The notes under the pieces were generated by a model. That model had not been told where the DNA came from and made no database searches. It saw nothing but the letters and a program-made list of their open reading frames with translations. From NCBI RefSeq assembly GCF_003987275.1, contig NZ_PIQF01000002.1, positions 310,001-374,000 of the forward strand: a stretch of 64,000 nucleotides of DNA, in the 5' to 3' direction. Source of the stretch: Idiomarina seosinensis (GTDB lineage: Bacteria; Pseudomonadota; Gammaproteobacteria; Enterobacterales; Alteromonadaceae). Position 1 is the first letter of the stretch, and every line of letters begins with the position of its first letter. Positions 1-64,000 of the stretch are shown here, piece by piece. Both the position numbers and the translations under genes were made by a program.

Positions 1-1
1 A

Positions 2-196
2 GCGTATATCACCTTCTTATTTAGCTGGAGCTGGCCGCTAACAATAAGCCTACTGATTATTTTAGGGTTATTTGGTTACCAGCACTGGTTAATTAAAGAG
101 CGCGAGCCAGGCAAATGCTTTCGCGCGTTTTTACATAACCATTATGTCGGTATGACTTATACCGTGGGGCTTGCCTGGCATTACTGGTTTCTATGA
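2..196 (+). CDS. ubiA: 4-hydroxybenzoate octaprenyltransferase UbiA, C-terminal part
   Basis: The window opens inside a gene; one frame reads 64 residues to a TGA at 194-196. UbiA is an inner-membrane enzyme that prenylates 4-hydroxybenzoate in ubiquinone synthesis. The visible part has the last hydrophobic segments, a GYQHWLI stretch, then CFRAFLHNHYVGM and a Trp/Tyr-rich end, which matches the end of E. coli UbiA from memory. The neighbour plsB, convergent here, is also the E. coli neighbour. The two stop codons overlap by 6 bp. The start and catalytic aspartate motifs lie outside the window. Confidence 0.85.
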   Translation, partial: AYITFLFSWSWPLTISLLIILGLFGYQHWLIKEREPGKCFRAFLHNHYVGMTYTVGLAWHYWFL

Positions 197-2644
197 TTTC
201 ATTTCTATCAATAATTGCTGAACCGACTGTCGAATAGTCTGTAAGACGGGCGGATCGATAAGCTCATCAATCATGTCGCTTAACGGCCCGATCTCCGGTG
301 CAGCAATCTGTTGCCCATCGTCATTTACCTGCAGCAGCTGCTGTGACTTAAGGCTACCGATAAACGTCGTCATCACTTTTTTATCGTAGAACTCAGGCGC
401 GTTAATACCATGAATGGAGCTCAGCCTTTCTGCCAGTGTTATTGAGTGACGCTCTAATTCTGCGCGCTGTATTGGCTGCGCCTGCTGTAGTAACTCTAAG
501 ACGATACTGTAGCGCTGCAATGTCTCGCTGGCACTACGACCTAATAATTGCAACTGCAGCCACTGCGGCGATTCACGCGAGACCATATGGTAATTACCAT
601 CGCGATAGGTAATTAGCTGCTGTCGTTGTAACTCCTCTAATATTGCTGAAACCCAAAGTGCAATATCCTCTGTTTCGTGCGACAAAAACAGCTCTGCTTG
701 TATCATCGGATAAACTTGCTGTATGCGGTCGACAATTTGTTCGGCTGTTTGCTGTTTTTTTGCAACCATGATGGTCGCCACAATGCCCGGAACAATCATC
801 AAATGCAGTATGTTGTTGCGATAGTAGGTCATAGCAATAGCATTGGCGCTTTCCAGCGACACTACCTGCCCCATCGCATCATCTTCGATAGTGAATTTAT
901 CGGTTCTACTGGCCTGTCGCCACAATTCCTCAGCCGAAACTTGCGGTACATTAACGCGTTCGGTGTAAGGTACTTCTTGCAGAAGACCTAAATAAACTTG
1001 CAGCTGCAGTAACAGCTCTTCGCGCGTTAGAGCATGATGCTCCGAACTGAGCAAAGCTAACGCGCTAAGGTTAACGCTGTTGGCGGCTGCTGAATCATTA
1101 ATGCCTCGCATCACTGTCTCCGCCAGCCGGTTTACCGTTGGCGTTAACCAGTTTGGGCGCTCCGGCTCTTCCGCTCCCCGGGTTATAGACGACTGCCAAT
1201 TATCAACTTGCTGGTCAAGAAAGCTTTTTAGGTTAATAGGCTGACCAAAGGTCACATAGCCCTGCCCAAAATTTTTAAGGTTTCTAACCGAACCTAACAC
1301 TTTCCACATCGACTCTTTTTCTTTGCTTTTACCTTTAAGCTCCTTCAGGTAGGTCGAAACCTCCATGATATGCTCATAACCCAAATACACAGGAACCAGA
1401 GAAATAGGTCGCTGTTGACCACGCAGCATGCCCTGCACTGTCATCGCCAGCATTCCCGTTTTAGGTGGCAGCAAACGTCCGGTGCGCGACCTGCCTCCTT
1501 CAGCAAAATACTCAACCGGGTAACCTTTTTGGAATAACCAGCAAAGGTACTCGCGAAATACAGCTGAATACAATTTATTACCACGGAAACTGCGACGTAT
1601 AAAAAATGCGCCACCGCGCCGGAAAATTGAACCAACCGGGAAGAAATTAAGGTTAACGCCTGCGGCTATATGCGGAGGTACCAAACCCTCTTTATAAATA
1701 ACATAGCTCAACAACAGGTAATCCATATGGCTTCGGTGACAGGGAACGTAAATCACTTCGTGTCCTTGCTGCGCCAATTTTCGGATGTTGTCCCCACCCC
1801 GGACCTCGATACCGTTGTAAATACGACTCCACATCCAGGTCATAAAGCGATCTAAAACACGTACCAGCGTTTCACTATAATTTGCGGCAATTTCGTTTAC
1901 ATAGCTCAACGCTTTCTTACGCGCTGCCGCAGCAGAGGTCTTATTACTTTTTTGTTCGTCAGCCACGGCCTTTTTAAGAGCCGGTGAATCAATCAGACTT
2001 TGCATTAACTCATTACGATCACTCAGCTTGGGGCCCGCAACTGCATGCCGCATCCGAACGAAATGCACTCGTGCAACCCGTGCCAACTTGTGCGCTATTT
2101 TAAAATCGCTACCACTTTGTTGTGCCATCGTTCCCAAACTAACTGGGCGTGAAAAACGACACAAAACCTGGCGTCCGGAAAATAGCACTAACCAAAATTT
2201 AAGTAATGGACCAGGATCGTCAAGATCTCCCGTCATTGCTGCACCGGCATTCGCCTCCTGACCGGGCTTACGGCCCCAGAAAACGCCGACCGGGCACACT
2301 TGAATATCCAGTTCAGGATCCGCTTGGTGAGCACTTAGCAGTTGCTGAAACTCTTCAATAGCTTGTTCATTTGAATCACTTTTAGCCTGCTCCAGAAACA
2401 TCACCCGCGGAAATGATTTACCATTTACCGTTAGCGGATGCTGTGGATCCGGCAACTTCTTCGCCGCGGCAGCCCGCTGTAAAATCGAGAAATCCGCTTT
2501 CGAGGTTGACCGCATGACGTAGACTAATGGCTGAGTTCCTAACGGACTCCGCTGCTCATCCACATCATCAGCAATTGCGATAAAACGAGTCATCCACCGC
2601 AGTGGATGTTTAACCATCGAATAAAGCCAGCTTTGAGTTGCCAT
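191..2644 (-). CDS. plsB: Glycerol-3-phosphate acyltransferase PlsB
   Basis: This 817-residue protein (E. coli PlsB has 807) transfers an acyl chain to position 1 of glycerol 3-phosphate, the first step of phospholipid synthesis, at the inner membrane. The catalytic acyltransferase block HRSHMDYLLL (HX4D) sits near residue 304, followed by the glycerol-phosphate-binding motif FAEGGRSRTGR near residue 382. The long N- and C-terminal regions are typical of PlsB rather than of short PlsC enzymes. It is divergent from lexA, as in E. coli, with about 150 bp between the two starts. The ATG at 2642-2644 is the first plausible start. Confidence 0.97.
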   Translation of the reverse strand: MATQSWLYSMVKHPLRWMTRFIAIADDVDEQRSPLGTQPLVYVMRSTSKADFSILQRAAAAKKLPDPQHPLTVNGKSFPRVMFLEQAKSDSNEQAIEEFQQLLSAHQADPELDIQVCPVGVFWGRKPGQEANAGAAMTGDLDDPGPLLKFWLVLFSGRQVLCRFSRPVSLGTMAQQSGSDFKIAHKLARVARVHFVRMRHAVAGPKLSDRNELMQSLIDSPALKKAVADEQKSNKTSAAAARKKALSYVNEIAANYSETLVRVLDRFMTWMWSRIYNGIEVRGGDNIRKLAQQGHEVIYVPCHRSHMDYLLLSYVIYKEGLVPPHIAAGVNLNFFPVGSIFRRGGAFFIRRSFRGNKLYSAVFREYLCWLFQKGYPVEYFAEGGRSRTGRLLPPKTGMLAMTVQGMLRGQQRPISLVPVYLGYEHIMEVSTYLKELKGKSKEKESMWKVLGSVRNLKNFGQGYVTFGQPINLKSFLDQQVDNWQSSITRGAEEPERPNWLTPTVNRLAETVMRGINDSAAANSVNLSALALLSSEHHALTREELLLQLQVYLGLLQEVPYTERVNVPQVSAEELWRQASRTDKFTIEDDAMGQVVSLESANAIAMTYYRNNILHLMIVPGIVATIMVAKKQQTAEQIVDRIQQVYPMIQAELFLSHETEDIALWVSAILEELQRQQLITYRDGNYHMVSRESPQWLQLQLLGRSASETLQRYSIVLELLQQAQPIQRAELERHSITLAERLSSIHGINAPEFYDKKVMTTFIGSLKSQQLLQVNDDGQQIAAPEIGPLSDMIDELIDPPVLQTIRQSVQQLLIEMKS

Positions 2645-2737
2645 CTAATTCCCAAGCGTCTGTCGCGTTTAAAACAAAACTAATAGAAGTATACAGGATA
2701 ACAACTGCTGGCAAAAAAGTCGTTGTTGAAAATCTAC

Positions 2738-2765
2738 TTGCGAAATAAATTTACCTGTATATACT
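2738..2765 (+). promoter_or_regulatory. Predicted lexA promoter (-35 and -10)
   Basis: A TTGCGA hexamer at 2738-2743 and TATACT at 2760-2765 are separated by 16 bp, a plausible sigma-70 promoter for lexA-sulA. The -10 element lies inside the first LexA box, as expected for an autorepressed SOS promoter. The hexamers were found by eye only. Confidence 0.5.
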
Positions 2766-2790
2766 CACAGTATACTGTACAAATAAACAG
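2755..2790 (+). promoter_or_regulatory. Two tandem LexA (SOS) boxes upstream of lexA
   Basis: Two copies of the gammaproteobacterial LexA consensus CTGT-N8-ACAG are visible: CTGTATATACTCACAG at 2755-2770 and CTGTACAAATAAACAG at 2775-2790. Their starts are 20 bp apart, two helical turns, so two repressor dimers would lie on the same face of the DNA. The second ends 8 bp before the lexA ATG. E. coli lexA also has two boxes. This implies LexA control of lexA and the overlapping sulA gene. Confidence 0.9.
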
Positions 2791-2798
2791 GTAACATT

Positions 2799-3416
2799 AT
2801 GCGACCTTTAACAGCCCGACAATCGGAAATTCTGGAATTAATAAAAGATAATCTGCACGCAACAGGAATGCCACCAACGCGCGCAGAAATAGCTACTAAA
2901 TTAGGTTTCCGGTCGGCTAACGCCGCCGAAGAACACCTGAAGGCTTTGGCGCGTAAAGGTGTTATCGAGATTCTGCCAGGAATGTCACGCGGTATTCGAC
3001 TCGTTAGCGACGATTATGAAATAGAGGAAGGTTTACCGCTCATAGGTCAGGTCGCGGCCGGTTCCCCAATACTCGCTCAAGAACACATTGAGGGTCACTT
3101 TAAGGTAGACGAAAGTCTGTTTTATCCAGCGGCCAGCTTTTTGCTAAAGGTTAATGGCATGAGTATGCGTGATATAGGCATTTTAGATGGTGACATGCTT
3201 GCCGTGCATAAAACCGAACAGGCGAAAAATGGGCAGATTGTAGTCGCCCGCGTAGAGGATGAAGTCACTGTTAAACGATTTGAACAAAAAGGTCGTCAGG
3301 TATTGCTGCATCCGGAAAACGAGGAATTTTCAACAATTGTCGTCGACCTCTCACAGCAGGTATTTGCTATCGAGGGATTGGCAGTTGGCGTTATACGCAA
3401 TGGAGCTACACTATGA
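2799..3416 (+). CDS. lexA: SOS repressor LexA
   Basis: LexA represses DNA-damage genes and cleaves itself when RecA filaments form. The 205-residue protein has the N-terminal winged-helix DNA-binding domain ([15 protein letters not shown], then [15 protein letters not shown]). A linker carries the Ala-Gly cleavage site in QVAAGSP, near residue 85. The C-terminal S24 protease domain has the catalytic Ser in NGMSMRD and Lys in VTVKRFE. It is preceded by two LexA boxes, so it is autoregulated. Its last bases overlap the sulA start (ATGA), giving translational coupling. Confidence 0.98.
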
Positions 3417-3847
3417 AGTTTCAACAGACAATCAAACATCAACACCCAGGACTGTGGCAAAGTAGTACCCCCACGAGCCACCCTATAGATGTTAATAATA
3501 AGGCTGAGCAAACCGCAGCAGAACCGCTACAAGCTGTTATCGACTATTGCCTCGCTTGTTCTGCTGAACAATGGATCACGGTTGTTGGCGGTCAACGGGA
3601 GTTCATCGCTCAATTATTATCGGCGGGAATTCCGATGAAACGTATTCGTTGGTTCAGAACCGCTAATCAGCAACAACGCGAGTGGGCTTTGGAACAAGCA
3701 ACCCTCGCCGGTACCAGCGGCGTTATCATTGGATGGCTTAATGGTATCGAAGCCCGTTTTAATCAACGAATAAAAATGGCAAGCCGACTCAGCCAAACCG
3801 AAAGTTTTTTGTTTGAAGAGGACACATTATTTTCTCACCTGCACTGA
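3413..3847 (+). CDS. sulA: SulA-like SOS cell division inhibitor
   Basis: This 144-residue cytoplasmic protein overlaps the end of lexA by 4 bp and shares its SOS promoter. SulA binds FtsZ and delays division while DNA is damaged. The core [15 protein letters not shown], then [19 protein letters not shown] and GVIIGWLNG, fits the SulA/RecA-like fold of this family. The N-terminal 45 residues are polar and variable. It is shorter than E. coli SulA (169). A lexA-sulA operon is also known in Pseudomonas. The assignment rests on both the sequence pattern and the position; a direct FtsZ effect is inferred. Confidence 0.85.
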
Positions 3848-3884
3848 GCCCCACTCAGTTGATCTCCACAAAATAATGTGTTCA

Positions 3885-3909
3885 GGCTGCCTCGGCAGCC
3901 TTTTTTTTT
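3885..3909 (+). terminator. Rho-independent terminator of lexA-sulA
   Basis: A perfect 7-bp GC-rich stem (GGCTGCC/GGCAGCC) with a TC loop at 3885-3900 is followed by nine T residues. It lies 38 bp after the sulA stop. Confidence 0.93.
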
Positions 3910-4146
3910 AACAAATCAGCTTATTTTTCATGCAAACGGCACATTTGATCTGGATCTTTGTGCTTAAATTCGTTAATAAATGACACTACCCAACTATATA
4001 AATTAATATAACAAATAAAACGACAACAAAGAGTTGGTAGGGAAAGAGATTTCTGGGGAGATGCTGTTCCTTTTTCTGCTTACCTCTTTGTTCTTCATCA
4101 ATAGCAACAATTATCATGCTTGAAGAAGAATAAGAGGAGAAGTCAC
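3910..4146. other. Leader region before the cytochrome oxidase operon
   Basis: This AT-rich stretch of about 240 bp separates the sulA terminator from coxB. It presumably holds the cox promoter. I see no convincing -35/-10 pair, operator or small gene. The open frames here have no ribosome binding site or recognisable product. Confidence 0.4.
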
Positions 4147-5274
4147 GTGAAAATGAAGCCGCTGTTGGCACTAATGGCTTTATTTGGGTTTTCTGCACAA
4201 GCCCAAAACCGCCTAAACCTGACCGAAGGTGTCACCGACGTCAGTAACCGTGTCTACGACCTCCATATGACCATTTTTTATATCTGCTGTGTCATTGGTG
4301 TGATCGTATTTGGCCTGATGTTCATTTCAATGATACGGCACCGAAAATCAAAAGGCCGGGAACCGGCTAAGTTCCATGAAAGTGTAAAGGTTGAAATTGC
4401 CTGGACCATCATTCCTTTTTTAATTTTGGTAGGAATGGCAATACCGGCGACCTCAACACTGATCGCCATGGAAGATACTTCCGATGCTGACGTAACGGTG
4501 CAAGTTACGGGTTCTCAATGGAAGTGGCACTACGAGTACTTCGAGCATGAAGTCGAGTTCTTTAGCCGTCTCGCAACGCAGCAAGAGCAGATTCAGAATA
4601 AGTTTGAAAAAAGCGAGAACTACCTACTCGAAGTTGATAATCCATTAGTCGTACCGACCGGCAAAAAAGTTCGCTTTTTGGTCACCTCCGACGACGTTAT
4701 CCACAGCTGGTGGGTACCTGATTTCGCGGTTAAAAAAGATGCCAATCCAGGTTTTATCAATGAAGCCTGGACTCGCATTGAAGAACCCGGTATTTATCGC
4801 GGACAGTGCGCAGAGCTTTGCGGTAAAGATCATGGTTTTATGCCAATTGTCGTTATAGCCAAGGAACCGGCCGAATATCAACAGTGGATTGAAGAAACAG
4901 AAGCGGAGCAAATCGCTGCTAAAGAGCGTGAGCAGGAGCTACTGGATATGGAAATGTCTATGGACGACCTAATGGCCATGGGCGAAAAAATTTATAACAG
5001 CACCTGTGCTGCATGTCACCAGGCGAACGGCCAAGGAATTCCAGGAACTTTCCCTGCGTTAGCAGGTGAAGGCGTTTCTGTGGATCCTGACCAGCGCCAA
5101 CAACACATTGATATTGTCGTTAACGGTGTACAAGGCACTGCAATGCAAGCTTTCGGGCAACAGCTTAGTATGCAGGAGCTAGCGGCGGTTATCACCTACG
5201 AGCGTAACGCTTGGGGTAACGACACCGGTGAAACGGTGCAAGCCGCAGACATCAACGAACTAATGAATCAATAA
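4147..5274 (+). CDS. coxB: Cytochrome c oxidase subunit II with fused cytochrome c (caa3 type)
   Basis: Subunit II accepts electrons for the terminal oxidase at the periplasmic face of the inner membrane. GTG at 4147 lies 6 nt after AGGAGA, which favours it over an upstream in-frame TTG or the ATG at 4153. A signal peptide ends at SAQAQ, then two membrane helices follow. The CuA site is CAELCGKDHGFM near residues 221-232. A C-terminal cytochrome c domain has the haem motif CAACH near residue 287 and a later Met ligand candidate. The fusion defines a caa3-type enzyme, in which the attached cytochrome can take electrons directly. The protein is 375 residues. It is first in a cox operon, with coxA next. 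Confidence 0.96.
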   Translation: MKMKPLLALMALFGFSAQAQNRLNLTEGVTDVSNRVYDLHMTIFYICCVIGVIVFGLMFISMIRHRKSKGREPAKFHESVKVEIAWTIIPFLILVGMAIPATSTLIAMEDTSDADVTVQVTGSQWKWHYEYFEHEVEFFSRLATQQEQIQNKFEKSENYLLEVDNPLVVPTGKKVRFLVTSDDVIHSWWVPDFAVKKDANPGFINEAWTRIEEPGIYRGQCAELCGKDHGFMPIVVIAKEPAEYQQWIEETEAEQIAAKEREQELLDMEMSMDDLMAMGEKIYNSTCAACHQANGQGIPGTFPALAGEGVSVDPDQRQQHIDIVVNGVQGTAMQAFGQQLSMQELAAVITYERNAWGNDTGETVQAADINELMNQ

Positions 5275-5284
5275 GGAGACGGTG

Positions 5285-6871
5285 ATGAGCACAGTAGTGG
5301 ATGATACACATCACGACGAACACCACGATCATAAGCCGTACGGCATTACTCGTTGGTTGTTTACCACAAATCACAAAGATATAGGCTCTCTTTATCTTTG
5401 GTTTAGTTTTATTATGTTTTTCATCGGCGGTGCCATGGCTATGGTTATTCGCGCCGAGTTGTTTCAACCAGGCTTGCAGCTGGTAGAACCTAACTTTTTT
5501 AACCAAATGACCACAGTGCATGGTTTGATCATGGTATTCGGCGCGGTCATGCCGGCATTTACTGGTCTTGCTAACTGGATGATTCCGATGATGATCGGAG
5601 CTCCGGACATGGCACTTCCGAGGATGAATAACTGGAGCTTTTGGATTTTACCCTTTGGCTTCGCAGTTATGTTGTCATCACTGTTTATGGAAGGGGGCGG
5701 CCCCAACTTTGGCTGGACCTTCTATGCTCCTCTATCAACCACCTACAGTAACGACTCCACTGCGTTTTTTGTGTTCGCTATACACATTCTTGGCATCTCA
5801 TCGATTATGGGCGCCATTAACGTTATCGTGACAATAACCAACATGCGTGCGCCAGGCATGAGCTACATGAAAATGCCACTATTTGTTTGGACGTGGCTCA
5901 TTACAGCGTTCCTGTTAATTGCAGTCATGCCGGTGTTGGCCGGGGCCGTCACCATGGTACTCACCGACAAGTACTTCGGTACCAGTTTCTTTGATGCCGC
6001 CGGCGGTGGTGATCCGGTGATGTTCCAGCACATATTCTGGTTCTTTGGGCACCCCGAAGTTTACATAATGATCCTGCCGTCATTTGGTATCATTTCCGCC
6101 ATTATCCCGGCGTTTACCCGAAAACGCTTGTTTGGCTACGCATCAATGGTTTATGCCACTGCTTCGATCGCCATTTTGTCGTTCTTAGTTTGGGCTCACC
6201 ACATGTTTACTACCGGCATGCCGGTATTTGCAGAACTGTTCTTTATGTACTGTACGATGCTGATAGCAGTTCCTACCGGGGTCAAAATATTCAACTGGGT
6301 TGCGACCATGTGGCGGGGAGCAATGACGTTTGAGGCGCCAATGTTGTTCGCCTTGGCGTTTGTCATCCTATTTACCATTGGTGGTTTCTCTGGCTTGATG
6401 TTGGCAATAACACCGGTCGACTTTCAGTATCATGACACTTACTTTGTTGTTGCTCACTTCCATTATGTGCTAGTTACCGGCGCAGTGTTCTCAATTATGG
6501 CCGCAGCCTATTACTGGCTACCCAAGTGGACCGGCTATATGTATGACGAAACACTAGCCAAACTGCATTTCTGGACCTCATTGATTTCGGTTAATGTACT
6601 TTTCTTCCCAATGCACTTTGCTGGTTTAGCAGGTATGCCAAGACGGATACCGGATTATGCAGTGCAGTTTGCAGATGTTAACCAAATTGCCAGCATCGGT
6701 GGTTTCGCCTTTGGCTTATCACAGCTTATTTTCTTATGGCTGGTGATTAAATGCACTCGTGGTGGTGAAAAGGCAGCGGCCAAGCCGTGGGAAGGAGCAG
6801 AAGGGTTAGAGTGGACAGTACCGTCACCTGCGCCTTATCACACCTTCGAAAAACCACCTAAGGTAGAGTAA
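5285..6871 (+). CDS. coxA: Cytochrome c oxidase subunit I
   Basis: The catalytic subunit reduces O2 to water at a haem-copper centre and pumps protons. The 528-residue membrane protein has about 12 helices. Visible landmarks are HGLIMVFG (low-spin haem His), the CuB/tyrosine segment WFFGHPEVYIMILP, WAHHMFTTG, and the haem-ligand segment HDTYFVVAHFHYVL. ATG at 5285 lies 6 nt after AAGGAG at 5273-5278; an in-frame GTG directly upstream is too close to that site. It lies 10 bp after coxB and 5 bp before ctaG. Confidence 0.98.
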   Translation: MSTVVDDTHHDEHHDHKPYGITRWLFTTNHKDIGSLYLWFSFIMFFIGGAMAMVIRAELFQPGLQLVEPNFFNQMTTVHGLIMVFGAVMPAFTGLANWMIPMMIGAPDMALPRMNNWSFWILPFGFAVMLSSLFMEGGGPNFGWTFYAPLSTTYSNDSTAFFVFAIHILGISSIMGAINVIVTITNMRAPGMSYMKMPLFVWTWLITAFLLIAVMPVLAGAVTMVLTDKYFGTSFFDAAGGGDPVMFQHIFWFFGHPEVYIMILPSFGIISAIIPAFTRKRLFGYASMVYATASIAILSFLVWAHHMFTTGMPVFAELFFMYCTMLIAVPTGVKIFNWVATMWRGAMTFEAPMLFALAFVILFTIGGFSGLMLAITPVDFQYHDTYFVVAHFHYVLVTGAVFSIMAAAYYWLPKWTGYMYDETLAKLHFWTSLISVNVLFFPMHFAGLAGMPRRIPDYAVQFADVNQIASIGGFAFGLSQLIFLWLVIKCTRGGEKAAAKPWEGAEGLEWTVPSPAPYHTFEKPPKVE

Positions 6872-6876
6872 TTGGT

Positions 6877-7455
6877 ATGTCAGACTCGAACGCTAATCGC
6901 GCTGATAACGGCAAAATTGTGAAGCGACTGTTACTAACAGTCGCTGGCATGTTTGCTTTTGGGTTTGCACTCGTGCCGCTTTACGATGTTTTTTGTGAAG
7001 TTACCGGTTTTAATGGTCGCACAAATAACGAGGCGGTTGCGGTAACCCACACCGAAGTGGATAAATCCAGGACTGTCACCGTGCAGTTTATCACTCGCAA
7101 TGCACAGGGGATCCCCTGGAAATTTGAACCGTCGATCAAGCAAGTAAAGGTGCACCCTGGAGAGGTCCGGGTGGTGAATTTTCTCGCCGATAACCCGACA
7201 CGCTCCGACATGGTTGCTCAAGCAATTCCATCGGTAGCACCAGCGGAAGCTTCACTGTATTTAAATAAAGTGGAATGCTTTTGTTTTAATCAGCAGCCGT
7301 TAGCGGCGGGTGACAATACCGAAATGCCAATGCAGTTTTACCTGGATCCGGAAATTCCGGACCATATAACCACATTAACACTGTCATACACGCTGTACGA
7401 TATGACAGCCAATGCGACGGCTGAGACTTTGGCTCAGCTACAAACATCAGAATAA
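6877..7455 (+). CDS. ctaG: Cytochrome oxidase assembly protein CtaG/Cox11
   Basis: Cox11 delivers copper to the CuB site of subunit I. The 192-residue protein has an N-terminal membrane anchor (residues 16-33) ending in the conserved PLYDVFCEVTGFNG segment. A periplasmic immunoglobulin-like domain carries the copper-binding motif ECFCFNQQ (CFCF) near residues 132-139. The Cys in the FCEVTG segment is also conserved in the family. It sits between coxA and coxC, the usual place. Confidence 0.97.
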   Translation: MSDSNANRADNGKIVKRLLLTVAGMFAFGFALVPLYDVFCEVTGFNGRTNNEAVAVTHTEVDKSRTVTVQFITRNAQGIPWKFEPSIKQVKVHPGEVRVVNFLADNPTRSDMVAQAIPSVAPAEASLYLNKVECFCFNQQPLAAGDNTEMPMQFYLDPEIPDHITTLTLSYTLYDMTANATAETLAQLQTSE

Positions 7456-7468
7456 GGAAAACGTCGTT

Positions 7469-8344
7469 ATGGCAGAACAACAAAGTTACTATGTACCGCC
7501 ATCCAGCCCCTGGCCCATCGTTGGCGCCATTGGTTTAGGCTTAATTGCCTGGGGCGCAGGCAGTACGGTTATCAACATCAGCAATGCTGAAGAAGGCTAC
7601 GGTAGCACCGTATTAACGCTGGGCATTATTGTTATGGCCGTAATGCTCTTTGGTTGGTTTCGCGACCAAATTAATGAGTCCATGCAAGGCATGCATAGCG
7701 ATCAACTTAATGTTTCATACAAACAAGGCATGAGTTGGTTTATTTTCTCGGAAATTATGTTTTTCGCCGCGTTTTTCGGTGCATTATTTTACGCCCGGGT
7801 AATTTCCATTCCATGGCTTGATGGCGCCAGCAATAACGCAATGACCGCAGAAGTTCTGTGGCCTCAGTTTGTTGCCCAATGGCCATTAGTTGAGACTCCC
7901 GGTGGCACCGAGACGCAGGGAATGGGTTGGTATGGATTACCGTTGATCAACACGGTTATTTTGGTAATTAGCTCAATAACCTGCCATTTTGCACACGTAG
8001 GTTTGGAAGAAAACAAGCGCAAACAGCTGACTATAATGCTGGGAGTCACTATTGTTCTCGGTTGTATCTTCCTATATCTACAAGGCGCAGAATACGTACA
8101 CGCTTATGAACAACTGGGCTTGACCCTGGATTCAGGCATATACGGGAATACCTTTTACATGTTGACCGGCTTTCACGGCATGCATGTGACGTTAGGAACT
8201 ATTATGTTGATTGTAATGTTCTTACGCGTTGTTAAGGGACATTTCTCACCAGATAATCAATTCGCCTTTCAGGCTACCAGCTGGTATTGGCACTTTGTCG
8301 ACGTTGTCTGGATTTGCCTATTTGTTCTTGTATACGTTATTTAG
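7469..8344 (+). CDS. coxC: Cytochrome c oxidase subunit III
   Basis: Subunit III is a structural subunit with about seven membrane helices. The 291-residue protein starts MAEQQSYYVPP at the ATG at 7469, preceded by AAGGA, and shows the family segments SWFIFSEIMFFAAFFGALFY, GFHGMHVTLGT and WYWHFVDVVWICLFV. A longer in-frame start inside ctaG has no advantage. The gene is 13 bp after ctaG and is followed by a strong inverted repeat. Confidence 0.97.
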   Translation: MAEQQSYYVPPSSPWPIVGAIGLGLIAWGAGSTVINISNAEEGYGSTVLTLGIIVMAVMLFGWFRDQINESMQGMHSDQLNVSYKQGMSWFIFSEIMFFAAFFGALFYARVISIPWLDGASNNAMTAEVLWPQFVAQWPLVETPGGTETQGMGWYGLPLINTVILVISSITCHFAHVGLEENKRKQLTIMLGVTIVLGCIFLYLQGAEYVHAYEQLGLTLDSGIYGNTFYMLTGFHGMHVTLGTIMLIVMFLRVVKGHFSPDNQFAFQATSWYWHFVDVVWICLFVLVYVI

Positions 8345-8372
8345 TATCAACATCGACTATCAGCAAATGTGG

Positions 8373-8398
8373 CCCGCGGCCTTTAATAAGGTCGCGGG
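8373..8398. terminator. Inverted repeat between coxC and DUF2909 gene
   Basis: CCCGCGGCCTT and AAGGTCGCGGG form an 11-bp stem with one G-T pair and a 4-nt loop, just after coxC. No T tract follows on either strand, so it may slow polymerase, protect the coxC 3' end, or end transcription weakly. It overlaps the last codons of the convergent DUF2909 gene. Confidence 0.4.
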
Positions 8399-8598
8399 TT
8401 AAGTGGTAAAAAGCCTGCATATGCTGCAATTATCATGGCCAGCAGCACAATAGCTGCAATGCCTACCCGCTTACCTAAATATTTTGTCATTGGTGGTTTG
8501 TTGGGGTCGTTTCGGAGCATTACAAAGAGCGCCCGAAATAAGTTAAAGACCATATAGAGAAGTAACGCGACAATAATGACTTTAAAAATAGCTAGCAT
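8383..8598 (-). CDS. DUF2909 small twin-transmembrane protein
   Basis: This 71-residue protein begins MLAIFKVIIVALLLYMVFN and has two membrane helices separated by a short polar loop (RNDPNKPPMTKYLGKR), the pattern of DUF2909 proteins that are often found in cytochrome oxidase clusters. The ATG at 8598 is preceded by AAGGAATTTTT on the minus strand. It runs opposite to the cox genes, and its first 23 bp overlap the start of the SURF1 gene. The function is unknown; the recurring location suggests a part in oxidase assembly. Confidence 0.8.
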   Translation of the reverse strand: MLAIFKVIIVALLLYMVFNLFRALFVMLRNDPNKPPMTKYLGKRVGIAAIVLLAMIIAAYAGFLPLNPRPY

Positions 8599-9322
8599 AA
8601 AAATTCCTTTAGTGGCTTTGATTATTACTCTGCTTGCAGTTGCAGTAATGGTCAAGTTAGGATTTTGGCAATTAGACAGAGCGGCACAAAAACAAGCGCT
8701 ATTCGATGACTACAACACCAGCCAGACATTGGCAGCAAGCCAGCGAACCAACCTTAATACTGTTAACCGACCACCGGAACGGTTTGAGCCAGTAGCCGTT
8801 ACTGGTGATTTTGATCAAACTCGGATTTTCTTAATCGACAACCAACTGGTCGATGGCCAACCAGGCTATCACGTTATTGGGTTATTTGAAGCGGCCTCAA
8901 AAGAGCAGTACATACCAGTAAACTTGGGCTGGGTAAAAGCGCCCTCGTCACGCCAGCAACTACCAACCATTGAGCTTCCTACACAAAAAATCACCCTAGA
9001 GGGTCTCGTTCAATACCCGGAAGCAAACGTATTTATCAATCAGGTGGTAGAACCCCAAACGGTCAGCTGGCCGAACCGCGTACAACAGTTTATTCCGGGA
9101 GAAATAAACGAAATAACAGGCATACCCCTAACGTCTTTTGTGGTATTACTTGATAAAAATTCGCCACATGGTTTTAAACGCAACTGGCAACCTGAAGTTA
9201 TGCCTCCGGCTAAACACCACGGCTATGCATTACAGTGGTTTTCGCTTGCTTTCGCTGCATTGGTGATTTTTACTATTGCTATTATAAAAATTAATAAACA
9301 AAAACGAGAGGAGACCTCATGA
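8576..9322 (+). CDS. SURF1 family cytochrome oxidase assembly protein
   Basis: SURF1 helps insert haem a into subunit I. The 248-residue protein has the expected two membrane helices, one at residues 8-28 ending in GFWQLDRA and one near the end (residues 222-240), with a periplasmic domain between them containing FLIDNQLVDGQPGYHV and NLGWV. The start overlaps the divergent DUF2909 gene by 23 bp, so its control signals lie inside that gene. The ATG at 8576 has no strong ribosome binding site, but the helix needs this N-terminus. It overlaps the next gene by 4 bp. Confidence 0.93.
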   Translation: MTLKIASIKIPLVALIITLLAVAVMVKLGFWQLDRAAQKQALFDDYNTSQTLAASQRTNLNTVNRPPERFEPVAVTGDFDQTRIFLIDNQLVDGQPGYHVIGLFEAASKEQYIPVNLGWVKAPSSRQQLPTIELPTQKITLEGLVQYPEANVFINQVVEPQTVSWPNRVQQFIPGEINEITGIPLTSFVVLLDKNSPHGFKRNWQPEVMPPAKHHGYALQWFSLAFAALVIFTIAIIKINKQKREETS

Positions 9323-9861
9323 GCTCCCTAAATCGCTCACGACGTACATTACTTATTGTCTTAGTCGCCTTTTTATTGCCAGTTATTGTTGCCTGGGTTG
9401 TTCTTAATCAGCACTGGTATCAGGCTGGCACCAATAAAGGCACCTTGATAGCCAATCCAGTATCACTGCAGGAAGCGACAGACCTGCCGGACGGCTGGAA
9501 GTTAGCGTATCTGGCCCCAGCCTCATGTGAACAACGCTGTCAAAATGCCATCTTCGTCATGAATCAGGTTGACGTCGCCGTTGGCAAAGACTCTGATCGC
9601 CTCACACCCATTGTGTTAAGCGAATCGAAAGGACCTTCTGCGGAGCAATACAGCAATCAGTTTGATATTCAGACAATGGTTGCCCCGAAGCTTATAGATA
9701 CCTTATCCGAACTGCCTGAAGCTAGCCTGTTTATCATCGACCCTCTGAATAACGTGATGTTGTATTACCCCACTCACACCGACAAAGAAGCGATGATTTT
9801 GGAAGGCAAAAATGTCCTTGCAGACATTCGTAAGTTATTAAAACTTTCTAGAATAGGATAA
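9319..9861 (+). CDS. Membrane-anchored SCO-like protein of the cox operon
   Basis: No characterised family name is certain. The 180-residue protein has one N-terminal membrane helix (residues 10-29) and a periplasmic domain. Its APASCEQRCQNA segment near residue 70 carries the C-x3-C spacing of SCO copper chaperones. The later ASLFIIDPLNNVMLYYP segment resembles a thioredoxin-fold strand pair. The His that completes the SCO metal site is not evident. It overlaps the SURF1 gene by 4 bp and precedes ctaA by 6 bp, so it belongs to the oxidase assembly operon. A redox or copper-related role is inferred. Confidence 0.75.
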   Translation: MSSLNRSRRTLLIVLVAFLLPVIVAWVVLNQHWYQAGTNKGTLIANPVSLQEATDLPDGWKLAYLAPASCEQRCQNAIFVMNQVDVAVGKDSDRLTPIVLSESKGPSAEQYSNQFDIQTMVAPKLIDTLSELPEASLFIIDPLNNVMLYYPTHTDKEAMILEGKNVLADIRKLLKLSRIG

Positions 9862-9867
9862 ACCGGC

Positions 9868-10857
9868 ATGCGTGCGCTCGTTAAAATAAGTGTGGTTTTA
9901 GCCTTTTGTGTCATTGTTTTAGGTGCTTTCACTCGTCTAACTGAAGCCGGCCTGGGTTGCCCGGATTGGCCGGGCTGTTACGGATTTTTATCGGTACCAT
10001 CGCAGGCGGATCAAATCCAACAAGCTGAGGCACTTTATCCAGACTCTCCGGTAGAAATCGACAAAGCCTGGTATGAAATGATTCACCGCTATTTTGCCGG
10101 AACGCTGGGACTATTAATTTTGGCAATTGCGATTACCTCCTGGTTCCAAAAACGACAGCCAAGCCAAAAACCAACGCCTGTTAAACTTCCCGGCTTTTTA
10201 TTGGCACTGGTTATTTTCCAGGCTGCGCTGGGAATGTGGACGGTCACGATGAATTTGCAACCGCTGATTGTCATGGGTCATTTGCTGGGTGGCTTCAGCA
10301 TTGTTTCCTTACTATTTTTACTTAGCTTAAGATTAGAGCCTTACCGGGTTGGCGGCGGCGACCCAGAACTTAGGCGCTATCGAGGACTGGCATTTTTCGC
10401 TTTGATAGTGGTTATCTGCCAAATCGCCCTAGGTGGCTGGGTGGCAGCGAACTACGCTGCGGTTGCCTGCACAGAACTACCATTTTGCGAGGGAAACTGG
10501 ACTAGCAACCTGGATTTTTCCGGAGCCTTTAGCATCCCTGAAGCCAACACCTATCAATTTGGCGCTCACGATTACGATGATCGTATGACCATGCATGTCA
10601 TTCACCGAATCGGAGCTATCATTACGACGTTGGTGGTTGGCTGGTTGATTTTTAAATGTTGGAGAAAAGCAGTTTCCAGCTTTTTCCGCAGCTCATTGCT
10701 TGTTACAAGCTTGTTATTAATTTTGCAAATTGCGCTCGGTATTAGTAACGTAGTCTTTAACTTACCGCTTTCGGTAGCCGTCTTCCATAACGCAGTGGGA
10801 GCCTTGTTATTACTGTCTCTGGTGGCGTTAAACTATAACTTATCCAGAAAGGCATAA
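9868..10857 (+). CDS. ctaA: Haem A synthase CtaA/Cox15
   Basis: CtaA oxidises haem O to haem A in the inner membrane. The 329-residue protein has about eight helices in two similar halves. Family segments are [21 protein letters not shown] near residue 20, [30 protein letters not shown] with [18 protein letters not shown] and [11 protein letters not shown]. The histidines in these are the haem ligands. It is followed by ctaB after 11 bp, the next enzyme for oxidase haem. Confidence 0.96.
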
Positions 10858-10868
10858 AGGAGTTTACT

Positions 10869-11765
10869 ATGCCCGCTCACGTTGCAACAAAAAAACTAGA
10901 ACAACGCAGCGCTCAGTGGCGAGACTATCTTGAGCTCACCAAGCCTCGGGTAGTTGCTTTACTACTTTTAACCGCCGTTGTTGGTATGGCATTAGCACAG
11001 TCCGAATGGGTTGCGTTTTCTATATTGTTACCGGCTTTAACGGGCATTGGCTTAATGTCAGCAGCTGCAGCCGCTATTAACCACTTAGTTGATCGCCACA
11101 TTGATGCGAAGATGGCCCGGACATTGCGGCGTCCATTACCACAAGGCAATCTGTCACCGGTTAAGGTTGCTACTTTTTCAGCCATTATCGGCTTGTTAGG
11201 TTTTGCCACCTTGTATGTCTGGGTTAATGCGCTTACTGCCTGGCTAACATTTGCCAGTATGGTCGGGTATGCGGTGGTTTATACCATGTTTCTGAAGCGT
11301 GCTACTCCGCAAAATATCGTTATTGGCGGGCTCGCCGGAGCCGCGCCACCACTACTCGGCTGGACCGCGGTAACTAACGAGATTCACGCACCTGCTATTT
11401 TATTGGTAATGATCATTTTCACCTGGACGCCGCCCCATTTTTGGGCTCTTGCCGTTCACCGGGAAAAAGACTATGCACGCGCTAAAGTACCTATGCTGCC
11501 GGTGACCCACGGCGTAGAATTCACTAAAACGTGCATTTTGTTGTATACCATTTTGCTGTCAGTAGTCTGTTTATTACCCTACTTAATTGGCATGTCCGGC
11601 TCGATATATTTAGTCGGCGTAACCGTCCTCAATGCAATATTTCTCGGATATGCCTGGAAACTTAAATATGCTCCGAGCAAGAAGACAGCGTTTAACATGT
11701 TCGCTTTTTCTATCTGGCACCTAATGTTGCTATTTGTTGTGCTACTGATCGACCATTATCTATAG
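10869..11765 (+). CDS. ctaB: Protohaem IX farnesyltransferase (haem O synthase)
   Basis: This UbiA-superfamily enzyme attaches a farnesyl chain to haem B to make haem O. The 298-residue membrane protein begins its core with [14 protein letters not shown] and has the Asp-rich prenyl-binding segment [21 protein letters not shown] near residue 75. The second motif region is [26 protein letters not shown]. It lies in the haem A branch directly after ctaA and before sco. The same family is called CyoE in bo3 oxidase operons; here the context is a caa3 oxidase. Confidence 0.97.
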
Positions 11766-11779
11766 GCGAGCGTTAACTT

Positions 11780-12397
11780 ATGCAAAAAATCCTCTATCTT
11801 GTGGCCGCATTACTTGCCGCTATTATTGGCTTCACGGCCTATCAAATGTGGCCCAAGCCAGAGCCCGAAGCGCTTATTTATGAGCCACCTCGTGCCTTAA
11901 AAGCTTTCGAACTGCAGTCGACCGACTCGCAACAAGCCATCAGTAATAATGCGCTGAAAGGACAATGGACGATCCTATTCACAGGCTACACTTTTTGTCC
12001 TGATATCTGCCCAACTACCATGTCGGACCTGAAACAAGCGTTGCCAGTACTGCAGGATGAAGCTGACAAACCGGTTAAAGTTTGGATGATATCGGTTGAC
12101 CCGAAGCGCGATAATATGGAGCGGTTAAAGCAATATACCGGCTATTTCGGTAAACAATTCGTCGGCATTCGGGCAGACCACCCCGAGTTATTCCCGTTTG
12201 TTCGAGACTTAGGCCTAATGTATTCACTACCTGATGAAGGCGAAGAAAACTATCTGGTTAATCATAGTGCCGCCATCATCTTGGTCAACCCAGACGGTAA
12301 ACGAATTGCTATTTTCAACGCAGAACATGAACCTGGCGAAATCCCGGTAGTTGATATGCAGCAGTTACAAAAGGACTTCGCCATTATCGCCGGCTAA
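11780..12397 (+). CDS. SCO1/SenC copper chaperone
   Basis: SCO proteins load copper into the CuA site of subunit II. The 205-residue protein has an N-terminal membrane anchor and a thioredoxin fold with the copper motif FCPDICPTT near residues 74-82. The third ligand, His, is in YLVNHSAAIILV near residue 160. It ends the oxidase operon and overlaps the convergent deacetylase gene by 4 bp. Confidence 0.96.
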   Translation: MQKILYLVAALLAAIIGFTAYQMWPKPEPEALIYEPPRALKAFELQSTDSQQAISNNALKGQWTILFTGYTFCPDICPTTMSDLKQALPVLQDEADKPVKVWMISVDPKRDNMERLKQYTGYFGKQFVGIRADHPELFPFVRDLGLMYSLPDEGEENYLVNHSAAIILVNPDGKRIAIFNAEHEPGEIPVVDMQQLQKDFAIIAG

Positions 12398-13485
12398 TCT
12401 GGCCAGCTGCCGTTTTCGTCAGGCCGGATAAATGCAGCTGAGAACCAATAATACGAATCTGTCGCTTTAGATGGCGCCGTACAATTAATTCGCGAACGCC
12501 CAATTGGTAAATCGTTGCGTACTGTGACTGTAAAGGTCTGTTCGGAGACCCATTCCGGACTTAACACCTCTGAGCCCCGAAAACACTGTAGTGCATCGGT
12601 TCGTACCTCTTCGTTATATTCCAGCTCAACTTGTAGTGTTGGCGTTTTTTCTGAGTGCGCAAGCAATGGCACACTTGGGGAATAATTCACCACAGGAAGT
12701 GCCAGACTGTTTAACTTCGTTTTAAGTGTTTCCAGATTTGCATAGATACCCGAAGCTGGAAACCGTGTGATCGCAGTTTTATCACTATAGGGGCTCCACG
12801 GGCCGCTATGTTGAGCAAATCCCAAAAAACCCCATTGCGCTAGTAAATTTTGTAATGCGGGATCGTATTCACCGTATGGATAAGCAAAGTATTTAGGCTG
12901 TTCACCAAGGTTTTTGTCAATTGCCCGTTGCGCGGACATTACATCGTAATGCATACGCTCCTGCCACTCTTGTTCAGTCTCTTGTTCATGACGCCGAATT
13001 AGATGATCATGAGTTTGGCCATGATTAACGATTGTCGCACCTCGCTGCTGTATGTCCTCTAGCTGTTGCCAGCCCATATAAGCGGACGGGCTTTTTTCCA
13101 TTAAATCCGGATTTACAAACACCGCATAAGGCATATTGTACTGTTCTAACAAATCCGCCGCGTTGTGATACACATTCTTGTATCCATCATCGAATGTAAT
13201 AACCACGGCTTTAGCCGGAAAGCTCTCACCTGACTCAATTCGTTCATGCGCTTTTTCGATAGAAACAACCCGAAAATCATTGTCTTTCAGGTAGTCCAGG
13301 TGAGCTTTAAATTGCTCCGGCGCAATAGATGTTACCGACGGCGTGCTGGCCGATACATGATGGTACTGAAGAATAGCAACACTTGGCTCGTGCATCTCGC
13401 TAGCATCATTAGTCGCTTCCTGCGAAGCACTATCACCACAGGCCGATATCAACACAGTGGCTAACGCCAGTGACTTTATTTTCAT
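12394..13485 (-). CDS. Polysaccharide deacetylase lipoprotein
   Basis: The 363-residue protein has a lipoprotein signal with lipobox ISAC (Cys 16), so it is probably tethered to a membrane. The NodB domain follows: ILQYHHVS near residue 38, the metal motif ITFDDGY near residue 100, NHGQTHDHL near residue 158 and AYPYGEYDP near residue 200. This is the layout of PgaB-type N-deacetylases, but the C-terminal 110 residues are a short beta-rich part rather than the PgaB glycoside-hydrolase domain. No pga genes lie nearby, so the substrate is unknown. It is convergent with sco and divergent from the MATE gene. Confidence 0.88.
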   Translation of the reverse strand: MKIKSLALATVLISACGDSASQEATNDASEMHEPSVAILQYHHVSASTPSVTSIAPEQFKAHLDYLKDNDFRVVSIEKAHERIESGESFPAKAVVITFDDGYKNVYHNAADLLEQYNMPYAVFVNPDLMEKSPSAYMGWQQLEDIQQRGATIVNHGQTHDHLIRRHEQETEQEWQERMHYDVMSAQRAIDKNLGEQPKYFAYPYGEYDPALQNLLAQWGFLGFAQHSGPWSPYSDKTAITRFPASGIYANLETLKTKLNSLALPVVNYSPSVPLLAHSEKTPTLQVELEYNEEVRTDALQCFRGSEVLSPEWVSEQTFTVTVRNDLPIGRSRINCTAPSKATDSYYWFSAAFIRPDENGSWPD

Positions 13486-13525
13486 GCTACACTCCTCAAT
13501 TCGCTCGATAGTCTGAGAGAACCCA

Positions 13526-14845
13526 TTGTTGTTTAGATTGTTCAGTTTTCCGAAAAAAGATCACAAAACCGTCTTTGCCATCGCGCTGCCAATGATCTTA
13601 TCGAATATTGCTGCGCCAATGCTGGGTTTAGTCGATACCGCCATCATAGGCCATTTGCCCGACGCTATCTACTTATCGGCGGTGGCTATCGGAGCGATGG
13701 TAGTCAGCTTTATCTACCTACTGGCGGTTTTTTTACGAATGGCGACGACTGGCTATATCGCCCAGGCGTACGGTGCCGGTAGTCTCAGTCAACAGCAACA
13801 GCACCTCAGCCACGGCCTCATTCTAGCCATAGGTATAGGCCTGCTGTTAGCACTACTGGCTCCCTTTATTAGTGACTTTTCCTTGTGGGTCGTCGCTCCG
13901 CAGGCGGAACTTGTCCCGTTAGCCAGCCAATATATAGAAATCAGGCTTTGGTCAGCTCCAGCAGCACTCGTTACGCTAGTGACGCTGGGCGTCCTGTTAG
14001 GACGGCAACAAAGCCGGCAGGCAATGTGGTTGGCGATAATCACCAATGCCGTTAATGTGCTAATGGACGTCATCTTAATTATCGGCTTTGATTTAAATGT
14101 AGTCGGTGCAGCCACAGCATCACTTGTAGCGGACTACGTCACAGCGGCCATCGGCCTTTATTGGTCCGCTAAAGCGCTGCAATGGTCATTCCGGTCAGTC
14201 ACTATTAATAAGCGAGCTATTACTCAATTTTTAGGTGTTAATGGCAATATTCTAATTCGTAGCCTGGTGTTGCAATTATGCATGGCAACCATGACAGGCT
14301 ACGCAGCACGATACGGTTCAACTCTGGTTGCCGTTAACGCTGTGCTCATGCAATTTTTGATGCTTATTTCACTTGGCTTAGACGGAATAGCCTACTCGGT
14401 AGAGGCACTCGCCGGTGCAGCAAAAGGTAAAAAAGATCCAACGCGCATTAGCTACTGGTGTCGGATAACCTTGCTATGGTCGGTGATATTCGCTGTTGCC
14501 TACACTTGTATTTTCGCACTGGCTGGTGCCCAAATAATTGGTTTAATCACTGACATACCTGAAGTCATTAAACTAGCAAAGGAATACCTACCCTGGATCA
14601 TTATAATGCCATTGGTAGGTCATTGGAGTTACTGGTTTGATGGGGTTTATATTGGCTTATCGTTAAGCCGGGGAATGAGAAACACAATGATTATGGCGGC
14701 GATATTTGGCTTTTTGCCGCTTTGGTGGCTAGGATTGCCGCTGCAGAACCATGGCTTATGGATGGCTCTGAGCGGCTTTTTACTAATGCGGGGGCTGTTT
14801 CAAGCCCTATTGCTATGGTTACTCGGCTACAAAGTCATCCAATAG
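13526..14845 (+). CDS. dinF: MATE family efflux transporter, DinF type
   Basis: This 439-residue inner-membrane protein has 12 helices in the MATE arrangement; the family exports organic cations or drugs using Na+ or H+ gradients. The N-terminal ALPMILSNIAAPMLGLVDTAIIGHL is characteristic of DinF. In E. coli dinF follows lexA; here the cox genes and a deacetylase separate them, and no LexA box is seen upstream. The start is probably TTG at 13526, with only a weak GAGAGA ribosome site. The 3' end overlaps the convergent DUF4397 gene by 27 bp. Confidence 0.9.
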   Translation: MLFRLFSFPKKDHKTVFAIALPMILSNIAAPMLGLVDTAIIGHLPDAIYLSAVAIGAMVVSFIYLLAVFLRMATTGYIAQAYGAGSLSQQQQHLSHGLILAIGIGLLLALLAPFISDFSLWVVAPQAELVPLASQYIEIRLWSAPAALVTLVTLGVLLGRQQSRQAMWLAIITNAVNVLMDVILIIGFDLNVVGAATASLVADYVTAAIGLYWSAKALQWSFRSVTINKRAITQFLGVNGNILIRSLVLQLCMATMTGYAARYGSTLVAVNAVLMQFLMLISLGLDGIAYSVEALAGAAKGKKDPTRISYWCRITLLWSVIFAVAYTCIFALAGAQIIGLITDIPEVIKLAKEYLPWIIIMPLVGHWSYWFDGVYIGLSLSRGMRNTMIMAAIFGFLPLWWLGLPLQNHGLWMALSGFLLMRGLFQALLLWLLGYKVIQ

Positions 14846-16216
14846 AATAACTTGTGGTGGTAAACCGCTACCGTCAGCATCAACCGCAACAATGGTATAA
14901 AGCCCGCTATCAGTTAGCGTTAACTCGACTGGACCAATAGCTGCCTCTTTGGTGCCTGCAGCGGTAACTGTCGCAAAATACTGACCAGGGAAAACCTGCA
15001 CGTTACCGGTAGTAACCAACTCATCCACGACAAATGGAATACCGGTTAGCACTGGGTCAGCGTTTGAGATGTCGTCTGTTTCTGTTAAATAGATATCAAC
15101 CTCACCTGCCGATGGCGCAGCATGAACAATTTGTAGCTGTGCTGCGGTGGCTATAGTGCGACGGTTTTCTGTAAGAACCTGTAATCCCAGGCTACCATCT
15201 TCGACGGCTCCGACTGCATAAACGCTATAACTGGTCGAATTTTCAAGTGCCAATTCACCACTTAAAACATTAGTACCATCAGCAGCCACAGCAACATCGA
15301 CCGAATAATCGCCAGCAGGAACGTTTAGATAGGGCGTGAATTCGGTAAAGGCAAGTTCACTGACTTGTGGCTCTGCTGCCTCATTCAACGTGACATTAAC
15401 CGCAGGGGCATCAGCAGCTGCATGAATAACCCGCAAATCGCTACCTGCGTCAGCACTTGGTACTAACAATGTATCGGCACCAACGCCCGTAGCAATTTGC
15501 AGCGCAACGGGGCTACCTGCTGTTTCGACATCATCGGTTGCTGACACCACATAATCTCCACCGTCGGCTAACGGCAGTGTACCTGAATCGTAGACTACTG
15601 TTGTTTCGCCAGCAGGCGTTAAGCGGACTCGGTAATCCCCCGCATTGACGTCTATTTGTCCGGTGTAATCACCATATTCAAGTGTCGCAGCTGCCGAAGC
15701 GCTGGCTAACTCTTCATCCGGTGCGGTTAAATAAACATCAACAGTTGGCGCATCGTAGGCAGCATGCACAACCTGCAAACGGCTTTCTCCACTAGCAACC
15801 TCACTGACCGGGTTGGCTATGACTAACGGCTCCAGAGATTCATCACCAACATTACCGATAGCGAATACGTCGTACCGTGTATCTGCCTCTAAGTCCAAAT
15901 CAACAGGCCCGATGGCGTCAACGGTTGTGTCGTCCGGGAGGATACCCTGAACAGTAACGGAGTAGCTGGCAGCATCAACTTCCAGAATATCTGATGATGC
16001 TTGGTATGGAACGTTCTCAAGCAGCGCACTGCCATCGGCCAAAACATTAACATTGGGCGCATCAGCCGAGGTGTGGTGTATCCTCAGATAAGACGACTGC
16101 GGCTCGGGTTCCGGCGGAGTTACCGATGATGTGTTGTCGTTATCATCGTCAAGCCAGCAGCCAGACAAGACAAATAACGATAAAGAGAGTACACTGAGCT
16201 TCGTGATTCCTCGCAT
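14819..16216 (-). CDS. DUF4397 repeat lipoprotein
   Basis: The 465-residue protein has a lipoprotein signal with lipobox LSGC (Cys 20), then an acidic Asp/Asn stretch and a Pro/Glu linker. Four beta-rich repeats follow, each opening with a variant of LxIxHAAxDAPxVxV: near residues 43, 143, 258 and 358. This is the DUF4397 signature. The protein is acidic and low in basic residues, typical of surface proteins of marine or halotolerant bacteria. The role is unknown; an extracytoplasmic binding or adhesion function is a guess. Transcription runs toward dinF. Confidence 0.9.
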   Translation of the reverse strand: MRGITKLSVLSLSLFVLSGCWLDDDNDNTSSVTPPEPEPQSSYLRIHHTSADAPNVNVLADGSALLENVPYQASSDILEVDAASYSVTVQGILPDDTTVDAIGPVDLDLEADTRYDVFAIGNVGDESLEPLVIANPVSEVASGESRLQVVHAAYDAPTVDVYLTAPDEELASASAAATLEYGDYTGQIDVNAGDYRVRLTPAGETTVVYDSGTLPLADGGDYVVSATDDVETAGSPVALQIATGVGADTLLVPSADAGSDLRVIHAAADAPAVNVTLNEAAEPQVSELAFTEFTPYLNVPAGDYSVDVAVAADGTNVLSGELALENSTSYSVYAVGAVEDGSLGLQVLTENRRTIATAAQLQIVHAAPSAGEVDIYLTETDDISNADPVLTGIPFVVDELVTTGNVQVFPGQYFATVTAAGTKEAAIGPVELTLTDSGLYTIVAVDADGSGLPPQVILLDDFVAE

Positions 16217-16331
16217 GATAATTTCCTCGTAATGATTAGGGCAAATATCAATACGCGGTTTTTAAGTGCGAGGGATCACATCTTGTTAACAATAAAGTGT
16301 AAAGACCCAACTCCTTGTATAGGCCACAGAC

Positions 16332-16919
16332 TCAATAGTAAGAATGTTCTCCACGCTCATGTTCAGTTACGTCACGAACACCTGTCACTTCATCTGGGAA
16401 GCGCTCTAACAGCTCCTTTTCTATCCCATTTTTAACGGTGACATCGATCATACTGCAACCGTTACAACCGCCACCGAACTGCAGCACGGCAAAGCCTTCA
16501 TCGGTTATTTCAGTCACCATGACATGCCCACCGTGATTAGCTAATTGTGGGTTAATTTCAGCCTGAATAACGTACTCAACTCGCTCTATTAAGGGTGCAT
16601 CATCGGCTACTTTACGAGCCTTGGCATTGGGTGCTTTTAGAGTAAGCTGTGAGCCCATTTCCTGTTCTTCAAAATCGATAACCGCATCTTCAAGGAAAGG
16701 CGCACTGCCGGAGTCCACAACAGCGTCAAAGCCATTAAAGGGTAACCGCTCATCATCCGCTTCGAACGAATCCGGTGGGCAATAAGATACGCCACACTCA
16801 GCATTCGGTGATCCTGGATTAACCACGAAAACACGGATGCCTGTTCCTTCAGGTTGTTCGGCTAATAGTTTACCGAAATGCTGCTGTGCAGCTTCCGTAA
16901 TTCGAATCATACTGCTCAC
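16332..16919 (-). CDS. nfuA: Fe-S biogenesis protein NfuA
   Basis: NfuA carries and delivers 4Fe-4S clusters, especially under oxidative stress or iron limitation. The 195-residue protein (E. coli 191) has an N-terminal A-type-like domain and a C-terminal Nfu domain with the cluster motif [18 protein letters not shown] near residues 150-167. The E. coli order nfuA, gntX, bioH is kept here. Confidence 0.98.
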
Positions 16920-16990
16920 CTCTGGAATTTACCTGAGTAAAACTTGACTAATTTACTAGGTTATAGTCTACCGTATGTTAGTCTCGCTGG

Positions 16991-17686
16991 CTAGTCGCCT
17001 TGATTATAGATAACTGCCCAGCCATGCACCGCTGTAGCGCCCGCTTTTTTTAAGGCCGAGGCCGCAGCGCCCATCGTTGCGCCGGAGCTAATCACATCAT
17101 CGAGTACAGCCACTACCTTGTCCTTAACGTTCAATCGACAAAATTGACTGCCACGAGCGGCTTGCAATCGTTCAGCACGAGTCTGGCCTTTTTGGACCGG
17201 TAAGGGCCTAATAACCCTTAATACTCCGGCATAATATGGAACGCCAAGTAGCTCGCTCACTTTCTTTGCAATATATCCGGTATGGTGGAAGCCGCGCTGC
17301 TGCCAGCGGGAACGAATCACTGGCATGGCAACAATACAGTCGGGCAAGTCCAGTCGGTGTTCCCGATAGCAGCAAACTAGATGCCCCGCTAAGCAATGAG
17401 CTAAACATACCGATAGTTCAGTTTGGCCGAGCTCTTTATAGCGATAGATTAGCGCTTTACTGAACTGATTCCAGCGGAAACAGGCAAACCAGTAGTCACA
17501 AATTAGCACGCCATCAACCTGAGCTCCTGTCTCTGAGGCTAAGTGCAAACAACAGCGAGGGAACCAACGGGGGATTGCTTGAGAGCAGTCTGCGCAAATA
17601 CCCAGTTCGTTAACGGTTGTTAACCTGCAAAGTAAGCAATAATTGGCATTAAAAGCATTGGCTAAATGCCGCAATCTGGTTAGCAT
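16991..17686 (-). CDS. ComF/GntX family phosphoribosyltransferase-like protein
   Basis: The 231-residue protein has an N-terminal cysteine-rich part (CLLC, CADC, CC) that resembles a zinc finger. A type I phosphoribosyltransferase domain carries the phosphoribosyl-pyrophosphate-binding segment VAVLDDVISSGATM near residues 192-205. ComF family members act in DNA uptake in naturally competent bacteria; the E. coli relative is GntX (YhgH). ATG at 17686 is preceded by AGGGAG. It is divergent from bioH with only 34 bp between starts. The window also holds comM. Confidence 0.92.
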   Translation of the reverse strand: MLTRLRHLANAFNANYCLLCRLTTVNELGICADCSQAIPRWFPRCCLHLASETGAQVDGVLICDYWFACFRWNQFSKALIYRYKELGQTELSVCLAHCLAGHLVCCYREHRLDLPDCIVAMPVIRSRWQQRGFHHTGYIAKKVSELLGVPYYAGVLRVIRPLPVQKGQTRAERLQAARGSQFCRLNVKDKVVAVLDDVISSGATMGAAASALKKAGATAVHGWAVIYNQGD

Positions 17687-17720
17687 AAAGCTCCCTAAGC
17701 TAGCGAGTGGACAAACTATA

Positions 17721-18491
17721 GTGAGTATTTGGCAACAAACACAAGGTAACGGGTCTGATATCGTCGTGCTACATGGCTGGGGAATGAATGCTAATGTATG
17801 GACCCCGTTAATTCCTGAGCTGGCTCAGCATCATCGTATTACAGTTATCGACCTCCCAGGTTTTGGTGATAGTAACCAAGAGATATTAAGCGACAACCTA
17901 GGGGAAGTGAGTGCCCACATAGTAAAGCAGCTACCGGCTAAGTTTCATCTTCTCGGCTGGTCGCTCGGTGGACTTATTGCAACCGAAATAGCATTGAACT
18001 ATCCGCACCGAGTGCAAACGCTTGCAACCGTTGCATCGTCACCGCACTTTATCGAAGCACCGAAATGGCCCGGCATTAAGCCGGTGTTAATACGTCAATT
18101 CCACCAACAAATAGAGCAAGATTTTGCCAAAACTATTGAACGATTTTTGGCGGTCCAGGCTATGGGAAGTCCACAAGCGAAAGAACAGATTAAGCAAGTC
18201 AAACGTTGGGTCTTCGACAAACCGCTGGGTAATCCCGAAAGTTTGAAAAATGGCTTAACTATTTTAGAAACGGCTGACCTGAGAGAGCGCTTAGAAGACA
18301 TCACCTGCCCTTTTACGCGCTTTTATGGTCGCCTCGATACGTTGGTACCCGCTAAAGCTATACCGCTAGTCAATCGCTTAGCGCCAAGCTCCAGCCAATA
18401 TTTGTTTGAACACTGCGCGCACACTCCTTTTGTTTCAGCCAGCCAGTCTTTCGCCGACAACTATCGGCAGTTTGTCCAGCGCCACGACTAA
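17721..18491 (+). CDS. bioH: Pimeloyl-ACP methyl ester carboxylesterase BioH
   Basis: BioH cleaves pimeloyl-ACP methyl ester in the first phase of biotin synthesis. GTG at 17721 gives VSIWQQTQGNG..., aligned with the E. coli N-terminus, and a length of 256 residues, equal to E. coli BioH. The alpha/beta-hydrolase motifs are HGWGMNANVW (oxyanion region), nucleophile GWSLGG, Asp in GRLDTLVP and His in EHCAHTPF. No good ribosome site precedes the GTG. It is convergent with mutM, with 1 bp between the stops. Confidence 0.95.
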   Translation: MSIWQQTQGNGSDIVVLHGWGMNANVWTPLIPELAQHHRITVIDLPGFGDSNQEILSDNLGEVSAHIVKQLPAKFHLLGWSLGGLIATEIALNYPHRVQTLATVASSPHFIEAPKWPGIKPVLIRQFHQQIEQDFAKTIERFLAVQAMGSPQAKEQIKQVKRWVFDKPLGNPESLKNGLTILETADLRERLEDITCPFTRFYGRLDTLVPAKAIPLVNRLAPSSSQYLFEHCAHTPFVSASQSFADNYRQFVQRHD

Positions 18492-18492
18492 A

Positions 18493-19305
18493 CTAGCGCT
18501 GGCAATGAGTGCAATAAACCGTACTACGTTGCCCCAGCCTAATTTCTTTAAGTTGTCCGTGACACTGCCGGCAGCGCTTGCCGCCACGCCCATAGACCAA
18601 TAATTTCTGTGCAAAATAACCCGGCGCGCCATCAACATTAGTAAAATCACGTAATGTAGTACCGCCTTGCTGAATCGCATCAGCGAGGGTTTCTTTAATC
18701 AGTGGCACCAGCTCTTGAAAACGCTTTTTACTGACTTTTCCAGCTTGCCGTTTAGGATTGATGCCCGCCTTAAACAAAGCTTCATTCGCGTAAATATTCC
18801 CAACCCCGACAACCACTCGATTATCCATAATAAACGTTTTTATCGACTGAGTACGTCCTCGTGAACAGTTATGAAGGTAGTCTCCAGTAAAAGCATCGGT
18901 TAACGGTTCGGGACCCAGGTGGGCTAATAATTTATGATGATCGACCGTTTCGTCGGTATACAACAACGCGCCAAATCGTCTCGGATCATTAAGCCGCAAC
19001 ACCTGACCGTGTTCAAACTCAATTTCAATATGGTCGTGCTTTTTCAATGACGTTGTTTTAGGGACGACTCTAAGCGCCCCCGACATACCTAAATGCAAGA
19101 TCAAGGTGCCAACCGCTGTTTCCAGTAACAAATATTTTGCCCGCCGAGTAACCCGCTGCAATTGATAACCTTCGACCCGCTTAACCTGATCAGGCACAGG
19201 CCAGCGCAGCCGTGAGTCATGAACTCGCAATTGACTAATCACTTTGCCTTCAATATGAGGGCTAATGCCCAGGCGACTTACTTCAACTTCCGGTAACTCT
19301 GGCAT
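18493..19305 (-). CDS. mutM: Formamidopyrimidine-DNA glycosylase MutM
   Basis: MutM removes 8-oxoguanine and nicks the abasic site. The 270-residue protein begins with the catalytic MPELPEVE (Pro 2, Glu 3) and has NIYANEALF for the helix-two-turn-helix. It ends with the zinc finger [11 protein letters not shown]...CTHCQR. The next genes on this strand match E. coli order (mutM-rpmG-rpmB-radC), apart from two inserted genes. Confidence 0.98.
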
Positions 19306-19309
19306 AACT

Positions 19310-19813
19310 TTAACGACCTACCAATTGTTCAATTGTAACCCCGACCGGCTCAAACACTTTATCTTGCTGAGGCAGCCTTAGTAACAGCTGGGGCTCAAGG
19401 AAAAGCTCGAGACGAGCGTGTTGGTTATCTGCAAAATTAAGATATACGTCAACCAGCTTATTTTCGGGCTGCCTATCGGTTGCTTTAATTTTTAAATTCT
19501 GCCAGCTTGAGGCGAGCGCATTAGCTTGTTGAGCTGACAATGAACAAGGAGCCGCGCACCGCCAGCCAGCGTCGGTTTTTTCTATAGTCTGGTCATCAAT
19601 TAAAATTGAATCCAGCACACTGCTATTAGGCAGCAACATTACCGCATTATCACCTGCGTCTTCCTTAAACGTACGTTCAGAGCTCGGCGCCGAAAACCAA
19701 AGCAACACCATCAATAGCAATACCGCATATACCAATACATTATTCCAACCACGCTTGGACAGGGTAATGCCAAACACGGTACGTTTCTCTTCTCGTCTCA
19801 TTTTTATACCCAT
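19310..19813 (-). CDS. Hypothetical single-pass membrane protein
   Basis: I do not recognise this 167-residue protein. It has a basic cytoplasmic N-terminus, one membrane helix (about residues 25-42, [15 protein letters not shown]) and a periplasmic domain. [11 protein letters not shown] segment suggests a disulfide. A second ATG four codons in is an equally possible start. It ends 4 bp before mutM on the same strand and is probably co-transcribed with it, but no repair role can be inferred from the sequence. Confidence 0.7.
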
Positions 19814-19886
19814 AAAGCGCTTGTCGATATGCTAAGAATACCCTATATTCCTGCTGCCGTGACAACCATTTAATAAACGAGTTTGG

Positions 19887-20516
19887 ATGCCCTTGGAAGC
19901 TCACCTGGAAGACATCTTAAATAATCTAAGTCAGCAAGGCTACTGCGTTGTGCCAGGCTTTCTTAACGGCGATTTATCTCAGCAGCTTTATCAACACGCG
20001 GTGGAAATTCCCAGCCAGTTCTGGAATACCGCAGCTATTGGTCGAGCGCAGCAACAAACCATTAATACTATGGTTCGAACTGACCGAATCTACTGGTTAT
20101 CACTGCATCAACCGATACAAAAGCTATATCTGAATATTATGGAGTCCTTACGCACTGCGATAAATAGAGATTTATTTCTTGGGCTTTTTGACTATGAATG
20201 TCACTTTGCACATTATCCCGATGGTGCCTTTTACAAGAAACATTTAGATGCCTTTAAAGGCCGCAGTAATCGAAAACTAACGACGGTATTATATTTAAAT
20301 GATGGCTGGCTAGATGAGCACGGCGGGCAGCTGGTCATATACGGGAAGCGTGGGGAAGTACTAGAAACAGTCAAACCCGAGCGGGGCACATTAGTGGTTT
20401 TCTTAAGTGATAAATTTGTCCATGAAGTATTACCTTCGCGCCGAGACAGGTTGAGTATTACTGGTTGGTTTCGGCTTAACTCTAGTTTATCGGGCGTTAT
20501 CGATCCGCCCCGTTAA
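19887..20516 (+). CDS. 2-oxoglutarate/Fe(II)-dependent oxygenase, prolyl-hydroxylase type
   Basis: The 209-residue cytoplasmic protein has the double-stranded beta-helix core of the P4Hc family. The iron ligands are His and Asp in KKHLDAF (about residues 118-124) and His in KFVHEVLPS (about residue 178). The 2-oxoglutarate-binding Arg is in RRDRLSITGWFR. LYLNDGWLDEHGGQLVIY is the usual strand pair of this family. The N-terminal helical part, ending MVRTDRIYWL, resembles bacterial homologues of PiuC/OGFOD-type oxygenases. The substrate is unknown. It lies between mutM and the ribosomal genes rpmG-rpmB and shares a bidirectional terminator with rpmG. Confidence 0.9.
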   Translation: MPLEAHLEDILNNLSQQGYCVVPGFLNGDLSQQLYQHAVEIPSQFWNTAAIGRAQQQTINTMVRTDRIYWLSLHQPIQKLYLNIMESLRTAINRDLFLGLFDYECHFAHYPDGAFYKKHLDAFKGRSNRKLTTVLYLNDGWLDEHGGQLVIYGKRGEVLETVKPERGTLVVFLSDKFVHEVLPSRRDRLSITGWFRLNSSLSGVIDPPR

Positions 20517-20531
20517 GCTTTTTCCAGACAT

Positions 20532-20559
20532 AAAAAAACCGGCTAATAGCCGGCTTTTT
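20532..20559. terminator. Bidirectional terminator between the oxygenase gene and rpmG
   Basis: CCGGCT and AGCCGG form a stem around a 3-nt loop, with an A7 run on the left and a T5 run on the right, so it can act on both strands. Confidence 0.88.
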
Positions 20560-20575
20560 ATCAGCATGAAATCAA

Positions 20576-20731
20576 TTACTTGATTTTTGCTTCTTTGAAG
20601 ATCACGTGTTTACGAACCACTGGATCGAACTTTTTGATCTCCATCTTTTCTGGCATGGTGCGCTTATTTTTGTCTGTAGTATAGAAGTAACCTGTACCAG
20701 CAGATGACACCAAACGAATCTTATCGCGCAT
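20576..20731 (-). CDS. rpmG: Large ribosomal subunit protein bL33
   Basis: The 51-residue protein reads [19 protein letters not shown] and ends FKEAKIK, a clear bL33. It lacks the four zinc-binding cysteines found in some L33 forms, as in E. coli. It follows rpmB by 12 bp in the conserved rpmB-rpmG operon and ends at a shared terminator. Confidence 0.98.
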
Positions 20732-20743
20732 AATATCTTTTCC

Positions 20744-20980
20744 TTACACCTTGATACCACGGCCGCGGAGATCCGCTAATACCGAGTCGATACCGTTTTT
20801 ATCAATGATACGCATACCTTTAGTAGAAATGCGTAATTTAACCCAACGCTTCTCAGTTTCTACCCAAAAGCGGTGTGTTTGTAAGTTTGGTAGAAAGCGA
20901 CGCTTAGTCGCATTGCGTGCGTGCGAGCGGTTGTTACCGACTATCGGACGCTTACCTGTAACCTGGCATACTTGTGACAT
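20744..20980 (-). CDS. rpmB: Large ribosomal subunit protein bL28
   Basis: The 78-residue protein begins [12 protein letters not shown] and contains [14 protein letters not shown], the bL28 signature; the length equals E. coli. The ATG at 20980 is the family start, and a longer in-frame start upstream is not needed. The 200 bp between it and the end of radC presumably hold its promoter; I could not pick clear hexamers. Confidence 0.98.
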
Positions 20981-21182
20981 GTCTTTACTCCAAAATTGCT
21001 GCAAGCTCGCCTGTCGCCCAACGTGACCTTGCCTAGAAATCCGAGGGCGCATTTTATACAGCAAACAGGCCCGCTAATCAAGCTAAAACGGCGGTTTTTT
21101 GATCTTTCCCGATCATTCGCGCCGAATTCTACGCTAAATCGTCACGTTCTTCCAGCACTTTCGGTGTTTCGATTAAAGCTTC

Positions 21183-21857
21183 CTATAATAGCCCTCGTTC
21201 AGCAAATGAGACCGGGTCACCACTGCCGATAACAAAATGATCGAGTAACGCTACATCAACCAAATTCAAAGCCTTTTTAAGGCGCTCGGTGACCCTCTGA
21301 TCGGCTTGGCTAGGCTCAGCGACTCCGGACGGATGGTTGTGGGCTAAAATAACCGCTGCAGCGTTGTGCTGCATCACCATTTTCAGCACTTCCCTAGGAT
21401 AAACCGGGGCTGCATTAATAGTGCCCTGAAATAGCTCCTCATAACGCAGCAGACGATGTTGACTGTCTAATAGCAATACCACAAAGACTTCGCGCGACTG
21501 ATGGCGTAGCTGAGTTGTAAGGTAGTCTTTTACCATCCTCGGTTCAGTAAACCCATCGTTACGTTTTAACTGCCATTTTAGGTAACGCTTCGATAATTCC
21601 AGTACAACTTGCAGTTGCGTTACACGTGCTGGCCCGATCCCGGGGAATGCTAACAATCGATTAGGGTCCGCGCAAAGCAACGGCCCGATACCTTCGAATT
21701 CATTAAGCAGTTGCCGCGAATAAGAAACAACGTCTTGTCCTTGCCGCCCGCTACCTAACAAAATAGCCACAAGTTCCGCGTCAGTTAACGCAGTCGCGCC
21801 ATCAGACTGAAGTTTTTCGCGCGGCCGTTCGGTCGCCGGCCATTCTTTAATTTTCAT
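21183..21857 (-). CDS. radC: RadC family JAB/MPN domain protein
   Basis: The 224-residue protein has an N-terminal helix-hairpin-helix part ([16 protein letters not shown]) and a C-terminal JAB1/MPN metalloprotease-like domain with [14 protein letters not shown], carrying the JAMM His-x-His and Asp residues. The real function is unsettled; the early link of E. coli RadC to repair was later withdrawn. [16 protein letters not shown] is the usual family start. It is divergent from coaBC, as in E. coli. Confidence 0.96.
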
Positions 21858-21969
21858 TAGTCCGCCTGCTGCCATGGAGGTACCGCCAGTATAGTCTGCT
21901 ACTACCCTGTCAGCAGTGACCATGTTATCTTTACAACTCTTTACCAACCCAACTTGATGGAAGGCATCC

Positions 21970-23196
21970 ATGCAACCATTGCTGAATAAAAACGTGGTTT
22001 TAGGTGTTTCCGGAGGAATAGCCGCCTACAAAACGCCAGACTTAGTAAGGCGTTTAAAAGAGGCCGGTGCCGACGTAAGAGTCGTTCTTACCCGTGGCGG
22101 AGAAGCTTTCGTAACCCCACTAAGCTTACAAGCGGTGTCTGCTAATCCGGTCAGTACAGACTTACTGGATCCGACAGCAGAAGCAGCAATGGGTCACATC
22201 GAGTTAGCAAAATGGGCGGATATTATTTTAGTAGCCCCTGCCAGCGCGAATATTATTGCGCGGCTCGCCAACGGTTTGGCAGACGATTTACTCACCACAC
22301 TCGTATTAGCAACCACCGCCAAGGTTGCGATTGCCCCAGCGATGAATCAGCAGATGTGGGCGGCCAGTGTGGTGCAGGAAAATACTCAGCGTTTAGCAAC
22401 ACGAGGGGTGAATATTTTAGGCCCCGCTAGCGGCTCTCAGGCGTGCGGTGACGTCGGTGAAGGTCGCATGTGTGAACCGACAGACTTAAGAGATCAGCTC
22501 ATCAACTTATTCGAGCAGCAAAGTCATGCCCAACATCAAAAGCTTTGGAATAATGCCCGAATCACTATAACTGCCGGCCCTACGCGCGAAGCGATAGATC
22601 CGGTGCGCTATATTAGCAATCATAGTTCCGGCAAGATGGGCTATGCACTCGCCGCTGCAGCTGCGCGAACGGGCGCTCAGGTGACACTTATTTCCGGCCC
22701 AGTTAGCCTTGAACCACCGGCTGGAGTCACCCTAATAGCGGTAGAAACAGCGGAACAAATGCTGGCTGCGACTGAGGAAACAGCGATGGATGTGTTTATC
22801 GGCTGTGCCGCAGTTTCCGATTATCGCCCTGCCGAAGTCGCCTCGCAGAAGATAAAGAAAGAACAACAGCAAGGCGCCCCGTCACTGTCATTAATAAAAA
22901 ACCCAGATGTTTTAAAAACAATCGCGACCAGCAAGCAGCCTCCGTTTTGCATTGGCTTCGCCGCTGAGACCAACAACTTGCGCGAGCATGCATTGGCTAA
23001 ACTAGACGCCAAAAAATTAAAGCTTATCGTAGCTAATGACGTCAGTGATAAGACAATTGGCTTTAACAGCGAACAAAACGCAGTAACTGTTTATTGGCAA
23101 GACGGCAAAAAAGCATTTTCCGCACAAAATAAAACTTCCTTAGCCGAAGCCTTAAACCAATTATTTGCAGAGCACTTTTTTAACGAGAATAAATGA
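21970..23196 (+). CDS. coaBC: Bifunctional phosphopantothenoylcysteine decarboxylase/synthetase CoaBC
   Basis: The fused enzyme makes 4'-phosphopantetheine for coenzyme A. The CoaC half (about residues 1-190) has [12 protein letters not shown] for flavin binding, PAMNQQMW and the catalytic Cys in [10 protein letters not shown]. The CoaB half has [25 protein letters not shown], the synthetase signature. Its 408 residues compare with 406 in E. coli. GGAAGG lies 6 bp before the ATG. dut follows after 13 bp. Confidence 0.97.
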
Positions 23197-23209
23197 GGAT
23201 ACGAAACCC

Positions 23210-23665
23210 ATGACCTCGGTCGAAATAAAAATACTAGACGCCAAAGTTGGCACCGAGATACCACTGCCAGAGTACGCCACTGCTGGCTCCGCGGGTATGG
23301 ATTTACGCGCTTGTTTGGATCAGCCTTTAACCGTAGCTCCTGGCGAGTCAGTGTTAGTCGGTACCGGTATTGCCATGTATATCGGCGACCCCAGTCTCGC
23401 AGCAACTCTGCTGCCACGTTCAGGACTCGGCCACAAAAAAGGTATCGTACTTGGAAATCTGGTTGGCCTGATCGATTCCGATTACCAAGGGGAACTCAAA
23501 ATTTCTGTCTGGAACAGAAGTCAGCAAAACTACACCATTGAACCCGGTGAACGAATCGCACAACTGGTTATTGTACCGGTGGTTCAGGCGCAACTAGAAG
23601 TGGTCGAACACTTTACCGAAACGGAACGCGGCAGTGGCGGCTTTGGTCACTCTGGCTCGAAGTAA
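23210..23665 (+). CDS. dut: dUTP diphosphatase
   Basis: Dut hydrolyses dUTP to dUMP, limiting uracil in DNA and supplying dTMP synthesis. The 151-residue trimeric-type enzyme shows [31 protein letters not shown] and a C-terminal Gly-rich [10 protein letters not shown] that closes over the active site. ATG at 23210 gives the E. coli length; an upstream in-frame ATG inside coaBC is unlikely. Confidence 0.98.
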
Positions 23666-23694
23666 TTATTAATCGAACATAACGAGGATCTACG

Positions 23695-24285
23695 ATGGCA
23701 CAACAGAAGCGCAATCGTCGTGAAGAAATTTTGCAAGCTTTAGCGGCAATGCTAGAAACCAGTCCCGGCCAACGCATTACTACCGCCAAGTTAGCCGCTA
23801 ACCTTGGCGTCTCAGAGGCGGCGCTTTATCGCCACTTCCCGTCAAAAGCGCGGATGTTTGAAGGTCTTATCGAGTTCGTCGAAGATACCTTGTTAACCCG
23901 TATCAATCGGATTATGAGCGAAGAGAAAGACACGATGGTGCGCTGTCAGGCAATTCTTCAACTGCTGCTGACCTTCGCTGAGAGAAATCCGGGCATTACT
24001 CGGGTTATGACCGGCGACGCACTAATGGGCGAGCATGACCGCTTACGCGCTAGAATGGATGACCTATTTAACCGTATTGAAGCACAACTGAAACAAGTAC
24101 TGCGGGAAAAAGCGATACGAGAGCAGCAGCCGTTCACCGTTGATGAGGGAATATTGGCAAACCTATTATTAAGTTTTGCTGACGGAAAAATTTCTCAGTT
24201 CGTTCGTTCTAACTTTAAACGCCTACCGACTGAACACTTTAGCGAACAGTGGCAGGCGATACAGCAACAACTCGCAGCCAGCTAA
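23695..24285 (+). CDS. slmA: Nucleoid occlusion factor SlmA
   Basis: SlmA is a TetR-family protein that binds chromosomal SBS sites and blocks FtsZ rings over the nucleoid. The 196-residue protein has the N-terminal helix-turn-helix ([31 protein letters not shown]) and the long helical ligand-like domain. It follows dut as in E. coli, with GAGGAT before the ATG. Confidence 0.97.
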
Positions 24286-24298
24286 AAGACTGGAGTCA

Positions 24299-25306
24299 TT
24301 AATCCGACTCTGTTTTGCGTGTACGACTGAGTAAATCAATCGCCGCCTGGCGCGGCGCTTTACCGTCGTACAGCACAGCATAAATTTGCTCGCAAATAGG
24401 CATTTCTACATTAGCTCTATTGGCTAACGCTACAACTTCCCGCGTGTTTCTATAACCTTCAACGGCCTGCCCAATTGAATCTAACGCTTGCTCTACCGAC
24501 TTACCCTGTCCCAAAGCCAAACCAAAACGCCGATTTCGCGATTGGTTGTCAGTACAGGTCAAGATTAAGTCGCCCAACCCGGCCATACCGGTGAAGGTTT
24601 CGCTTTTGGCGCCTAGAGTGAGACCAAGTCGGGTAAGCTCCGCCAACCCACGGGTAATTAGCGCGGTGCGGGCATTAGCGCCAAAACCAATACCATCAGC
24701 CATACCGGCTCCGATGGCGATAACATTTTTTACCACGCCACCGAGCTGAACACCGATAAAGTCTTCGTTGGTATAAACCCGAAACGAACGCTCACAGTGA
24801 AGCATTTCAGAAAGCTGCTGGACGAAGTCTTCATCAGTTGATGACATTGAGATAGCTGTCGGCAAACCTTTTGCCATCTCTAACGCAAATGTAGGCCCTG
24901 ATAATACAGCCAATGGGTGATCCTGACCTAGCACATCTTCTGCAACTTCATACAGCAAACGTCCCGTTTCAGGCTCTAACCCTTTGGTAGCCCAAGCGAC
25001 CCTAGCTTGTTTCGAAAGCATAGGTTTTATTTGCTTTAACATGTCTGCAAACGCGTGGCTGGGCACAACAACCAACACATTTTCCACGCCATGAACGGCC
25101 TGTTCCAGATTATCGGTTACTTGTATAGACTCAGGAAAAGGGCAATCAGGGAGGTAGTGAGCGTTTTCATGAGCTTCACGCATTGCCGCTACTTGTACAG
25201 GATCTCTACCCCATAAAGTGGTGGTAATACCTTTGCGGGCAAAACAAATAGCAAGGGCGGTCCCGTAAGAGCCCGCCCCTAATATCGCTACGGATGCTTT
25301 TTTCAT
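24299..25306 (-). CDS. gpsA: Glycerol-3-phosphate dehydrogenase [NAD(P)+]
   Basis: GpsA reduces dihydroxyacetone phosphate to glycerol 3-phosphate for phospholipid synthesis, supplying PlsB. The 335-residue protein has an N-terminal Rossmann motif [12 protein letters not shown]. The catalytic and substrate segments are [16 protein letters not shown] near residue 190 and GLGDLILTC near residue 240. It follows secB, as in E. coli, with 24 bp between them. Confidence 0.98.
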
Positions 25307-25330
25307 AAAAAGCCTGTCGCGTAGGTACGC

Positions 25331-25831
25331 TTACGCGTCCGCTTGCTGCTGGTTTTGCTCAGTCTGCTGTTGCATATGGCGAGCAAAAATTGCGTCAAAG
25401 TTAACCGGTGCTAAGTTCAGCTGTGGGAACGTTGCGCGATTGACCATGTTAGCCACACACTCACGAGCATATGGGAATAAAATGTTCGGGCAGAACGAAC
25501 CAAGCATGTGCGCCAATTGGTTATCCTGGACTTCTTCACCAATTGTGAAAATGCCGGCTTGATGCACTTCGCATAAGAAAGCAACTTCTTCTTCTACTTT
25601 GTTCGTTGCAGTCAACGTCAAGATCACTTCATAAACGCCGTCTTCAATTTTTTCGTGTTTTACATTCAAGTCCAACTTAAGGTCTGGCTTCCACTCTTTG
25701 CGGAAGATTGACGGTGAGTTTGGTGCTTCAAATGAAACGTCTTTTGTATAAATACGTTGAATGGCAAACTGCACTTGTGATTGTTGTTCGTTCTCGGCAG
25801 CTGCGCCATTTGTTTGCTGTTCTTCAGCCAT
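25331..25831 (-). CDS. secB: Protein-export chaperone SecB
   Basis: SecB keeps exported proteins unfolded and passes them to SecA. The 166-residue acidic protein has the family segments [39 protein letters not shown] and [12 protein letters not shown]. The Gln-rich ends are variable. The glutaredoxin gene grxC found next to secB in E. coli is not present before yibN here. Confidence 0.98.
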
Positions 25832-25914
25832 GATGTTACTTCCTATTACTAATTAACTAATGAGTCTGTGGGTACTTTTCGAGACGAAACTGTACCTAAT
25901 TTTTTTAACAAAAA

Positions 25915-26355
25915 CTACTTACCAGATGCTACCGGCAGTTTGTCATTGCGCCAACCATTCATGCCTCCGGCGAGCACGGCTACTTGATCAAAGCCTTGCT
26001 GCGTCAGCTGATGTGCTGCTCCGCGGGCGGTTGTTCCTGTCTGACACACTACTACAATGGGGGCGTCTTTATATTTTTCAATTGCGTCGACACTTTTTTG
26101 CTTTATTTGGCTTGCCGGCAATGATTGAGCCCCATGAATATGTGCTTTTTTGAAATCATCCTGGTTGCGTATGTCGACGAACACGCCATTTTCGCGATTA
26201 ACCCAGACAGTCGCCTGGTGCGCGGAAAGGTCTTTTACTGGTGATGCCTTGGAGCGGATCCAGGTAACAATCAGGGCGATTAAGAGCACCACCCAAAGGC
26301 CACTCATAAAAGCATTCTGACGAGCGAATTCGAGAATTTCCTGCATATCAGTCAC
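25915..26355 (-). CDS. yibN: Rhodanese-like protein YibN
   Basis: The 146-residue protein has an N-terminal membrane helix (about residues 19-33) and one rhodanese domain. The active-site loop is VVCQTGTTARGAAH, with the persulfide Cys near residue 99; DIRNQDDFKKAHIHGA is the CH2A-like part. The domain probably faces the cytoplasm. E. coli YibN lies in the same place between secB and gpmI. Confidence 0.92.
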   Translation of the reverse strand: MTDMQEILEFARQNAFMSGLWVVLLIALIVTWIRSKASPVKDLSAHQATVWVNRENGVFVDIRNQDDFKKAHIHGAQSLPASQIKQKSVDAIEKYKDAPIVVVCQTGTTARGAAHQLTQQGFDQVAVLAGGMNGWRNDKLPVASGK

Positions 26356-26525
26356 TGCTCTATTTATAAAAAAGTCTAAAACGAATTAAGCCACAGAGTA
26401 TACCTGCACAAATTTCAGTTGCCAGTAAAATCTTAAACGGATGCGGAACGGACTAAAATCACGTAAACTAAAAGCATTGTTAGTACTTATCAGCTATAAC
26501 CGTTTAACTAAGATGGGTGTTGTTC

Positions 26526-28061
26526 ATGAGCCAAGGAAAAAAGCCGTTAGTTTTAATGATTTTAGATGGTTGGGGTCACCGCGAAAACGCGCCTGACAAT
26601 GCAATTGCAGCCGCTAATACACCTATAATGGATGAGCTTTGGAACAACTATCCACATTGCTTAGTGGACGGCTCTGGAGCGGCTGTTGGCCTGCCGAAAG
26701 GTCAAATGGGTAACTCAGAAGTTGGTCACGTTAACTTGGGAGCCGGCCGAGTTGTCTATCAGGACTTTACCCGCATATCTAAAAGCATTCAGGACAGAGA
26801 CTTCTTTAGCAACCCGGTTTTGGTCAAAACCTTAGACAATGCCCAGCAGCAAAACGGAGCAGTTCATATCATGGGGCTCCTCTCTGCCGGCGGGGTTCAT
26901 AGCCACGAAGATCATATGCTGGCTATGGTAGAAATGGCCGCGCAAAAAGGCGCTCGTGAAATTTATGTACACGCTTTTCTGGACGGTCGTGATACCCCTC
27001 CCAAATCAGCACGACCTTCGATACAGCGTTTCGATGCTCTGTTTGAACGTTTAGGTGTGGGCCGATTCGCATCGTTAAGTGGTCGGTTTTTTGCTATGGA
27101 TCGCGACAATCGCTGGGAACGCATTGAACAAGCGTTTAATGCCATCTACCACGGCCGCGGTTCGCACCATGCGGTGAACGCACTAGAGGCCCTTGAGACC
27201 GCATACGAAAAAGGTGAGACGGACGAATTTGTCGTTCCTGTCACGATCGGTAAACCCGTCGCCATAAAGGACGGCGATGCAGTATTCTTTATGAACTTTC
27301 GCGCCGACCGTGCACGTGAAATGACTCGTGCATTTACCGACCAACAGCTGGACACCTTTGAGCGTGGTCAACGCAGAACGCTGGCTGGTTTTGTCATGCT
27401 CACCGAATATTCTGACGAGTTGCAATGCGACTGTGCATTCCCGCCAGAAAAGCTGGACAATGTTTTTGGTGAGTGGTTAGCGAAAAATAATAAGACTCAA
27501 CTGCGTATTTCTGAAACAGAAAAATACGCCCACGTTACCTTCTTCTTTAGTGGTGGCAGAGAGCAAGAGTTTGACGGTGAGAAACGGGTACTAATCCCGT
27601 CACCTAAAGTCAAAACTTACGACTTACAACCAGAAATGAGCTCCGAAGAACTCACTGATGCGCTGATCAAAGCGATTGAAGATGGTGAATTCGACACCAT
27701 TATTTGTAACTATCCAAACGGAGATATGGTTGGACATACCGGCAACTTCGATGCAGCAGTAAAGGCCTGCGAAGCAGTTGATAAGTCAGTAGGAAGAGTG
27801 GTTGACGCGTTACAAAAAGTCGGTGGTGAGTGTTTGATAACGGCTGATCACGGTAATGCAGAGCAAATGAGTGATGCTGCAACCGGCCAGGCTCATACTG
27901 CTCACACAAATGAGTTGGTACCCTTTATATATGTTGGTCGTGACGCTGAGCCACGCGACGGTATTCTATCGGATGTCGCACCGACAATGCTGCACCTGAT
28001 GGGATTAGAGCAACCATCGGAGATGACTGGTAAGTCTCTGATGCAATTAAAAACGCAGTAA
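26526..28061 (+). CDS. gpmI: Cofactor-independent phosphoglycerate mutase
   Basis: GpmI interconverts 3- and 2-phosphoglycerate using two manganese ions. The 511-residue enzyme starts [17 protein letters not shown], where the Asp is a metal ligand. It has [15 protein letters not shown] with the phosphorylated Ser near residue 65, [23 protein letters not shown] and [11 protein letters not shown]. An upstream in-frame GTG is less likely than the ATG at 26526. It begins the gpmI-envC-yibQ group. Confidence 0.98.
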
Positions 28062-28067
28062 TTGCAG

Positions 28068-29228
28068 ATGACCCGTGGTGCATTCTCACTGTTACTGTTG
28101 GTCACCGGTGTTGTGTGGGTTAGCATCACCGGTCTACCGACGGCTTATGCACAACAGGCAAGCGCCGCTGATAAAGCCGAAAAACAGGCACAGCTAGAGG
28201 CGATTCAGCAAAAAATCGCCTCTCGGCTGGAGGCTTTAGAGCAGCGCCAACAGCGTTTAACTAAGACCGAACAGAGGCTAAGGGAACTTGAGCAAAAGAC
28301 CGCTAGCCTGGCAACAGACCTCCGAAATACTCGCCAACAACAGCAGCAACTGGAACAGCGTATTGACGCTAATAAGCAGCGGCAACAACAGTTACAGGCC
28401 AAGCAGCAGCAACAATTAAAATGGCTGCAGAAACAGCTTGTCAGTGCTTACACCAATGGCCAGCATGACTTTTTAAAACTATTACTCAACCAGCAAGATC
28501 CGGCTAAGCTAGAGCGAATGCTTAGTTATTACCAGTACTTTAATCAAGCCAGGGTTGAGCAGATAGAACAAATCAAAGAGCTCGCTAGAGAACTGACTGC
28601 GCTAGAGCAGCAGTTGCTGCGCCAGGATGACCAGCTTAACGCGTTGCGAGAGCAGCAGCAGCGTCAACGTCAGCTACTTACAGACCAGAAACATGAGCAA
28701 GAACAATTAATAGCAGATTTACAGCGACAGCAACGGAGCGATCAAGCACGGCTCGAAGATCTTGAGCAAAGCCGCGAGCAGTTAGAGCAAGTTATAGCAA
28801 CCATTGAGCAGGCGTTACAGGCTGATGTGCGGCTGGTCGGCCTCAAACCGGTCAAAAAGCAACTGACCTGGCCGACGGACGGTCGAGTGAAGAAGATTTT
28901 TGGTCAGTCCCGGGAGGGGCCGCTTCGTTGGAAGGGCATATTAATAGAAGGCGACAATGGTCAATCCGTTAGGGCCATTGCTGACGGCCGGATCCTTTTT
29001 GCAGACTGGTTGCGCGGCTTTGGGCTGGTAACGGTTATCGACCACGGAGAGGGCTATATGAGCCTTTATGGTCATAACCAAACGTTAATTAAGGCGGTTG
29101 GCGAAGAAGTTAAGATGGGTGAAGAAATTGCGCTGATGGGCCAAAGTGGCGCACGCTCTCGTGCATCCTTATACTTTGAAATTCGCTACCAGGGAACACC
29201 GCAAAACCCGACACAATGGATTAATTAA
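28068..29228 (+). CDS. envC: Murein hydrolase activator EnvC
   Basis: EnvC is recruited by FtsEX and activates the amidases AmiA and AmiB for septal wall splitting. The 386-residue protein has a signal peptide ending near AYAQQ and a long Gln-rich coiled coil (about residues 30-260). The C-terminal LytM domain starts near LTWPTDGRVKKIFGQ. Its site reads VIDHGEGYMSLYGHNQ and lacks the full zinc set, as in activating rather than hydrolytic LytM proteins. Its partners ftsE and ftsX lie 3-4 kb downstream in this window. An in-frame TTG at 28062 is an alternative start. Confidence 0.95.
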   Translation: MTRGAFSLLLLVTGVVWVSITGLPTAYAQQASAADKAEKQAQLEAIQQKIASRLEALEQRQQRLTKTEQRLRELEQKTASLATDLRNTRQQQQQLEQRIDANKQRQQQLQAKQQQQLKWLQKQLVSAYTNGQHDFLKLLLNQQDPAKLERMLSYYQYFNQARVEQIEQIKELARELTALEQQLLRQDDQLNALREQQQRQRQLLTDQKHEQEQLIADLQRQQRSDQARLEDLEQSREQLEQVIATIEQALQADVRLVGLKPVKKQLTWPTDGRVKKIFGQSREGPLRWKGILIEGDNGQSVRAIADGRILFADWLRGFGLVTVIDHGEGYMSLYGHNQTLIKAVGEEVKMGEEIALMGQSGARSRASLYFEIRYQGTPQNPTQWIN

Positions 29229-29232
29229 GCCA

Positions 29233-30006
29233 ATGCGAATATTCAACTGCATGGTTATTTTGATAGTGGTGGCAATGTTATCTCCGGCCACCGCCGCAAA
29301 CCAACAACGACCACAAATTGCCATTATTATTGACGATATTGGTAATAGCAGAAGCGACCTTAAGGCTGCCATGCTGCCGGGTAAACTGACGTTCGCAGTG
29401 CTTCCTTTCACGCCTTACGCCAGAGCATTCGCGTTGCGTGCGCACCATCAGGACAAACAAGTGATGTTGCACGTGCCGATGCAGGCCATCGAAGGTAATA
29501 AGCTGGGTCCGGGTGCTCTCACAACGCTAATGAGCACCAGCCAGATAAAGCTTGAGTTACAGCGTTCTCTGGATGCAATCCCGTACGTTGCCGGTATTAA
29601 TAACCATATGGGAAGTTACTTTACTCAGGTTGAACAACCAATGCAGGCAGTCATGGAGACTTTACAAAATCGACGCCTGTTTTACGTTGATAGCCGCACT
29701 TCGGAGTTCAGTGTTGCTGAGCGTGTTGCCAGTCGTTATGGTGTCCCTGTAGCTCATCGGCATGTGTTTCTGGACAATCAAACCGATCATCGCTATTTAG
29801 AGCAACAATGGCAACAATTGATTCATTTGGCTAGAAAACAAGGCCAGGCAATCGGTATTGGTCACCCTTATCCAGAAACTTTAGCCTTTCTGAAAAAGTC
29901 ATTAGCAACCATCGACACGCTTGGAATAGAACTGGTTTACGCTTCCCAAATCGTGGCCACAAAGCCTTCCAGCCTACCCAGTCAACTGCTCAAGACGAGT
30001 GAGTAG
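29233..30006 (+). CDS. yibQ: Divergent polysaccharide deacetylase family protein YibQ
   Basis: The 257-residue protein has a signal peptide (residues 1-22) and the divergent deacetylase domain: AIIIDDIGNSRSD near residue 35, HVPMQ, NNHMGSYFT, YVDSRTS and GIGHPYPETL. The family keeps the fold of polysaccharide deacetylases; the activity is not established. It follows envC by 4 bp, as in E. coli. The 3' end overlaps the convergent YeiW-like gene by 33 bp. Confidence 0.92.
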   Translation: MRIFNCMVILIVVAMLSPATAANQQRPQIAIIIDDIGNSRSDLKAAMLPGKLTFAVLPFTPYARAFALRAHHQDKQVMLHVPMQAIEGNKLGPGALTTLMSTSQIKLELQRSLDAIPYVAGINNHMGSYFTQVEQPMQAVMETLQNRRLFYVDSRTSEFSVAERVASRYGVPVAHRHVFLDNQTDHRYLEQQWQQLIHLARKQGQAIGIGHPYPETLAFLKKSLATIDTLGIELVYASQIVATKPSSLPSQLLKTSE

Positions 30007-30225
30007 AATTAAAGCTTGTCCACGATCATCACCGCAAACTGAATAGTCAGCATCGAATTGCTGGCAGACCTGAGGTCGATCGGGGTGACCAAATAACTGG
30101 CATAAATTATTCTCGTCTAACTGCACGCAGCGTTCTCCAGCAGCCTTACCATTAGGCATTCCCGGAATAGGTGAACTAATGGAAGGGGCAATACAACAAG
30201 CACCACAGCCTGCTCGACATTGCAT
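29974..30225 (-). CDS. YeiW-like CxxxCxxCC cluster protein
   Basis: The 83-residue protein begins MQCRAGCGACCIAPSIS and resembles E. coli YeiW, a member of the YkgJ/YcgN zinc- or iron-chelating group. Cysteines at positions 3, 7, 10 and 11 and further ones in RCVQL, LCQLF, VCQQF and SVCGD could bind a metal or Fe-S cluster. The function is unknown. It lies between yibQ and rpoH on the rpoH strand, after the rpoH terminator. Confidence 0.88.
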   Translation of the reverse strand: MQCRAGCGACCIAPSISSPIPGMPNGKAAGERCVQLDENNLCQLFGHPDRPQVCQQFDADYSVCGDDRGQALILLTRLEQLTG

Positions 30226-30246
30226 AAAACCTCCTTAAGCAGAAAC

Positions 30247-30274
30247 AAAAAAGGCGTTGCCAAGCAACGCCTTT
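30247..30274 (-). terminator. Terminator downstream of rpoH
   Basis: GGCGTTGC and GCAACGCC form a perfect 8-bp stem with a CAA loop. On the minus strand it is followed by six T residues, 19 bp past the rpoH stop. Confidence 0.9.
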
Positions 30275-30292
30275 CTCAATCATTGAATCAGT

Positions 30293-31153
30293 TTATGCCA
30301 TGACATTACGCAGTTTTTTCATCGCGTTTTGCTCTAACTGACGCACGCGCTCCGCAGATACCTGATACCTGGCTGCTAAGTCATGCAGTGTGGCTTTACT
30401 CTCCGATAGCCAGCGTGACTGAACGATATCCTGACTACGGTCATCCAACTCTTTCATTGCTGTCAGCAACTTCTGCTGTGTATGAGCTTCGTAATCTTCT
30501 GCTTCAATTTCTTCGGCCAAATCCGAACGTTTATCTTCCAGATACATGGCTGGACTATAGGTGCTACCTTCTTTAGAGTCATCGTCATCAGAACTCAACT
30601 CAAATGCTTGGTCGTGGGCGCTCATGCGCGCTTCCATTTCCATTACTTCTTTGGTGGTCACACCTAATTCGTCGGCCACCGTCTGTACTTCTTTCTGGCT
30701 AAACCAGCCCAAGCGCTTTTTCATTTTCCGCAAATTAAAAAACAGTTTACGCTGGGCCTTAGTGGTAGCAACTTTTACTACCCGCCAGTTACGCAATACA
30801 TATTCGTGTATTTCCGCTTTTATCCAATGCACTGCAAATGACACCAAGCGCACACCGACTTCTGGATTAAAGCGTTTTACCGCTTTCATCAAACCGATAT
30901 TACCTTCCTGAATCAGATCGGCTTGCGGCAGACCATAACCGGAATAGCCTCGGGCAATATGCACAACAAAACGCAGGTGCGACATGATCAGACCCCGTGC
31001 GGAATCTAGATCGCCTTCATCCTGCAATTGAGTTGCCAGTTCTTTTTCTCGTTCCGCAGTCAACATTGGAATGCGGTTAACAGCCTGAATATAACCGTCA
31101 AGACCGCCCCCTTGTGGGACTGACAACGCCATGGTTTGTAATTCAGTGCTCAT
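30293..31153 (-). CDS. rpoH: Heat-shock sigma factor RpoH (sigma-32)
   Basis: RpoH directs RNA polymerase to heat-shock promoters. The 286-residue protein has region 2 with [21 protein letters not shown], the RpoH box QRKLFFNLR near residue 137, and region 4 ending in [22 protein letters not shown]. It follows ftsYEX on the same strand, as in E. coli, with about 150 bp before it for its own promoters. I did not find a readable thermosensor structure by eye. Confidence 0.98.
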
Positions 31154-31302
31154 CGATAACCTCTATGCTACAAGACTTTGGTATACATCACTTTACCTGT
31201 CTTTTATGACCTTTTTTTGACAGCAAAGTTCCTGCATAAATCGGTTGCTGCCCTAGTTTCAGGCAAAAAATAAGTATATCTAAGATCTATACGATCGCAA
31301 CC

Positions 31303-32292
31303 CTATTGTGGTTCAATACTTTTAATATGCCGACGCACAGCAATGTAGGAGCCCGCTAAACCTAAAACAATGGCAATTAACCAGATAGCCAGCATTTCGT
31401 TAAAATTGAGTCCGGCTAATTGAAACTGCGTTTCGTAAAGGTCGGTAACCGCGACTACGGACGATTCTATCCACCATATCAGCAGAGCCGTCGCAAACCA
31501 CGCTAAAATACCGCCAATAAAACCATACCACACGCCAGTATATAGAAACGGCCGCTGAATAAAGGCATTCGTCGCCCCAACCAACTTCATCACAATAATT
31601 TCTTCGCGTTGACTTAAAATATTTAGGCGAATCGTGTTACCAACAATCAATACCACCGACAAGCACAACAAAAACGCCAGACCACCCAAAATATCCTTCG
31701 CCAAATCCAACAACGCTTGTAGTCGCTCCAACCATTCAACATCCAGTTTACCAAAGTCTACTTCGCGGGCTTGCTCCAACTCTGACAGTAATCTCTTTGC
31801 CGCCTGCGGAGAGCGAAAGCCCTCGGCAGGAATCACCAACAACACATCGGGCAACGGGTTTTCCTCAAGGTAATCGAGCGTTTCGCCGAACCCCGACAAC
31901 TGACGAAAATCTTTTAGGCCCTGCTCTTTAGATATCAGCGTTACCTCATCTATTTCCGGCTTTAAAGACCATTGTGTCTTTAGTGTATCAATAGCCTGAG
32001 TATTAATATCTTTGCGCAGGAATAATGACATCTGCGAAGCTTGTTGCCACTCACCCGAGATCGTAGCGGTATTCTTAACTAACACATAGAGTGCTGAAGG
32101 CAGCGTCAAACTCAAGCCTAGTACGGCCATTGTCAGCAAACTAGCAAAGGGATTACGCCAAAGTTCACCTAAACTCGCCACCGCTTGCTGCAAATGATGA
32201 ACCGGCAACATGATTAAACGGCGAAACCAAGGCAGCTTATGCCGTTTCCGCGCCCCGGCTTCAGTCTCCCTGTTGCGGAACAGCAAACTCAT
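31303..32292 (-). CDS. ftsX: Cell division protein FtsX
   Basis: FtsX is the membrane part of the FtsEX complex that switches on EnvC at the septum. The 329-residue protein has four membrane helices with a large periplasmic loop after the first (about residues 70-180) that would bind EnvC. The C-terminal FtsX domain contains SQREEIIVMKLVGATNAFI. It overlaps ftsE by 4 bp (ATGA). Confidence 0.96.
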   Translation of the reverse strand: MSLLFRNRETEAGARKRHKLPWFRRLIMLPVHHLQQAVASLGELWRNPFASLLTMAVLGLSLTLPSALYVLVKNTATISGEWQQASQMSLFLRKDINTQAIDTLKTQWSLKPEIDEVTLISKEQGLKDFRQLSGFGETLDYLEENPLPDVLLVIPAEGFRSPQAAKRLLSELEQAREVDFGKLDVEWLERLQALLDLAKDILGGLAFLLCLSVVLIVGNTIRLNILSQREEIIVMKLVGATNAFIQRPFLYTGVWYGFIGGILAWFATALLIWWIESSVVAVTDLYETQFQLAGLNFNEMLAIWLIAIVLGLAGSYIAVRRHIKSIEPQ

Positions 32293-32969
32293 AACGCTTG
32301 TTCCTCTTCTAACCCATCATTAATCAAACGCCCTTCTTTTAAGGTCAGCGTACGGTACTTAAGTCGTGCAATAAGTCCGAGGTCATGGGTCGCAATAAGT
32401 ACTGCCACCCCGACTTTGTTAAATGACTCAAATAACCGGATTATTTCCATCGATAGTTTGGGATCAAGATTACCAGTTGGCTCATCGGCCAACAACAGCG
32501 GCGGCTTATTGACAATAGCACGGGCAATGCCAACGCGCTGTTGCTCACCGCCGGACAACATTTGCGGGTAATGCCGGTATTTATCACCAAGTCCAACTTT
32601 CTCTAACGCTGCTAAAACGCGTTTGCGTGCTTCCTGCACACTGTAGCCCTCAATCACCAGCGGCAACGCCACATTATCAAACACCGATTTATCCATCAGC
32701 AACCGATGGTCCTGAAATATCATACCAATGTCACGGCGCACAAAAGGTATCTGAGACGGCTTTATCTTGCGCAGATCGTTACCGTTTATCATCACCCGTC
32801 CTGCAGTGGGTCGCTCCATAATGCTAATCAGTTTTAGCAGGGTACTCTTACCCGCACCGGAATGGCCTGTCAAAAATGCCATCTCGCCCGGCTGAATATG
32901 AAAATCAACCTGGCTCAGGGCTTGATGTCCACCTGGATAAGTTTTGCTAACCTGATCAAATCGAATCAT
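32289..32969 (-). CDS. ftsE: Cell division ATP-binding protein FtsE
   Basis: FtsE is the ABC ATPase of FtsEX. The 226-residue protein has Walker A GHSGAGKSTLLK near residue 36, the signature MLSGGEQQRVGIARA near residue 138 and Walker B LLLADEPTGNLD. It overlaps ftsY and ftsX by 4 bp on each side, implying coupled translation. Confidence 0.98.
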   Translation of the reverse strand: MIRFDQVSKTYPGGHQALSQVDFHIQPGEMAFLTGHSGAGKSTLLKLISIMERPTAGRVMINGNDLRKIKPSQIPFVRRDIGMIFQDHRLLMDKSVFDNVALPLVIEGYSVQEARKRVLAALEKVGLGDKYRHYPQMLSGGEQQRVGIARAIVNKPPLLLADEPTGNLDPKLSMEIIRLFESFNKVGVAVLIATHDLGLIARLKYRTLTLKEGRLINDGLEEEQAL

Positions 32970-34177
32970 TCTGTTTCCGTTTCAATATCGGATAATGATT
33001 CCAGCTTACGGTCAAACAGCGCACCAATAAAGTCTTTCGCAACAAAAGGCCGTAAATCTTCTAACTGCTCGCCAACACCGATGTAACGAATGGGTATCGA
33101 GAACTGGTCGGCAACAGCAAATATCACGCCGCCCTTGGCGGTACCATCAAGCTTGGTCATAACAATGCCCGAAACACCGACTGCTTCGGTGAACAGCTTT
33201 GCCTGACTGATAGCATTTTGTCCGGTACCCGCATCGAGCGTTAACATCACTTCGTGTGGCGCTTTAGGGTCAAGCTTTTTCATTACCCTTACAATTTTTA
33301 CCAATTCTTCCATCAAATTAGCTTTGTTTTGTAAGCGCCCGGCTGTATCAGCAATCAACACGTCAATTTTTCTAGCCTTGGCCGCTTGCAAAGCGTCAAA
33401 CAGTACCGAAGCGCTATCCGAACCGGTCTGCTGAGCAATTACCGGAATATTATTGCGTTCTCCCCAAATTTCTAATTGCTCGACCGCTGCTGCCCGAAAG
33501 GTATCGCCGGCGGCTAACATTACCGACTTGCCTTCCTGTTTAAATTGCTTTGCCAACTTACCAATAGTGGTTGTTTTGCCAACCCCGTTAACCCCGGTCA
33601 TTAAAATGACAAACGGACTATCTGATTGCGGGATCTCTAATGGCTTATCAACCGGAGCCAGAATTTCAGCCAGTTGCTCTTGCAGTAATTCGTACAGCGC
33701 TTCGGCATCGTTAAGCTGCTTCCGATCGGCCTGTTTGACCAGGTTATCAATAATTCTGGAGGTGGTAGCAACACCAAGATCCGCCATTAATAACTGAGTT
33801 TCTAGCTCTTCAAACAGGTCGTCATCAATTTTCTTGCCACGAAAAACACCGAACAAGCCCGAGCCAATGCTGCCTGAGGTTTTTTTCAACCCACTGGTCA
33901 GGCGCTGCCAAAAGCCTTTTTTCTCAGGTTTCTCCACGACTTCTGCTGGTTCTTCTGCTGTGTCTTGCTTTGGTGCCGAGCTGTTAGCTGCTGACTCTGC
34001 CGTCACTTGAGCACAGTCTTCAGCGGCCGACGGTAAGTCCTTACTCACCTCAGTTGCTGACGGTTGCTCAGTGTCTGCGGACTCAACTTTGTCTTCATGC
34101 TGCTTAGTAGTTTCTACATCTTTTTCTTCTTCATGCTTTTTCTTTTTAAAAAGCGAAAATAACGAACCCTTTGCCAT
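32966..34177 (-). CDS. ftsY: Signal recognition particle receptor FtsY
   Basis: FtsY is the SRP receptor GTPase that targets membrane proteins to the translocon. The 403-residue protein has a Lys-rich start, an acidic A domain to about residue 95, then the NG domain: TGVNGVGKTTTIGKLA, DTAGRLQNK and TKLDGTAKGG. It is divergent from rsmD, as in E. coli, and leads the ftsYEX operon. Confidence 0.98.
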   Translation of the reverse strand: MAKGSLFSLFKKKKHEEEKDVETTKQHEDKVESADTEQPSATEVSKDLPSAAEDCAQVTAESAANSSAPKQDTAEEPAEVVEKPEKKGFWQRLTSGLKKTSGSIGSGLFGVFRGKKIDDDLFEELETQLLMADLGVATTSRIIDNLVKQADRKQLNDAEALYELLQEQLAEILAPVDKPLEIPQSDSPFVILMTGVNGVGKTTTIGKLAKQFKQEGKSVMLAAGDTFRAAAVEQLEIWGERNNIPVIAQQTGSDSASVLFDALQAAKARKIDVLIADTAGRLQNKANLMEELVKIVRVMKKLDPKAPHEVMLTLDAGTGQNAISQAKLFTEAVGVSGIVMTKLDGTAKGGVIFAVADQFSIPIRYIGVGEQLEDLRPFVAKDFIGALFDRKLESLSDIETETE

Positions 34178-34283
34178 ATTGGTTAACCTTGGAACTAATG
34201 GTCACTAGTGAGTAAACTATACACTAAGTTTACCACGCTCTTTCCAAACTGACGATGGAGCATGATTGATAAGGAACATTAGT

Positions 34284-34853
34284 TTGAAGAAAGGACAAGG
34301 GCAATTCAGAGTTATTGCCGGGCAATGGCGAAGCCGCAAGTTTGCTGTCGCTGATAGAGAAGGTTTGCGACCGACCACAGATCGTGTCCGCGAGACTTTA
34401 TTTAATTGGCTACAGTTCGATATCCCAGATGCAACGGTGTTGGATCTGTTTGCCGGGAGTGGCAGCCTTGGATTTGAAGCTGCCTCCCGCGGCGCTCGAC
34501 AGGTTATTCTAATAGAAAAAGACAAGCATGCGGCGTTACAAATTAGCGAGAATATGTCACGGCTAGGTAGCGACTCATTAAGTTTGATTGAAGCGGACGC
34601 ACTGCAAATTTTGGCGCAACCGCAGCGATTACCCAGCGCAATCGATGTGATTTTTGTCGACCCGCCTTTTCATCAGGGGCTAGCTGACCAAGCTCTTAAA
34701 ATTTTACAAAGCGCCAGCTTCGTGACCGAGCAAAGCTTGGTTTACCTGGAGGTTGAGCAACAGGCAACACTTGAATTAGCTCCACACTGGGATATCCTGC
34801 GCGAGAAAAAGCACGGCGCGGTGCGTTTTTTATTACTTCAACGGAAGACTTAA
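34284..34853 (+). CDS. rsmD: 16S rRNA (guanine-966-N2)-methyltransferase RsmD
   Basis: RsmD methylates G966 of 16S rRNA during 30S assembly. The 189-residue protein shows VIAGQWRSRKF at its N-terminus, the SAM-binding VLDLFAGSGSLGFEAASRGA and the catalytic motif FVDPPF. The best start is TTG at 34284, 8 nt after AAGGA; an earlier TTG at 34266 has no such site. Confidence 0.95.
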   Translation: MKKGQGQFRVIAGQWRSRKFAVADREGLRPTTDRVRETLFNWLQFDIPDATVLDLFAGSGSLGFEAASRGARQVILIEKDKHAALQISENMSRLGSDSLSLIEADALQILAQPQRLPSAIDVIFVDPPFHQGLADQALKILQSASFVTEQSLVYLEVEQQATLELAPHWDILREKKHGAVRFLLLQRKT

Positions 34854-34855
34854 AA

Positions 34856-35146
34856 ATGAAGATTGTAATTAACTTAGGGAAACTGGTATTTGCCATTATA
34901 TGGCTGGCACTGTTCGCAGTACTCGCTGGCCTGTTAGGCGATCTGGATACACAAACTTACGGTCTGGTTGCTCTACTTCTGGCTATTATGGTGATCATGC
35001 ACCTATTATTACTCGGCTTATTTGTCGCTATGATGAAGCCGCACATGCTGTGGAAGCGCGGCGACAGCTGGCAAATTCTGGCGTTCGGTATTTTTGCCTG
35101 GTTAGCTATTTTTAAACGGACCAACGAGCACAATCAGGCTAACTAA
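34856..35146 (+). CDS. DUF1145 membrane protein (YhhL-like)
   Basis: The 96-residue protein has three hydrophobic stretches (about residues 9-27, 34-58 and 71-84) and the family motif MKPHMLWKRGDSWQI. E. coli yhhL, also DUF1145, follows rsmD in the same way. It lies 2 bp after rsmD. The function is unknown. Confidence 0.85.
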   Translation: MKIVINLGKLVFAIIWLALFAVLAGLLGDLDTQTYGLVALLLAIMVIMHLLLLGLFVAMMKPHMLWKRGDSWQILAFGIFAWLAIFKRTNEHNQAN

Positions 35147-35738
35147 TCTCGTCTATCTCGAGCCCCAGGCTCGAGACTCCCTCGTCTTTGACCATCATAC
35201 GTACTTGTTTAATCAACGGCGGAGAAACTTCCGGTTGTGACAATAAAAAGTTAATCATCGCTTGCTGCATGGCAAGTTCGTATTGATAAAGTTCATGCTC
35301 TGCGACGTACTGCTGGAGCTCTGCGGCGGGTACTTGCTCTGCATCATTTAGCTCAATAAACTTAACCACGCATGCCTCAGAGACTTTTGCCACATCCGTC
35401 AGGTTATCCGGGGCTTTATCGATCAGGCCCTGCAACATAGTGCTAATTGCGGTACAGGCATCCATTGCCGGATAGACTCCCAGCATGTCATGGCCGTACT
35501 CACTGGGCGTTACATCATCGACCTTTTCTTGCCAGCGGCTGTAATTGACTTTGCTTTTACCGCCTTGCAGCAAGTCATCCCAGCACGCGTTAAGCGCCCC
35601 GCGTAATGGTTTACTGTCGCCAAACGCCGTTATTTGATGAAAAAACTGATAGTTTGGCAGCATCCGCTCGCACAAATAGAGCGCGAGTACAATTTGTTGT
35701 TGCCAGCTGAGTGATTGAACTTGTTGAGAGGTATCCAC
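35139..35738 (-). CDS. yjaG: DUF416 family protein YjaG
   Basis: The 199-residue soluble protein resembles E. coli YjaG: SWQQQIVLALYLCERMLPNYQFF near the start and GVYPAMDACTAIS in the middle. It is largely helical and acidic, with no catalytic motif that I can see. The function is unknown. It overlaps the convergent DUF1145 gene by 8 bp and follows a glyoxalase-fold gene by 5 bp. Confidence 0.9.
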   Translation of the reverse strand: MDTSQQVQSLSWQQQIVLALYLCERMLPNYQFFHQITAFGDSKPLRGALNACWDDLLQGGKSKVNYSRWQEKVDDVTPSEYGHDMLGVYPAMDACTAISTMLQGLIDKAPDNLTDVAKVSEACVVKFIELNDAEQVPAAELQQYVAEHELYQYELAMQQAMINFLLSQPEVSPPLIKQVRMMVKDEGVSSLGLEIDEIS

Positions 35739-35743
35739 TGGTT

Positions 35744-36166
35744 TTAAGTCGCAAAAATGTCGGCGTCGCTGTTAAAGGTTTTAAACTCTAACGCATTACC
35801 GCAATAATCGTAGAAAAACATCGTGCCCTGCTCGCCGGGTTTCCCCTTAAAGCGAATGTAGGGCTCAATAGCAAATTCAACGCCAGCTGCACGCACTCGC
35901 TCAGCCAACTGTTCCCAGTCATCACGTAGTAATACCACACCAAAATGAGGAACCGGAACACTGTGACCATCGACACCGTTGTGGTTTTTCATACCAGCAA
36001 CGTCAGGAGCCAAGTGAGTGACAAATTGGTGTCCAAAGAAATTCCAATCGATCCAGTGGTCGCTACTACGACCAGACTCTAATCCAAGAATTTCGCCATA
36101 AAAACGACGTGCGTTTTCCAACGAACTTACAGGAATTGCAAGGTGAAAGGGACGTACTGCAGTCAT
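35744..36166 (-). CDS. VOC family (glyoxalase/dioxygenase fold) protein
   Basis: The 140-residue protein has two beta-alpha-beta-beta-beta units: FHLAIPVSSLENARRFYGEILGL near the start and PHFGVVLLRDDWEQL in the second half. It ends in FFYDYCGNALEFKTF, with the conserved Glu metal ligand. Candidate ligands are His 8, His 64 or His 75 and Glu 126. The substrate is unknown. The family covers lyases, dioxygenases and resistance proteins. Confidence 0.88.
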   Translation of the reverse strand: MTAVRPFHLAIPVSSLENARRFYGEILGLESGRSSDHWIDWNFFGHQFVTHLAPDVAGMKNHNGVDGHSVPVPHFGVVLLRDDWEQLAERVRAAGVEFAIEPYIRFKGKPGEQGTMFFYDYCGNALEFKTFNSDADIFAT

Positions 36167-36181
36167 TACCGTCCTCTATTA

Positions 36182-36415
36182 TTAATGGCTTAAGTGTGTA
36201 GCGGAGCTAGAATTCCCAGCAGCGGTTTGAGGTGAACGCTTCCACATTCTTACCGCAATCCCGGTCATCAGTAGAATCCAGTTTAACGGGGGCACAAAGC
36301 CTGCTGTTAACACCGCTAATAAATTCCAAAGTGGCTTTTGCTGATACTGTCCTACCAATCCGTAGAACAACAACGCAGCTACGAGTCCCTGTAGTACCAG
36401 TAGGCTCAATAGCAT
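36182..36415 (-). CDS. Small two-helix membrane protein, hypothetical
   Basis: This 77-residue protein has two membrane helices (about residues 2-20 and 30-53) around YQQKPLWN, and a polar Ser-rich tail. I do not recognise it. It lies 15 bp upstream of the VOC gene on the same strand. Before its start, 36465-36485 holds an 8-bp stem-loop (GTGTCAGC/GCTGATAC), perhaps a leader hairpin. Confidence 0.55.
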   Translation of the reverse strand: MLLSLLVLQGLVAALLFYGLVGQYQQKPLWNLLAVLTAGFVPPLNWILLMTGIAVRMWKRSPQTAAGNSSSATHLSH

Positions 36416-36547
36416 AAGTTTATCCTTTTTGCTGTTTCTGTTTGTATCGTTTTTTCTTGTAATTGTGTCAGCTAAACGCTGATACAGTAAGACTACTCAA
36501 TTATGACTAAACTGTAAAACTTTGTATAACTTTATGATTTATAAGGA

Positions 36548-36576
36548 AAAAAGCCGACCCTTTGGCCGGCTTTTTG
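36548..36576. terminator. Bidirectional terminator after the transsulfuration genes
   Basis: AAGCCG and CGGCTT pair around an inner CC/GG region, flanked by A and T runs on both sides. It lies about 35 bp past the end of the minus-strand cystathionine lyase gene, whose transcript it would end. Confidence 0.8.
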
Positions 36577-36610
36577 AATCCTTTAACGTTAGCTTAATCG
36601 CAGTTGTCGA

Positions 36611-37783
36611 TTAAAACGCCGATAACGCGCGATCCAGGTCCGCCTTAAGATCGTCAAGATCTTCAATACCAACAGACACCCGCACGAAGTTATCCAGGAT
36701 ACCCAGCTTTTCACGATTCTCTTTCGGTACTGACGCATGTGTCATAATTGCCGGGTGTTCAATCAGCGACTCAACACCACCCAAGCTTTCAGCCAAGGCA
36801 AACACTTCAACTGTTTCCAGGAAGGTGCGTGCTGCTTCCAGATCGCCTTTCAACAGAATAGAGATCATGCCGCCAAAACCCTGCATCTGCCGTTTAGCGA
36901 GCTCATGTTGTGGATGGCTTGGCAGTCCGGGATAGATAACTTTTTCGACCTTTGGATGTTCTTCTAACCATTGCGCCAGCTCCAACGCAGCCTCGTTATG
37001 GTGACGCATCCGCAATGCCAACGTTTTAACACCGCGCAATGCCAGATAAGAGTCAAAAGGACTCGCTACTGCACCCACCGAATTCTGTAAGAACAACATC
37101 TGTTCAACCAACTCATCGTTATCACCAACCACAGCAATACCACCAACCATATCAGAATGGCCGTTAAGGTATTTGGTCGCTGAATGCATAACCATATCAG
37201 CCCCTAACTCCAATGGACGCTGGTTATACGGTGTAGCAAAGGTGTTATCGACGACGACTATGATGTCTGGGTTTTTTGATTTAGCCAGTTTAACGATCGC
37301 TTCAATATCGACCAGCTTCATCATTGGGTTACTGGGAGTCTCCACCCAAATCATCCGGGTTTCCGCTTTAATTGATTGCTCAACCGCGTCTAAATCGGCC
37401 AAATCAACATAAGAGAACTGCAGACCCGCAGAGCGCCCACGCACTTTATCAAATAATCGGAAACTACCGCCGTATAAGTCATCCATAGCGACAACATGAT
37501 CGCCGCTATCCAGTAATTCTAAAATAGTCGATGTAGCTGCCATGCCTGAGGCAAAGGCTAAGCCCTGCTTGCCGCCTTCTAAGCTCGCTACTGCGCGTTC
37601 CCAGGCAAAGCGAGTTGGATTGTGCGAGCGCGAATACTCAAAGCCCTTGTGTTGACCCGGGCTCTCCTGAGCATAGGTTGAACTGGTAAAGATCGGGGGC
37701 ATTACCGCGCCAGTTACCGGCTCTGGTGCTTGTCCACCATGTATTGCCTTTGTCGCAAATTTCATTGTCTTTTGGTTCGCCAT
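36611..37783 (-). CDS. Trans-sulfuration PLP enzyme, cystathionine gamma-lyase/synthase type
   Basis: The 390-residue protein belongs to the Cys/Met metabolism PLP family: FEYSRSHNPTRFAWERAVASLEGG, FASGMAATS, VVDNTFATPYNQRPLELGADMVMHSATKYLNGHSD with the PLP Lys in SATKY. ATG at 37783 lies 6 nt after AGAGG. Lyase and synthase members cannot be told apart by motif alone. The gene lies 12 bp after a cystathionine beta-synthase-like gene, so together they could turn homocysteine into cysteine, which favours the gamma-lyase role. Confidence 0.93.
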   Translation of the reverse strand: MANQKTMKFATKAIHGGQAPEPVTGAVMPPIFTSSTYAQESPGQHKGFEYSRSHNPTRFAWERAVASLEGGKQGLAFASGMAATSTILELLDSGDHVVAMDDLYGGSFRLFDKVRGRSAGLQFSYVDLADLDAVEQSIKAETRMIWVETPSNPMMKLVDIEAIVKLAKSKNPDIIVVVDNTFATPYNQRPLELGADMVMHSATKYLNGHSDMVGGIAVVGDNDELVEQMLFLQNSVGAVASPFDSYLALRGVKTLALRMRHHNEAALELAQWLEEHPKVEKVIYPGLPSHPQHELAKRQMQGFGGMISILLKGDLEAARTFLETVEVFALAESLGGVESLIEHPAIMTHASVPKENREKLGILDNFVRVSVGIEDLDDLKADLDRALSAF

Positions 37784-37795
37784 GTTCAACCTCTT

Positions 37796-38761
37796 TTACA
37801 GCAAATTGTTTTCGCGCATCCAGTCGTCATTAAACAACTTGGATAAGTAACGGTTACCGGTATCACACGCCAGCGTAACCACACGTTTTTTCTCAGTCTG
37901 ATCCTGGCAGTAACGCAGTGCAGCAGCAATTAAGGTGCCGCTCGATGAACCGACCATAATGCCTTCTTTCTCTAATACCTGACGCGCCATCTGCATGCCG
38001 TCCTTATCAGAAATAGCGTAGGCTTTATTGGCAATACTAATGTCACAAGTATCCGGGACAAAATCCTCACCAATACCTTCGGCTAGCCAGCTGCCGGCTT
38101 CGACTTCTTCACCCCGGTTTACCAATGGCTCCAGAATCGATCCCGTCGGATCCGCCAGCACCATATCAATATCGGCTTTTTGTTCACGCAAGTAGCGACC
38201 AACACCAGTCAGCGTCCCGCCTGAACCGACACCACAAACAAACGCATCGACATCGCCTTCCATCTGTTGCCAAATTTCAGGGCCGGTTGTTTTGTAATGA
38301 GCCGCAATATTTGCTGGGTTCGCAAACTGATTAACGTAAAACCAGCCATTTTCTTTGGCCATTCGTGCAGCCATATCCTGGTAATATTCAGGGTGTCCTT
38401 TTTGCACATCAGAACGAGTCTGAACAACTTCGGCACCCATTGCCCGCAGGTTATTCACTTTTTCCTGACTCATTTTATCTGGCATGACGATTTTCAGTGG
38501 GTAACCTTTTGTTGCAGCTACTAAAGCCAAACCTAAACCCGTATTACCTGCTGTAGCCTCAATAATGGTATCGCCTTGCTTGAGCTTACCTTCACGCTCA
38601 GCGGCATCAATCATTTCTACGGCTATACGGTCTTTTACAGAGCCACCCGGGTTTTGTAATTCCAGTTTTAAATAGAGTTCACATGGGCCTGTGTCCAGGT
38701 TGTTAACCCGAACCATAGGAGTATTGCCTACCATTTCCAGAGCATTATCAAAAACTTTCAT
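37796..38761 (-). CDS. Cystathionine beta-synthase-like PLP enzyme
   Basis: The 321-residue beta-family PLP enzyme has the PLP Lys in NPGGSVKDR (Lys 43) and the phosphate-binding ATAGNTGLGLAL. Beyond the O-acetylserine sulfhydrylase core, it has a C-terminal stretch GIGEDFVPDTC and NRYLSKLFNDDWM that resembles the catalytic core of cystathionine beta-synthase. There is no haem or regulatory CBS-repeat domain. It probably joins homocysteine and serine; cysteine synthase activity is the alternative. It is upstream of the gamma-lyase-like gene and divergent from threonine aldolase. Confidence 0.9.
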   Translation of the reverse strand: MKVFDNALEMVGNTPMVRVNNLDTGPCELYLKLELQNPGGSVKDRIAVEMIDAAEREGKLKQGDTIIEATAGNTGLGLALVAATKGYPLKIVMPDKMSQEKVNNLRAMGAEVVQTRSDVQKGHPEYYQDMAARMAKENGWFYVNQFANPANIAAHYKTTGPEIWQQMEGDVDAFVCGVGSGGTLTGVGRYLREQKADIDMVLADPTGSILEPLVNRGEEVEAGSWLAEGIGEDFVPDTCDISIANKAYAISDKDGMQMARQVLEKEGIMVGSSSGTLIAAALRYCQDQTEKKRVVTLACDTGNRYLSKLFNDDWMRENNLL

Positions 38762-38891
38762 AATCGGTCGCTTTTTACTTGAGTGTCTGATTGAATTAAC
38801 ACCATTATCCCTATACTTTGCCGACATAACAACCACGAGCTTAGAATGGTTTGCTTGACGTTATAACGGTCACTAACGATGGAGAGATGTT

Positions 38892-39929
38892 TTGAATCGT
38901 TTAGATTTACGCAGCGATACGGTAACTCAGCCAACAGCTGGCATGCGCGCGGCAATGGCTAACGCCGGTGTCGGCGACGATGTCTATGGTGAAGACCCCA
39001 GTATTATTGCTTTAGAGCAGCGCGTGGCCCAACTACTGGGCAAAGAGTCGGCATTGCTTTGCAGTTCGGGTACCCAGAGCAATTTGTGTGGGCTGTTAAG
39101 CCACTGTCGTAACGGCGAAGAATATATTGTCGGACAGGAATACCACACCTATCGCTACGAAGCCGGAGGCGCCGCCGTTGTCGGTGGCATCGTGCCACAA
39201 CCGCTAGAAGTGCAGGCAGACGGGACGCTTGACCTTGAGCTGTTAGTCAGCCGCATTAAACCCGATGATCCGCACTTCCCAATTACCCGCTTGCTGGCCT
39301 TTGAGAACACCCATGCTGGGCAAGCCATTGATCCGGACTATTTTCAAACCGCCCGCCGTATTGCAGATCAACACAGCCTATCGATGCATTTAGATGGCGC
39401 GCGACTGGCAAATGCAGCGGTCGCTTCCAACCGCAGTATGCTTGAGTTAGCCGCCCCTTTTGATAGCGTCTCGATATGCTGCTCCAAAGGTTTAGGCGCC
39501 CCTGTCGGTTCTTTGTTGGCAGGCTCTGGCGAGCTGATCGGCCGTGCCCGACGTTGGCGTAAAATGCTGGGCGGCGGCATGCGTCAGGCTGGCATCATTG
39601 CGGCTGGGATAGATTACGCCCTGACACATCACTATGCTGGACTACAGCAAGACCATGAAAATGCTCAATGGCTTGCTTCTGCTCTTAAATCCATTAGCAA
39701 TAACAACAATGTAGAAGTTTCCAACGCTCAGACGAATATGGTTTATGTTCAATTTGATACTGCAGACACTGGTCGTAAGCTACAGCAGTTTATGGCGGAG
39801 CAACAAATTATTGTTCCCGCTGGTAAAAAAATAAGACTCGTCACACACTTAGACGTGAGTCGCCAGCAGCTTGAACATTTTGCCGAGCTGTTTGCACATT
39901 TTTTACACAAGTTTGTCAGCAAATTTTAA
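38892..39929 (+). CDS. ltaE: Low-specificity L-threonine aldolase
   Basis: The PLP enzyme splits threonine or allo-threonine into glycine and acetaldehyde. The 345-residue protein starts NRLDLRSDTVTQPTAGMR and has DDVYGEDPS and the PLP Lys in SICCSKGLGAPVGS near residue 203. GGAGAG lies 5 nt before the TTG start at 38892; a nearby ATG is out of frame and stops after two codons. hvfA starts 57 bp after its stop. Confidence 0.95.
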   Translation: MNRLDLRSDTVTQPTAGMRAAMANAGVGDDVYGEDPSIIALEQRVAQLLGKESALLCSSGTQSNLCGLLSHCRNGEEYIVGQEYHTYRYEAGGAAVVGGIVPQPLEVQADGTLDLELLVSRIKPDDPHFPITRLLAFENTHAGQAIDPDYFQTARRIADQHSLSMHLDGARLANAAVASNRSMLELAAPFDSVSICCSKGLGAPVGSLLAGSGELIGRARRWRKMLGGGMRQAGIIAAGIDYALTHHYAGLQQDHENAQWLASALKSISNNNNVEVSNAQTNMVYVQFDTADTGRKLQQFMAEQQIIVPAGKKIRLVTHLDVSRQQLEHFAELFAHFLHKFVSKF

Positions 39930-39986
39930 TCTTTATAGCTATGCTCTTTATTAGCAGTACATTATGAACAACAAGAGGATTCAATC

Positions 39987-40487
39987 ATGAGTAAGTCATT
40001 TAAACCTATTATCGCCTCCGTCGGCACCGCATTTGCAATTGGCGCATCCATGCCTGCCGTTAGTGCCAGCGACAATCCGTTTGCATCGGTTGAGTTAGCG
40101 TCAGGCTACGAGACTAGCATAGCTCAGGAAGGTAAATGTGGGGGCGATAAGAAAGAAGAAAAGTCAGAGAAGTCCATGAAAGAAGGTAAGTGTGGTGAAG
40201 GCAAATGTGGCGAAGGTATGATGTCTGAGAAAGCCCACGAAGCCAAACATGCGGCAGAAGAAAAAGCCAAAGAAGGTAAGTGCGGCGAAGGCAAATGTGG
40301 CGAAGGTATGATGTCTGAGAAAGCCAAAGAAGCTAAGCACCAGGCAGAAGAGAAAGCCAAAGAAGGCAAGTGTGGCGAAGGCAAATGTGGTGAAGCTATG
40401 ATGTCCAAAAAAGCCAAAGAAGCTAAAGAAGCCAAGGACAAAGCGGAGCAGAAAGCCGAAGAAGGTAAGTGTGGCGGAGCAGCTTGA
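39987..40487 (+). CDS. hvfA: HvfA-type RiPP precursor with eight EGKCG motifs
   Basis: The 166-residue precursor has a signal peptide ending near PAVSA (residue 27), so the product is exported. All eight cysteines (51, 69, 74, 99, 104, 129, 134, 162) lie in Glu-Gly-Lys-Cys-Gly motifs. In HvfA-type peptides of Haemophilus, such cysteines are converted to copper-binding oxazolone/thioamide groups by the HvfB/HvfC enzymes, both encoded next. The motifs sit in three near-identical 30-33 residue units (65-94, 95-124, 125-157) with Lys/Glu/Ala-rich spacers ending EKA, plus single motifs before and after. AAGAGGA precedes the ATG. The 3' end overlaps hvfB by 17 bp. Modification and copper binding are inferred by family. 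Confidence 0.93.
   Translation: MSKSFKPIIASVGTAFAIGASMPAVSASDNPFASVELASGYETSIAQEGKCGGDKKEEKSEKSMKEGKCGEGKCGEGMMSEKAHEAKHAAEEKAKEGKCGEGKCGEGMMSEKAKEAKHQAEEKAKEGKCGEGKCGEAMMSKKAKEAKEAKDKAEQKAEEGKCGGAA
40179..40457 (+). repeat. Three tandem repeats of about 90 bp within hvfA
   Basis: Units at 40179-40268, 40269-40358 and 40359-40457 encode KEGKCGEGKCGE(G/A)MMS followed by a helical Lys/Ala/Glu spacer. Units 1 and 2 differ by few bases; unit 3 is 9 bp longer and more divergent. Each adds two modification motifs, so recombination or slippage between units would change the number of metal sites in steps of two. Confidence 0.9.
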
Positions 40488-41322
40488 TATACGAGGCGTA
40501 GGGCTAGGCTACCGTCGTTCAATGTACCAGGAGCTGGTCGAAAACGATCAGCTCTCTTTGGACTTTCTAGAAGTAGCGCCCGAAAACTGGATGAACGCGG
40601 GGCCTCGCCACCAACATCAGTTGCGCGAGTTAACCGAGCGTTTTCCATTTTCAACACACGGCCTCTCACTGTCGATTGGAAGCCCGGTTCCCCTCGATAT
40701 TGAGTTTGTTCAGCGGGTTAAAGCGTTTCTCGATGAACACCAAATCGATACCTACACCGAGCATCTGAGTTTCTGCTCAGATGAAGGTCATTTATATGAC
40801 TTACTGCCAATTCCTTTTACCGAACAAGCAGTCGACTATGTCAGCGAGCGGATCCGCAGAGTCAGTGATGTCCTTGAACGGCGTATTGCTCTTGAAAATG
40901 TGTCATTTTACGCCATGCCGCCCGGAGAGATGAGCGAACTTGATTTCATTAACTCGGTATTGGAAAAAGCCGATTGCGACCTGCTACTTGATGTCAATAA
41001 CGTCTACGTCAATAGCGTTAATCACGGTTACGACCCGCTACATTTTATTAATCAATTACCAAGTGAACGTATTCGGTACCTGCATATTGCCGGCCACTAT
41101 CAACAGGACTCTGACCTGATTATTGATACTCATGGGGCGGATGTTATCGACCCCGTTTGGGAACTCCTAAAAGCAACATATTCACGCCATGGCCAGCGGC
41201 CAACTTTATTAGAGCGCGACTTTAATATTCCATCGCTGGCAACGCTGGATAATGAACTCTCTAAGATCCGTCAACTGAAATCACAGGCGGCAATAGCTCC
41301 TGCTCAAACGAGTCTGGTATGA
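40471..41322 (+). CDS. hvfB: DUF692 multinuclear non-haem iron oxidase (HvfB type)
   Basis: MNIO enzymes use two or three iron ions and O2 to rework cysteine residues in peptide precursors. The 283-residue TIM-barrel protein shows the family pattern: GLGYRR at the start, FSTHGLSLSIG, YTEHLSF, IALENVSFY, LLLDVNNVYVNSVNHG, YLHIAGHY, IDTHGADV and LLERDFNIP, which supply the His, Asp and Glu iron ligands. GTG at 40471 overlaps the hvfA end by 17 bp and has GAAGG 5 nt before it. It overlaps hvfC by 4 bp. The expected substrate is the adjacent hvfA product. Confidence 0.94.
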   Translation: MAEQLDIRGVGLGYRRSMYQELVENDQLSLDFLEVAPENWMNAGPRHQHQLRELTERFPFSTHGLSLSIGSPVPLDIEFVQRVKAFLDEHQIDTYTEHLSFCSDEGHLYDLLPIPFTEQAVDYVSERIRRVSDVLERRIALENVSFYAMPPGEMSELDFINSVLEKADCDLLLDVNNVYVNSVNHGYDPLHFINQLPSERIRYLHIAGHYQQDSDLIIDTHGADVIDPVWELLKATYSRHGQRPTLLERDFNIPSLATLDNELSKIRQLKSQAAIAPAQTSLV

Positions 41323-42110
41323 AGCAACCGCCAACCCACGAATTCGATGAAGTACAGCGCGCCTTTACCAACTACGTGCGCGATCCTGACTCCCATGCTA
41401 TCGAGGAAAACCATTTAGCGGGCATCGAACCCCGCCGGCTGGAGGTTTATAAAGAGCTGTTTTTTAACAACCTGCACAGTTTTACCCGAACTGCGTTCCC
41501 GGTGGCTTACTCGATTATGGGTAAGGAGTGGTGGTCACAGGCGGTAAGAATATTTTTACAGGAACATCGATGCCACAGCCCCTATTTTAACGAGATCGCC
41601 GGCGAGTTTTTAGGTTTTCTGCGCGAGCGGCAACAGCCGATTGGTGATACACCAGACTTTTTACCAGAACTCATGCATTACGAATGGGTGGAATTGGCAT
41701 TGGATAACGTACCTACTGATACCAATAAATTAGCAGCGACTCTAAGCGACGATCTGGTGAGCGGAAAACCTGTCATTTCACCGGCCGCATGGTTACTGAG
41801 TTATGAATACCCCGTTTACGAAATAACGGTTGATAACCAGCCCTCACCAGAACAGAAAAAACCAACCATTGTGCTGGTCTTTCGTAAGCCCGACTTCAGT
41901 ATCGGCTTTCGCCTACTGACGCCTGTATTTGCAATGCTTTGGCAAGCACTGCTAGACACTGAGGTAAAATCCGGCAAAGAGGCTATTGCCGCAGTCGCAA
42001 AACAGCTTCAAGTTGAATGCAATCCTCAATTCGTTAACCACGCCAGCGATGCACTAACCGAGTTGATGGAATGGGGCGCCATTCTTGGTGCCGAGTCGGA
42101 AAACTCATAA
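41319..42110 (+). CDS. hvfC: DUF2063 partner protein (HvfC type)
   Basis: HvfC-type proteins form a complex with the DUF692 enzyme and present the precursor peptide. The 263-residue protein has the DUF2063 N-terminal domain: FTNYVRDP, GIEPRRLEVYKELFFNNLHSFTRTAFPVAYSIMG, and HCRHSPYFNEIAGEFLGFL. The helical WVELALDN segment and a beta-rich C-terminal domain follow. It overlaps hvfB by 4 bp and ends the operon; its stop overlaps the convergent comM stop by 6 bp. No DoxX-like hvfD, transporter or protease gene follows. Confidence 0.92.
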   Translation: MKQPPTHEFDEVQRAFTNYVRDPDSHAIEENHLAGIEPRRLEVYKELFFNNLHSFTRTAFPVAYSIMGKEWWSQAVRIFLQEHRCHSPYFNEIAGEFLGFLRERQQPIGDTPDFLPELMHYEWVELALDNVPTDTNKLAATLSDDLVSGKPVISPAAWLLSYEYPVYEITVDNQPSPEQKKPTIVLVFRKPDFSIGFRLLTPVFAMLWQALLDTEVKSGKEAIAAVAKQLQVECNPQFVNHASDALTELMEWGAILGAESENS

Positions 42111-43637
42111 AGACTGTACCTGCTGAATCAACTGGTCGAGCGCGCGGTAGCCCATTGCTTCTGCTAAGTGCTTTTTCGCAACAATTGGCGACTGTTCTAG
42201 ATCGGCTACGGTCCGGGCTAAACGCAGCGTGCGATGGTAAGCCCTATGCGATAGCTTTAATTTTTCTATCGCTGCAATTAGAAACTCGTGATCCTGATCG
42301 GTCAGCTGGCAATAACCGAGCAAGTCCTTGGCTTTCAGTTCGCTATTTAGGCAGCCTTGTCGTTGATGCTGGCGTTGGTGCGCGCTCTCGACCTGAGCCC
42401 TTAGCTCGGCGCTGGTTAATCCCTCTTTAACCGTTTTTTGCTGACGTAAACTGTTGGTCTCTCTGGGTACCGACACCTGGATATCGATGCGATCTAACAG
42501 TGGCCCCGAGAGTTTGTTTAAATAGTTAATAATTTGGTCGGGCGTTGAACGACAGCTTGCCAGTGAACCATCAAACTGCCCGCAGGGAGATGGGTTAAGC
42601 GCGCACACCAGCTGGAAGTTAGCTGGAAACTGGACTTGATGAGCAGCACGGCTGATCGTTACCTGGCCACTCTCCAGCGGTTCCCGTAAAGAGTCTAAAA
42701 CGTGACGAGAGAATTCGGGAAGTTCGTCGAGGAATAAAATCGATTCGTGAGCCAAACTGATCTCCCCGGGTTTTGGCGGCGAGCCCCCACCAACTAGTGC
42801 CGCGGCAGAACAAGAATGATGGGGATTTCTGAAATCCCGGCGACGCCAGTCTTGTTGTTGCTGAGCAACCTGGGCAATCGAGTGAATTGAAGCCAGCTCC
42901 AGTGCTTGCGACTCGGTGAGAACAGGCATTAGCCCGAGTAGTCGCTGTGCGAGCATCGTTTTCCCGGTCCCCGGGGGACCAACAAAAAGAATATGGTGGC
43001 GCCCCGCCGCGGCCAGTAATAACGCTCGTTTTGCCTGTTGTTGGCCCATTACATCGGCAATGTCACCAATATCCGGCTGTTGATATTCCTGCCACGCGAG
43101 GCTTTTGGTTTTTCGTAATTGCTGATGTTGATGCAAGTGCTCAAAAATACTGACTAAATCCGGCACCAACCAGGAAATCTGATGGTTAATCAACGACGCT
43201 TCCTGCTCGTTTTTTAAGGGAATAAACGCCTGCCTCTTAGCCTTGCGGCACGCTAGCAAAGCGGGAACCAAGCCCGTCACTGGTAACAATTCAGCATTTA
43301 ACGCAAGTTCACCATAAAATTCGGTATCTTTTATTACGGTATCGGAAATTTGCCCGGAGGCAACCAAAATGCCAATCGCAATAGCCAGTTCATACCGAGC
43401 CCCCTGCTTCGGTACATCGGCGGGCGATAAATTGACTGTAATTTTAGTCGCGGGAGGAAATTCCAAGCCGGCATTGGTTAACGCCGCTTTTACCCGATCT
43501 TTAGCCTCGCGGATAGTCGCGGTCGGCAGACCAACAATCGCGAAACCTGGTAGCCCTCGAGCCAGGTCAACTTCTACGCGGATTTCCGGTGCCTCGATAC
43601 CCATACTCGCGCGGGTAAAAACGGTTGCTAAAGCCAT
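42105..43637 (-). CDS. comM: ComM/YifB family Mg-chelatase-like AAA+ protein
   Basis: ComM is a hexameric helicase that extends branch migration during natural transformation in Vibrio and relatives; E. coli has it as YifB. The 510-residue protein has an N-terminal Lon-like domain (ARGLPGFAIVGLP), Walker A GPPGTGKTML near residue 218, LFLDELPEF as Walker B and a C-terminal Mg-chelatase domain (AYHRTLRLARTVADL). ATG at 43637 matches the family start; the GTG two codons upstream is less likely. The window also carries comF. Confidence 0.96.
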   Translation of the reverse strand: MALATVFTRASMGIEAPEIRVEVDLARGLPGFAIVGLPTATIREAKDRVKAALTNAGLEFPPATKITVNLSPADVPKQGARYELAIAIGILVASGQISDTVIKDTEFYGELALNAELLPVTGLVPALLACRKAKRQAFIPLKNEQEASLINHQISWLVPDLVSIFEHLHQHQQLRKTKSLAWQEYQQPDIGDIADVMGQQQAKRALLLAAAGRHHILFVGPPGTGKTMLAQRLLGLMPVLTESQALELASIHSIAQVAQQQQDWRRRDFRNPHHSCSAAALVGGGSPPKPGEISLAHESILFLDELPEFSRHVLDSLREPLESGQVTISRAAHQVQFPANFQLVCALNPSPCGQFDGSLASCRSTPDQIINYLNKLSGPLLDRIDIQVSVPRETNSLRQQKTVKEGLTSAELRAQVESAHQRQHQRQGCLNSELKAKDLLGYCQLTDQDHEFLIAAIEKLKLSHRAYHRTLRLARTVADLEQSPIVAKKHLAEAMGYRALDQLIQQVQSL

Positions 43638-43805
43638 AACCACTCTCTGTGCAAAGCTTCAATTATAAACCCGGGCCTTATAAACAGTTATTGCAAACAC
43701 CTATTCTACTGTCGCCGATCCGCTATTTATTTCTTTACCGGCTTCTGTCATTATCCTGCTCTTAATTCAGAATCAAAGCGATTCGCCAGAGGTCTATTAA
43801 CACCA

Positions 43806-44186
43806 ATGTTCCATCAACTGAATCAACAGTGTCGAAAAACTCAGTATGTAGCACCTTTGCTATTGCTGATTTTTACGTTGTGTTGGGGGCAAAACTTTGG
43901 TTGGCTGGAGGGCTGTCCTAAACATCAGGGCGCGCCAGCGGCTGAACAGCTTGCAGGAAGCCATGCGGACCTGGGTACAAAACAAGAGAGCAGCAAAGCC
44001 GACTGCGACAAGACCACGCATTTATTGCAGCAGTTCCAGTCCGATATCACCTACGCGGCGCTGTCTTTCTTTATTCTTTTGACTTTGGTGCTGAAAACCT
44101 CTGTTAACAAGCAATTAGCGCCCCCGCTATTTTTCTTTTTCTGTAAAAGGCGACCCCACGCCGTATTTTGTTGCTTTCTGGAGTAG
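43806..44186 (+). CDS. scsA: Small membrane protein at the ScsA position
   Basis: The 126-residue protein has an N-terminal membrane helix (about residues 15-30), a periplasmic loop with GCPKHQG and KADCDK, a second helix (about 78-94) and an odd tail of phenylalanines and cysteines (FFFFCKRRPHAVFCCFLE). It leads the scsB-scsD-scsC genes by 49 bp, the place of ScsA. Similarity to Salmonella ScsA is not certain from motifs alone. The paired cysteines suit a redox or copper-related role. Confidence 0.6.
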   Translation: MFHQLNQQCRKTQYVAPLLLLIFTLCWGQNFGWLEGCPKHQGAPAAEQLAGSHADLGTKQESSKADCDKTTHLLQQFQSDITYAALSFFILLTLVLKTSVNKQLAPPLFFFFCKRRPHAVFCCFLE

Positions 44187-44189
44187 CGC

Positions 44190-44214
44190 TTCCAACCGAT
44201 TTGCATCGTTGGAA
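44190..44214 (+). repeat. Stem-loop between scsA and scsB
   Basis: TTCCAAC(C)GAT and ATCGTTGGAA form a 10-bp stem with one bulged C and a TTGC loop, 3 bp after the scsA stop and 21 bp before the scsB ATG. No T run follows, so it is not a simple terminator. It may be an operator, attenuator or RNA processing site. Confidence 0.6.
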
Positions 44215-44235
44215 TACTAACTTCAGGAGTAATGT

Positions 44236-46323
44236 ATGAATAAAATTTTACCGTTATGGCTGCTATCGCTGATTGCAGCGCTGCTGCTTTATAGCGCTCA
44301 AAGTTTAGCGGAGACACCGTCTACCGGTTGGTTAAGTCATAAAGACCACCCGCCGGTATCTGTAAAGCTGGAACTCACTGGCAATTATGAGACTGAGCGC
44401 AACCTAATACCCGCCCTGCTACATGTTGAGCTGGACGAGGGCTGGAAAACTTACTGGCGTTCACCTGGCGAAGGTGGCATACCACCGACCTTTGATTGGT
44501 CTGAGTCATCCAATATTAAGAATATTGAATGGCACTGGCCGGTTCCTTCACGCTATAGCATTCAGGGTATTGATACCGTCGGGTATCAGGGCTCGTTGAC
44601 CTTTCCGTTAATGATACAACTAAGGCCCGATGCCCGACGGGCGCGCATTCGTGGCACGCTGACTATGTCGTCGTGTACCACCGTTTGTGTTCTCACCGAC
44701 TACCCTATTAACTTAAAAGTTGAGCTGGACACCCTGATCGTCGACAGTGACCGTGCCTTTGCCTTTAATCAGGCCATGGGTAAAGTGCCTCGAGAATACG
44801 ATAGCAATAAGGTCAAGCAGGCTATTTGGTCAGACAAAAGCCAGCGCGTTCAACTGACTATTGAACGTGACAGCGGTTGGCAAGATCCTCAGCTGTTTAT
44901 ACACAGCAACGACGATGCGCTGGCCGATGCAACCTTTTCATCTCCCGATATTCAAGTGGAAGGAAATAGACTCACAGCGCATGTTGATGTAACCCACTGG
45001 CTGGAGCTGCCGGATCTTAGCGGAGCTGAACTCATCGCCACGGTCAGTGATGAAAACTTCGCCGCCGAATATAAGGTTCCACTAGCGGCAGGGACCATTG
45101 CTGATAACTCACTTCCGCTCTGGGCCATTCTACTTATGGCGCTAGTCGGTGGGCTTATTCTGAACATTATGCCCTGCGTGTTGCCGGTATTAGGCTTAAA
45201 AGTGCAAAGTCTTATGTTGTCTGGCGCACAAGAACCTAGAGTCGTGCGTAAGCAGTTTTTTGCATCGTCACTGGGTATTATCAGTTCGTTTCTTATCATT
45301 GCCCTGGGACTTATTGCGCTTCGCTGGGCAGGCGGCTCTGTCGGCTGGGGAATTCAATTTCAGAACCCTTACTTCATTGCCGCATTAGTCGCTATTACCT
45401 GGGTATTCGCACTGAACCTAATGGGCGCCTTTGAGTTTAAATTACCGTCCTCTATAAACACCAGCGCCGCTACCGCCGGTGACGACAGCTACAAAGGACA
45501 CTTTCTTCAGGGCATGCTGGCTACGATACTGGCAACACCTTGTACTGCGCCCTTTTTAGGTACCGCGGTAGCCTTTGCTTTGGCCGCTGAGTCATCGGTA
45601 ATTCTACTGATATTTGCTGCTCTGGGCATTGGTATGGCACTGCCATGGTTACTCATAGCGGTTTTCCCGAAAACAGCGAAGTTACTGCCCAAACCCGGCC
45701 GCTGGATGCAATGGGTGAAGCCAATTTTCGCCATTATGATGCTGGCAACGACCGCCTGGCTGACAGCCTTGCTGAAAAACTTTATCAGTCATGAGTTGTT
45801 CCTGGCGCTCGCCGTCGGTTTATCGGTTCTAACATTGCTTATTATTGGTAAAATTCATGGCCGCAAAGCGCTGTTTTTATCCATTGGCGGCTTCTTAGTA
45901 TTGGCTGCAGTTGTCGGCACGACGTTAATACTCACCGCTGACCGTTGGGTCAACAAACTGCCCCAGGACCACCAGTGGCAGGTATTAACGCAGGAGCGTA
46001 TTGATGCAGCTGTTGCTAACGGTCAAACCGTATTTGTGGATGTGACCGCGGACTGGTGTATCACTTGCCAGGCCAATAAAGTGGGTGTACTGCTACAAGA
46101 CCCGGTATTTACTGCCCTGGGGCAGCAGCATGTTACTCGCCTTCGCGGCGACTGGACGAAAGCAAACGAGAACATTACCCAATACCTGAAGGCCAACAAC
46201 ACCTTTGGTGTACCATTTAACAAAGTCTATGGACCCGCTGCCCCGGACGGTATCCGCCTGCCTGTGGTGCTTAGTAAAGGCAAAGTAATGGACACCCTGG
46301 AGGATGCCCGTGCGCAACAATAA
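44236..46323 (+). CDS. scsB: ScsB/DsbD-type transmembrane thiol reductase
   Basis: ScsB carries electrons from cytoplasmic thioredoxin to periplasmic partners such as ScsC. The 695-residue protein has a signal peptide and an N-terminal beta-rich periplasmic part (about residues 27-290) with CTTVC, replacing the short DsbD alpha domain. The 8-helix core carries the redox Cys in MPCVLPVLG and TPCTAPFLG. The C-terminal thioredoxin domain has DWCITC near residue 606. AGGAG lies 6 bp before the ATG. The extended N-terminal domain distinguishes it from DsbD. Confidence 0.94.
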   Translation: MNKILPLWLLSLIAALLLYSAQSLAETPSTGWLSHKDHPPVSVKLELTGNYETERNLIPALLHVELDEGWKTYWRSPGEGGIPPTFDWSESSNIKNIEWHWPVPSRYSIQGIDTVGYQGSLTFPLMIQLRPDARRARIRGTLTMSSCTTVCVLTDYPINLKVELDTLIVDSDRAFAFNQAMGKVPREYDSNKVKQAIWSDKSQRVQLTIERDSGWQDPQLFIHSNDDALADATFSSPDIQVEGNRLTAHVDVTHWLELPDLSGAELIATVSDENFAAEYKVPLAAGTIADNSLPLWAILLMALVGGLILNIMPCVLPVLGLKVQSLMLSGAQEPRVVRKQFFASSLGIISSFLIIALGLIALRWAGGSVGWGIQFQNPYFIAALVAITWVFALNLMGAFEFKLPSSINTSAATAGDDSYKGHFLQGMLATILATPCTAPFLGTAVAFALAAESSVILLIFAALGIGMALPWLLIAVFPKTAKLLPKPGRWMQWVKPIFAIMMLATTAWLTALLKNFISHELFLALAVGLSVLTLLIIGKIHGRKALFLSIGGFLVLAAVVGTTLILTADRWVNKLPQDHQWQVLTQERIDAAVANGQTVFVDVTADWCITCQANKVGVLLQDPVFTALGQQHVTRLRGDWTKANENITQYLKANNTFGVPFNKVYGPAAPDGIRLPVVLSKGKVMDTLEDARAQQ

Positions 46324-46837
46324 ATCGAAAGTGTCATGGGTAAAGCGATTAACAACGGCAGCCCTCTACGTATTGTTGTTCTCGACGGTGGCAGTGGTTG
46401 TTGACGCCTTCCGCAATAGTGATGTACCGGAGTCTGTTCCGGCCGAGCTTTCTTCGCTAACGGACATAAACGGCGAACAGTTCAACTTACGTGAAATGAG
46501 CAAGGACGGTCCGGTTGTGCTGTATTTCTGGGCAACCTGGTGTCCGGTCTGTCCAGCGGTATCGCCTACGGTTGACTACGCTGGACACTACTACCCCACC
46601 ATAAGTGTGGGCTTGCGCTCTGGCAGCAACGAAAAGCTAACCCAGTATGCGCAGGCAAAAGGGTATGAGTTTCCTATTGTTAACGACAACCTCAACCGCA
46701 TTTCTAGTGGCTGGCAGGTCTCTGCTACGCCAACCATTATCATTATTAAAAACGGTGACATTGTCTCGGCGACAACCGGAGTCACGACCCCTCCGGGTTT
46801 AATTATTCGCCTTTGGTTTCACCAGTTTTTTAAGTAG
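46310..46837 (+). CDS. scsD: ScsD-like membrane-anchored thioredoxin
   Basis: The 175-residue TlpA/ResA-type protein has one N-terminal membrane helix and a periplasmic thioredoxin fold with ATWCPVC near residue 74 and the cis-Pro segment SATPTIIII. GTG at 46310 has GGAGG 6 nt upstream; ATG at 46304 directly abuts it, so GTG is preferred. It overlaps the end of scsB. In Salmonella scsC precedes scsD; here the order is reversed. Confidence 0.92.
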   Translation: MRNNKSKVSWVKRLTTAALYVLLFSTVAVVVDAFRNSDVPESVPAELSSLTDINGEQFNLREMSKDGPVVLYFWATWCPVCPAVSPTVDYAGHYYPTISVGLRSGSNEKLTQYAQAKGYEFPIVNDNLNRISSGWQVSATPTIIIIKNGDIVSATTGVTTPPGLIIRLWFHQFFK

Positions 46838-46846
46838 GAAAATAGT

Positions 46847-47578
46847 ATGAATTTTATTTATAAAATGTTTTTCATTATTGCTGTTGTGTTTACCAGTAAT
46901 GTATTAGCACAAGATTTAACCCCGCAGCAAGCAGAGGAATTGGAGAAAGTCGAGCAACTATTACGCGAAAATCCGCAGCTGATTTCAAATATCCATCAAG
47001 GCTTGCAGCGCTTTTTAGAGCAACAAAGTGATCAGCAAAATGCATTTTCTGACCATCAGGAGTGGTTATATCAGTCAGCGGCACATCCGATTTTAGGCAA
47101 CAACGATGCAATGCATAAAATCATTGTCTTCACCGACTACAATTGCCCATTCTGCAAAAAATTAGAGCCCAGTCTGCATAAACTGGTTGAAGAATATCCG
47201 TCGATTCAAATAGTGAACGTGTTTGTGCCTTTACGGCAGCAGCAAGTGGATGGTCTTAAAACTAATTCGACGCTATATGGATTAAACCTGTGGCGCAATC
47301 ATCCCGATGCCTTCTTTGAGGCTCATAATCTGATGATGAAAAAATCGGGCATGCATACGGCTGACTCATTGCAAAGTGTTGCGCAGGTAACCGGTACCGA
47401 AGCGTTTTTATCACCGTCCGATGAGAGCGAAGCCGTTATTCGAAAAAACATGTCAGCGTTTCGCGACTTAGGTTTTCGCGGCACGCCGACTATTATCATT
47501 GGGCAGCAAGTAACTCCAGGCTACATTCCGTATGACAAGCTTGAAGCTATAGCCACAAAGCAATTTGAATTAGATTAA
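46847..47578 (+). CDS. scsC: ScsC-like DsbA-family periplasmic thiol oxidoreductase
   Basis: ScsC shuffles or reduces disulfides in the periplasm and binds copper in some species. The 243-residue protein has a signal peptide ending near VLAQ. An N-terminal helical region (residues 25-75, QQAEELEKVEQLL) may drive oligomerisation. The DsbA thioredoxin fold has DYNCPFCKK near residue 100 and cis-Pro in GFRGTPTIII. It follows scsD by 9 bp and is probably reduced by ScsB. Confidence 0.93.
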   Translation: MNFIYKMFFIIAVVFTSNVLAQDLTPQQAEELEKVEQLLRENPQLISNIHQGLQRFLEQQSDQQNAFSDHQEWLYQSAAHPILGNNDAMHKIIVFTDYNCPFCKKLEPSLHKLVEEYPSIQIVNVFVPLRQQQVDGLKTNSTLYGLNLWRNHPDAFFEAHNLMMKKSGMHTADSLQSVAQVTGTEAFLSPSDESEAVIRKNMSAFRDLGFRGTPTIIIGQQVTPGYIPYDKLEAIATKQFELD

Positions 47579-47585
47579 CTGGGCT

Positions 47586-48326
47586 TTACCAGTAATTCTC
47601 AGAAGTCACGTTGCCGGGCTTACGCCGGGTGTTTTTGGCAAGTCCAAGCTCGGCGAAGGCAGAGCGTGACTCTTGGATCATGTCAGGGTTACCACACAGC
47701 ATCACTTGCGCCGTTGTATCCAACGGCGTTTTTAGCGCGGTTTCTAACTGACCGGACCGTATCAGTTCCGGTATTCGTTCAGCCAGTGCTCCAGGGATAG
47801 TCTCGCGGGTAATCACCGGTTGGTACCCTAATCGGTCTGGGTATTGCTGCTGCCACTGCTGTATTTGGTCCTGATACGCAAGATCTGCAGCATGACGTAC
47901 CCCATGGACCAGATTGATTCGTTTAAACCGGTTCCACGGTTTGTCGGTATGCAGCATCGAAATAAACGGCCCAATACCAGTTCCTGTTGCCAGCATCCAT
48001 AAGCTGTCACCATCAGGGACCTCATCCAGTGTAAAGAAGCCACTCGCTGGTTGAGTTAGATTGACCGAATCGCCGGGCTGTAACTTAGCCAGGCGCGAAC
48101 TGACCAGCCCCTCGTGCACTTCAGCAATCACGAAATCTAAAATTGACGCGCCCGGTGGGCTCGCCAACGAATAGGCCCGCAACAATTGTTCGCCACCAAC
48201 GGTGATACCCAGTCGCACAAATTGCCCAGCCTTAAAATCAAAAGGCTCAGCAATTACTCGTAAACTAAATACCGTATCGCTCCAGCGGTAATTCTCTACC
48301 ACTTTTCCACTAATCCACTGGATCAT
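47586..48326 (-). CDS. fpr: Ferredoxin/flavodoxin-NADP reductase Fpr
   Basis: Fpr transfers electrons between NADPH and flavodoxin or ferredoxin. The 246-residue flavoprotein has FKAGQFVRLG and RAYSLASPP for FAD binding, WMLATGTGIGPFISML for NADP binding, MLCGNPDMI, and ends in Tyr-Trp (SENYW). It matches E. coli Fpr in length and in the Tyr-Trp end. It is convergent with scsC. Confidence 0.97.
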   Translation of the reverse strand: MIQWISGKVVENYRWSDTVFSLRVIAEPFDFKAGQFVRLGITVGGEQLLRAYSLASPPGASILDFVIAEVHEGLVSSRLAKLQPGDSVNLTQPASGFFTLDEVPDGDSLWMLATGTGIGPFISMLHTDKPWNRFKRINLVHGVRHAADLAYQDQIQQWQQQYPDRLGYQPVITRETIPGALAERIPELIRSGQLETALKTPLDTTAQVMLCGNPDMIQESRSAFAELGLAKNTRRKPGNVTSENYW

Positions 48327-48333
48327 AGGGGCT

Positions 48334-48582
48334 TTAGTCCTTATCGGTTTGAGAGTCTTTCTCTGCTAGCTGCTGTTCAAGCTGAACGACGCGTTCACGC
48401 AATCGCAACAGCATCTGTTGCTGCACGTCCATCTCTTCGCGTGTCACCAAATCTAACTTTGACAGCTGGGTTTGCAGCGTCTGTTTCACGCGCTGTTCAA
48501 CGTTATCAGCCACTTCTTTTACGCCTGCTGGCATACTGTCACTAATTTGCTTCGCAATATTCTCGATCGTCTTGTTGTCCAT
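48334..48582 (-). CDS. ubiK: Ubiquinone biosynthesis accessory factor UbiK
   Basis: UbiK (YqiC) is needed for aerobic ubiquinone synthesis, working with UbiJ. The 82-residue protein has an N-terminal amphipathic helix (IENIAKQISDSMPAG), LDLVTREEMDVQQQMLLRLRERV and a C-terminal coiled coil, the family pattern. It lies 7 bp before fpr on the same strand. Confidence 0.95.
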   Translation of the reverse strand: MDNKTIENIAKQISDSMPAGVKEVADNVEQRVKQTLQTQLSKLDLVTREEMDVQQQMLLRLRERVVQLEQQLAEKDSQTDKD

Positions 48583-48646
48583 AATGGTATCCTTTGGGTA
48601 GAATCCGATGTCTTTCTAGTCTACCACTCCTTTTAAGGTCTGTTTA

Positions 48647-50665
48647 ATGTTAAACGAACGCCAGCGACAAGCAGTTCACTATATTGAAGGACCACTATTG
48701 GTTCTGGCCGGCGCTGGCAGTGGTAAAACGCGCGTTATTACAGAAAAAATTGCCTATTTAATTCGGCAAAAAATTTATACCCCGCGGCAGATTGCAGCGG
48801 TCACCTTTACCAATAAGGCCGCTCGGGAAATGAAAGAGCGGGTGGCACAAACGATGGGCAAACAACAGGCCCGCGGCTTAACAGTATCTACCTTCCATAC
48901 TTTAGGACTTAATATCATTCGACGCGAGCTTGCAGCGTTAGGCTTAAAACCTGGCTTTTCCCTGTTCGACGACCAGGACACTTTTGCTCTGCTGAAAGCG
49001 CTGACCGAAGATGAGTGGGAAGGTGACAAACAGACGATTCAAGCCTGTGCTCATCAAATTAGCAACTGGAAGAACGACATGCTAACGCCGGAGCTCGCAG
49101 CTAATAAGGCAGCCAGCGATACTGAGCAGGAGTTTGCCCGAGTTTATACTGACTATCAAAGGAACCTAACTGCCTGCAACGCAGTGGATTTTGATGACTT
49201 GATTCGGCTACCAACGATGCTGCTCGCCAGCAGCGAGACATCGCTAAAACGTTGGCAAAAGAAATTTCAGTACTTATTGGTCGACGAGTATCAGGATACC
49301 AATACCAGCCAATATCAATTAGTTAAGTTACTAGTGGGAGAACGCGCCCGCTTTACTGTGGTTGGTGACGATGACCAGTCGATTTATTCCTGGCGGGGTG
49401 CGCAACCCCAAAACCTGGCGCTACTACAAACTGACTTTCCCAATCTCAAGGTGGTGAAGTTAGAGCAAAACTATCGATCACACGGCCGTATTTTGAAAGC
49501 CGCTAATATACTGATTGAAAACAATCCCCATGTATTTGAGAAAAAGCTGTTCTCGGACATGCAGTACGGGGTTCCAATGCGAATTATCTACGGCCGTAAT
49601 GAAGAACATGAGGCTGAACGTGTTGTAGCAGAAATCGTAAAACAACGTTTCTTAAAGAAAACCGACTACCACGACTTTGCTATTTTATATCGCGGCAACC
49701 ACCAGGCAAGGTTATTCGAAAAGGCGCTAATGAATAACCGTATCCCGTACAAAATAACTGGGGGTCAGTCATTTTTCGCCCGCGCCGAGGTAAAAGATAT
49801 AATGGCTTACCTGCGGCTGCTGGTGAATCCGACCGATGACACTGCGTTTTTACGCATTATAAATGTTCCTCGTCGCGGCATTGGCCCACAAACTGTAGAA
49901 CGTGTTGGTGAGCTATCCAAGCAGCTCGGCTGCAGTCTGTTCGAGGCAGCACAATCACCTCATGTAAAAACCTTGCTCGCCAGTAACGTGTTTAATTCGC
50001 TGGACACCTTTGTCCAGATGATGAGTTCGCTGGCACGAAAAGCGGATCACCAACCCGATGCGCAAGAAGCGGTTCGGCAACTACTTAATGAAATTGCTTA
50101 CGAAGACTGGTTGTTTGAGCAAAGCCCTAGTGCTAAAGCCGCTGAGATGCGAATAAAAAATATTTACGAACTGCATCGCTGGGTAACAGAAATGCTCGCC
50201 GGTGACGATGAACACGATGCAATGACGCTCGATCAGGTCGTCAGTCGGCTTTGCTTGCGCGATATGATGTCGCGCAATGAAGACGATGACAACTTTGACC
50301 AGGTGCAATTAATGACGCTGCATGCTTCCAAAGGCTTAGAATTTCCTCAGGTATTCCTGGTCGGAATGGAGGAAGGCTTATTGCCGCACCAAAGCAGCAT
50401 CGATTTGGAAGATGTCGAAGAGGAGCGCCGACTGGCTTATGTCGGTATTACCCGCGCTCAACACCAATTAATATTTACCATGGCACGAGAAAGACGCCAA
50501 TTCGGCGAAGTGATCCAGCCTCAAGCCAGTCGTTTTTTACACGAATTACCGCAGGACGATCTCGAGTGGGAGCATCAACGCAAAGAGAAGTCTGAGGATG
50601 AAAAAGAAGAACAGCGTAGCAGAGGTCTTGAGATGCTTAAAAACGCGTTAAATAAGGGAAGTTGA
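48647..50665 (+). CDS. rep: ATP-dependent DNA helicase Rep
   Basis: Rep is an SF1A 3'-5' helicase that clears proteins ahead of replication forks. The 672-residue protein (E. coli 673) shows Walker A AGAGSGKTRV near residue 22, VTFTNKAAREMKER, DEYQDTN near residue 214, GDDDQSIYSWRGA, and LMTLHASKGLEFP and YVGITRA in the C-terminal half. The C-terminal end is charged. It is convergent with the GGDEF/EAL gene, whose stop directly follows. Confidence 0.98.
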   Translation: MLNERQRQAVHYIEGPLLVLAGAGSGKTRVITEKIAYLIRQKIYTPRQIAAVTFTNKAAREMKERVAQTMGKQQARGLTVSTFHTLGLNIIRRELAALGLKPGFSLFDDQDTFALLKALTEDEWEGDKQTIQACAHQISNWKNDMLTPELAANKAASDTEQEFARVYTDYQRNLTACNAVDFDDLIRLPTMLLASSETSLKRWQKKFQYLLVDEYQDTNTSQYQLVKLLVGERARFTVVGDDDQSIYSWRGAQPQNLALLQTDFPNLKVVKLEQNYRSHGRILKAANILIENNPHVFEKKLFSDMQYGVPMRIIYGRNEEHEAERVVAEIVKQRFLKKTDYHDFAILYRGNHQARLFEKALMNNRIPYKITGGQSFFARAEVKDIMAYLRLLVNPTDDTAFLRIINVPRRGIGPQTVERVGELSKQLGCSLFEAAQSPHVKTLLASNVFNSLDTFVQMMSSLARKADHQPDAQEAVRQLLNEIAYEDWLFEQSPSAKAAEMRIKNIYELHRWVTEMLAGDDEHDAMTLDQVVSRLCLRDMMSRNEDDDNFDQVQLMTLHASKGLEFPQVFLVGMEEGLLPHQSSIDLEDVEEERRLAYVGITRAQHQLIFTMARERRQFGEVIQPQASRFLHELPQDDLEWEHQRKEKSEDEKEEQRSRGLEMLKNALNKGS

Positions 50666-53254
50666 TTAGCCAGCTGATTCCGAATTGGACTGGGTTAAGG
50701 CGTGTTCATACTGCTCAACAAACTTTCCCTGACCGGCATAAACGCCTAAATCCTGAATATGGGAAAACTCCTCTTGAGTATCAATACCCGCAGCGTATAA
50801 AGAAATACCCAGCTCATCACACAAAGTCACTACGTGTTTTAACATAGCGCGGGCGCGTTCATTACTTTTAAGACGCGAGACATAGTTTTGGTCGAGTTTC
50901 AAAATAGAAAATGGGTAATTATATAAATATTGCAGTGGACCTGCCCCTCGGCCAAAGTCGTCTATGACTAGAGTAAAACCTTTCTCCGCAAGACGCCGTA
51001 AGCTGGCAAGAGAGCGGCGATCGTTCTGTGTTAGTGCGGTTTCCGAAAACTCAAATGCTATCGCTTCAGGAGCAATCTTGTAACGCTCGACGGTTTCGAT
51101 AAGTTGATTAACATAGCCGGTTTTTATCAGGTGCCGAGCCGATAAATTGACATGCAGTCGCGGCAGTCGATTATGCCGTTCTTTTGCAATTCTCTCGCAG
51201 CAGCGTTTCAGTACATAACGATCTAGTTTAATAATTTGCCCGGTTTTTTCCGCCAATGGTAAAAACTCATCGGAACTTAGCGCCTGACGCTCATCATTCC
51301 AACGGAGATGCATTTCCACTCCAACGCGTTCATTCGAACGGAAATCGACAATGTCTTCATACTCTATATCAAAGTCTTCTTCTATTTTCGCATGCCGCAG
51401 CGCTGTCTCTCGGCGCACAGAATCAACCAATGACTGGTGCATCTGCTCATCAAACAATACATACCGTCCACGACCTTGGGTTTTCGCTTGATACATTGCT
51501 GCATCTGCATCGCGCAACAAACGCTCGACCGTATCTTTATCGTCTCGACATAAAGCGATACCAACGCTAGCTCCGGAGTAGTGCTCCTGCCCATTTAAGT
51601 TGAATGGGTCACTTAGACTTTTGATCATTCGCTTGGCAATCTCTTTGGCATCTTCAATCGACGACATGGTATCTAGCAGCACCACAAATTCATCACCACC
51701 TAAGCGGGCAACCATGTCATTATCGCGGACACAGTCGGTGATGCGTTTACTGACATCTAATAAAAATTCATCGCCTGCGGAATGGCCCAGGGTGTCATTA
51801 ATGTTCTTAAATCGATCAAGATCCAGAAATAATACCGCGAAATGATGCTCTACGTGCCGCCGTTTATGGGCTAGTGCTTGTTGCAATCGTTCCGTAAACA
51901 ACGCCCTGTTCGGCAGACCCGTTAAGCTATCATGATGTGCATCGTGAAATAGGCGCGCCTCAATTTTCTTACGTCGCTCAATTTCCGAGACTAACTCTTC
52001 GGTCCGCTCGGTCACTTTTTTCTCAAGGAACTGATTAACCCGCTGAATTTCATCAGCCGAACGTTTACGATCGATAGCCACTGCAACATGCTGCGAGACA
52101 AAATTTAACAGCTCAAGATCATCGGCTTTGTACAAAAACTCGTTATCGTAGGTTTGTACTGCTATCACCCCAAACACTTCACCATTCAGCATTAGCGGAG
52201 AACCAAGCCACTGCTTAGCAAGCTCACCGCCGCCAGTTCCCGGGGTGACTTCGCCGTCTTCTATCAGTTGCTGTCGGTGTCGGGCGTTAATAAAAACAGC
52301 TTCTCTTTTTCTGAAAACGTATTCGGTCAAACCGCGGCTAACACGACGACGTTCTGCTTTAGCCCCAGTCTCATCCACATGATAAGGAAAGTGGAGGTGC
52401 TTTTTATCGGGCGATAACAAGGCAACATAAAAGTTATCCGCGTGAATCAACGTACCAATCTCTTTGTGCAAGCTCTTATAAAACGTGGTCATGTTGTCAG
52501 AGGTATTGGTAAGCTCAGAGATTGCAAATAGCACAGCTGTCTGCTGCTCGGCTTTTTCGCGTTCAGTGATTTCTTTCATCAGGCTTTCGTTGGCATGACG
52601 CAGCTCAGCAGTCTGGTGCTCAATTTCATTTTGCATCAACTCTTGCTGTTTTAATCGCTCTAAGGCATTGACCACGTGTTGCGAAACGAAAGTCAGTAAG
52701 TCTTCGTCTTTTTCGCTATAACGGCATTCGTCGTTATAGCTCTGCACCACCATCACGCCGATAACCGTGTCCTGACTCTTTAAAGGAACCCCTAGCCAAT
52801 CGACAGGCGCGGCGCCCATTTCCTTAACTTCGCCATCTTCAATTAATTTTCCAAACACTTCCGGTGGGCATAACAATGAACGACCGGTGCGCAGGATGTA
52901 ACCCGTCAGACCGCTACTTAATGTTTCTACCGGCAACTGTTCAAAGATGGTGTCCTGATCGACTTCATCAACAAAATAAACAAAGTTAACCACTTCCTGT
53001 TGAGAATCGTGTAAGCAAATATAGAAGTTTTTAGCAAACATCAGTTTGCCAATAATTTCATGAACAGATCGGTAGAAGCTATCCATATCGCGAACTTCAG
53101 CTGCTAGCTCTGAAATTCTGAACAATGCGTTTTGGATAACTTCGGCGGAGCGATACTGGTTGGTAAGATGTTTTAAGCGACCCACAACTTTACGCAACTT
53201 GAGGTTTTCTTCCTCAAGCTGTTGCTGTTGTTCAGACATACGCTCTTTCGCCAA
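50666..53254 (-). CDS. GAF-GAF-GGDEF-EAL cyclic-di-GMP signalling protein
   Basis: The 862-residue cytoplasmic protein has a short coiled coil (5-35), GAF domain 1 (about 40-205), a coiled coil, GAF domain 2 (about 235-395), a helical linker, GGDEF (about 430-590) and EAL (about 605-850). The cyclase site GGDEF is intact (RLGGDEFVV). The EAL domain is altered: the signature reads VEMHLRW, the usual GVET is GIDT, and the end has GQGKFV; NLSAR, IDDFG and KLD remain. Phosphodiesterase activity is therefore doubtful and a sensing role is possible. TTG at 53254 has GGAGAG 7 nt upstream. Confidence 0.93.
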   Translation of the reverse strand: MAKERMSEQQQQLEEENLKLRKVVGRLKHLTNQYRSAEVIQNALFRISELAAEVRDMDSFYRSVHEIIGKLMFAKNFYICLHDSQQEVVNFVYFVDEVDQDTIFEQLPVETLSSGLTGYILRTGRSLLCPPEVFGKLIEDGEVKEMGAAPVDWLGVPLKSQDTVIGVMVVQSYNDECRYSEKDEDLLTFVSQHVVNALERLKQQELMQNEIEHQTAELRHANESLMKEITEREKAEQQTAVLFAISELTNTSDNMTTFYKSLHKEIGTLIHADNFYVALLSPDKKHLHFPYHVDETGAKAERRRVSRGLTEYVFRKREAVFINARHRQQLIEDGEVTPGTGGGELAKQWLGSPLMLNGEVFGVIAVQTYDNEFLYKADDLELLNFVSQHVAVAIDRKRSADEIQRVNQFLEKKVTERTEELVSEIERRKKIEARLFHDAHHDSLTGLPNRALFTERLQQALAHKRRHVEHHFAVLFLDLDRFKNINDTLGHSAGDEFLLDVSKRITDCVRDNDMVARLGGDEFVVLLDTMSSIEDAKEIAKRMIKSLSDPFNLNGQEHYSGASVGIALCRDDKDTVERLLRDADAAMYQAKTQGRGRYVLFDEQMHQSLVDSVRRETALRHAKIEEDFDIEYEDIVDFRSNERVGVEMHLRWNDERQALSSDEFLPLAEKTGQIIKLDRYVLKRCCERIAKERHNRLPRLHVNLSARHLIKTGYVNQLIETVERYKIAPEAIAFEFSETALTQNDRRSLASLRRLAEKGFTLVIDDFGRGAGPLQYLYNYPFSILKLDQNYVSRLKSNERARAMLKHVVTLCDELGISLYAAGIDTQEEFSHIQDLGVYAGQGKFVEQYEHALTQSNSESAG

Positions 53255-53410
53255 CTAACAACTCTCCAATAGAGTGATAAGCCGTGTGTCATAGGGACTT
53301 TCGGCCGAATGTTATCATTTATAACAATGCCAGAGTATAAACACCTGTTTTCAACTTGCAACCACTGTATGCAATCTAACCTTGAACTTTCAACACAGGA
53401 CACAAAAAAA

Positions 53411-53432
53411 GCCACCTACAGGTGGCTTTTTT
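53411..53432. terminator. Terminator after the cytochrome c5 gene
   Basis: GCCACC and GGTGGC form a 6-bp stem with a TACA loop, with an A7 run on the left and T6 on the right. It lies about 30 bp past the cytochrome c5 stop and before the GGDEF/EAL promoter region. Confidence 0.9.
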
Positions 53433-53462
53433 GCTTTACGCTAAAAATTAGCAAAACATTCA

Positions 53463-53894
53463 TTATATATCTTCAATCATATAATCAATTGCAGCCTGAA
53501 TTTCATCTTCAGAACAATCTGAACAAGTCCCTTTCGGCGGCATAGCGTTGTAACCTTCGACCGCATGGCGTAAGACTGTTTCCATGCCCTGTGCCAGCCG
53601 TGGTTCCCAGTCACTTTCATTATTTAATTTTGGCGCACCCATAACACCCGAGGTGTGGCAAGCCGCACAGAACTGGTCATAAACAGCCTGCCCTGAACGT
53701 GGATCGCCACTTGCTGCCTGCTGTTGATCGCCGTTCTCACCAGCCACATAATGTTGGCCTAATGGCTCAATACGCTTTTCGATGGCGTCTCTGGTCATTT
53801 CGTCTTGCACAGAGGCCGCGCCTGCCGCAACCGCAAACAATGCTGCTATAGAGGCAATAAGGCCTTTCGAGGCTAGAGATTTAATACGTTTCAC
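53463..53894 (-). CDS. Cytochrome c5 family protein
   Basis: The 143-residue protein has a signal peptide (to about AAGAAS, residue 28) and a class I cytochrome c domain with haem motif CAACH near residue 80 and the Met ligand in NAMPPKGTC. CSDCSEDEI carries the extra Cys pair of cytochrome c5. It could carry electrons to the caa3 oxidase of this window, but this is inference. The start is GTG at 53894 with AGGAG 5 nt upstream. It is divergent from dinB. Confidence 0.94.
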   Translation of the reverse strand: MKRIKSLASKGLIASIAALFAVAAGAASVQDEMTRDAIEKRIEPLGQHYVAGENGDQQQAASGDPRSGQAVYDQFCAACHTSGVMGAPKLNNESDWEPRLAQGMETVLRHAVEGYNAMPPKGTCSDCSEDEIQAAIDYMIEDI

Positions 53895-53932
53895 TGGTTT
53901 CTCCTAAAATGGCTGGTGATATACATTCCCAG

Positions 53933-53957
53933 TTTGTGGGATGATTATAACCACAAA
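53933..53957. promoter_or_regulatory. Inverted repeat over a TATAAT element between cytochrome c5 and dinB
   Basis: TTTGTGG at 53933-53939 and CCACAAA at 53951-53957 form a perfect 7-bp inverted repeat with an 11-bp spacer. The spacer contains a perfect TATAAT read on the minus strand (53944-53949), a likely -10 for the cytochrome c5 gene. The arrangement suits a repressor operator. The protein that binds is unknown; it does not match a LexA box. Confidence 0.5.
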
Positions 53958-53975
53958 TGCAGACAGGATAAACAG

Positions 53976-55046
53976 TTGGTTGATGTAACTCGAAAAATTG
54001 CTTTATTGGACTTAGACGCTTTCTTCGCCTCCGTTGAAGTGTTGCGCGATCCGAGCCTGCTACACAAACCTTTTGCGGTCGGTGGCGGTGGCGATCGCGG
54101 GGTTGTAGCAACAGCAAACTATTTGGCTCGGCGCTACGGAGTAAAGAGTGCTATGCCGGGCAGTCATGCCCGCAGACTTTGTCCTCAGTTACTGTTTGTT
54201 AAACCCGACCAGGCACGTTACCGGCAAATGTCGAATCAGGTTCTTAATCTATTATTAGAAGTAACCGATACCATCGAGCCGGCTTCTATCGACGAGTTTT
54301 ATCTGGATTTAACCGAAAACACGTTATTTAAAGGCAGTGCCTCCCTAACCATGCAAGCCTTACGTGAAAAGATAAGTTCTTTGGGGATTACCGGTTCCGC
54401 CGGCATTTCCAATCAAAAAATGGTCGCTAAAATAGCTAGTGATGAAAATAAGCCCAACGGGCAATATCTGGTGACCCCCGAACAAGTGGTCGATTATATT
54501 GCTCAGCTGGAGCTAAAGCGAATACCGGGAGTTGGACCAAAAAGCCAACAACTGTTAGCCAATCATGGGCTACAAATGGGCGCCGACATTCAGCGCACTG
54601 AACTACAACAGCTGCAGCAAATTATCGGGGATAAAGCAGGATATGTTTTATTTCAACGCTGTCGGGGCATCGACGAGCGACAAGTTATTACTGAACGGAC
54701 ACGTAAAAGCGTTGGTGTAGAGCAAACATTAACAGCGGATATTACCCAACTAAAAACAGCCCAGGATTATTGCCAGCAGCAGTTACTGGTAAAATTAAAA
54801 CAACGACTAAAAATAACCTCCTGGCAAGAACAACCGATTCGAACGCAAACGGTTAAATTAAAGTTTTCTGACTTTACTCAGACTACTGTCTCTAAATCCA
54901 GTCAGCGAGTGTCACCCAGTTTGTTTTATCAATTATTGGAAGAGGCTTGGTCAAGAGGCGGTCAAAAGGGGGTGAGGCTGATTGGGGTTAGCGTTAGTTT
55001 ACCTGACCCCAATCAGCAACAACAACTTGAACTCGACCTTGATTAA
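53976..55046 (+). CDS. dinB: DNA polymerase IV (Y family) DinB
   Basis: DinB performs error-prone translesion synthesis. The 356-residue protein has DLDAFFASVE near residue 11 (metal Asp), EPASIDEFYLDLT with the second acidic pair near residue 103, the helix-hairpin-helix RIPGVGPKSQQLL, and the little-finger domain. The best start is TTG at 53976, 7 nt after AGGA; a longer frame upstream runs through the promoter region. No CTGT-N8-ACAG box is visible upstream. It ends QQLELDLD, resembling the clamp-binding tail of the family. Confidence 0.95.
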   Translation: MVDVTRKIALLDLDAFFASVEVLRDPSLLHKPFAVGGGGDRGVVATANYLARRYGVKSAMPGSHARRLCPQLLFVKPDQARYRQMSNQVLNLLLEVTDTIEPASIDEFYLDLTENTLFKGSASLTMQALREKISSLGITGSAGISNQKMVAKIASDENKPNGQYLVTPEQVVDYIAQLELKRIPGVGPKSQQLLANHGLQMGADIQRTELQQLQQIIGDKAGYVLFQRCRGIDERQVITERTRKSVGVEQTLTADITQLKTAQDYCQQQLLVKLKQRLKITSWQEQPIRTQTVKLKFSDFTQTTVSKSSQRVSPSLFYQLLEEAWSRGGQKGVRLIGVSVSLPDPNQQQQLELDLD

Positions 55047-55480
55047 TCTTCTTTAACGGTTACCGTAATTTTTTTGGACATAACAGCCGGGTCATGAGGC
55101 ACATGATTCTTGTCACCCAGAATCAACTGTAACGTATGTTCACCGGGCTCAAGAGTCACTGTTGTCTCAGTCTGACCTCCGCCAAAGTGAATCACATCAC
55201 CACCCATAGGTTGGCCCATTTCTGGCATTTCCTGCTTATCAATCAGCAAATGGTGATGCCCGGTGTGCTTGGCATCAATGCCAGCCGGTGCAACCCCCAT
55301 ACCTGACAGACCAAATTTCACCTTAAATGTTTTACCGACGACTTCTCCGTCCTGTGGAGAAATAATATAAGCCTGCGCCCCTTGCGCTGACTCAGTACGA
55401 GACATTTCCTGTGCTTCGGCTGTTGCCAGTACCGGCCCTCCCAGCATAGCCAGGGCTCCAATTACTATCGCGCTCTTCAT
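55043..55480 (-). CDS. DUF4399 periplasmic protein
   Basis: The 145-residue protein has a signal peptide ending near TAEAQ and a beta-sandwich DUF4399 domain. Its conserved core is DAKHTGHHHLLID and QLILGDKNHVPHDP, with EMPEMGQPMGGD between. The His- and Met-rich surface suggests copper or other metal binding, by analogy with other small periplasmic beta-sandwich proteins. The function is unknown. It overlaps dinB by 4 bp and stands alone on this strand. Confidence 0.88.
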   Translation of the reverse strand: MKSAIVIGALAMLGGPVLATAEAQEMSRTESAQGAQAYIISPQDGEVVGKTFKVKFGLSGMGVAPAGIDAKHTGHHHLLIDKQEMPEMGQPMGGDVIHFGGGQTETTVTLEPGEHTLQLILGDKNHVPHDPAVMSKKITVTVKED

Positions 55481-55499
55481 GGTTGTCTCCTTAAAGGGT

Positions 55500-57392
55500 T
55501 TAGTTCAGTTTAAACTTACTGACTAATGATTCTAAACGATCAAACTCCTGTTGTAATTGTTGGCATGCCTCATTGGTTTGCTTCAGGTTCGTCTGATTCT
55601 TATCATTTAGCTCGCTAACACTTACAATGTCGGCATCCAGCGACTTAACCACTTTGTTTTGCTGCTCCGTCGCGGAAGCTACGGAGTGGTTCACGTCATC
55701 TATTTGTACGATGATTTCATCTATTTCGGTCATGTGTCCGGTTGATTCACCAGCAGACGCGACACATTCCTCGCTAGTCGATTCACTCTGCTTAATAACA
55801 CCCACTACCGCTTTTGTACCCTGCCTGACACGCTCAATCATATTTTCAATTTCTTCGGCTGAGTCCGCGGTTCGTTGGGCTAAGTTCCTAACTTCATCCG
55901 CCACAACAGCAAAACCACGTCCCGCTTCTCCGGCTCGAGCCGCCTCAATAGCTGCATTAAGTGCCAATAAGTTAGTCTGTTCAGTGATGCCTTTAATGAC
56001 CTCAAGTATCTGACCAATATTTTGCGTGTTTTCATCGAGCTCGCGAATGGCTTCTGCTGATTCTTTCATACTGCTCGATAGTTGCTCAATTTGCTCCATA
56101 TTATTGCGTAGCGCAGTACGCGCAGAAGTTGATTTGCTGTTCGCCAGCCCCGCCTGTTCAGAGGCCGTTGATGCGCTTGTAGAAATATCATTGGCACTGG
56201 CACCTAACTGATTGATTGCCGTAGCAATGGCGCTCGTTCGACTTGCCTGCTCGTCACCTAGCTGTACAGAGTCGTTGTTAGCTCGAACCATAGCGCGAAC
56301 GTTTTTTTCTAAAGCAACAGATGCTGTTTTAACATCACTTATGGCCGCGTGAATCTTCTCGATGAATTCATTCATACGTTGCGAAAGACGCCCAAACTCA
56401 TCATCGGACTCAACCGGTAGCCGCTGAGTAAGATCTCCTTCACCTCGGGCCATATCGGTCACCGCGTAATGCAAACGATCCAGTGGCCGCATTAGCAACT
56501 TAAGTAACCAACTTAATAAAATAACCACGGCTACTATACCAACCAACAAGTAGATCGCCGCGGTCCAGGCAAAGCTAGCAACACCGGCATAGGCTTTTTC
56601 TTCATCGATCGCTACCGCCAGATACCAGTTAACGCCCTCGATACCTTCAACTTTACGAAAAGATACGAGTCGCTCCACTCCGTCTACTGAATAAGCCTGA
56701 AACTTACTGGAAATACCAGCTCCTTCACCCAAGTATTGGCTAATCGATGAGTCGATGAGACCAGTATCCGGATGACTCAAAATGCTACCCTGCTGGTCAA
56801 CTAAAAAAGCGAAACCGAGCCCCATAAAATCGACATCATTAACAATGCCCGAAATGGTATCCAGCATCATGTCGCCACCGGCAACGCCTGATAAGCGGCC
56901 ATTCTCACGCATTGGCACGACTGCAGAAATTGTCAATTCATTGGTAGTAACGTCAATATAAGGCTTGGTATAAGTGGGCTGTTGCTGTTCCACAGCCAGT
57001 TGATACCAAGGACGCGAACGTGCGTCGTAATCATCCGGCAGGTCAATCGAGGTATCGTCAAGAATGAAGGTTCCATCGACCAAACCATAATAAACATTTT
57101 TAAAGTTGCCCGCGGCTTTTGACTGTTGCACTTTTTTCAGTGCCTGCGAATTAGAGTCTTCCGCCTGGTAAGCTTGAGCCGTCGCTCTCACAATACTCAT
57201 ACGGTCATTCAACCACTGAGAAATATTGCTCGATACTGATCCCGAAAGCGCCTGCATTTGAGCTTGCAAATCGGTGCGGATCTGCGCTGACATTTGATAA
57301 AAGTTAGTCAGTGTAAATACACCAAGGACCAGCACCAGTATCAACGATGCGGCAATAATCACTTTTTGGGTAAACTTAAGCGACTTCAACAT
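55500..57392 (-). CDS. Methyl-accepting chemotaxis protein with dCache sensor
   Basis: The 630-residue chemoreceptor has an N-terminal membrane helix (11-31), a periplasmic double Cache domain (about 35-270, including RSRPWYQLA typical of amine or amino-acid sensors), a second helix (about 275-297) and a HAMP domain. The signalling tip reads [31 protein letters not shown]. No C-terminal CheR pentapeptide is seen. The ligand is unknown. No chemotaxis operon genes are nearby. Confidence 0.95.
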
Positions 57393-57422
57393 GGCTTAGC
57401 TTTCTCTCATTATTGTAGTAGT

Positions 57423-58796
57423 TCAACCGACCTGTATGTCAGTTATCGGGTATCGTACGTACCGCTTCTTAGGTGTCGCTACAAAATATCCCAGGGTCAA
57501 TGGGCCCAGTCGTCCGGCAAACATTAGAAAAACCAGAATGAGCTGACTCGCACTCGTAACTTCTGCGGTGATACCGCGGGATAACCCAACCGTCGCGGAC
57601 GCTGACAAAACTTCAAACGCTATATCTATAAACGGCAGCTGGTTCAAAATCATTAATGCAAATATACCGCAGAATATTAAACCAAGGTAAACAATAGTGA
57701 CCGCCAAAGCTTTCATAACAAGGTCTTGCGGCACGGTACGATCAAATAAAGTGACCGCCTCACGCCGGCGTAAAAACGTGTACGTTGCCATTAACAAAAT
57801 AATGAACGTGCCAAGCTTTATGCCTCCGGCAGTGCTCATTGAGCCACCACCGATAAACATCAGTAACAACGTAAAAACAGCACTGGATTCTGTCATTGCT
57901 CCGGTATCCAGGGTGTTAAAACCGGCAGACCGGGGAGTGACTGCATGAAACCAACTATTCACCGCCTGATCGTACCAAGGCATTCCCGCAATCGTGGCTG
58001 AATTGTTTAATTCTAATAGCCACAATATGCCCATAGCGGCGAGATTAATAAATAATGTAGCCAGCAAAATAGCTTTGGTGTAAACGGAGAACTTGTACCA
58101 GCGTCGTTGTTCGTAAATATTATATATGACGGAAAAACCCAGCCCGCCAATCACAAATAAAACACTGACCAACAGTGTAATAAAACGCTGCTCCTGATAA
58201 TCGACCAGCCCGTTGGGGCTTAACACAAAGCCAGCGCTGTTAAACGCAGAAACTGCGTAAAAGGTCGATTCCAATAATGCGTCGGTAAAACCTTTATCTG
58301 CTACCCAATAAATTGTCATTGCAATCACAGCAATCGCTTCAGCAACTAAGGCTAACACGACTACCGCGAGGGCCGTCTGTTTAATCGATGCTAAACTGGT
58401 CTGCTGCATAACTTCTTTAGCCAGCATTTGCTGCTTCAAGCCGATTTGTCCACCCAGTGATATTGCGGCCAATACAGCAAAAGTCATAAAGCCCAGTCCG
58501 CCGGCCTGTATCAAAAGCGTAATTACCGTTAAGCCAAATCCAGAAAAGGTAGCTCCGGTATCGACCACCACCAAGCCTGTCACAGTAACCGCGGAGGTTG
58601 CTGTGAACAAACTCTCCAACCATGTGATCGGCTGTTCGGTAGCAAACGGCAGCTTTAACAATAAAGTACCCACTGCAATAAGCGCAGCGAACCCGGCCGA
58701 TAAAATAACCGGCGGACTAAATTTAACGGTTTGCCTACGATTGCTACGAGGTCGTTTCCGATAAAAGAAGTTTAGTTTCGGTAGCCACTGTTTCAT
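57423..58796 (-). CDS. ktrB: Potassium transporter membrane subunit KtrB/TrkH
   Basis: The 457-residue inner-membrane protein has four repeated helix-pore-helix units with selectivity-filter glycines in TVTGLVV, FNSAGF, TPRSAGFNT and SATVGLSRG. Its length suits KtrB of Na+-dependent Ktr systems better than TrkH of E. coli (483). A basic N-terminus (YRKRPRSNRRQ) precedes the first helix. It overlaps the KtrA gene by one base (TAATG), so the pair is co-translated. Confidence 0.94.
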   Translation of the reverse strand: MKQWLPKLNFFYRKRPRSNRRQTVKFSPPVILSAGFAALIAVGTLLLKLPFATEQPITWLESLFTATSAVTVTGLVVVDTGATFSGFGLTVITLLIQAGGLGFMTFAVLAAISLGGQIGLKQQMLAKEVMQQTSLASIKQTALAVVVLALVAEAIAVIAMTIYWVADKGFTDALLESTFYAVSAFNSAGFVLSPNGLVDYQEQRFITLLVSVLFVIGGLGFSVIYNIYEQRRWYKFSVYTKAILLATLFINLAAMGILWLLELNNSATIAGMPWYDQAVNSWFHAVTPRSAGFNTLDTGAMTESSAVFTLLLMFIGGGSMSTAGGIKLGTFIILLMATYTFLRRREAVTLFDRTVPQDLVMKALAVTIVYLGLIFCGIFALMILNQLPFIDIAFEVLSASATVGLSRGITAEVTSASQLILVFLMFAGRLGPLTLGYFVATPKKRYVRYPITDIQVG

Positions 58797-59458
58797 TACT
58801 TGTCTTGGCTTAGCTTAGGAGCCATTGATTTAAGGGCTTGCAAGCTACCTGCTAGCACTAGTGTTTCATTCCCTTCAAGAGTCACTGAAATAGATGGGTT
58901 GGCAGTTACCTCATCGCGACGCTTTAATAACAGTAAATGAAAATGCTCTAGTTCATCCGGTAAAATATCTTCAATTTTTGTGTCTTTAAGGTTGTCGCCA
59001 ACATCTATTTCAACACAATACCAGTTGTGGCCAAGCGACATATATTCATTAACCATCGGGTAATTCAACGCTTGCGCCACACGGATCCCCATTTCTTCTT
59101 CGGGATGAATGATCCTTGATACTCCAAGTTTGGACAATATCTGGTGATGCTCTTTTGACGTTGCTTTTGCCCAAACTTCTTTTACGCCAATACTCTTCAG
59201 ATGTAATACACAAAGCAAACTTGACTGCAGATCTTCGCCTATCGCCACCAATACCACGTCACAGTCTTCCAGGCTGAGTTCACGCAGCGCTTTTTCGTCG
59301 GTCACGTCGGCTATCGCAGCGTGAGTTAATTGGTCGGCTAATGCATCGACACTTTTTTCATCAGAGTCGACACCAATAACTTCATGTCCCAGGTCCAACA
59401 GCTCAAGCGATGTTCGGGCGCCAAACCGTCCCAACCCAACAATTCCAAACTGTGCCAT
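58796..59458 (-). CDS. ktrA: Potassium channel regulatory subunit KtrA/TrkA
   Basis: KtrA forms a cytoplasmic ring that gates KtrB in response to ATP, ADP or other nucleotides. The 220-residue protein has an RCK-N Rossmann domain (FGIVGLGRFGARTSLEL) and an RCK-C domain. The single RCK unit fits KtrA, whereas TrkA has two. ATG at 59458 lies 6 nt after AGGGGAA; a TTG one codon upstream is less likely. Confidence 0.95.
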   Translation of the reverse strand: MAQFGIVGLGRFGARTSLELLDLGHEVIGVDSDEKSVDALADQLTHAAIADVTDEKALRELSLEDCDVVLVAIGEDLQSSLLCVLHLKSIGVKEVWAKATSKEHHQILSKLGVSRIIHPEEEMGIRVAQALNYPMVNEYMSLGHNWYCVEIDVGDNLKDTKIEDILPDELEHFHLLLLKRRDEVTANPSISVTLEGNETLVLAGSLQALKSMAPKLSQDK

Positions 59459-59473
59459 CAAATTTCCCCTCTA

Positions 59474-60493
59474 TTAGTCGGCGATAACTCTATTTCGACC
59501 TGCGTCTTTGGCTTGATACAAACGTTGGTCGGCTCGCTCTAGCCAATCGGTCCAATGCTCGCCTTGCTTTAATTGAGCAACCCCAATTGATAATGTCATT
59601 GATGCCTCGGCACCTTTTACTTTAAACACTTTTTGCTCAAACTCAGTACGTAATGTTTCTGCCGCCACTACAGACCCGCTTAAATCGGTATCATGCAAAA
59701 TAACCAGAAACTCCTCACCGCCGACACGGAATACGCTGTCGGTAGCTCGCACCGATTGCTTAATCGTTGCTGCGGCCTGAATTAATAATCGGTCGCCCTG
59801 CAAGTGACCGAATTTATCGTTCAGGGGTTTAAACCAATCAATATCACAAATCATGACCGAAACATCGCCCTGACTGCGCTTAAACAATGCCAATATTTTA
59901 TCCAATTCAACGTTAAGTCGTTTGCGGTTGTAGACCCCCGTCAAGGTATCGGTCGTCGCCAGATCCGTAAAGTTGCGCTGCATGCGCTGTAGTAGTACCA
60001 ACAAAGTGATCGTTAAAACCACCATGGCGCCCAACGAGAGAATACCACGCCACGCCAAATCAAGAGGCATAGAAACTAACGCGGCCAAGCTGATTAACAG
60101 ATAAAAAATAAAGGCACTAACGAACGCTAATTTGCGTTTTAGCAAAAACACAACTGACGCCATCACCGGAAAACTCCAGAGAAAGCCATGGATACCATTT
60201 ATCCAGGTTGAATACGTAGCGGCTAAAGCCAACATGGTGACAAATATTAGCAGGTGAGTCTGCTCTAAACTTGCTTGCCGTGAGCGCACCGCAAGCGTGA
60301 GGGAGTATGTGCAAAAGGCCGCCAGCCAAGCGGCCATAAGCCAATTGTTCGCATATGCCTGGACTATCGCCAGTGGTAGCACAACCGCAAATGCTCCCCA
60401 CTGGGTCCGGTTAGCGACTTTACGAGTAAAAACAGACACGACATCCTCTGTCGTGTGCTGGGTTTGATCGGCACTCTTTCGGAATAGATCCAT
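59474..60493 (-). CDS. Membrane-bound diguanylate cyclase
   Basis: The 339-residue protein has five to six membrane helices (about residues 34-170) and a C-terminal GGDEF domain with VGGEEFLVILHD, an active-form GGEEF site, after TDTLTGVYNRKRL. An inhibitory RxxD site is not evident. It makes cyclic di-GMP. The sensed signal is unknown. It lies between ktrA and the M14 peptidase gene on the same strand, with spacings of 15 and 20 bp. Confidence 0.94.
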   Translation of the reverse strand: MDLFRKSADQTQHTTEDVVSVFTRKVANRTQWGAFAVVLPLAIVQAYANNWLMAAWLAAFCTYSLTLAVRSRQASLEQTHLLIFVTMLALAATYSTWINGIHGFLWSFPVMASVVFLLKRKLAFVSAFIFYLLISLAALVSMPLDLAWRGILSLGAMVVLTITLLVLLQRMQRNFTDLATTDTLTGVYNRKRLNVELDKILALFKRSQGDVSVMICDIDWFKPLNDKFGHLQGDRLLIQAAATIKQSVRATDSVFRVGGEEFLVILHDTDLSGSVVAAETLRTEFEQKVFKVKGAEASMTLSIGVAQLKQGEHWTDWLERADQRLYQAKDAGRNRVIAD

Positions 60494-60513
60494 GCGATTC
60501 CTTATCCCCGCAT

Positions 60514-63189
60514 TTAGCGAGTGATGGCTGGTGCCATGAATAACGCGTTCATAAGCACTGTATTCAACCCATCCATGTAAGCTCTATAGGTCGGTTCTTG
60601 GGTAAAACTTATAATCATTCCATCCGCCATTGGCTGCCACATTAACAAAGGCTTATAGGGCAGCTGCTTTAAAGTTTCGTCCCACAAAAAGCCGCTGGCA
60701 ATCAGATCATCCTGACCAGCGAACCAAGCAATATTACGCCCATCATTAATATCTATTGGACTAAAAATATCATTACCATTAAAAATGCTTACCAGATTCC
60801 CTCTGAGCCCAGCACTTAACCAATGAGCAGTATCAACTTCAGCATTAACTAGCGCTCCGGATACCCAGTCTGGATCCGCTTTATGCGGTTTAATTTCGGA
60901 CATAAATTGCTGTCGTGAACTAATAACTGTGCCGTCTACTTTTGTTGTGTCATTTACCTCTTTTGCCTCACCCTCTACTACGGCACGTTCAAGCTTGCTC
61001 TTCAATAGGCCTGCTTCCACTGCCCAGGCAGATGCATTACCCAACGTAATCAAGACTCCACCGTCAGCGATCCAGTCTTTTAATTGACTAACTGCAGCTT
61101 CGTCCAGATAGCCATCGTAGCCATAGCTCTCCGGCAGAATAAACACATCGAAACCATCCAGACCCGCTGTTTTTATTTGACCGGTACGCACTGCGGTTAC
61201 CGGGTAACCGATTTGCCGCTCGATGACAAACCGCGTATGACCAGCATTATATTGGCTGACTGGCTCATCCCAGGCCAGCCCAATTTTAGGCGCAAATAAG
61301 TTGTGCACATTCTCAGAGCCAAAGTTCGGCCCATCAGTGACCCAGCTGGTATCGACACCTTGTAGAGTCGCTCCCGTTTTTTCCGCTAGCTGCTGCAATA
61401 GGACAATCAAGTCTTGTTTTTCAGTATTGTCAGCTTGGGTTAAAATTAGAGAACCACTGTCAAATCGGCCTGCAGTTTCATGAGTAAAGGCTAACTCGCT
61501 CTGTTTAACTTCAAGGCCGTGCTGTAATGCGGCAGCCAGAAACCTCCCCGCATTCATATCACCCCAGTCAACCAAATAAGCAACGCTGGCATTAGGATTA
61601 ATGACCTCACCGGGGCTCACTCTGCCCTCACTAACAGCGACCGTTTCTACTGACGGTAAGTCATCACAAGCGTCAACCTGAACATTAAACATCAACGGCA
61701 GTGACCAGCCGGTCACGTCGTATATCTGATCCGGTAAATTGTTGCTGCGGCGTTGTTCTTGCTCCTGCAAAAAGTCACTCGCCATATCAACCTGTTCATC
61801 CATTAAGGTTCGGATCATCCGGTAACCCGGTTGAGCCATATCGACAATAAAACTGCCTTTTGGATACTCAACATCACAAACTTCAAACTTGTTTACCGAT
61901 GCGTCCACATCTATTCCCTGCTCCACCAGTAGCGAGGCCAGTTTGCGGGCTGCAGCAGGGTCATCTTTACCTGCAACCAATAGCGCTCGGCGTTCGTCAT
62001 TCTGACCCGCTTTCACCGCGCTTTTGCGGTAGTTCCAGAACTTCTGTAAAAGCGCCTGCCGCCGCTCAGCAACCGTCTCGATAGTTGATAGTGATGCAAT
62101 AAAATGTTGCTGGACACCGTCTGCATAAGTGAGTATCGAACCATCTTCACGCTCAAATCGGTGTCCTCGTGCTGACGCCATTTCGTAAGTCATTGCAACC
62201 GAACCGTGGTACAACGGCCAACTTGCACCATACCCCGGATAAAAGGCATCAAAAATTTCACGGGTAAAATAATGAAAACCTTTATCATCAAACCAAGTCG
62301 CATTATTTTTCCCAATCCAGTTAAGAGTTTCTCGTTGCTGCTCGGTTATCAACGGGTTATACGGCCGCGCTTCTGGCGTAAAGTAATAGGTTGAATCACC
62401 ACTCATTTCATGCAAATCAACAAAAACCAACGGGAAATAGGTCAGCAGTGCGTCTACCTGGCCTTTGATCTCAGGCTGAGTCAAAGCAATCCAATCTCTA
62501 TTCATATCAAACAAATAATGATTGGTGCGGCCACTGGGCCAAGGCTCATTATGTTCGGCACTGCGCCGGTCAGCCGAGTGCTCTAGCCCCACAGTCATAT
62601 AATAACGCTGTACAAAGCGTGCCCGCCCATCTGGATTCTGTAATGGGTCGATAAAGACAACAGTGTTATCCAACCATTCTTTAGTCTCCTGCCTTTGATC
62701 ATGCAACAAGTGGTAGCCGGTCATCATTGCCGCTTCAGGAGAAGAAATTTCGTTCCCATGGACACCGTAAGACAGCCAAATGCTAGCCGGCATTTCTTCA
62801 ATGAGCTTTTCGGCGTCACTATCGCTCAATTTCCTTGGGTCTGCTAATAATTGCATATTATTAGTAAACTGATCGAAGTTGCGGATATTATCTGCACTTG
62901 AGATAACTGCGTAATACAGTGTCCGACCTTCCCAACTTTTTCCGTATTCAAGCAGTTTTACCTGCTCCGGAAAAGCCGCAGCTAAAGCTTCGAAATATTG
63001 GCTCATCGCTTCAGGTGAAGTTATTTTGGTTCCTATCGGGTAACCTAGTACCTGCTCTACGGATACTGAATCACTACCATAGCTGGCTTCCTCTAACATC
63101 GAAGCCTCACCCTTAAGAGTATCGGCTACTGCCCCTGCTGCTGTCAGAGACAACGCAAGAGAAATGGTCAATTGCTTTAATACGCGCAT
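60514..63189 (-). CDS. Secreted M14 family zinc carboxypeptidase
   Basis: The 891-residue protein has a signal peptide ending near GAVAD and an N-terminal M14 domain. The zinc ligands are His and Glu in GVHGNEISSPEAA near residue 145 and His in FVDLHEMSG near residue 270; the general-base Glu is in AMTYEMASARGH near residue 340. Over 500 residues follow, including a segment (FDVFILPESYGYDGYLDEAAVSQLKDW) that looks like a class I glutamine-amidotransferase-like fold. ATG at 63189 starts the signal peptide; an ATG 21 bp upstream is also possible. The substrate is unknown. It may digest external peptides for nutrition. Confidence 0.93.
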   Translation of the reverse strand: MRVLKQLTISLALSLTAAGAVADTLKGEASMLEEASYGSDSVSVEQVLGYPIGTKITSPEAMSQYFEALAAAFPEQVKLLEYGKSWEGRTLYYAVISSADNIRNFDQFTNNMQLLADPRKLSDSDAEKLIEEMPASIWLSYGVHGNEISSPEAAMMTGYHLLHDQRQETKEWLDNTVVFIDPLQNPDGRARFVQRYYMTVGLEHSADRRSAEHNEPWPSGRTNHYLFDMNRDWIALTQPEIKGQVDALLTYFPLVFVDLHEMSGDSTYYFTPEARPYNPLITEQQRETLNWIGKNNATWFDDKGFHYFTREIFDAFYPGYGASWPLYHGSVAMTYEMASARGHRFEREDGSILTYADGVQQHFIASLSTIETVAERRQALLQKFWNYRKSAVKAGQNDERRALLVAGKDDPAAARKLASLLVEQGIDVDASVNKFEVCDVEYPKGSFIVDMAQPGYRMIRTLMDEQVDMASDFLQEQEQRRSNNLPDQIYDVTGWSLPLMFNVQVDACDDLPSVETVAVSEGRVSPGEVINPNASVAYLVDWGDMNAGRFLAAALQHGLEVKQSELAFTHETAGRFDSGSLILTQADNTEKQDLIVLLQQLAEKTGATLQGVDTSWVTDGPNFGSENVHNLFAPKIGLAWDEPVSQYNAGHTRFVIERQIGYPVTAVRTGQIKTAGLDGFDVFILPESYGYDGYLDEAAVSQLKDWIADGGVLITLGNASAWAVEAGLLKSKLERAVVEGEAKEVNDTTKVDGTVISSRQQFMSEIKPHKADPDWVSGALVNAEVDTAHWLSAGLRGNLVSIFNGNDIFSPIDINDGRNIAWFAGQDDLIASGFLWDETLKQLPYKPLLMWQPMADGMIISFTQEPTYRAYMDGLNTVLMNALFMAPAITR

Positions 63190-63292
63190 TATTTTGCTCG
63201 GCCTAATCATTTTTTAGTATATGTAAGACTAATGTAAAAGCAGAGCGGAACGAAGTGAAGGTTTATTTAATCATTGCGGTAAAGCAGCCAAT

Positions 63293-63321
63293 AAAAAAGC
63301 AGCTGTTAAGCTGCTTTTTTT
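63293..63321. terminator. Bidirectional terminator after the hemerythrin gene
   Basis: GCAGC and GCTGC (63299-63303, 63310-63314) pair, extended by A6 and T7 runs, with a 6-nt loop. It lies about 20 bp past the stop of the hemerythrin-like gene. The rest of the 150 bp before the M14 gene holds nothing else I can identify. Confidence 0.85.
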
Positions 63322-63339
63322 AACACGTTAAAAAGCAAG

Positions 63340-63858
63340 TTACTGGCAAGAGCCGCAACAAAAGTCTTCCCCGTGTTTTGGCACAGTATCTGAGTCGACA
63401 AACAGCACAGTATTTTCTAATTCAATATGATCGTTTAAATCCTGAACTAGTTCCCGCAATCCGCGATACAGCTCCTGCCAAGTGCCACAGGCCCCTTCGG
63501 GTGGGGTTAAGTCGTTAGTTATTGCCAAAATATGCTGCAGCTCCTGGTCATGTTGTACATGCTCCTCCTCCATCACAGAGATAGGGCCACTTGGATAAAT
63601 ACCACGCACTAACATTGGAAATAAGATTTGTTCTTCTTTCATCATATGGCTTTCTAATTCATGTAGCATGCTGTCCAAATGCTCAGCCAGGCCAGCTGGC
63701 ACTTGCGGATGGTCGTCGTGCACCTGCTCCACTTTTAAAGCCAGTTGCTTTAGCTCAGGAATTTGTGCACGATGGCGTTGATGAAAACGCTCAACAACGT
63801 ACTGCACTAATTCAGTGTTACTTTTATCCCGCCATTGATTTACAATTTCTTGTGACAT
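63340..63858 (-). CDS. Hemerythrin-domain protein, YtfE/ScdA-like
   Basis: The 172-residue protein is a four-helix hemerythrin type with candidate di-iron ligands in HRAQ, HLDSMLHELESHMMKEEQILFP, EEHVQHDQEL and NDHIELENTVLF. YtfE-type proteins repair Fe-S clusters or remove nitric oxide during nitrosative stress. This one lacks the short N-terminal ScdA_N domain with its Cys, but ends in an unusual CCGSC motif that could bind a metal or act as a thiol. A possible regulatory palindrome lies upstream. Confidence 0.88.
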   Translation of the reverse strand: MSQEIVNQWRDKSNTELVQYVVERFHQRHRAQIPELKQLALKVEQVHDDHPQVPAGLAEHLDSMLHELESHMMKEEQILFPMLVRGIYPSGPISVMEEEHVQHDQELQHILAITNDLTPPEGACGTWQELYRGLRELVQDLNDHIELENTVLFVDSDTVPKHGEDFCCGSCQ

Positions 63859-63877
63859 GTTGACCTCGTCGTCGAAT

Positions 63878-63902
63878 TAAAATGATTTGTAAAATACTTC
63901 GT
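63878..63902 (-). promoter_or_regulatory. Possible NsrR-like palindrome and promoter of the hemerythrin gene
   Basis: On the minus strand ACGAAGTATTT and AAATCATTTTA form an imperfect palindrome around TAC. The left half agrees with the NsrR half-site (AAGATGYATTT) at 9 of 11 positions, but the spacer is 3 bp rather than 1. A TTGTCA hexamer directly upstream could be the -35. The assignment is weak. Confidence 0.25.
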
Positions 63903-64000
63903 TGACAAACAACACTGCACAAATCAGGCCAACATCTACCCCCTTAGAGTTATTGAGCTACAGCGGCATCCGGGTATTATTAACCCTCCGTTTTTGGGTT

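Follow-up and report, generated by a model that had tools for sequence, protein, structure and literature searches.

The window, the whole 64,000-nucleotide stretch of the Idiomarina seosinensis genome that was analysed, carries three genes of the HvfABC type at positions 39987–42110. The open reading frames and their coordinates are those of an earlier note on this DNA, which had claimed a three-gene operon with overlaps of 17 and 4 bp: the frames of hvfA and hvfB share positions 40471–40487 (17 bp) and those of hvfB and hvfC share 41319–41322 (4 bp). These overlaps suggest translational coupling of the precursor gene with the enzyme genes. The features, in window positions, are:

39987–40487, forward strand: precursor gene, hvfA-type, 166 amino acids (open reading frame; NCBIfam model NF050137 passed, NF050188 missed)
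39987–40067, forward strand: putative Sec signal peptide of 27 amino acids ending in AVSA (from inspection of the translation alone)
40068–40127, forward strand: leader region SDNPFASVELASGYETSIAQ (pattern F-x(2,8)-[LM]-x2-G[YF] in relatives)
40128–40475, forward strand: core with eight EGKCG motifs and spacers of Lys/Glu/Ala; a Met pair follows each of the three doublets
40128, 40182, 40197, 40272, 40287, 40362, 40377 and 40461, forward strand: starts of the EGKCG codons
40461–40475, forward strand: codons of the last EGKCG, with a Shine-Dalgarno-like GAAGG and the GTG start of hvfB (40471–40473)
40471–41322, forward strand: multinuclear iron oxidase (MNIO) gene, hvfB-type (DUF692), 283 amino acids, GTG start (open reading frame, PF05114, NF003818, 3bww)
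41319–42110, forward strand: partner gene, hvfC-type (DUF2063 + NGO1945_C), 263 amino acids (open reading frame, PF09836, PF22106, NF050145, 3dee)
43806–47578: DsbD-, TlpA- and DsbA-like genes, the DsbD-like and thioredoxin-like part at 44236–47578

The cluster is preceded on the same strand by an ltaE-type aldolase gene and followed by a convergent comM-type gene (both names assigned by reading), so that no exporter or protease gene adjoins it. A profile search for DoxX (PF07681) found no match in the whole genome and was positive in 7 of 14 control genomes. The earlier remark that no DoxX-like, exporter or protease gene accompanies the precursor is borne out for the PF07681 family and for the adjoining genes. 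The MNIO gene is the only one in the genome. A promoter scan returned four sigma-70-like sites against 4.8 expected, which is chance, with none just before hvfA, and identified no copper-responsive promoter; a terminator scan of the locus was likewise at chance level, and RNA folding at the hvfA/hvfB junction gave a z of 0.00.

All eight cysteines of the precursor lie within its eight EGKCG motifs, in agreement with the counts given before. A degenerate codon pattern for the motif, GARGGNAARTGYGG, has eight forward and no reverse matches in the 2.69-Mb genome, all of them in the precursor, and the same pattern read backwards, as a control, has 0 and 1 matches. Since these eight coding copies are the sole matches in the genome, the array is not due to chance. 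A 90-nt unit (30 residues), repeated in tandem in 2.8 copies, makes up the core, with the motifs laid out 1-2-2-2-1. The precursor passes the KCGExKCG domain model of the HvfA family (NF050137; 38.1 bits, cut-off 19.5) and falls below the cut-off of the strict HvfA equivalog (NF050188; 34.2 versus 95 bits), and hence is a member of the HvfA family and, by that model, not HvfA proper. Pfam searching found no DUF2282 (bufferin 1) domain in it.

The hvfB product matches PF05114 (MbnB_TglH_ChrH; E 3.6e-106) and exceeds the cut-off of the NCBIfam HvfB model NF003818 (434.1 versus 360 bits) while not reaching that of the bufferin maturase model NF050167 (274.2 versus 310 bits). The hvfC product matches PF09836 (DUF2063; 2.7e-25), PF22106 (NGO1945_C; 2.1e-18) and the NCBIfam HvfC model NF050145 (245.3 versus 142 bits). 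Their best solved matches are PDB 3bww (E 2.2e-71) and 3dee (E 9.7e-11), from Histophilus somni and Neisseria gonorrhoeae, respectively (PMC12668002; here and below, papers are cited for the passages that concern these clusters). We compared HvfB with 109 other HvfB loci (29 + 80, best matches listed), of which 106 entered an alignment of 107 rows that includes the window, one stop-containing sequence and two duplicates having been dropped. Among these listed matches R15 is kept in 105 and R16 in all of the 106 ungapped rows, and D250, F251, N176, D219 and H221 are each present in 107/107 rows. R15, R16, D250 and F251 match R15, R16, D249 and F250 of FonB, a set reported for EGKCG-type enzymes; D249 is required for FonB activity and the other three influence substrate selectivity (PMC12668002). 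N176, D219 and H221, mapped by motif position through 3bww, would correspond to the site-3 residues N175, D242 and H244 of HvfB (PMC13419390). With curated NCBIfam models and conserved catalytic and selectivity residues in accord, membership of the HvfA/B/C family of RiPP systems, as first proposed from the sequence, is near certain.

We consider it very likely that this HvfABC-type cluster (Buf_EGKCG, 'captophorin') makes a periplasmic 5-thiooxazole peptide that sequesters Cu(I) and protects the cell from copper stress. HvfA would be synthesized with a Sec-type signal peptide, the HvfC partner would bind the HvfA leader NPFASVELASGYE, and the iron oxidase HvfB would convert each EGKCG cysteine to a 5-thiooxazole closed onto the carbonyl of the preceding lysine, with loss of 4 H per cysteine and up to 32 H over all eight. 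Export would then deliver the modified peptide to the periplasm, where it would sequester Cu(I) and relieve copper stress. Gene content, family membership, conserved residues and the co-occurrence, within the genus, of array and enzyme were computed here; modification, leader recognition, export, copper binding and the stress role of the product we infer from characterized relatives, in which 4 H are lost per modified cysteine and copper is bound (PMC12668002, PMC12538549).

The relatives also show how ordinary the precursor is. After removal of 18 loci without an open reading frame of at least two KCG within 1.5 kb upstream, three truncated at the edge of a contig or locus and two duplicates, 86 of the 109 loci remained, and the single open reading frame richest in KCG was counted at each. 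Precursors of these 86 relatives among the matches listed have 2–16 KCG, with a median of eight, and 48 of the 86 have eight or more. Unusual motif number, which we considered as a distinguishing feature, was therefore rejected. The leader pattern F-x(2,8)-[LM]-x2-G[YF] recurs in 84 of the 86 relatives among the matches listed, and the corresponding leader SDNPFASVELASGYETSIAQ is likely to be recognized by the HvfC partner. MNIO genes are common in the surrounding taxonomic family, where 107 of 147 genomes have a match with an E-value of 1e-20 or lower.

Published systems place the locus similarly. About 2,000 Buf_EGKCG precursors of 31–506 residues have been described, including a Pseudoalteromonas protein with 58 cysteines, and most of their clusters are core genes in varied combinations (PMC12452194); the earlier statement that the family is known stands. 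Its suggestion of novelty does not hold for the motif number or for the three-gene layout, which are already covered by Microbulbifer, Pseudoalteromonas and Fontimonas cases along with the 86-relative sample. The mmrABC clusters of Microbulbifer, which make bulbicupramide, share with the window three genes, no nearby protease and cassettes of two EGKCG, with 5–8 cysteines per precursor (PMC12538549); here, in contrast, the spacers are longer, rich in Lys/Glu/Ala and contain Met pairs, three doublets stand between two single motifs, and the precursor gene overlaps the MNIO gene. Fontimonas fonABC, a captophorin system encoding fontiphorin, shares the minimal A-B-C cluster, an EGKCG-type precursor and the R15/R16/Asp/Phe set, but has seven modified sites where the window has eight candidates (PMC12668002). 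Oxazolin, from HvfABC of Haemophilus, has EGKCG repeats, an HvfB-family MNIO and an HvfC-family DUF2063 partner in common with the window; it carries six 5-thiooxazole groups (PMC13419390) against eight motifs here, and the precursor of the window scores below the HvfA equivalog cut-off, as given above. Type 1 Buf_EGKCG/oxazolin precursors also consist of repeat units with two EGKCG each, but their repeats are of 17 residues and modelled as a beta-helix (PMC12452194), whereas the unit here is of 30 residues and a low-confidence single-sequence model predicts helices and no strands. Local quirks apart, the locus is clearly an ordinary member of a family that is widespread and was described recently. 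To that copper-handling RiPP family it contributes a long-spacer precursor that has Met pairs, a finding that would in itself not surprise a specialist.

In a set of 19 Idiomarina-genus genomes, own included, nine contain a match to HvfB at 52% identity or above; the match in G153 contains a TAA and so may be truncated. The other ten lack the system. At least two EGKCG codon motifs are present in 9/9 HvfB-bearing genomes and 0/10 of the others, a comparison that does not amount to 19 independent trials since the genomes are related. Four of the 19 (G000, G028, G160 and G148) have hvfABC between ltaE and comM (gene names by reading); the G028 locus duplicates that of Idiomarina aquatica. Another four of the nine HvfB-bearing genomes (G147, G150, G153 and G154) have the precursor on the same contig as hvfB but hundreds of kilobases away. 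These unlinked EGKCG precursors (L129–L132) have 5–8 cysteines, and both of those whose surroundings were listed (L129 and L131) lie between lysC-like and undecaprenyl-diphosphatase-like genes (names by reading). Among the ten genomes below that identity threshold nine have no motif and G104 has one, in the tail QEMKCDEGKCGESQCEV of a lysC-like open reading frame with AA_kinase and ACT domains (L133, contig G104:C10, frame 685–2082). This tail resembles QEMKCGEGKCGE of those unlinked precursors, and is probably a relic of a precursor left after loss of the enzymes. The genus thus offers a natural comparison of linked clusters, unlinked but co-occurring precursors, a probable relic and genomes with neither, and such co-occurrence could help to identify what MNIO enzymes lacking an adjacent precursor gene act on. 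Two distant MNIO matches, in G104 (L127, 33% identity) and G028 (L128, 30% identity, containing a TGA), are each preceded by a precursor of the DUF2282 (bufferin 1) type.

That the array is the substrate of the adjacent enzyme can be set against a reading in which a low-complexity, LEA-like Lys/Glu/Ala repeat protein stands by chance before an unrelated DUF692 gene. The one Pfam match of the precursor is indeed to LEA_4, at 20.8 bits against a cut-off of 51.1, and AlphaFold, run on the single sequence, gives an uninformative model of low confidence (mean pLDDT 50.8), a coil that has helices in the spacers and no strands. Confinement of 8/8 cysteines to EGKCG, a leader pattern common to nearly all the relatives counted above and the co-occurrence of array and HvfB in the genus nevertheless leave that reading scarcely any credence. 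The chemistry of the product has its own alternative, in which each modification would be an oxazolone/thioamide pair, the structure given for HvfB/HvfC products in the earlier note. This was the first assignment for oxazolin, as told in PMC12668002, and involves an identical mass change; moreover, a 2025 preprint left the choice of structure open for a Neisseria EGKCG peptide (PMC12636315). However, alkylation-assisted HMBC excluded oxazolone/thioamide for fontiphorin, oxazolin and gonophorin, all three of which were assigned 5-thiooxazoles (PMC12668002), and a later Haemophilus preprint writes oxazolin as a 5-thiooxazole too (PMC13419390). On the strength of these two papers the earlier chemistry is probably out of date, and we regard oxazolone/thioamide pairs in place of 5-thiooxazoles as very improbable here. 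A test by mass loss fits either structure.

A 5-thiooxazole peptide of this family might still serve another purpose, such as handling another soft metal, defence against oxidative stress, or acquisition of copper rather than its detoxification. DsbD-like and thioredoxin-like genes do lie 2–5 kb downstream, in a redox cluster at 43806–47578 that we take to resemble the Scs type. Ten of the 19 genus genomes have a match of at least 85% identity to the DsbD-like protein, always near comM, and only two of these ten have hvf between ltaE and comM. Since the redox cluster is near comM irrespective of hvf, it is no evidence for hvf function. A copper neighbourhood based on these Scs-like genes, also considered, was rejected for the same lack of specificity to hvf carriers (2/10). 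In the promoter scan and among the neighbouring redox genes, nothing at the locus points to copper specifically. For another role speak bufferin domains fused to MerC, with other metal stresses suggested (PMC12452194), but the EGKCG products that have been characterized bind copper (PMC12668002). We therefore rate a different role as unlikely; by analogy with those products, the peptide most likely buffers copper in the periplasm.

The quirks of the locus concern the end of the array and the Met pairs. GAAGG within the last EGKCG codons is the presumed ribosome-binding site of hvfB. In all four clusters between ltaE and comM (4/19 genus genomes, own included) the nearest hvfB start is a GTG inside the last EGKCG codons. 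Its distance from GAAGG is 5 nt here and 8 nt in the other three, where hvfA and hvfB overlap by 11 bp instead of the 17 bp seen here. This GTG is the sole in-frame start before the conserved GLGYRR in three of the four, G148 having a second possible start two bases before the last motif. By comparison, a gap of 3–368 nt lies between precursor and MNIO gene in 84 of the 86 relatives among the matches listed, the two that overlap being the Idiomarina loci. E[AG]MM follows 3/3 EGKCG doublets in three of the linked clusters and 3/4 in G148, although these copies are not independent since repeats homogenize. Of the 86 precursors among the matches listed, KCGE[AG]MM is confined to the two from Idiomarina (three each) and one from Shewanella chilikensis (L109; one copy). 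It is conceivable, though decidedly speculative, that two thiooxazoles and a conserved Met pair form a mixed thiolate/thioether Cu(I) site, and that the last EGKCG codons couple synthesis of the oxidase to a complete precursor. The Met-pair and start-in-motif features do not appear in the main-text passages searched in PMC12452194, PMC12538549, PMC12668002 and PMC12636315. Elsewhere, a precursor in G158 (L137, 2555–3010, minus strand) has two EGKCG, four cysteines, four MM pairs and a long Lys/Glu-rich stretch; its own MNIO and partner genes follow it and a TPR-like gene precedes it.

The history of the cluster was approached through an HvfB tree of 50 rows, comprising the window, 43 chosen from the 107-row set and six further rows from the genus. 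The window belongs to a clade of four rows (support 100/99) separate from a second four-row clade of the genus (99/93). At 89/99 the second clade is united with rows from the same GTDB family and from Shewanella, Pseudoalteromonas and Ferrimonas, and that of the window groups with Methylophaga and Thiomicrorhabdus rows at 94/93, below the starred threshold. Placement of L127 and L123 is unsure because of their long branches. That the two clades group apart suggests that hvf in the genus has two origins and that the interval between ltaE and comM may be a site of acquisition. The ends of the ltaE and comM matches lie 29 bp from each other in G157; the gap is occupied by other small genes in G154 (L135, 1245–1595) and in G132 (L136, 1790–2439). 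One of the L136 genes has a CopG antitoxin match below the cut-off (22.3 versus 28 bits), and the small genes there are possibly a toxin-antitoxin pair. The comM-type gene of five genomes (G028, G147, G151, G149 and G072) is represented by two separate match pieces that break near residues 280–306, about 23 kb apart in G028 and on different contigs in G147 and G072, as if an island had been inserted.
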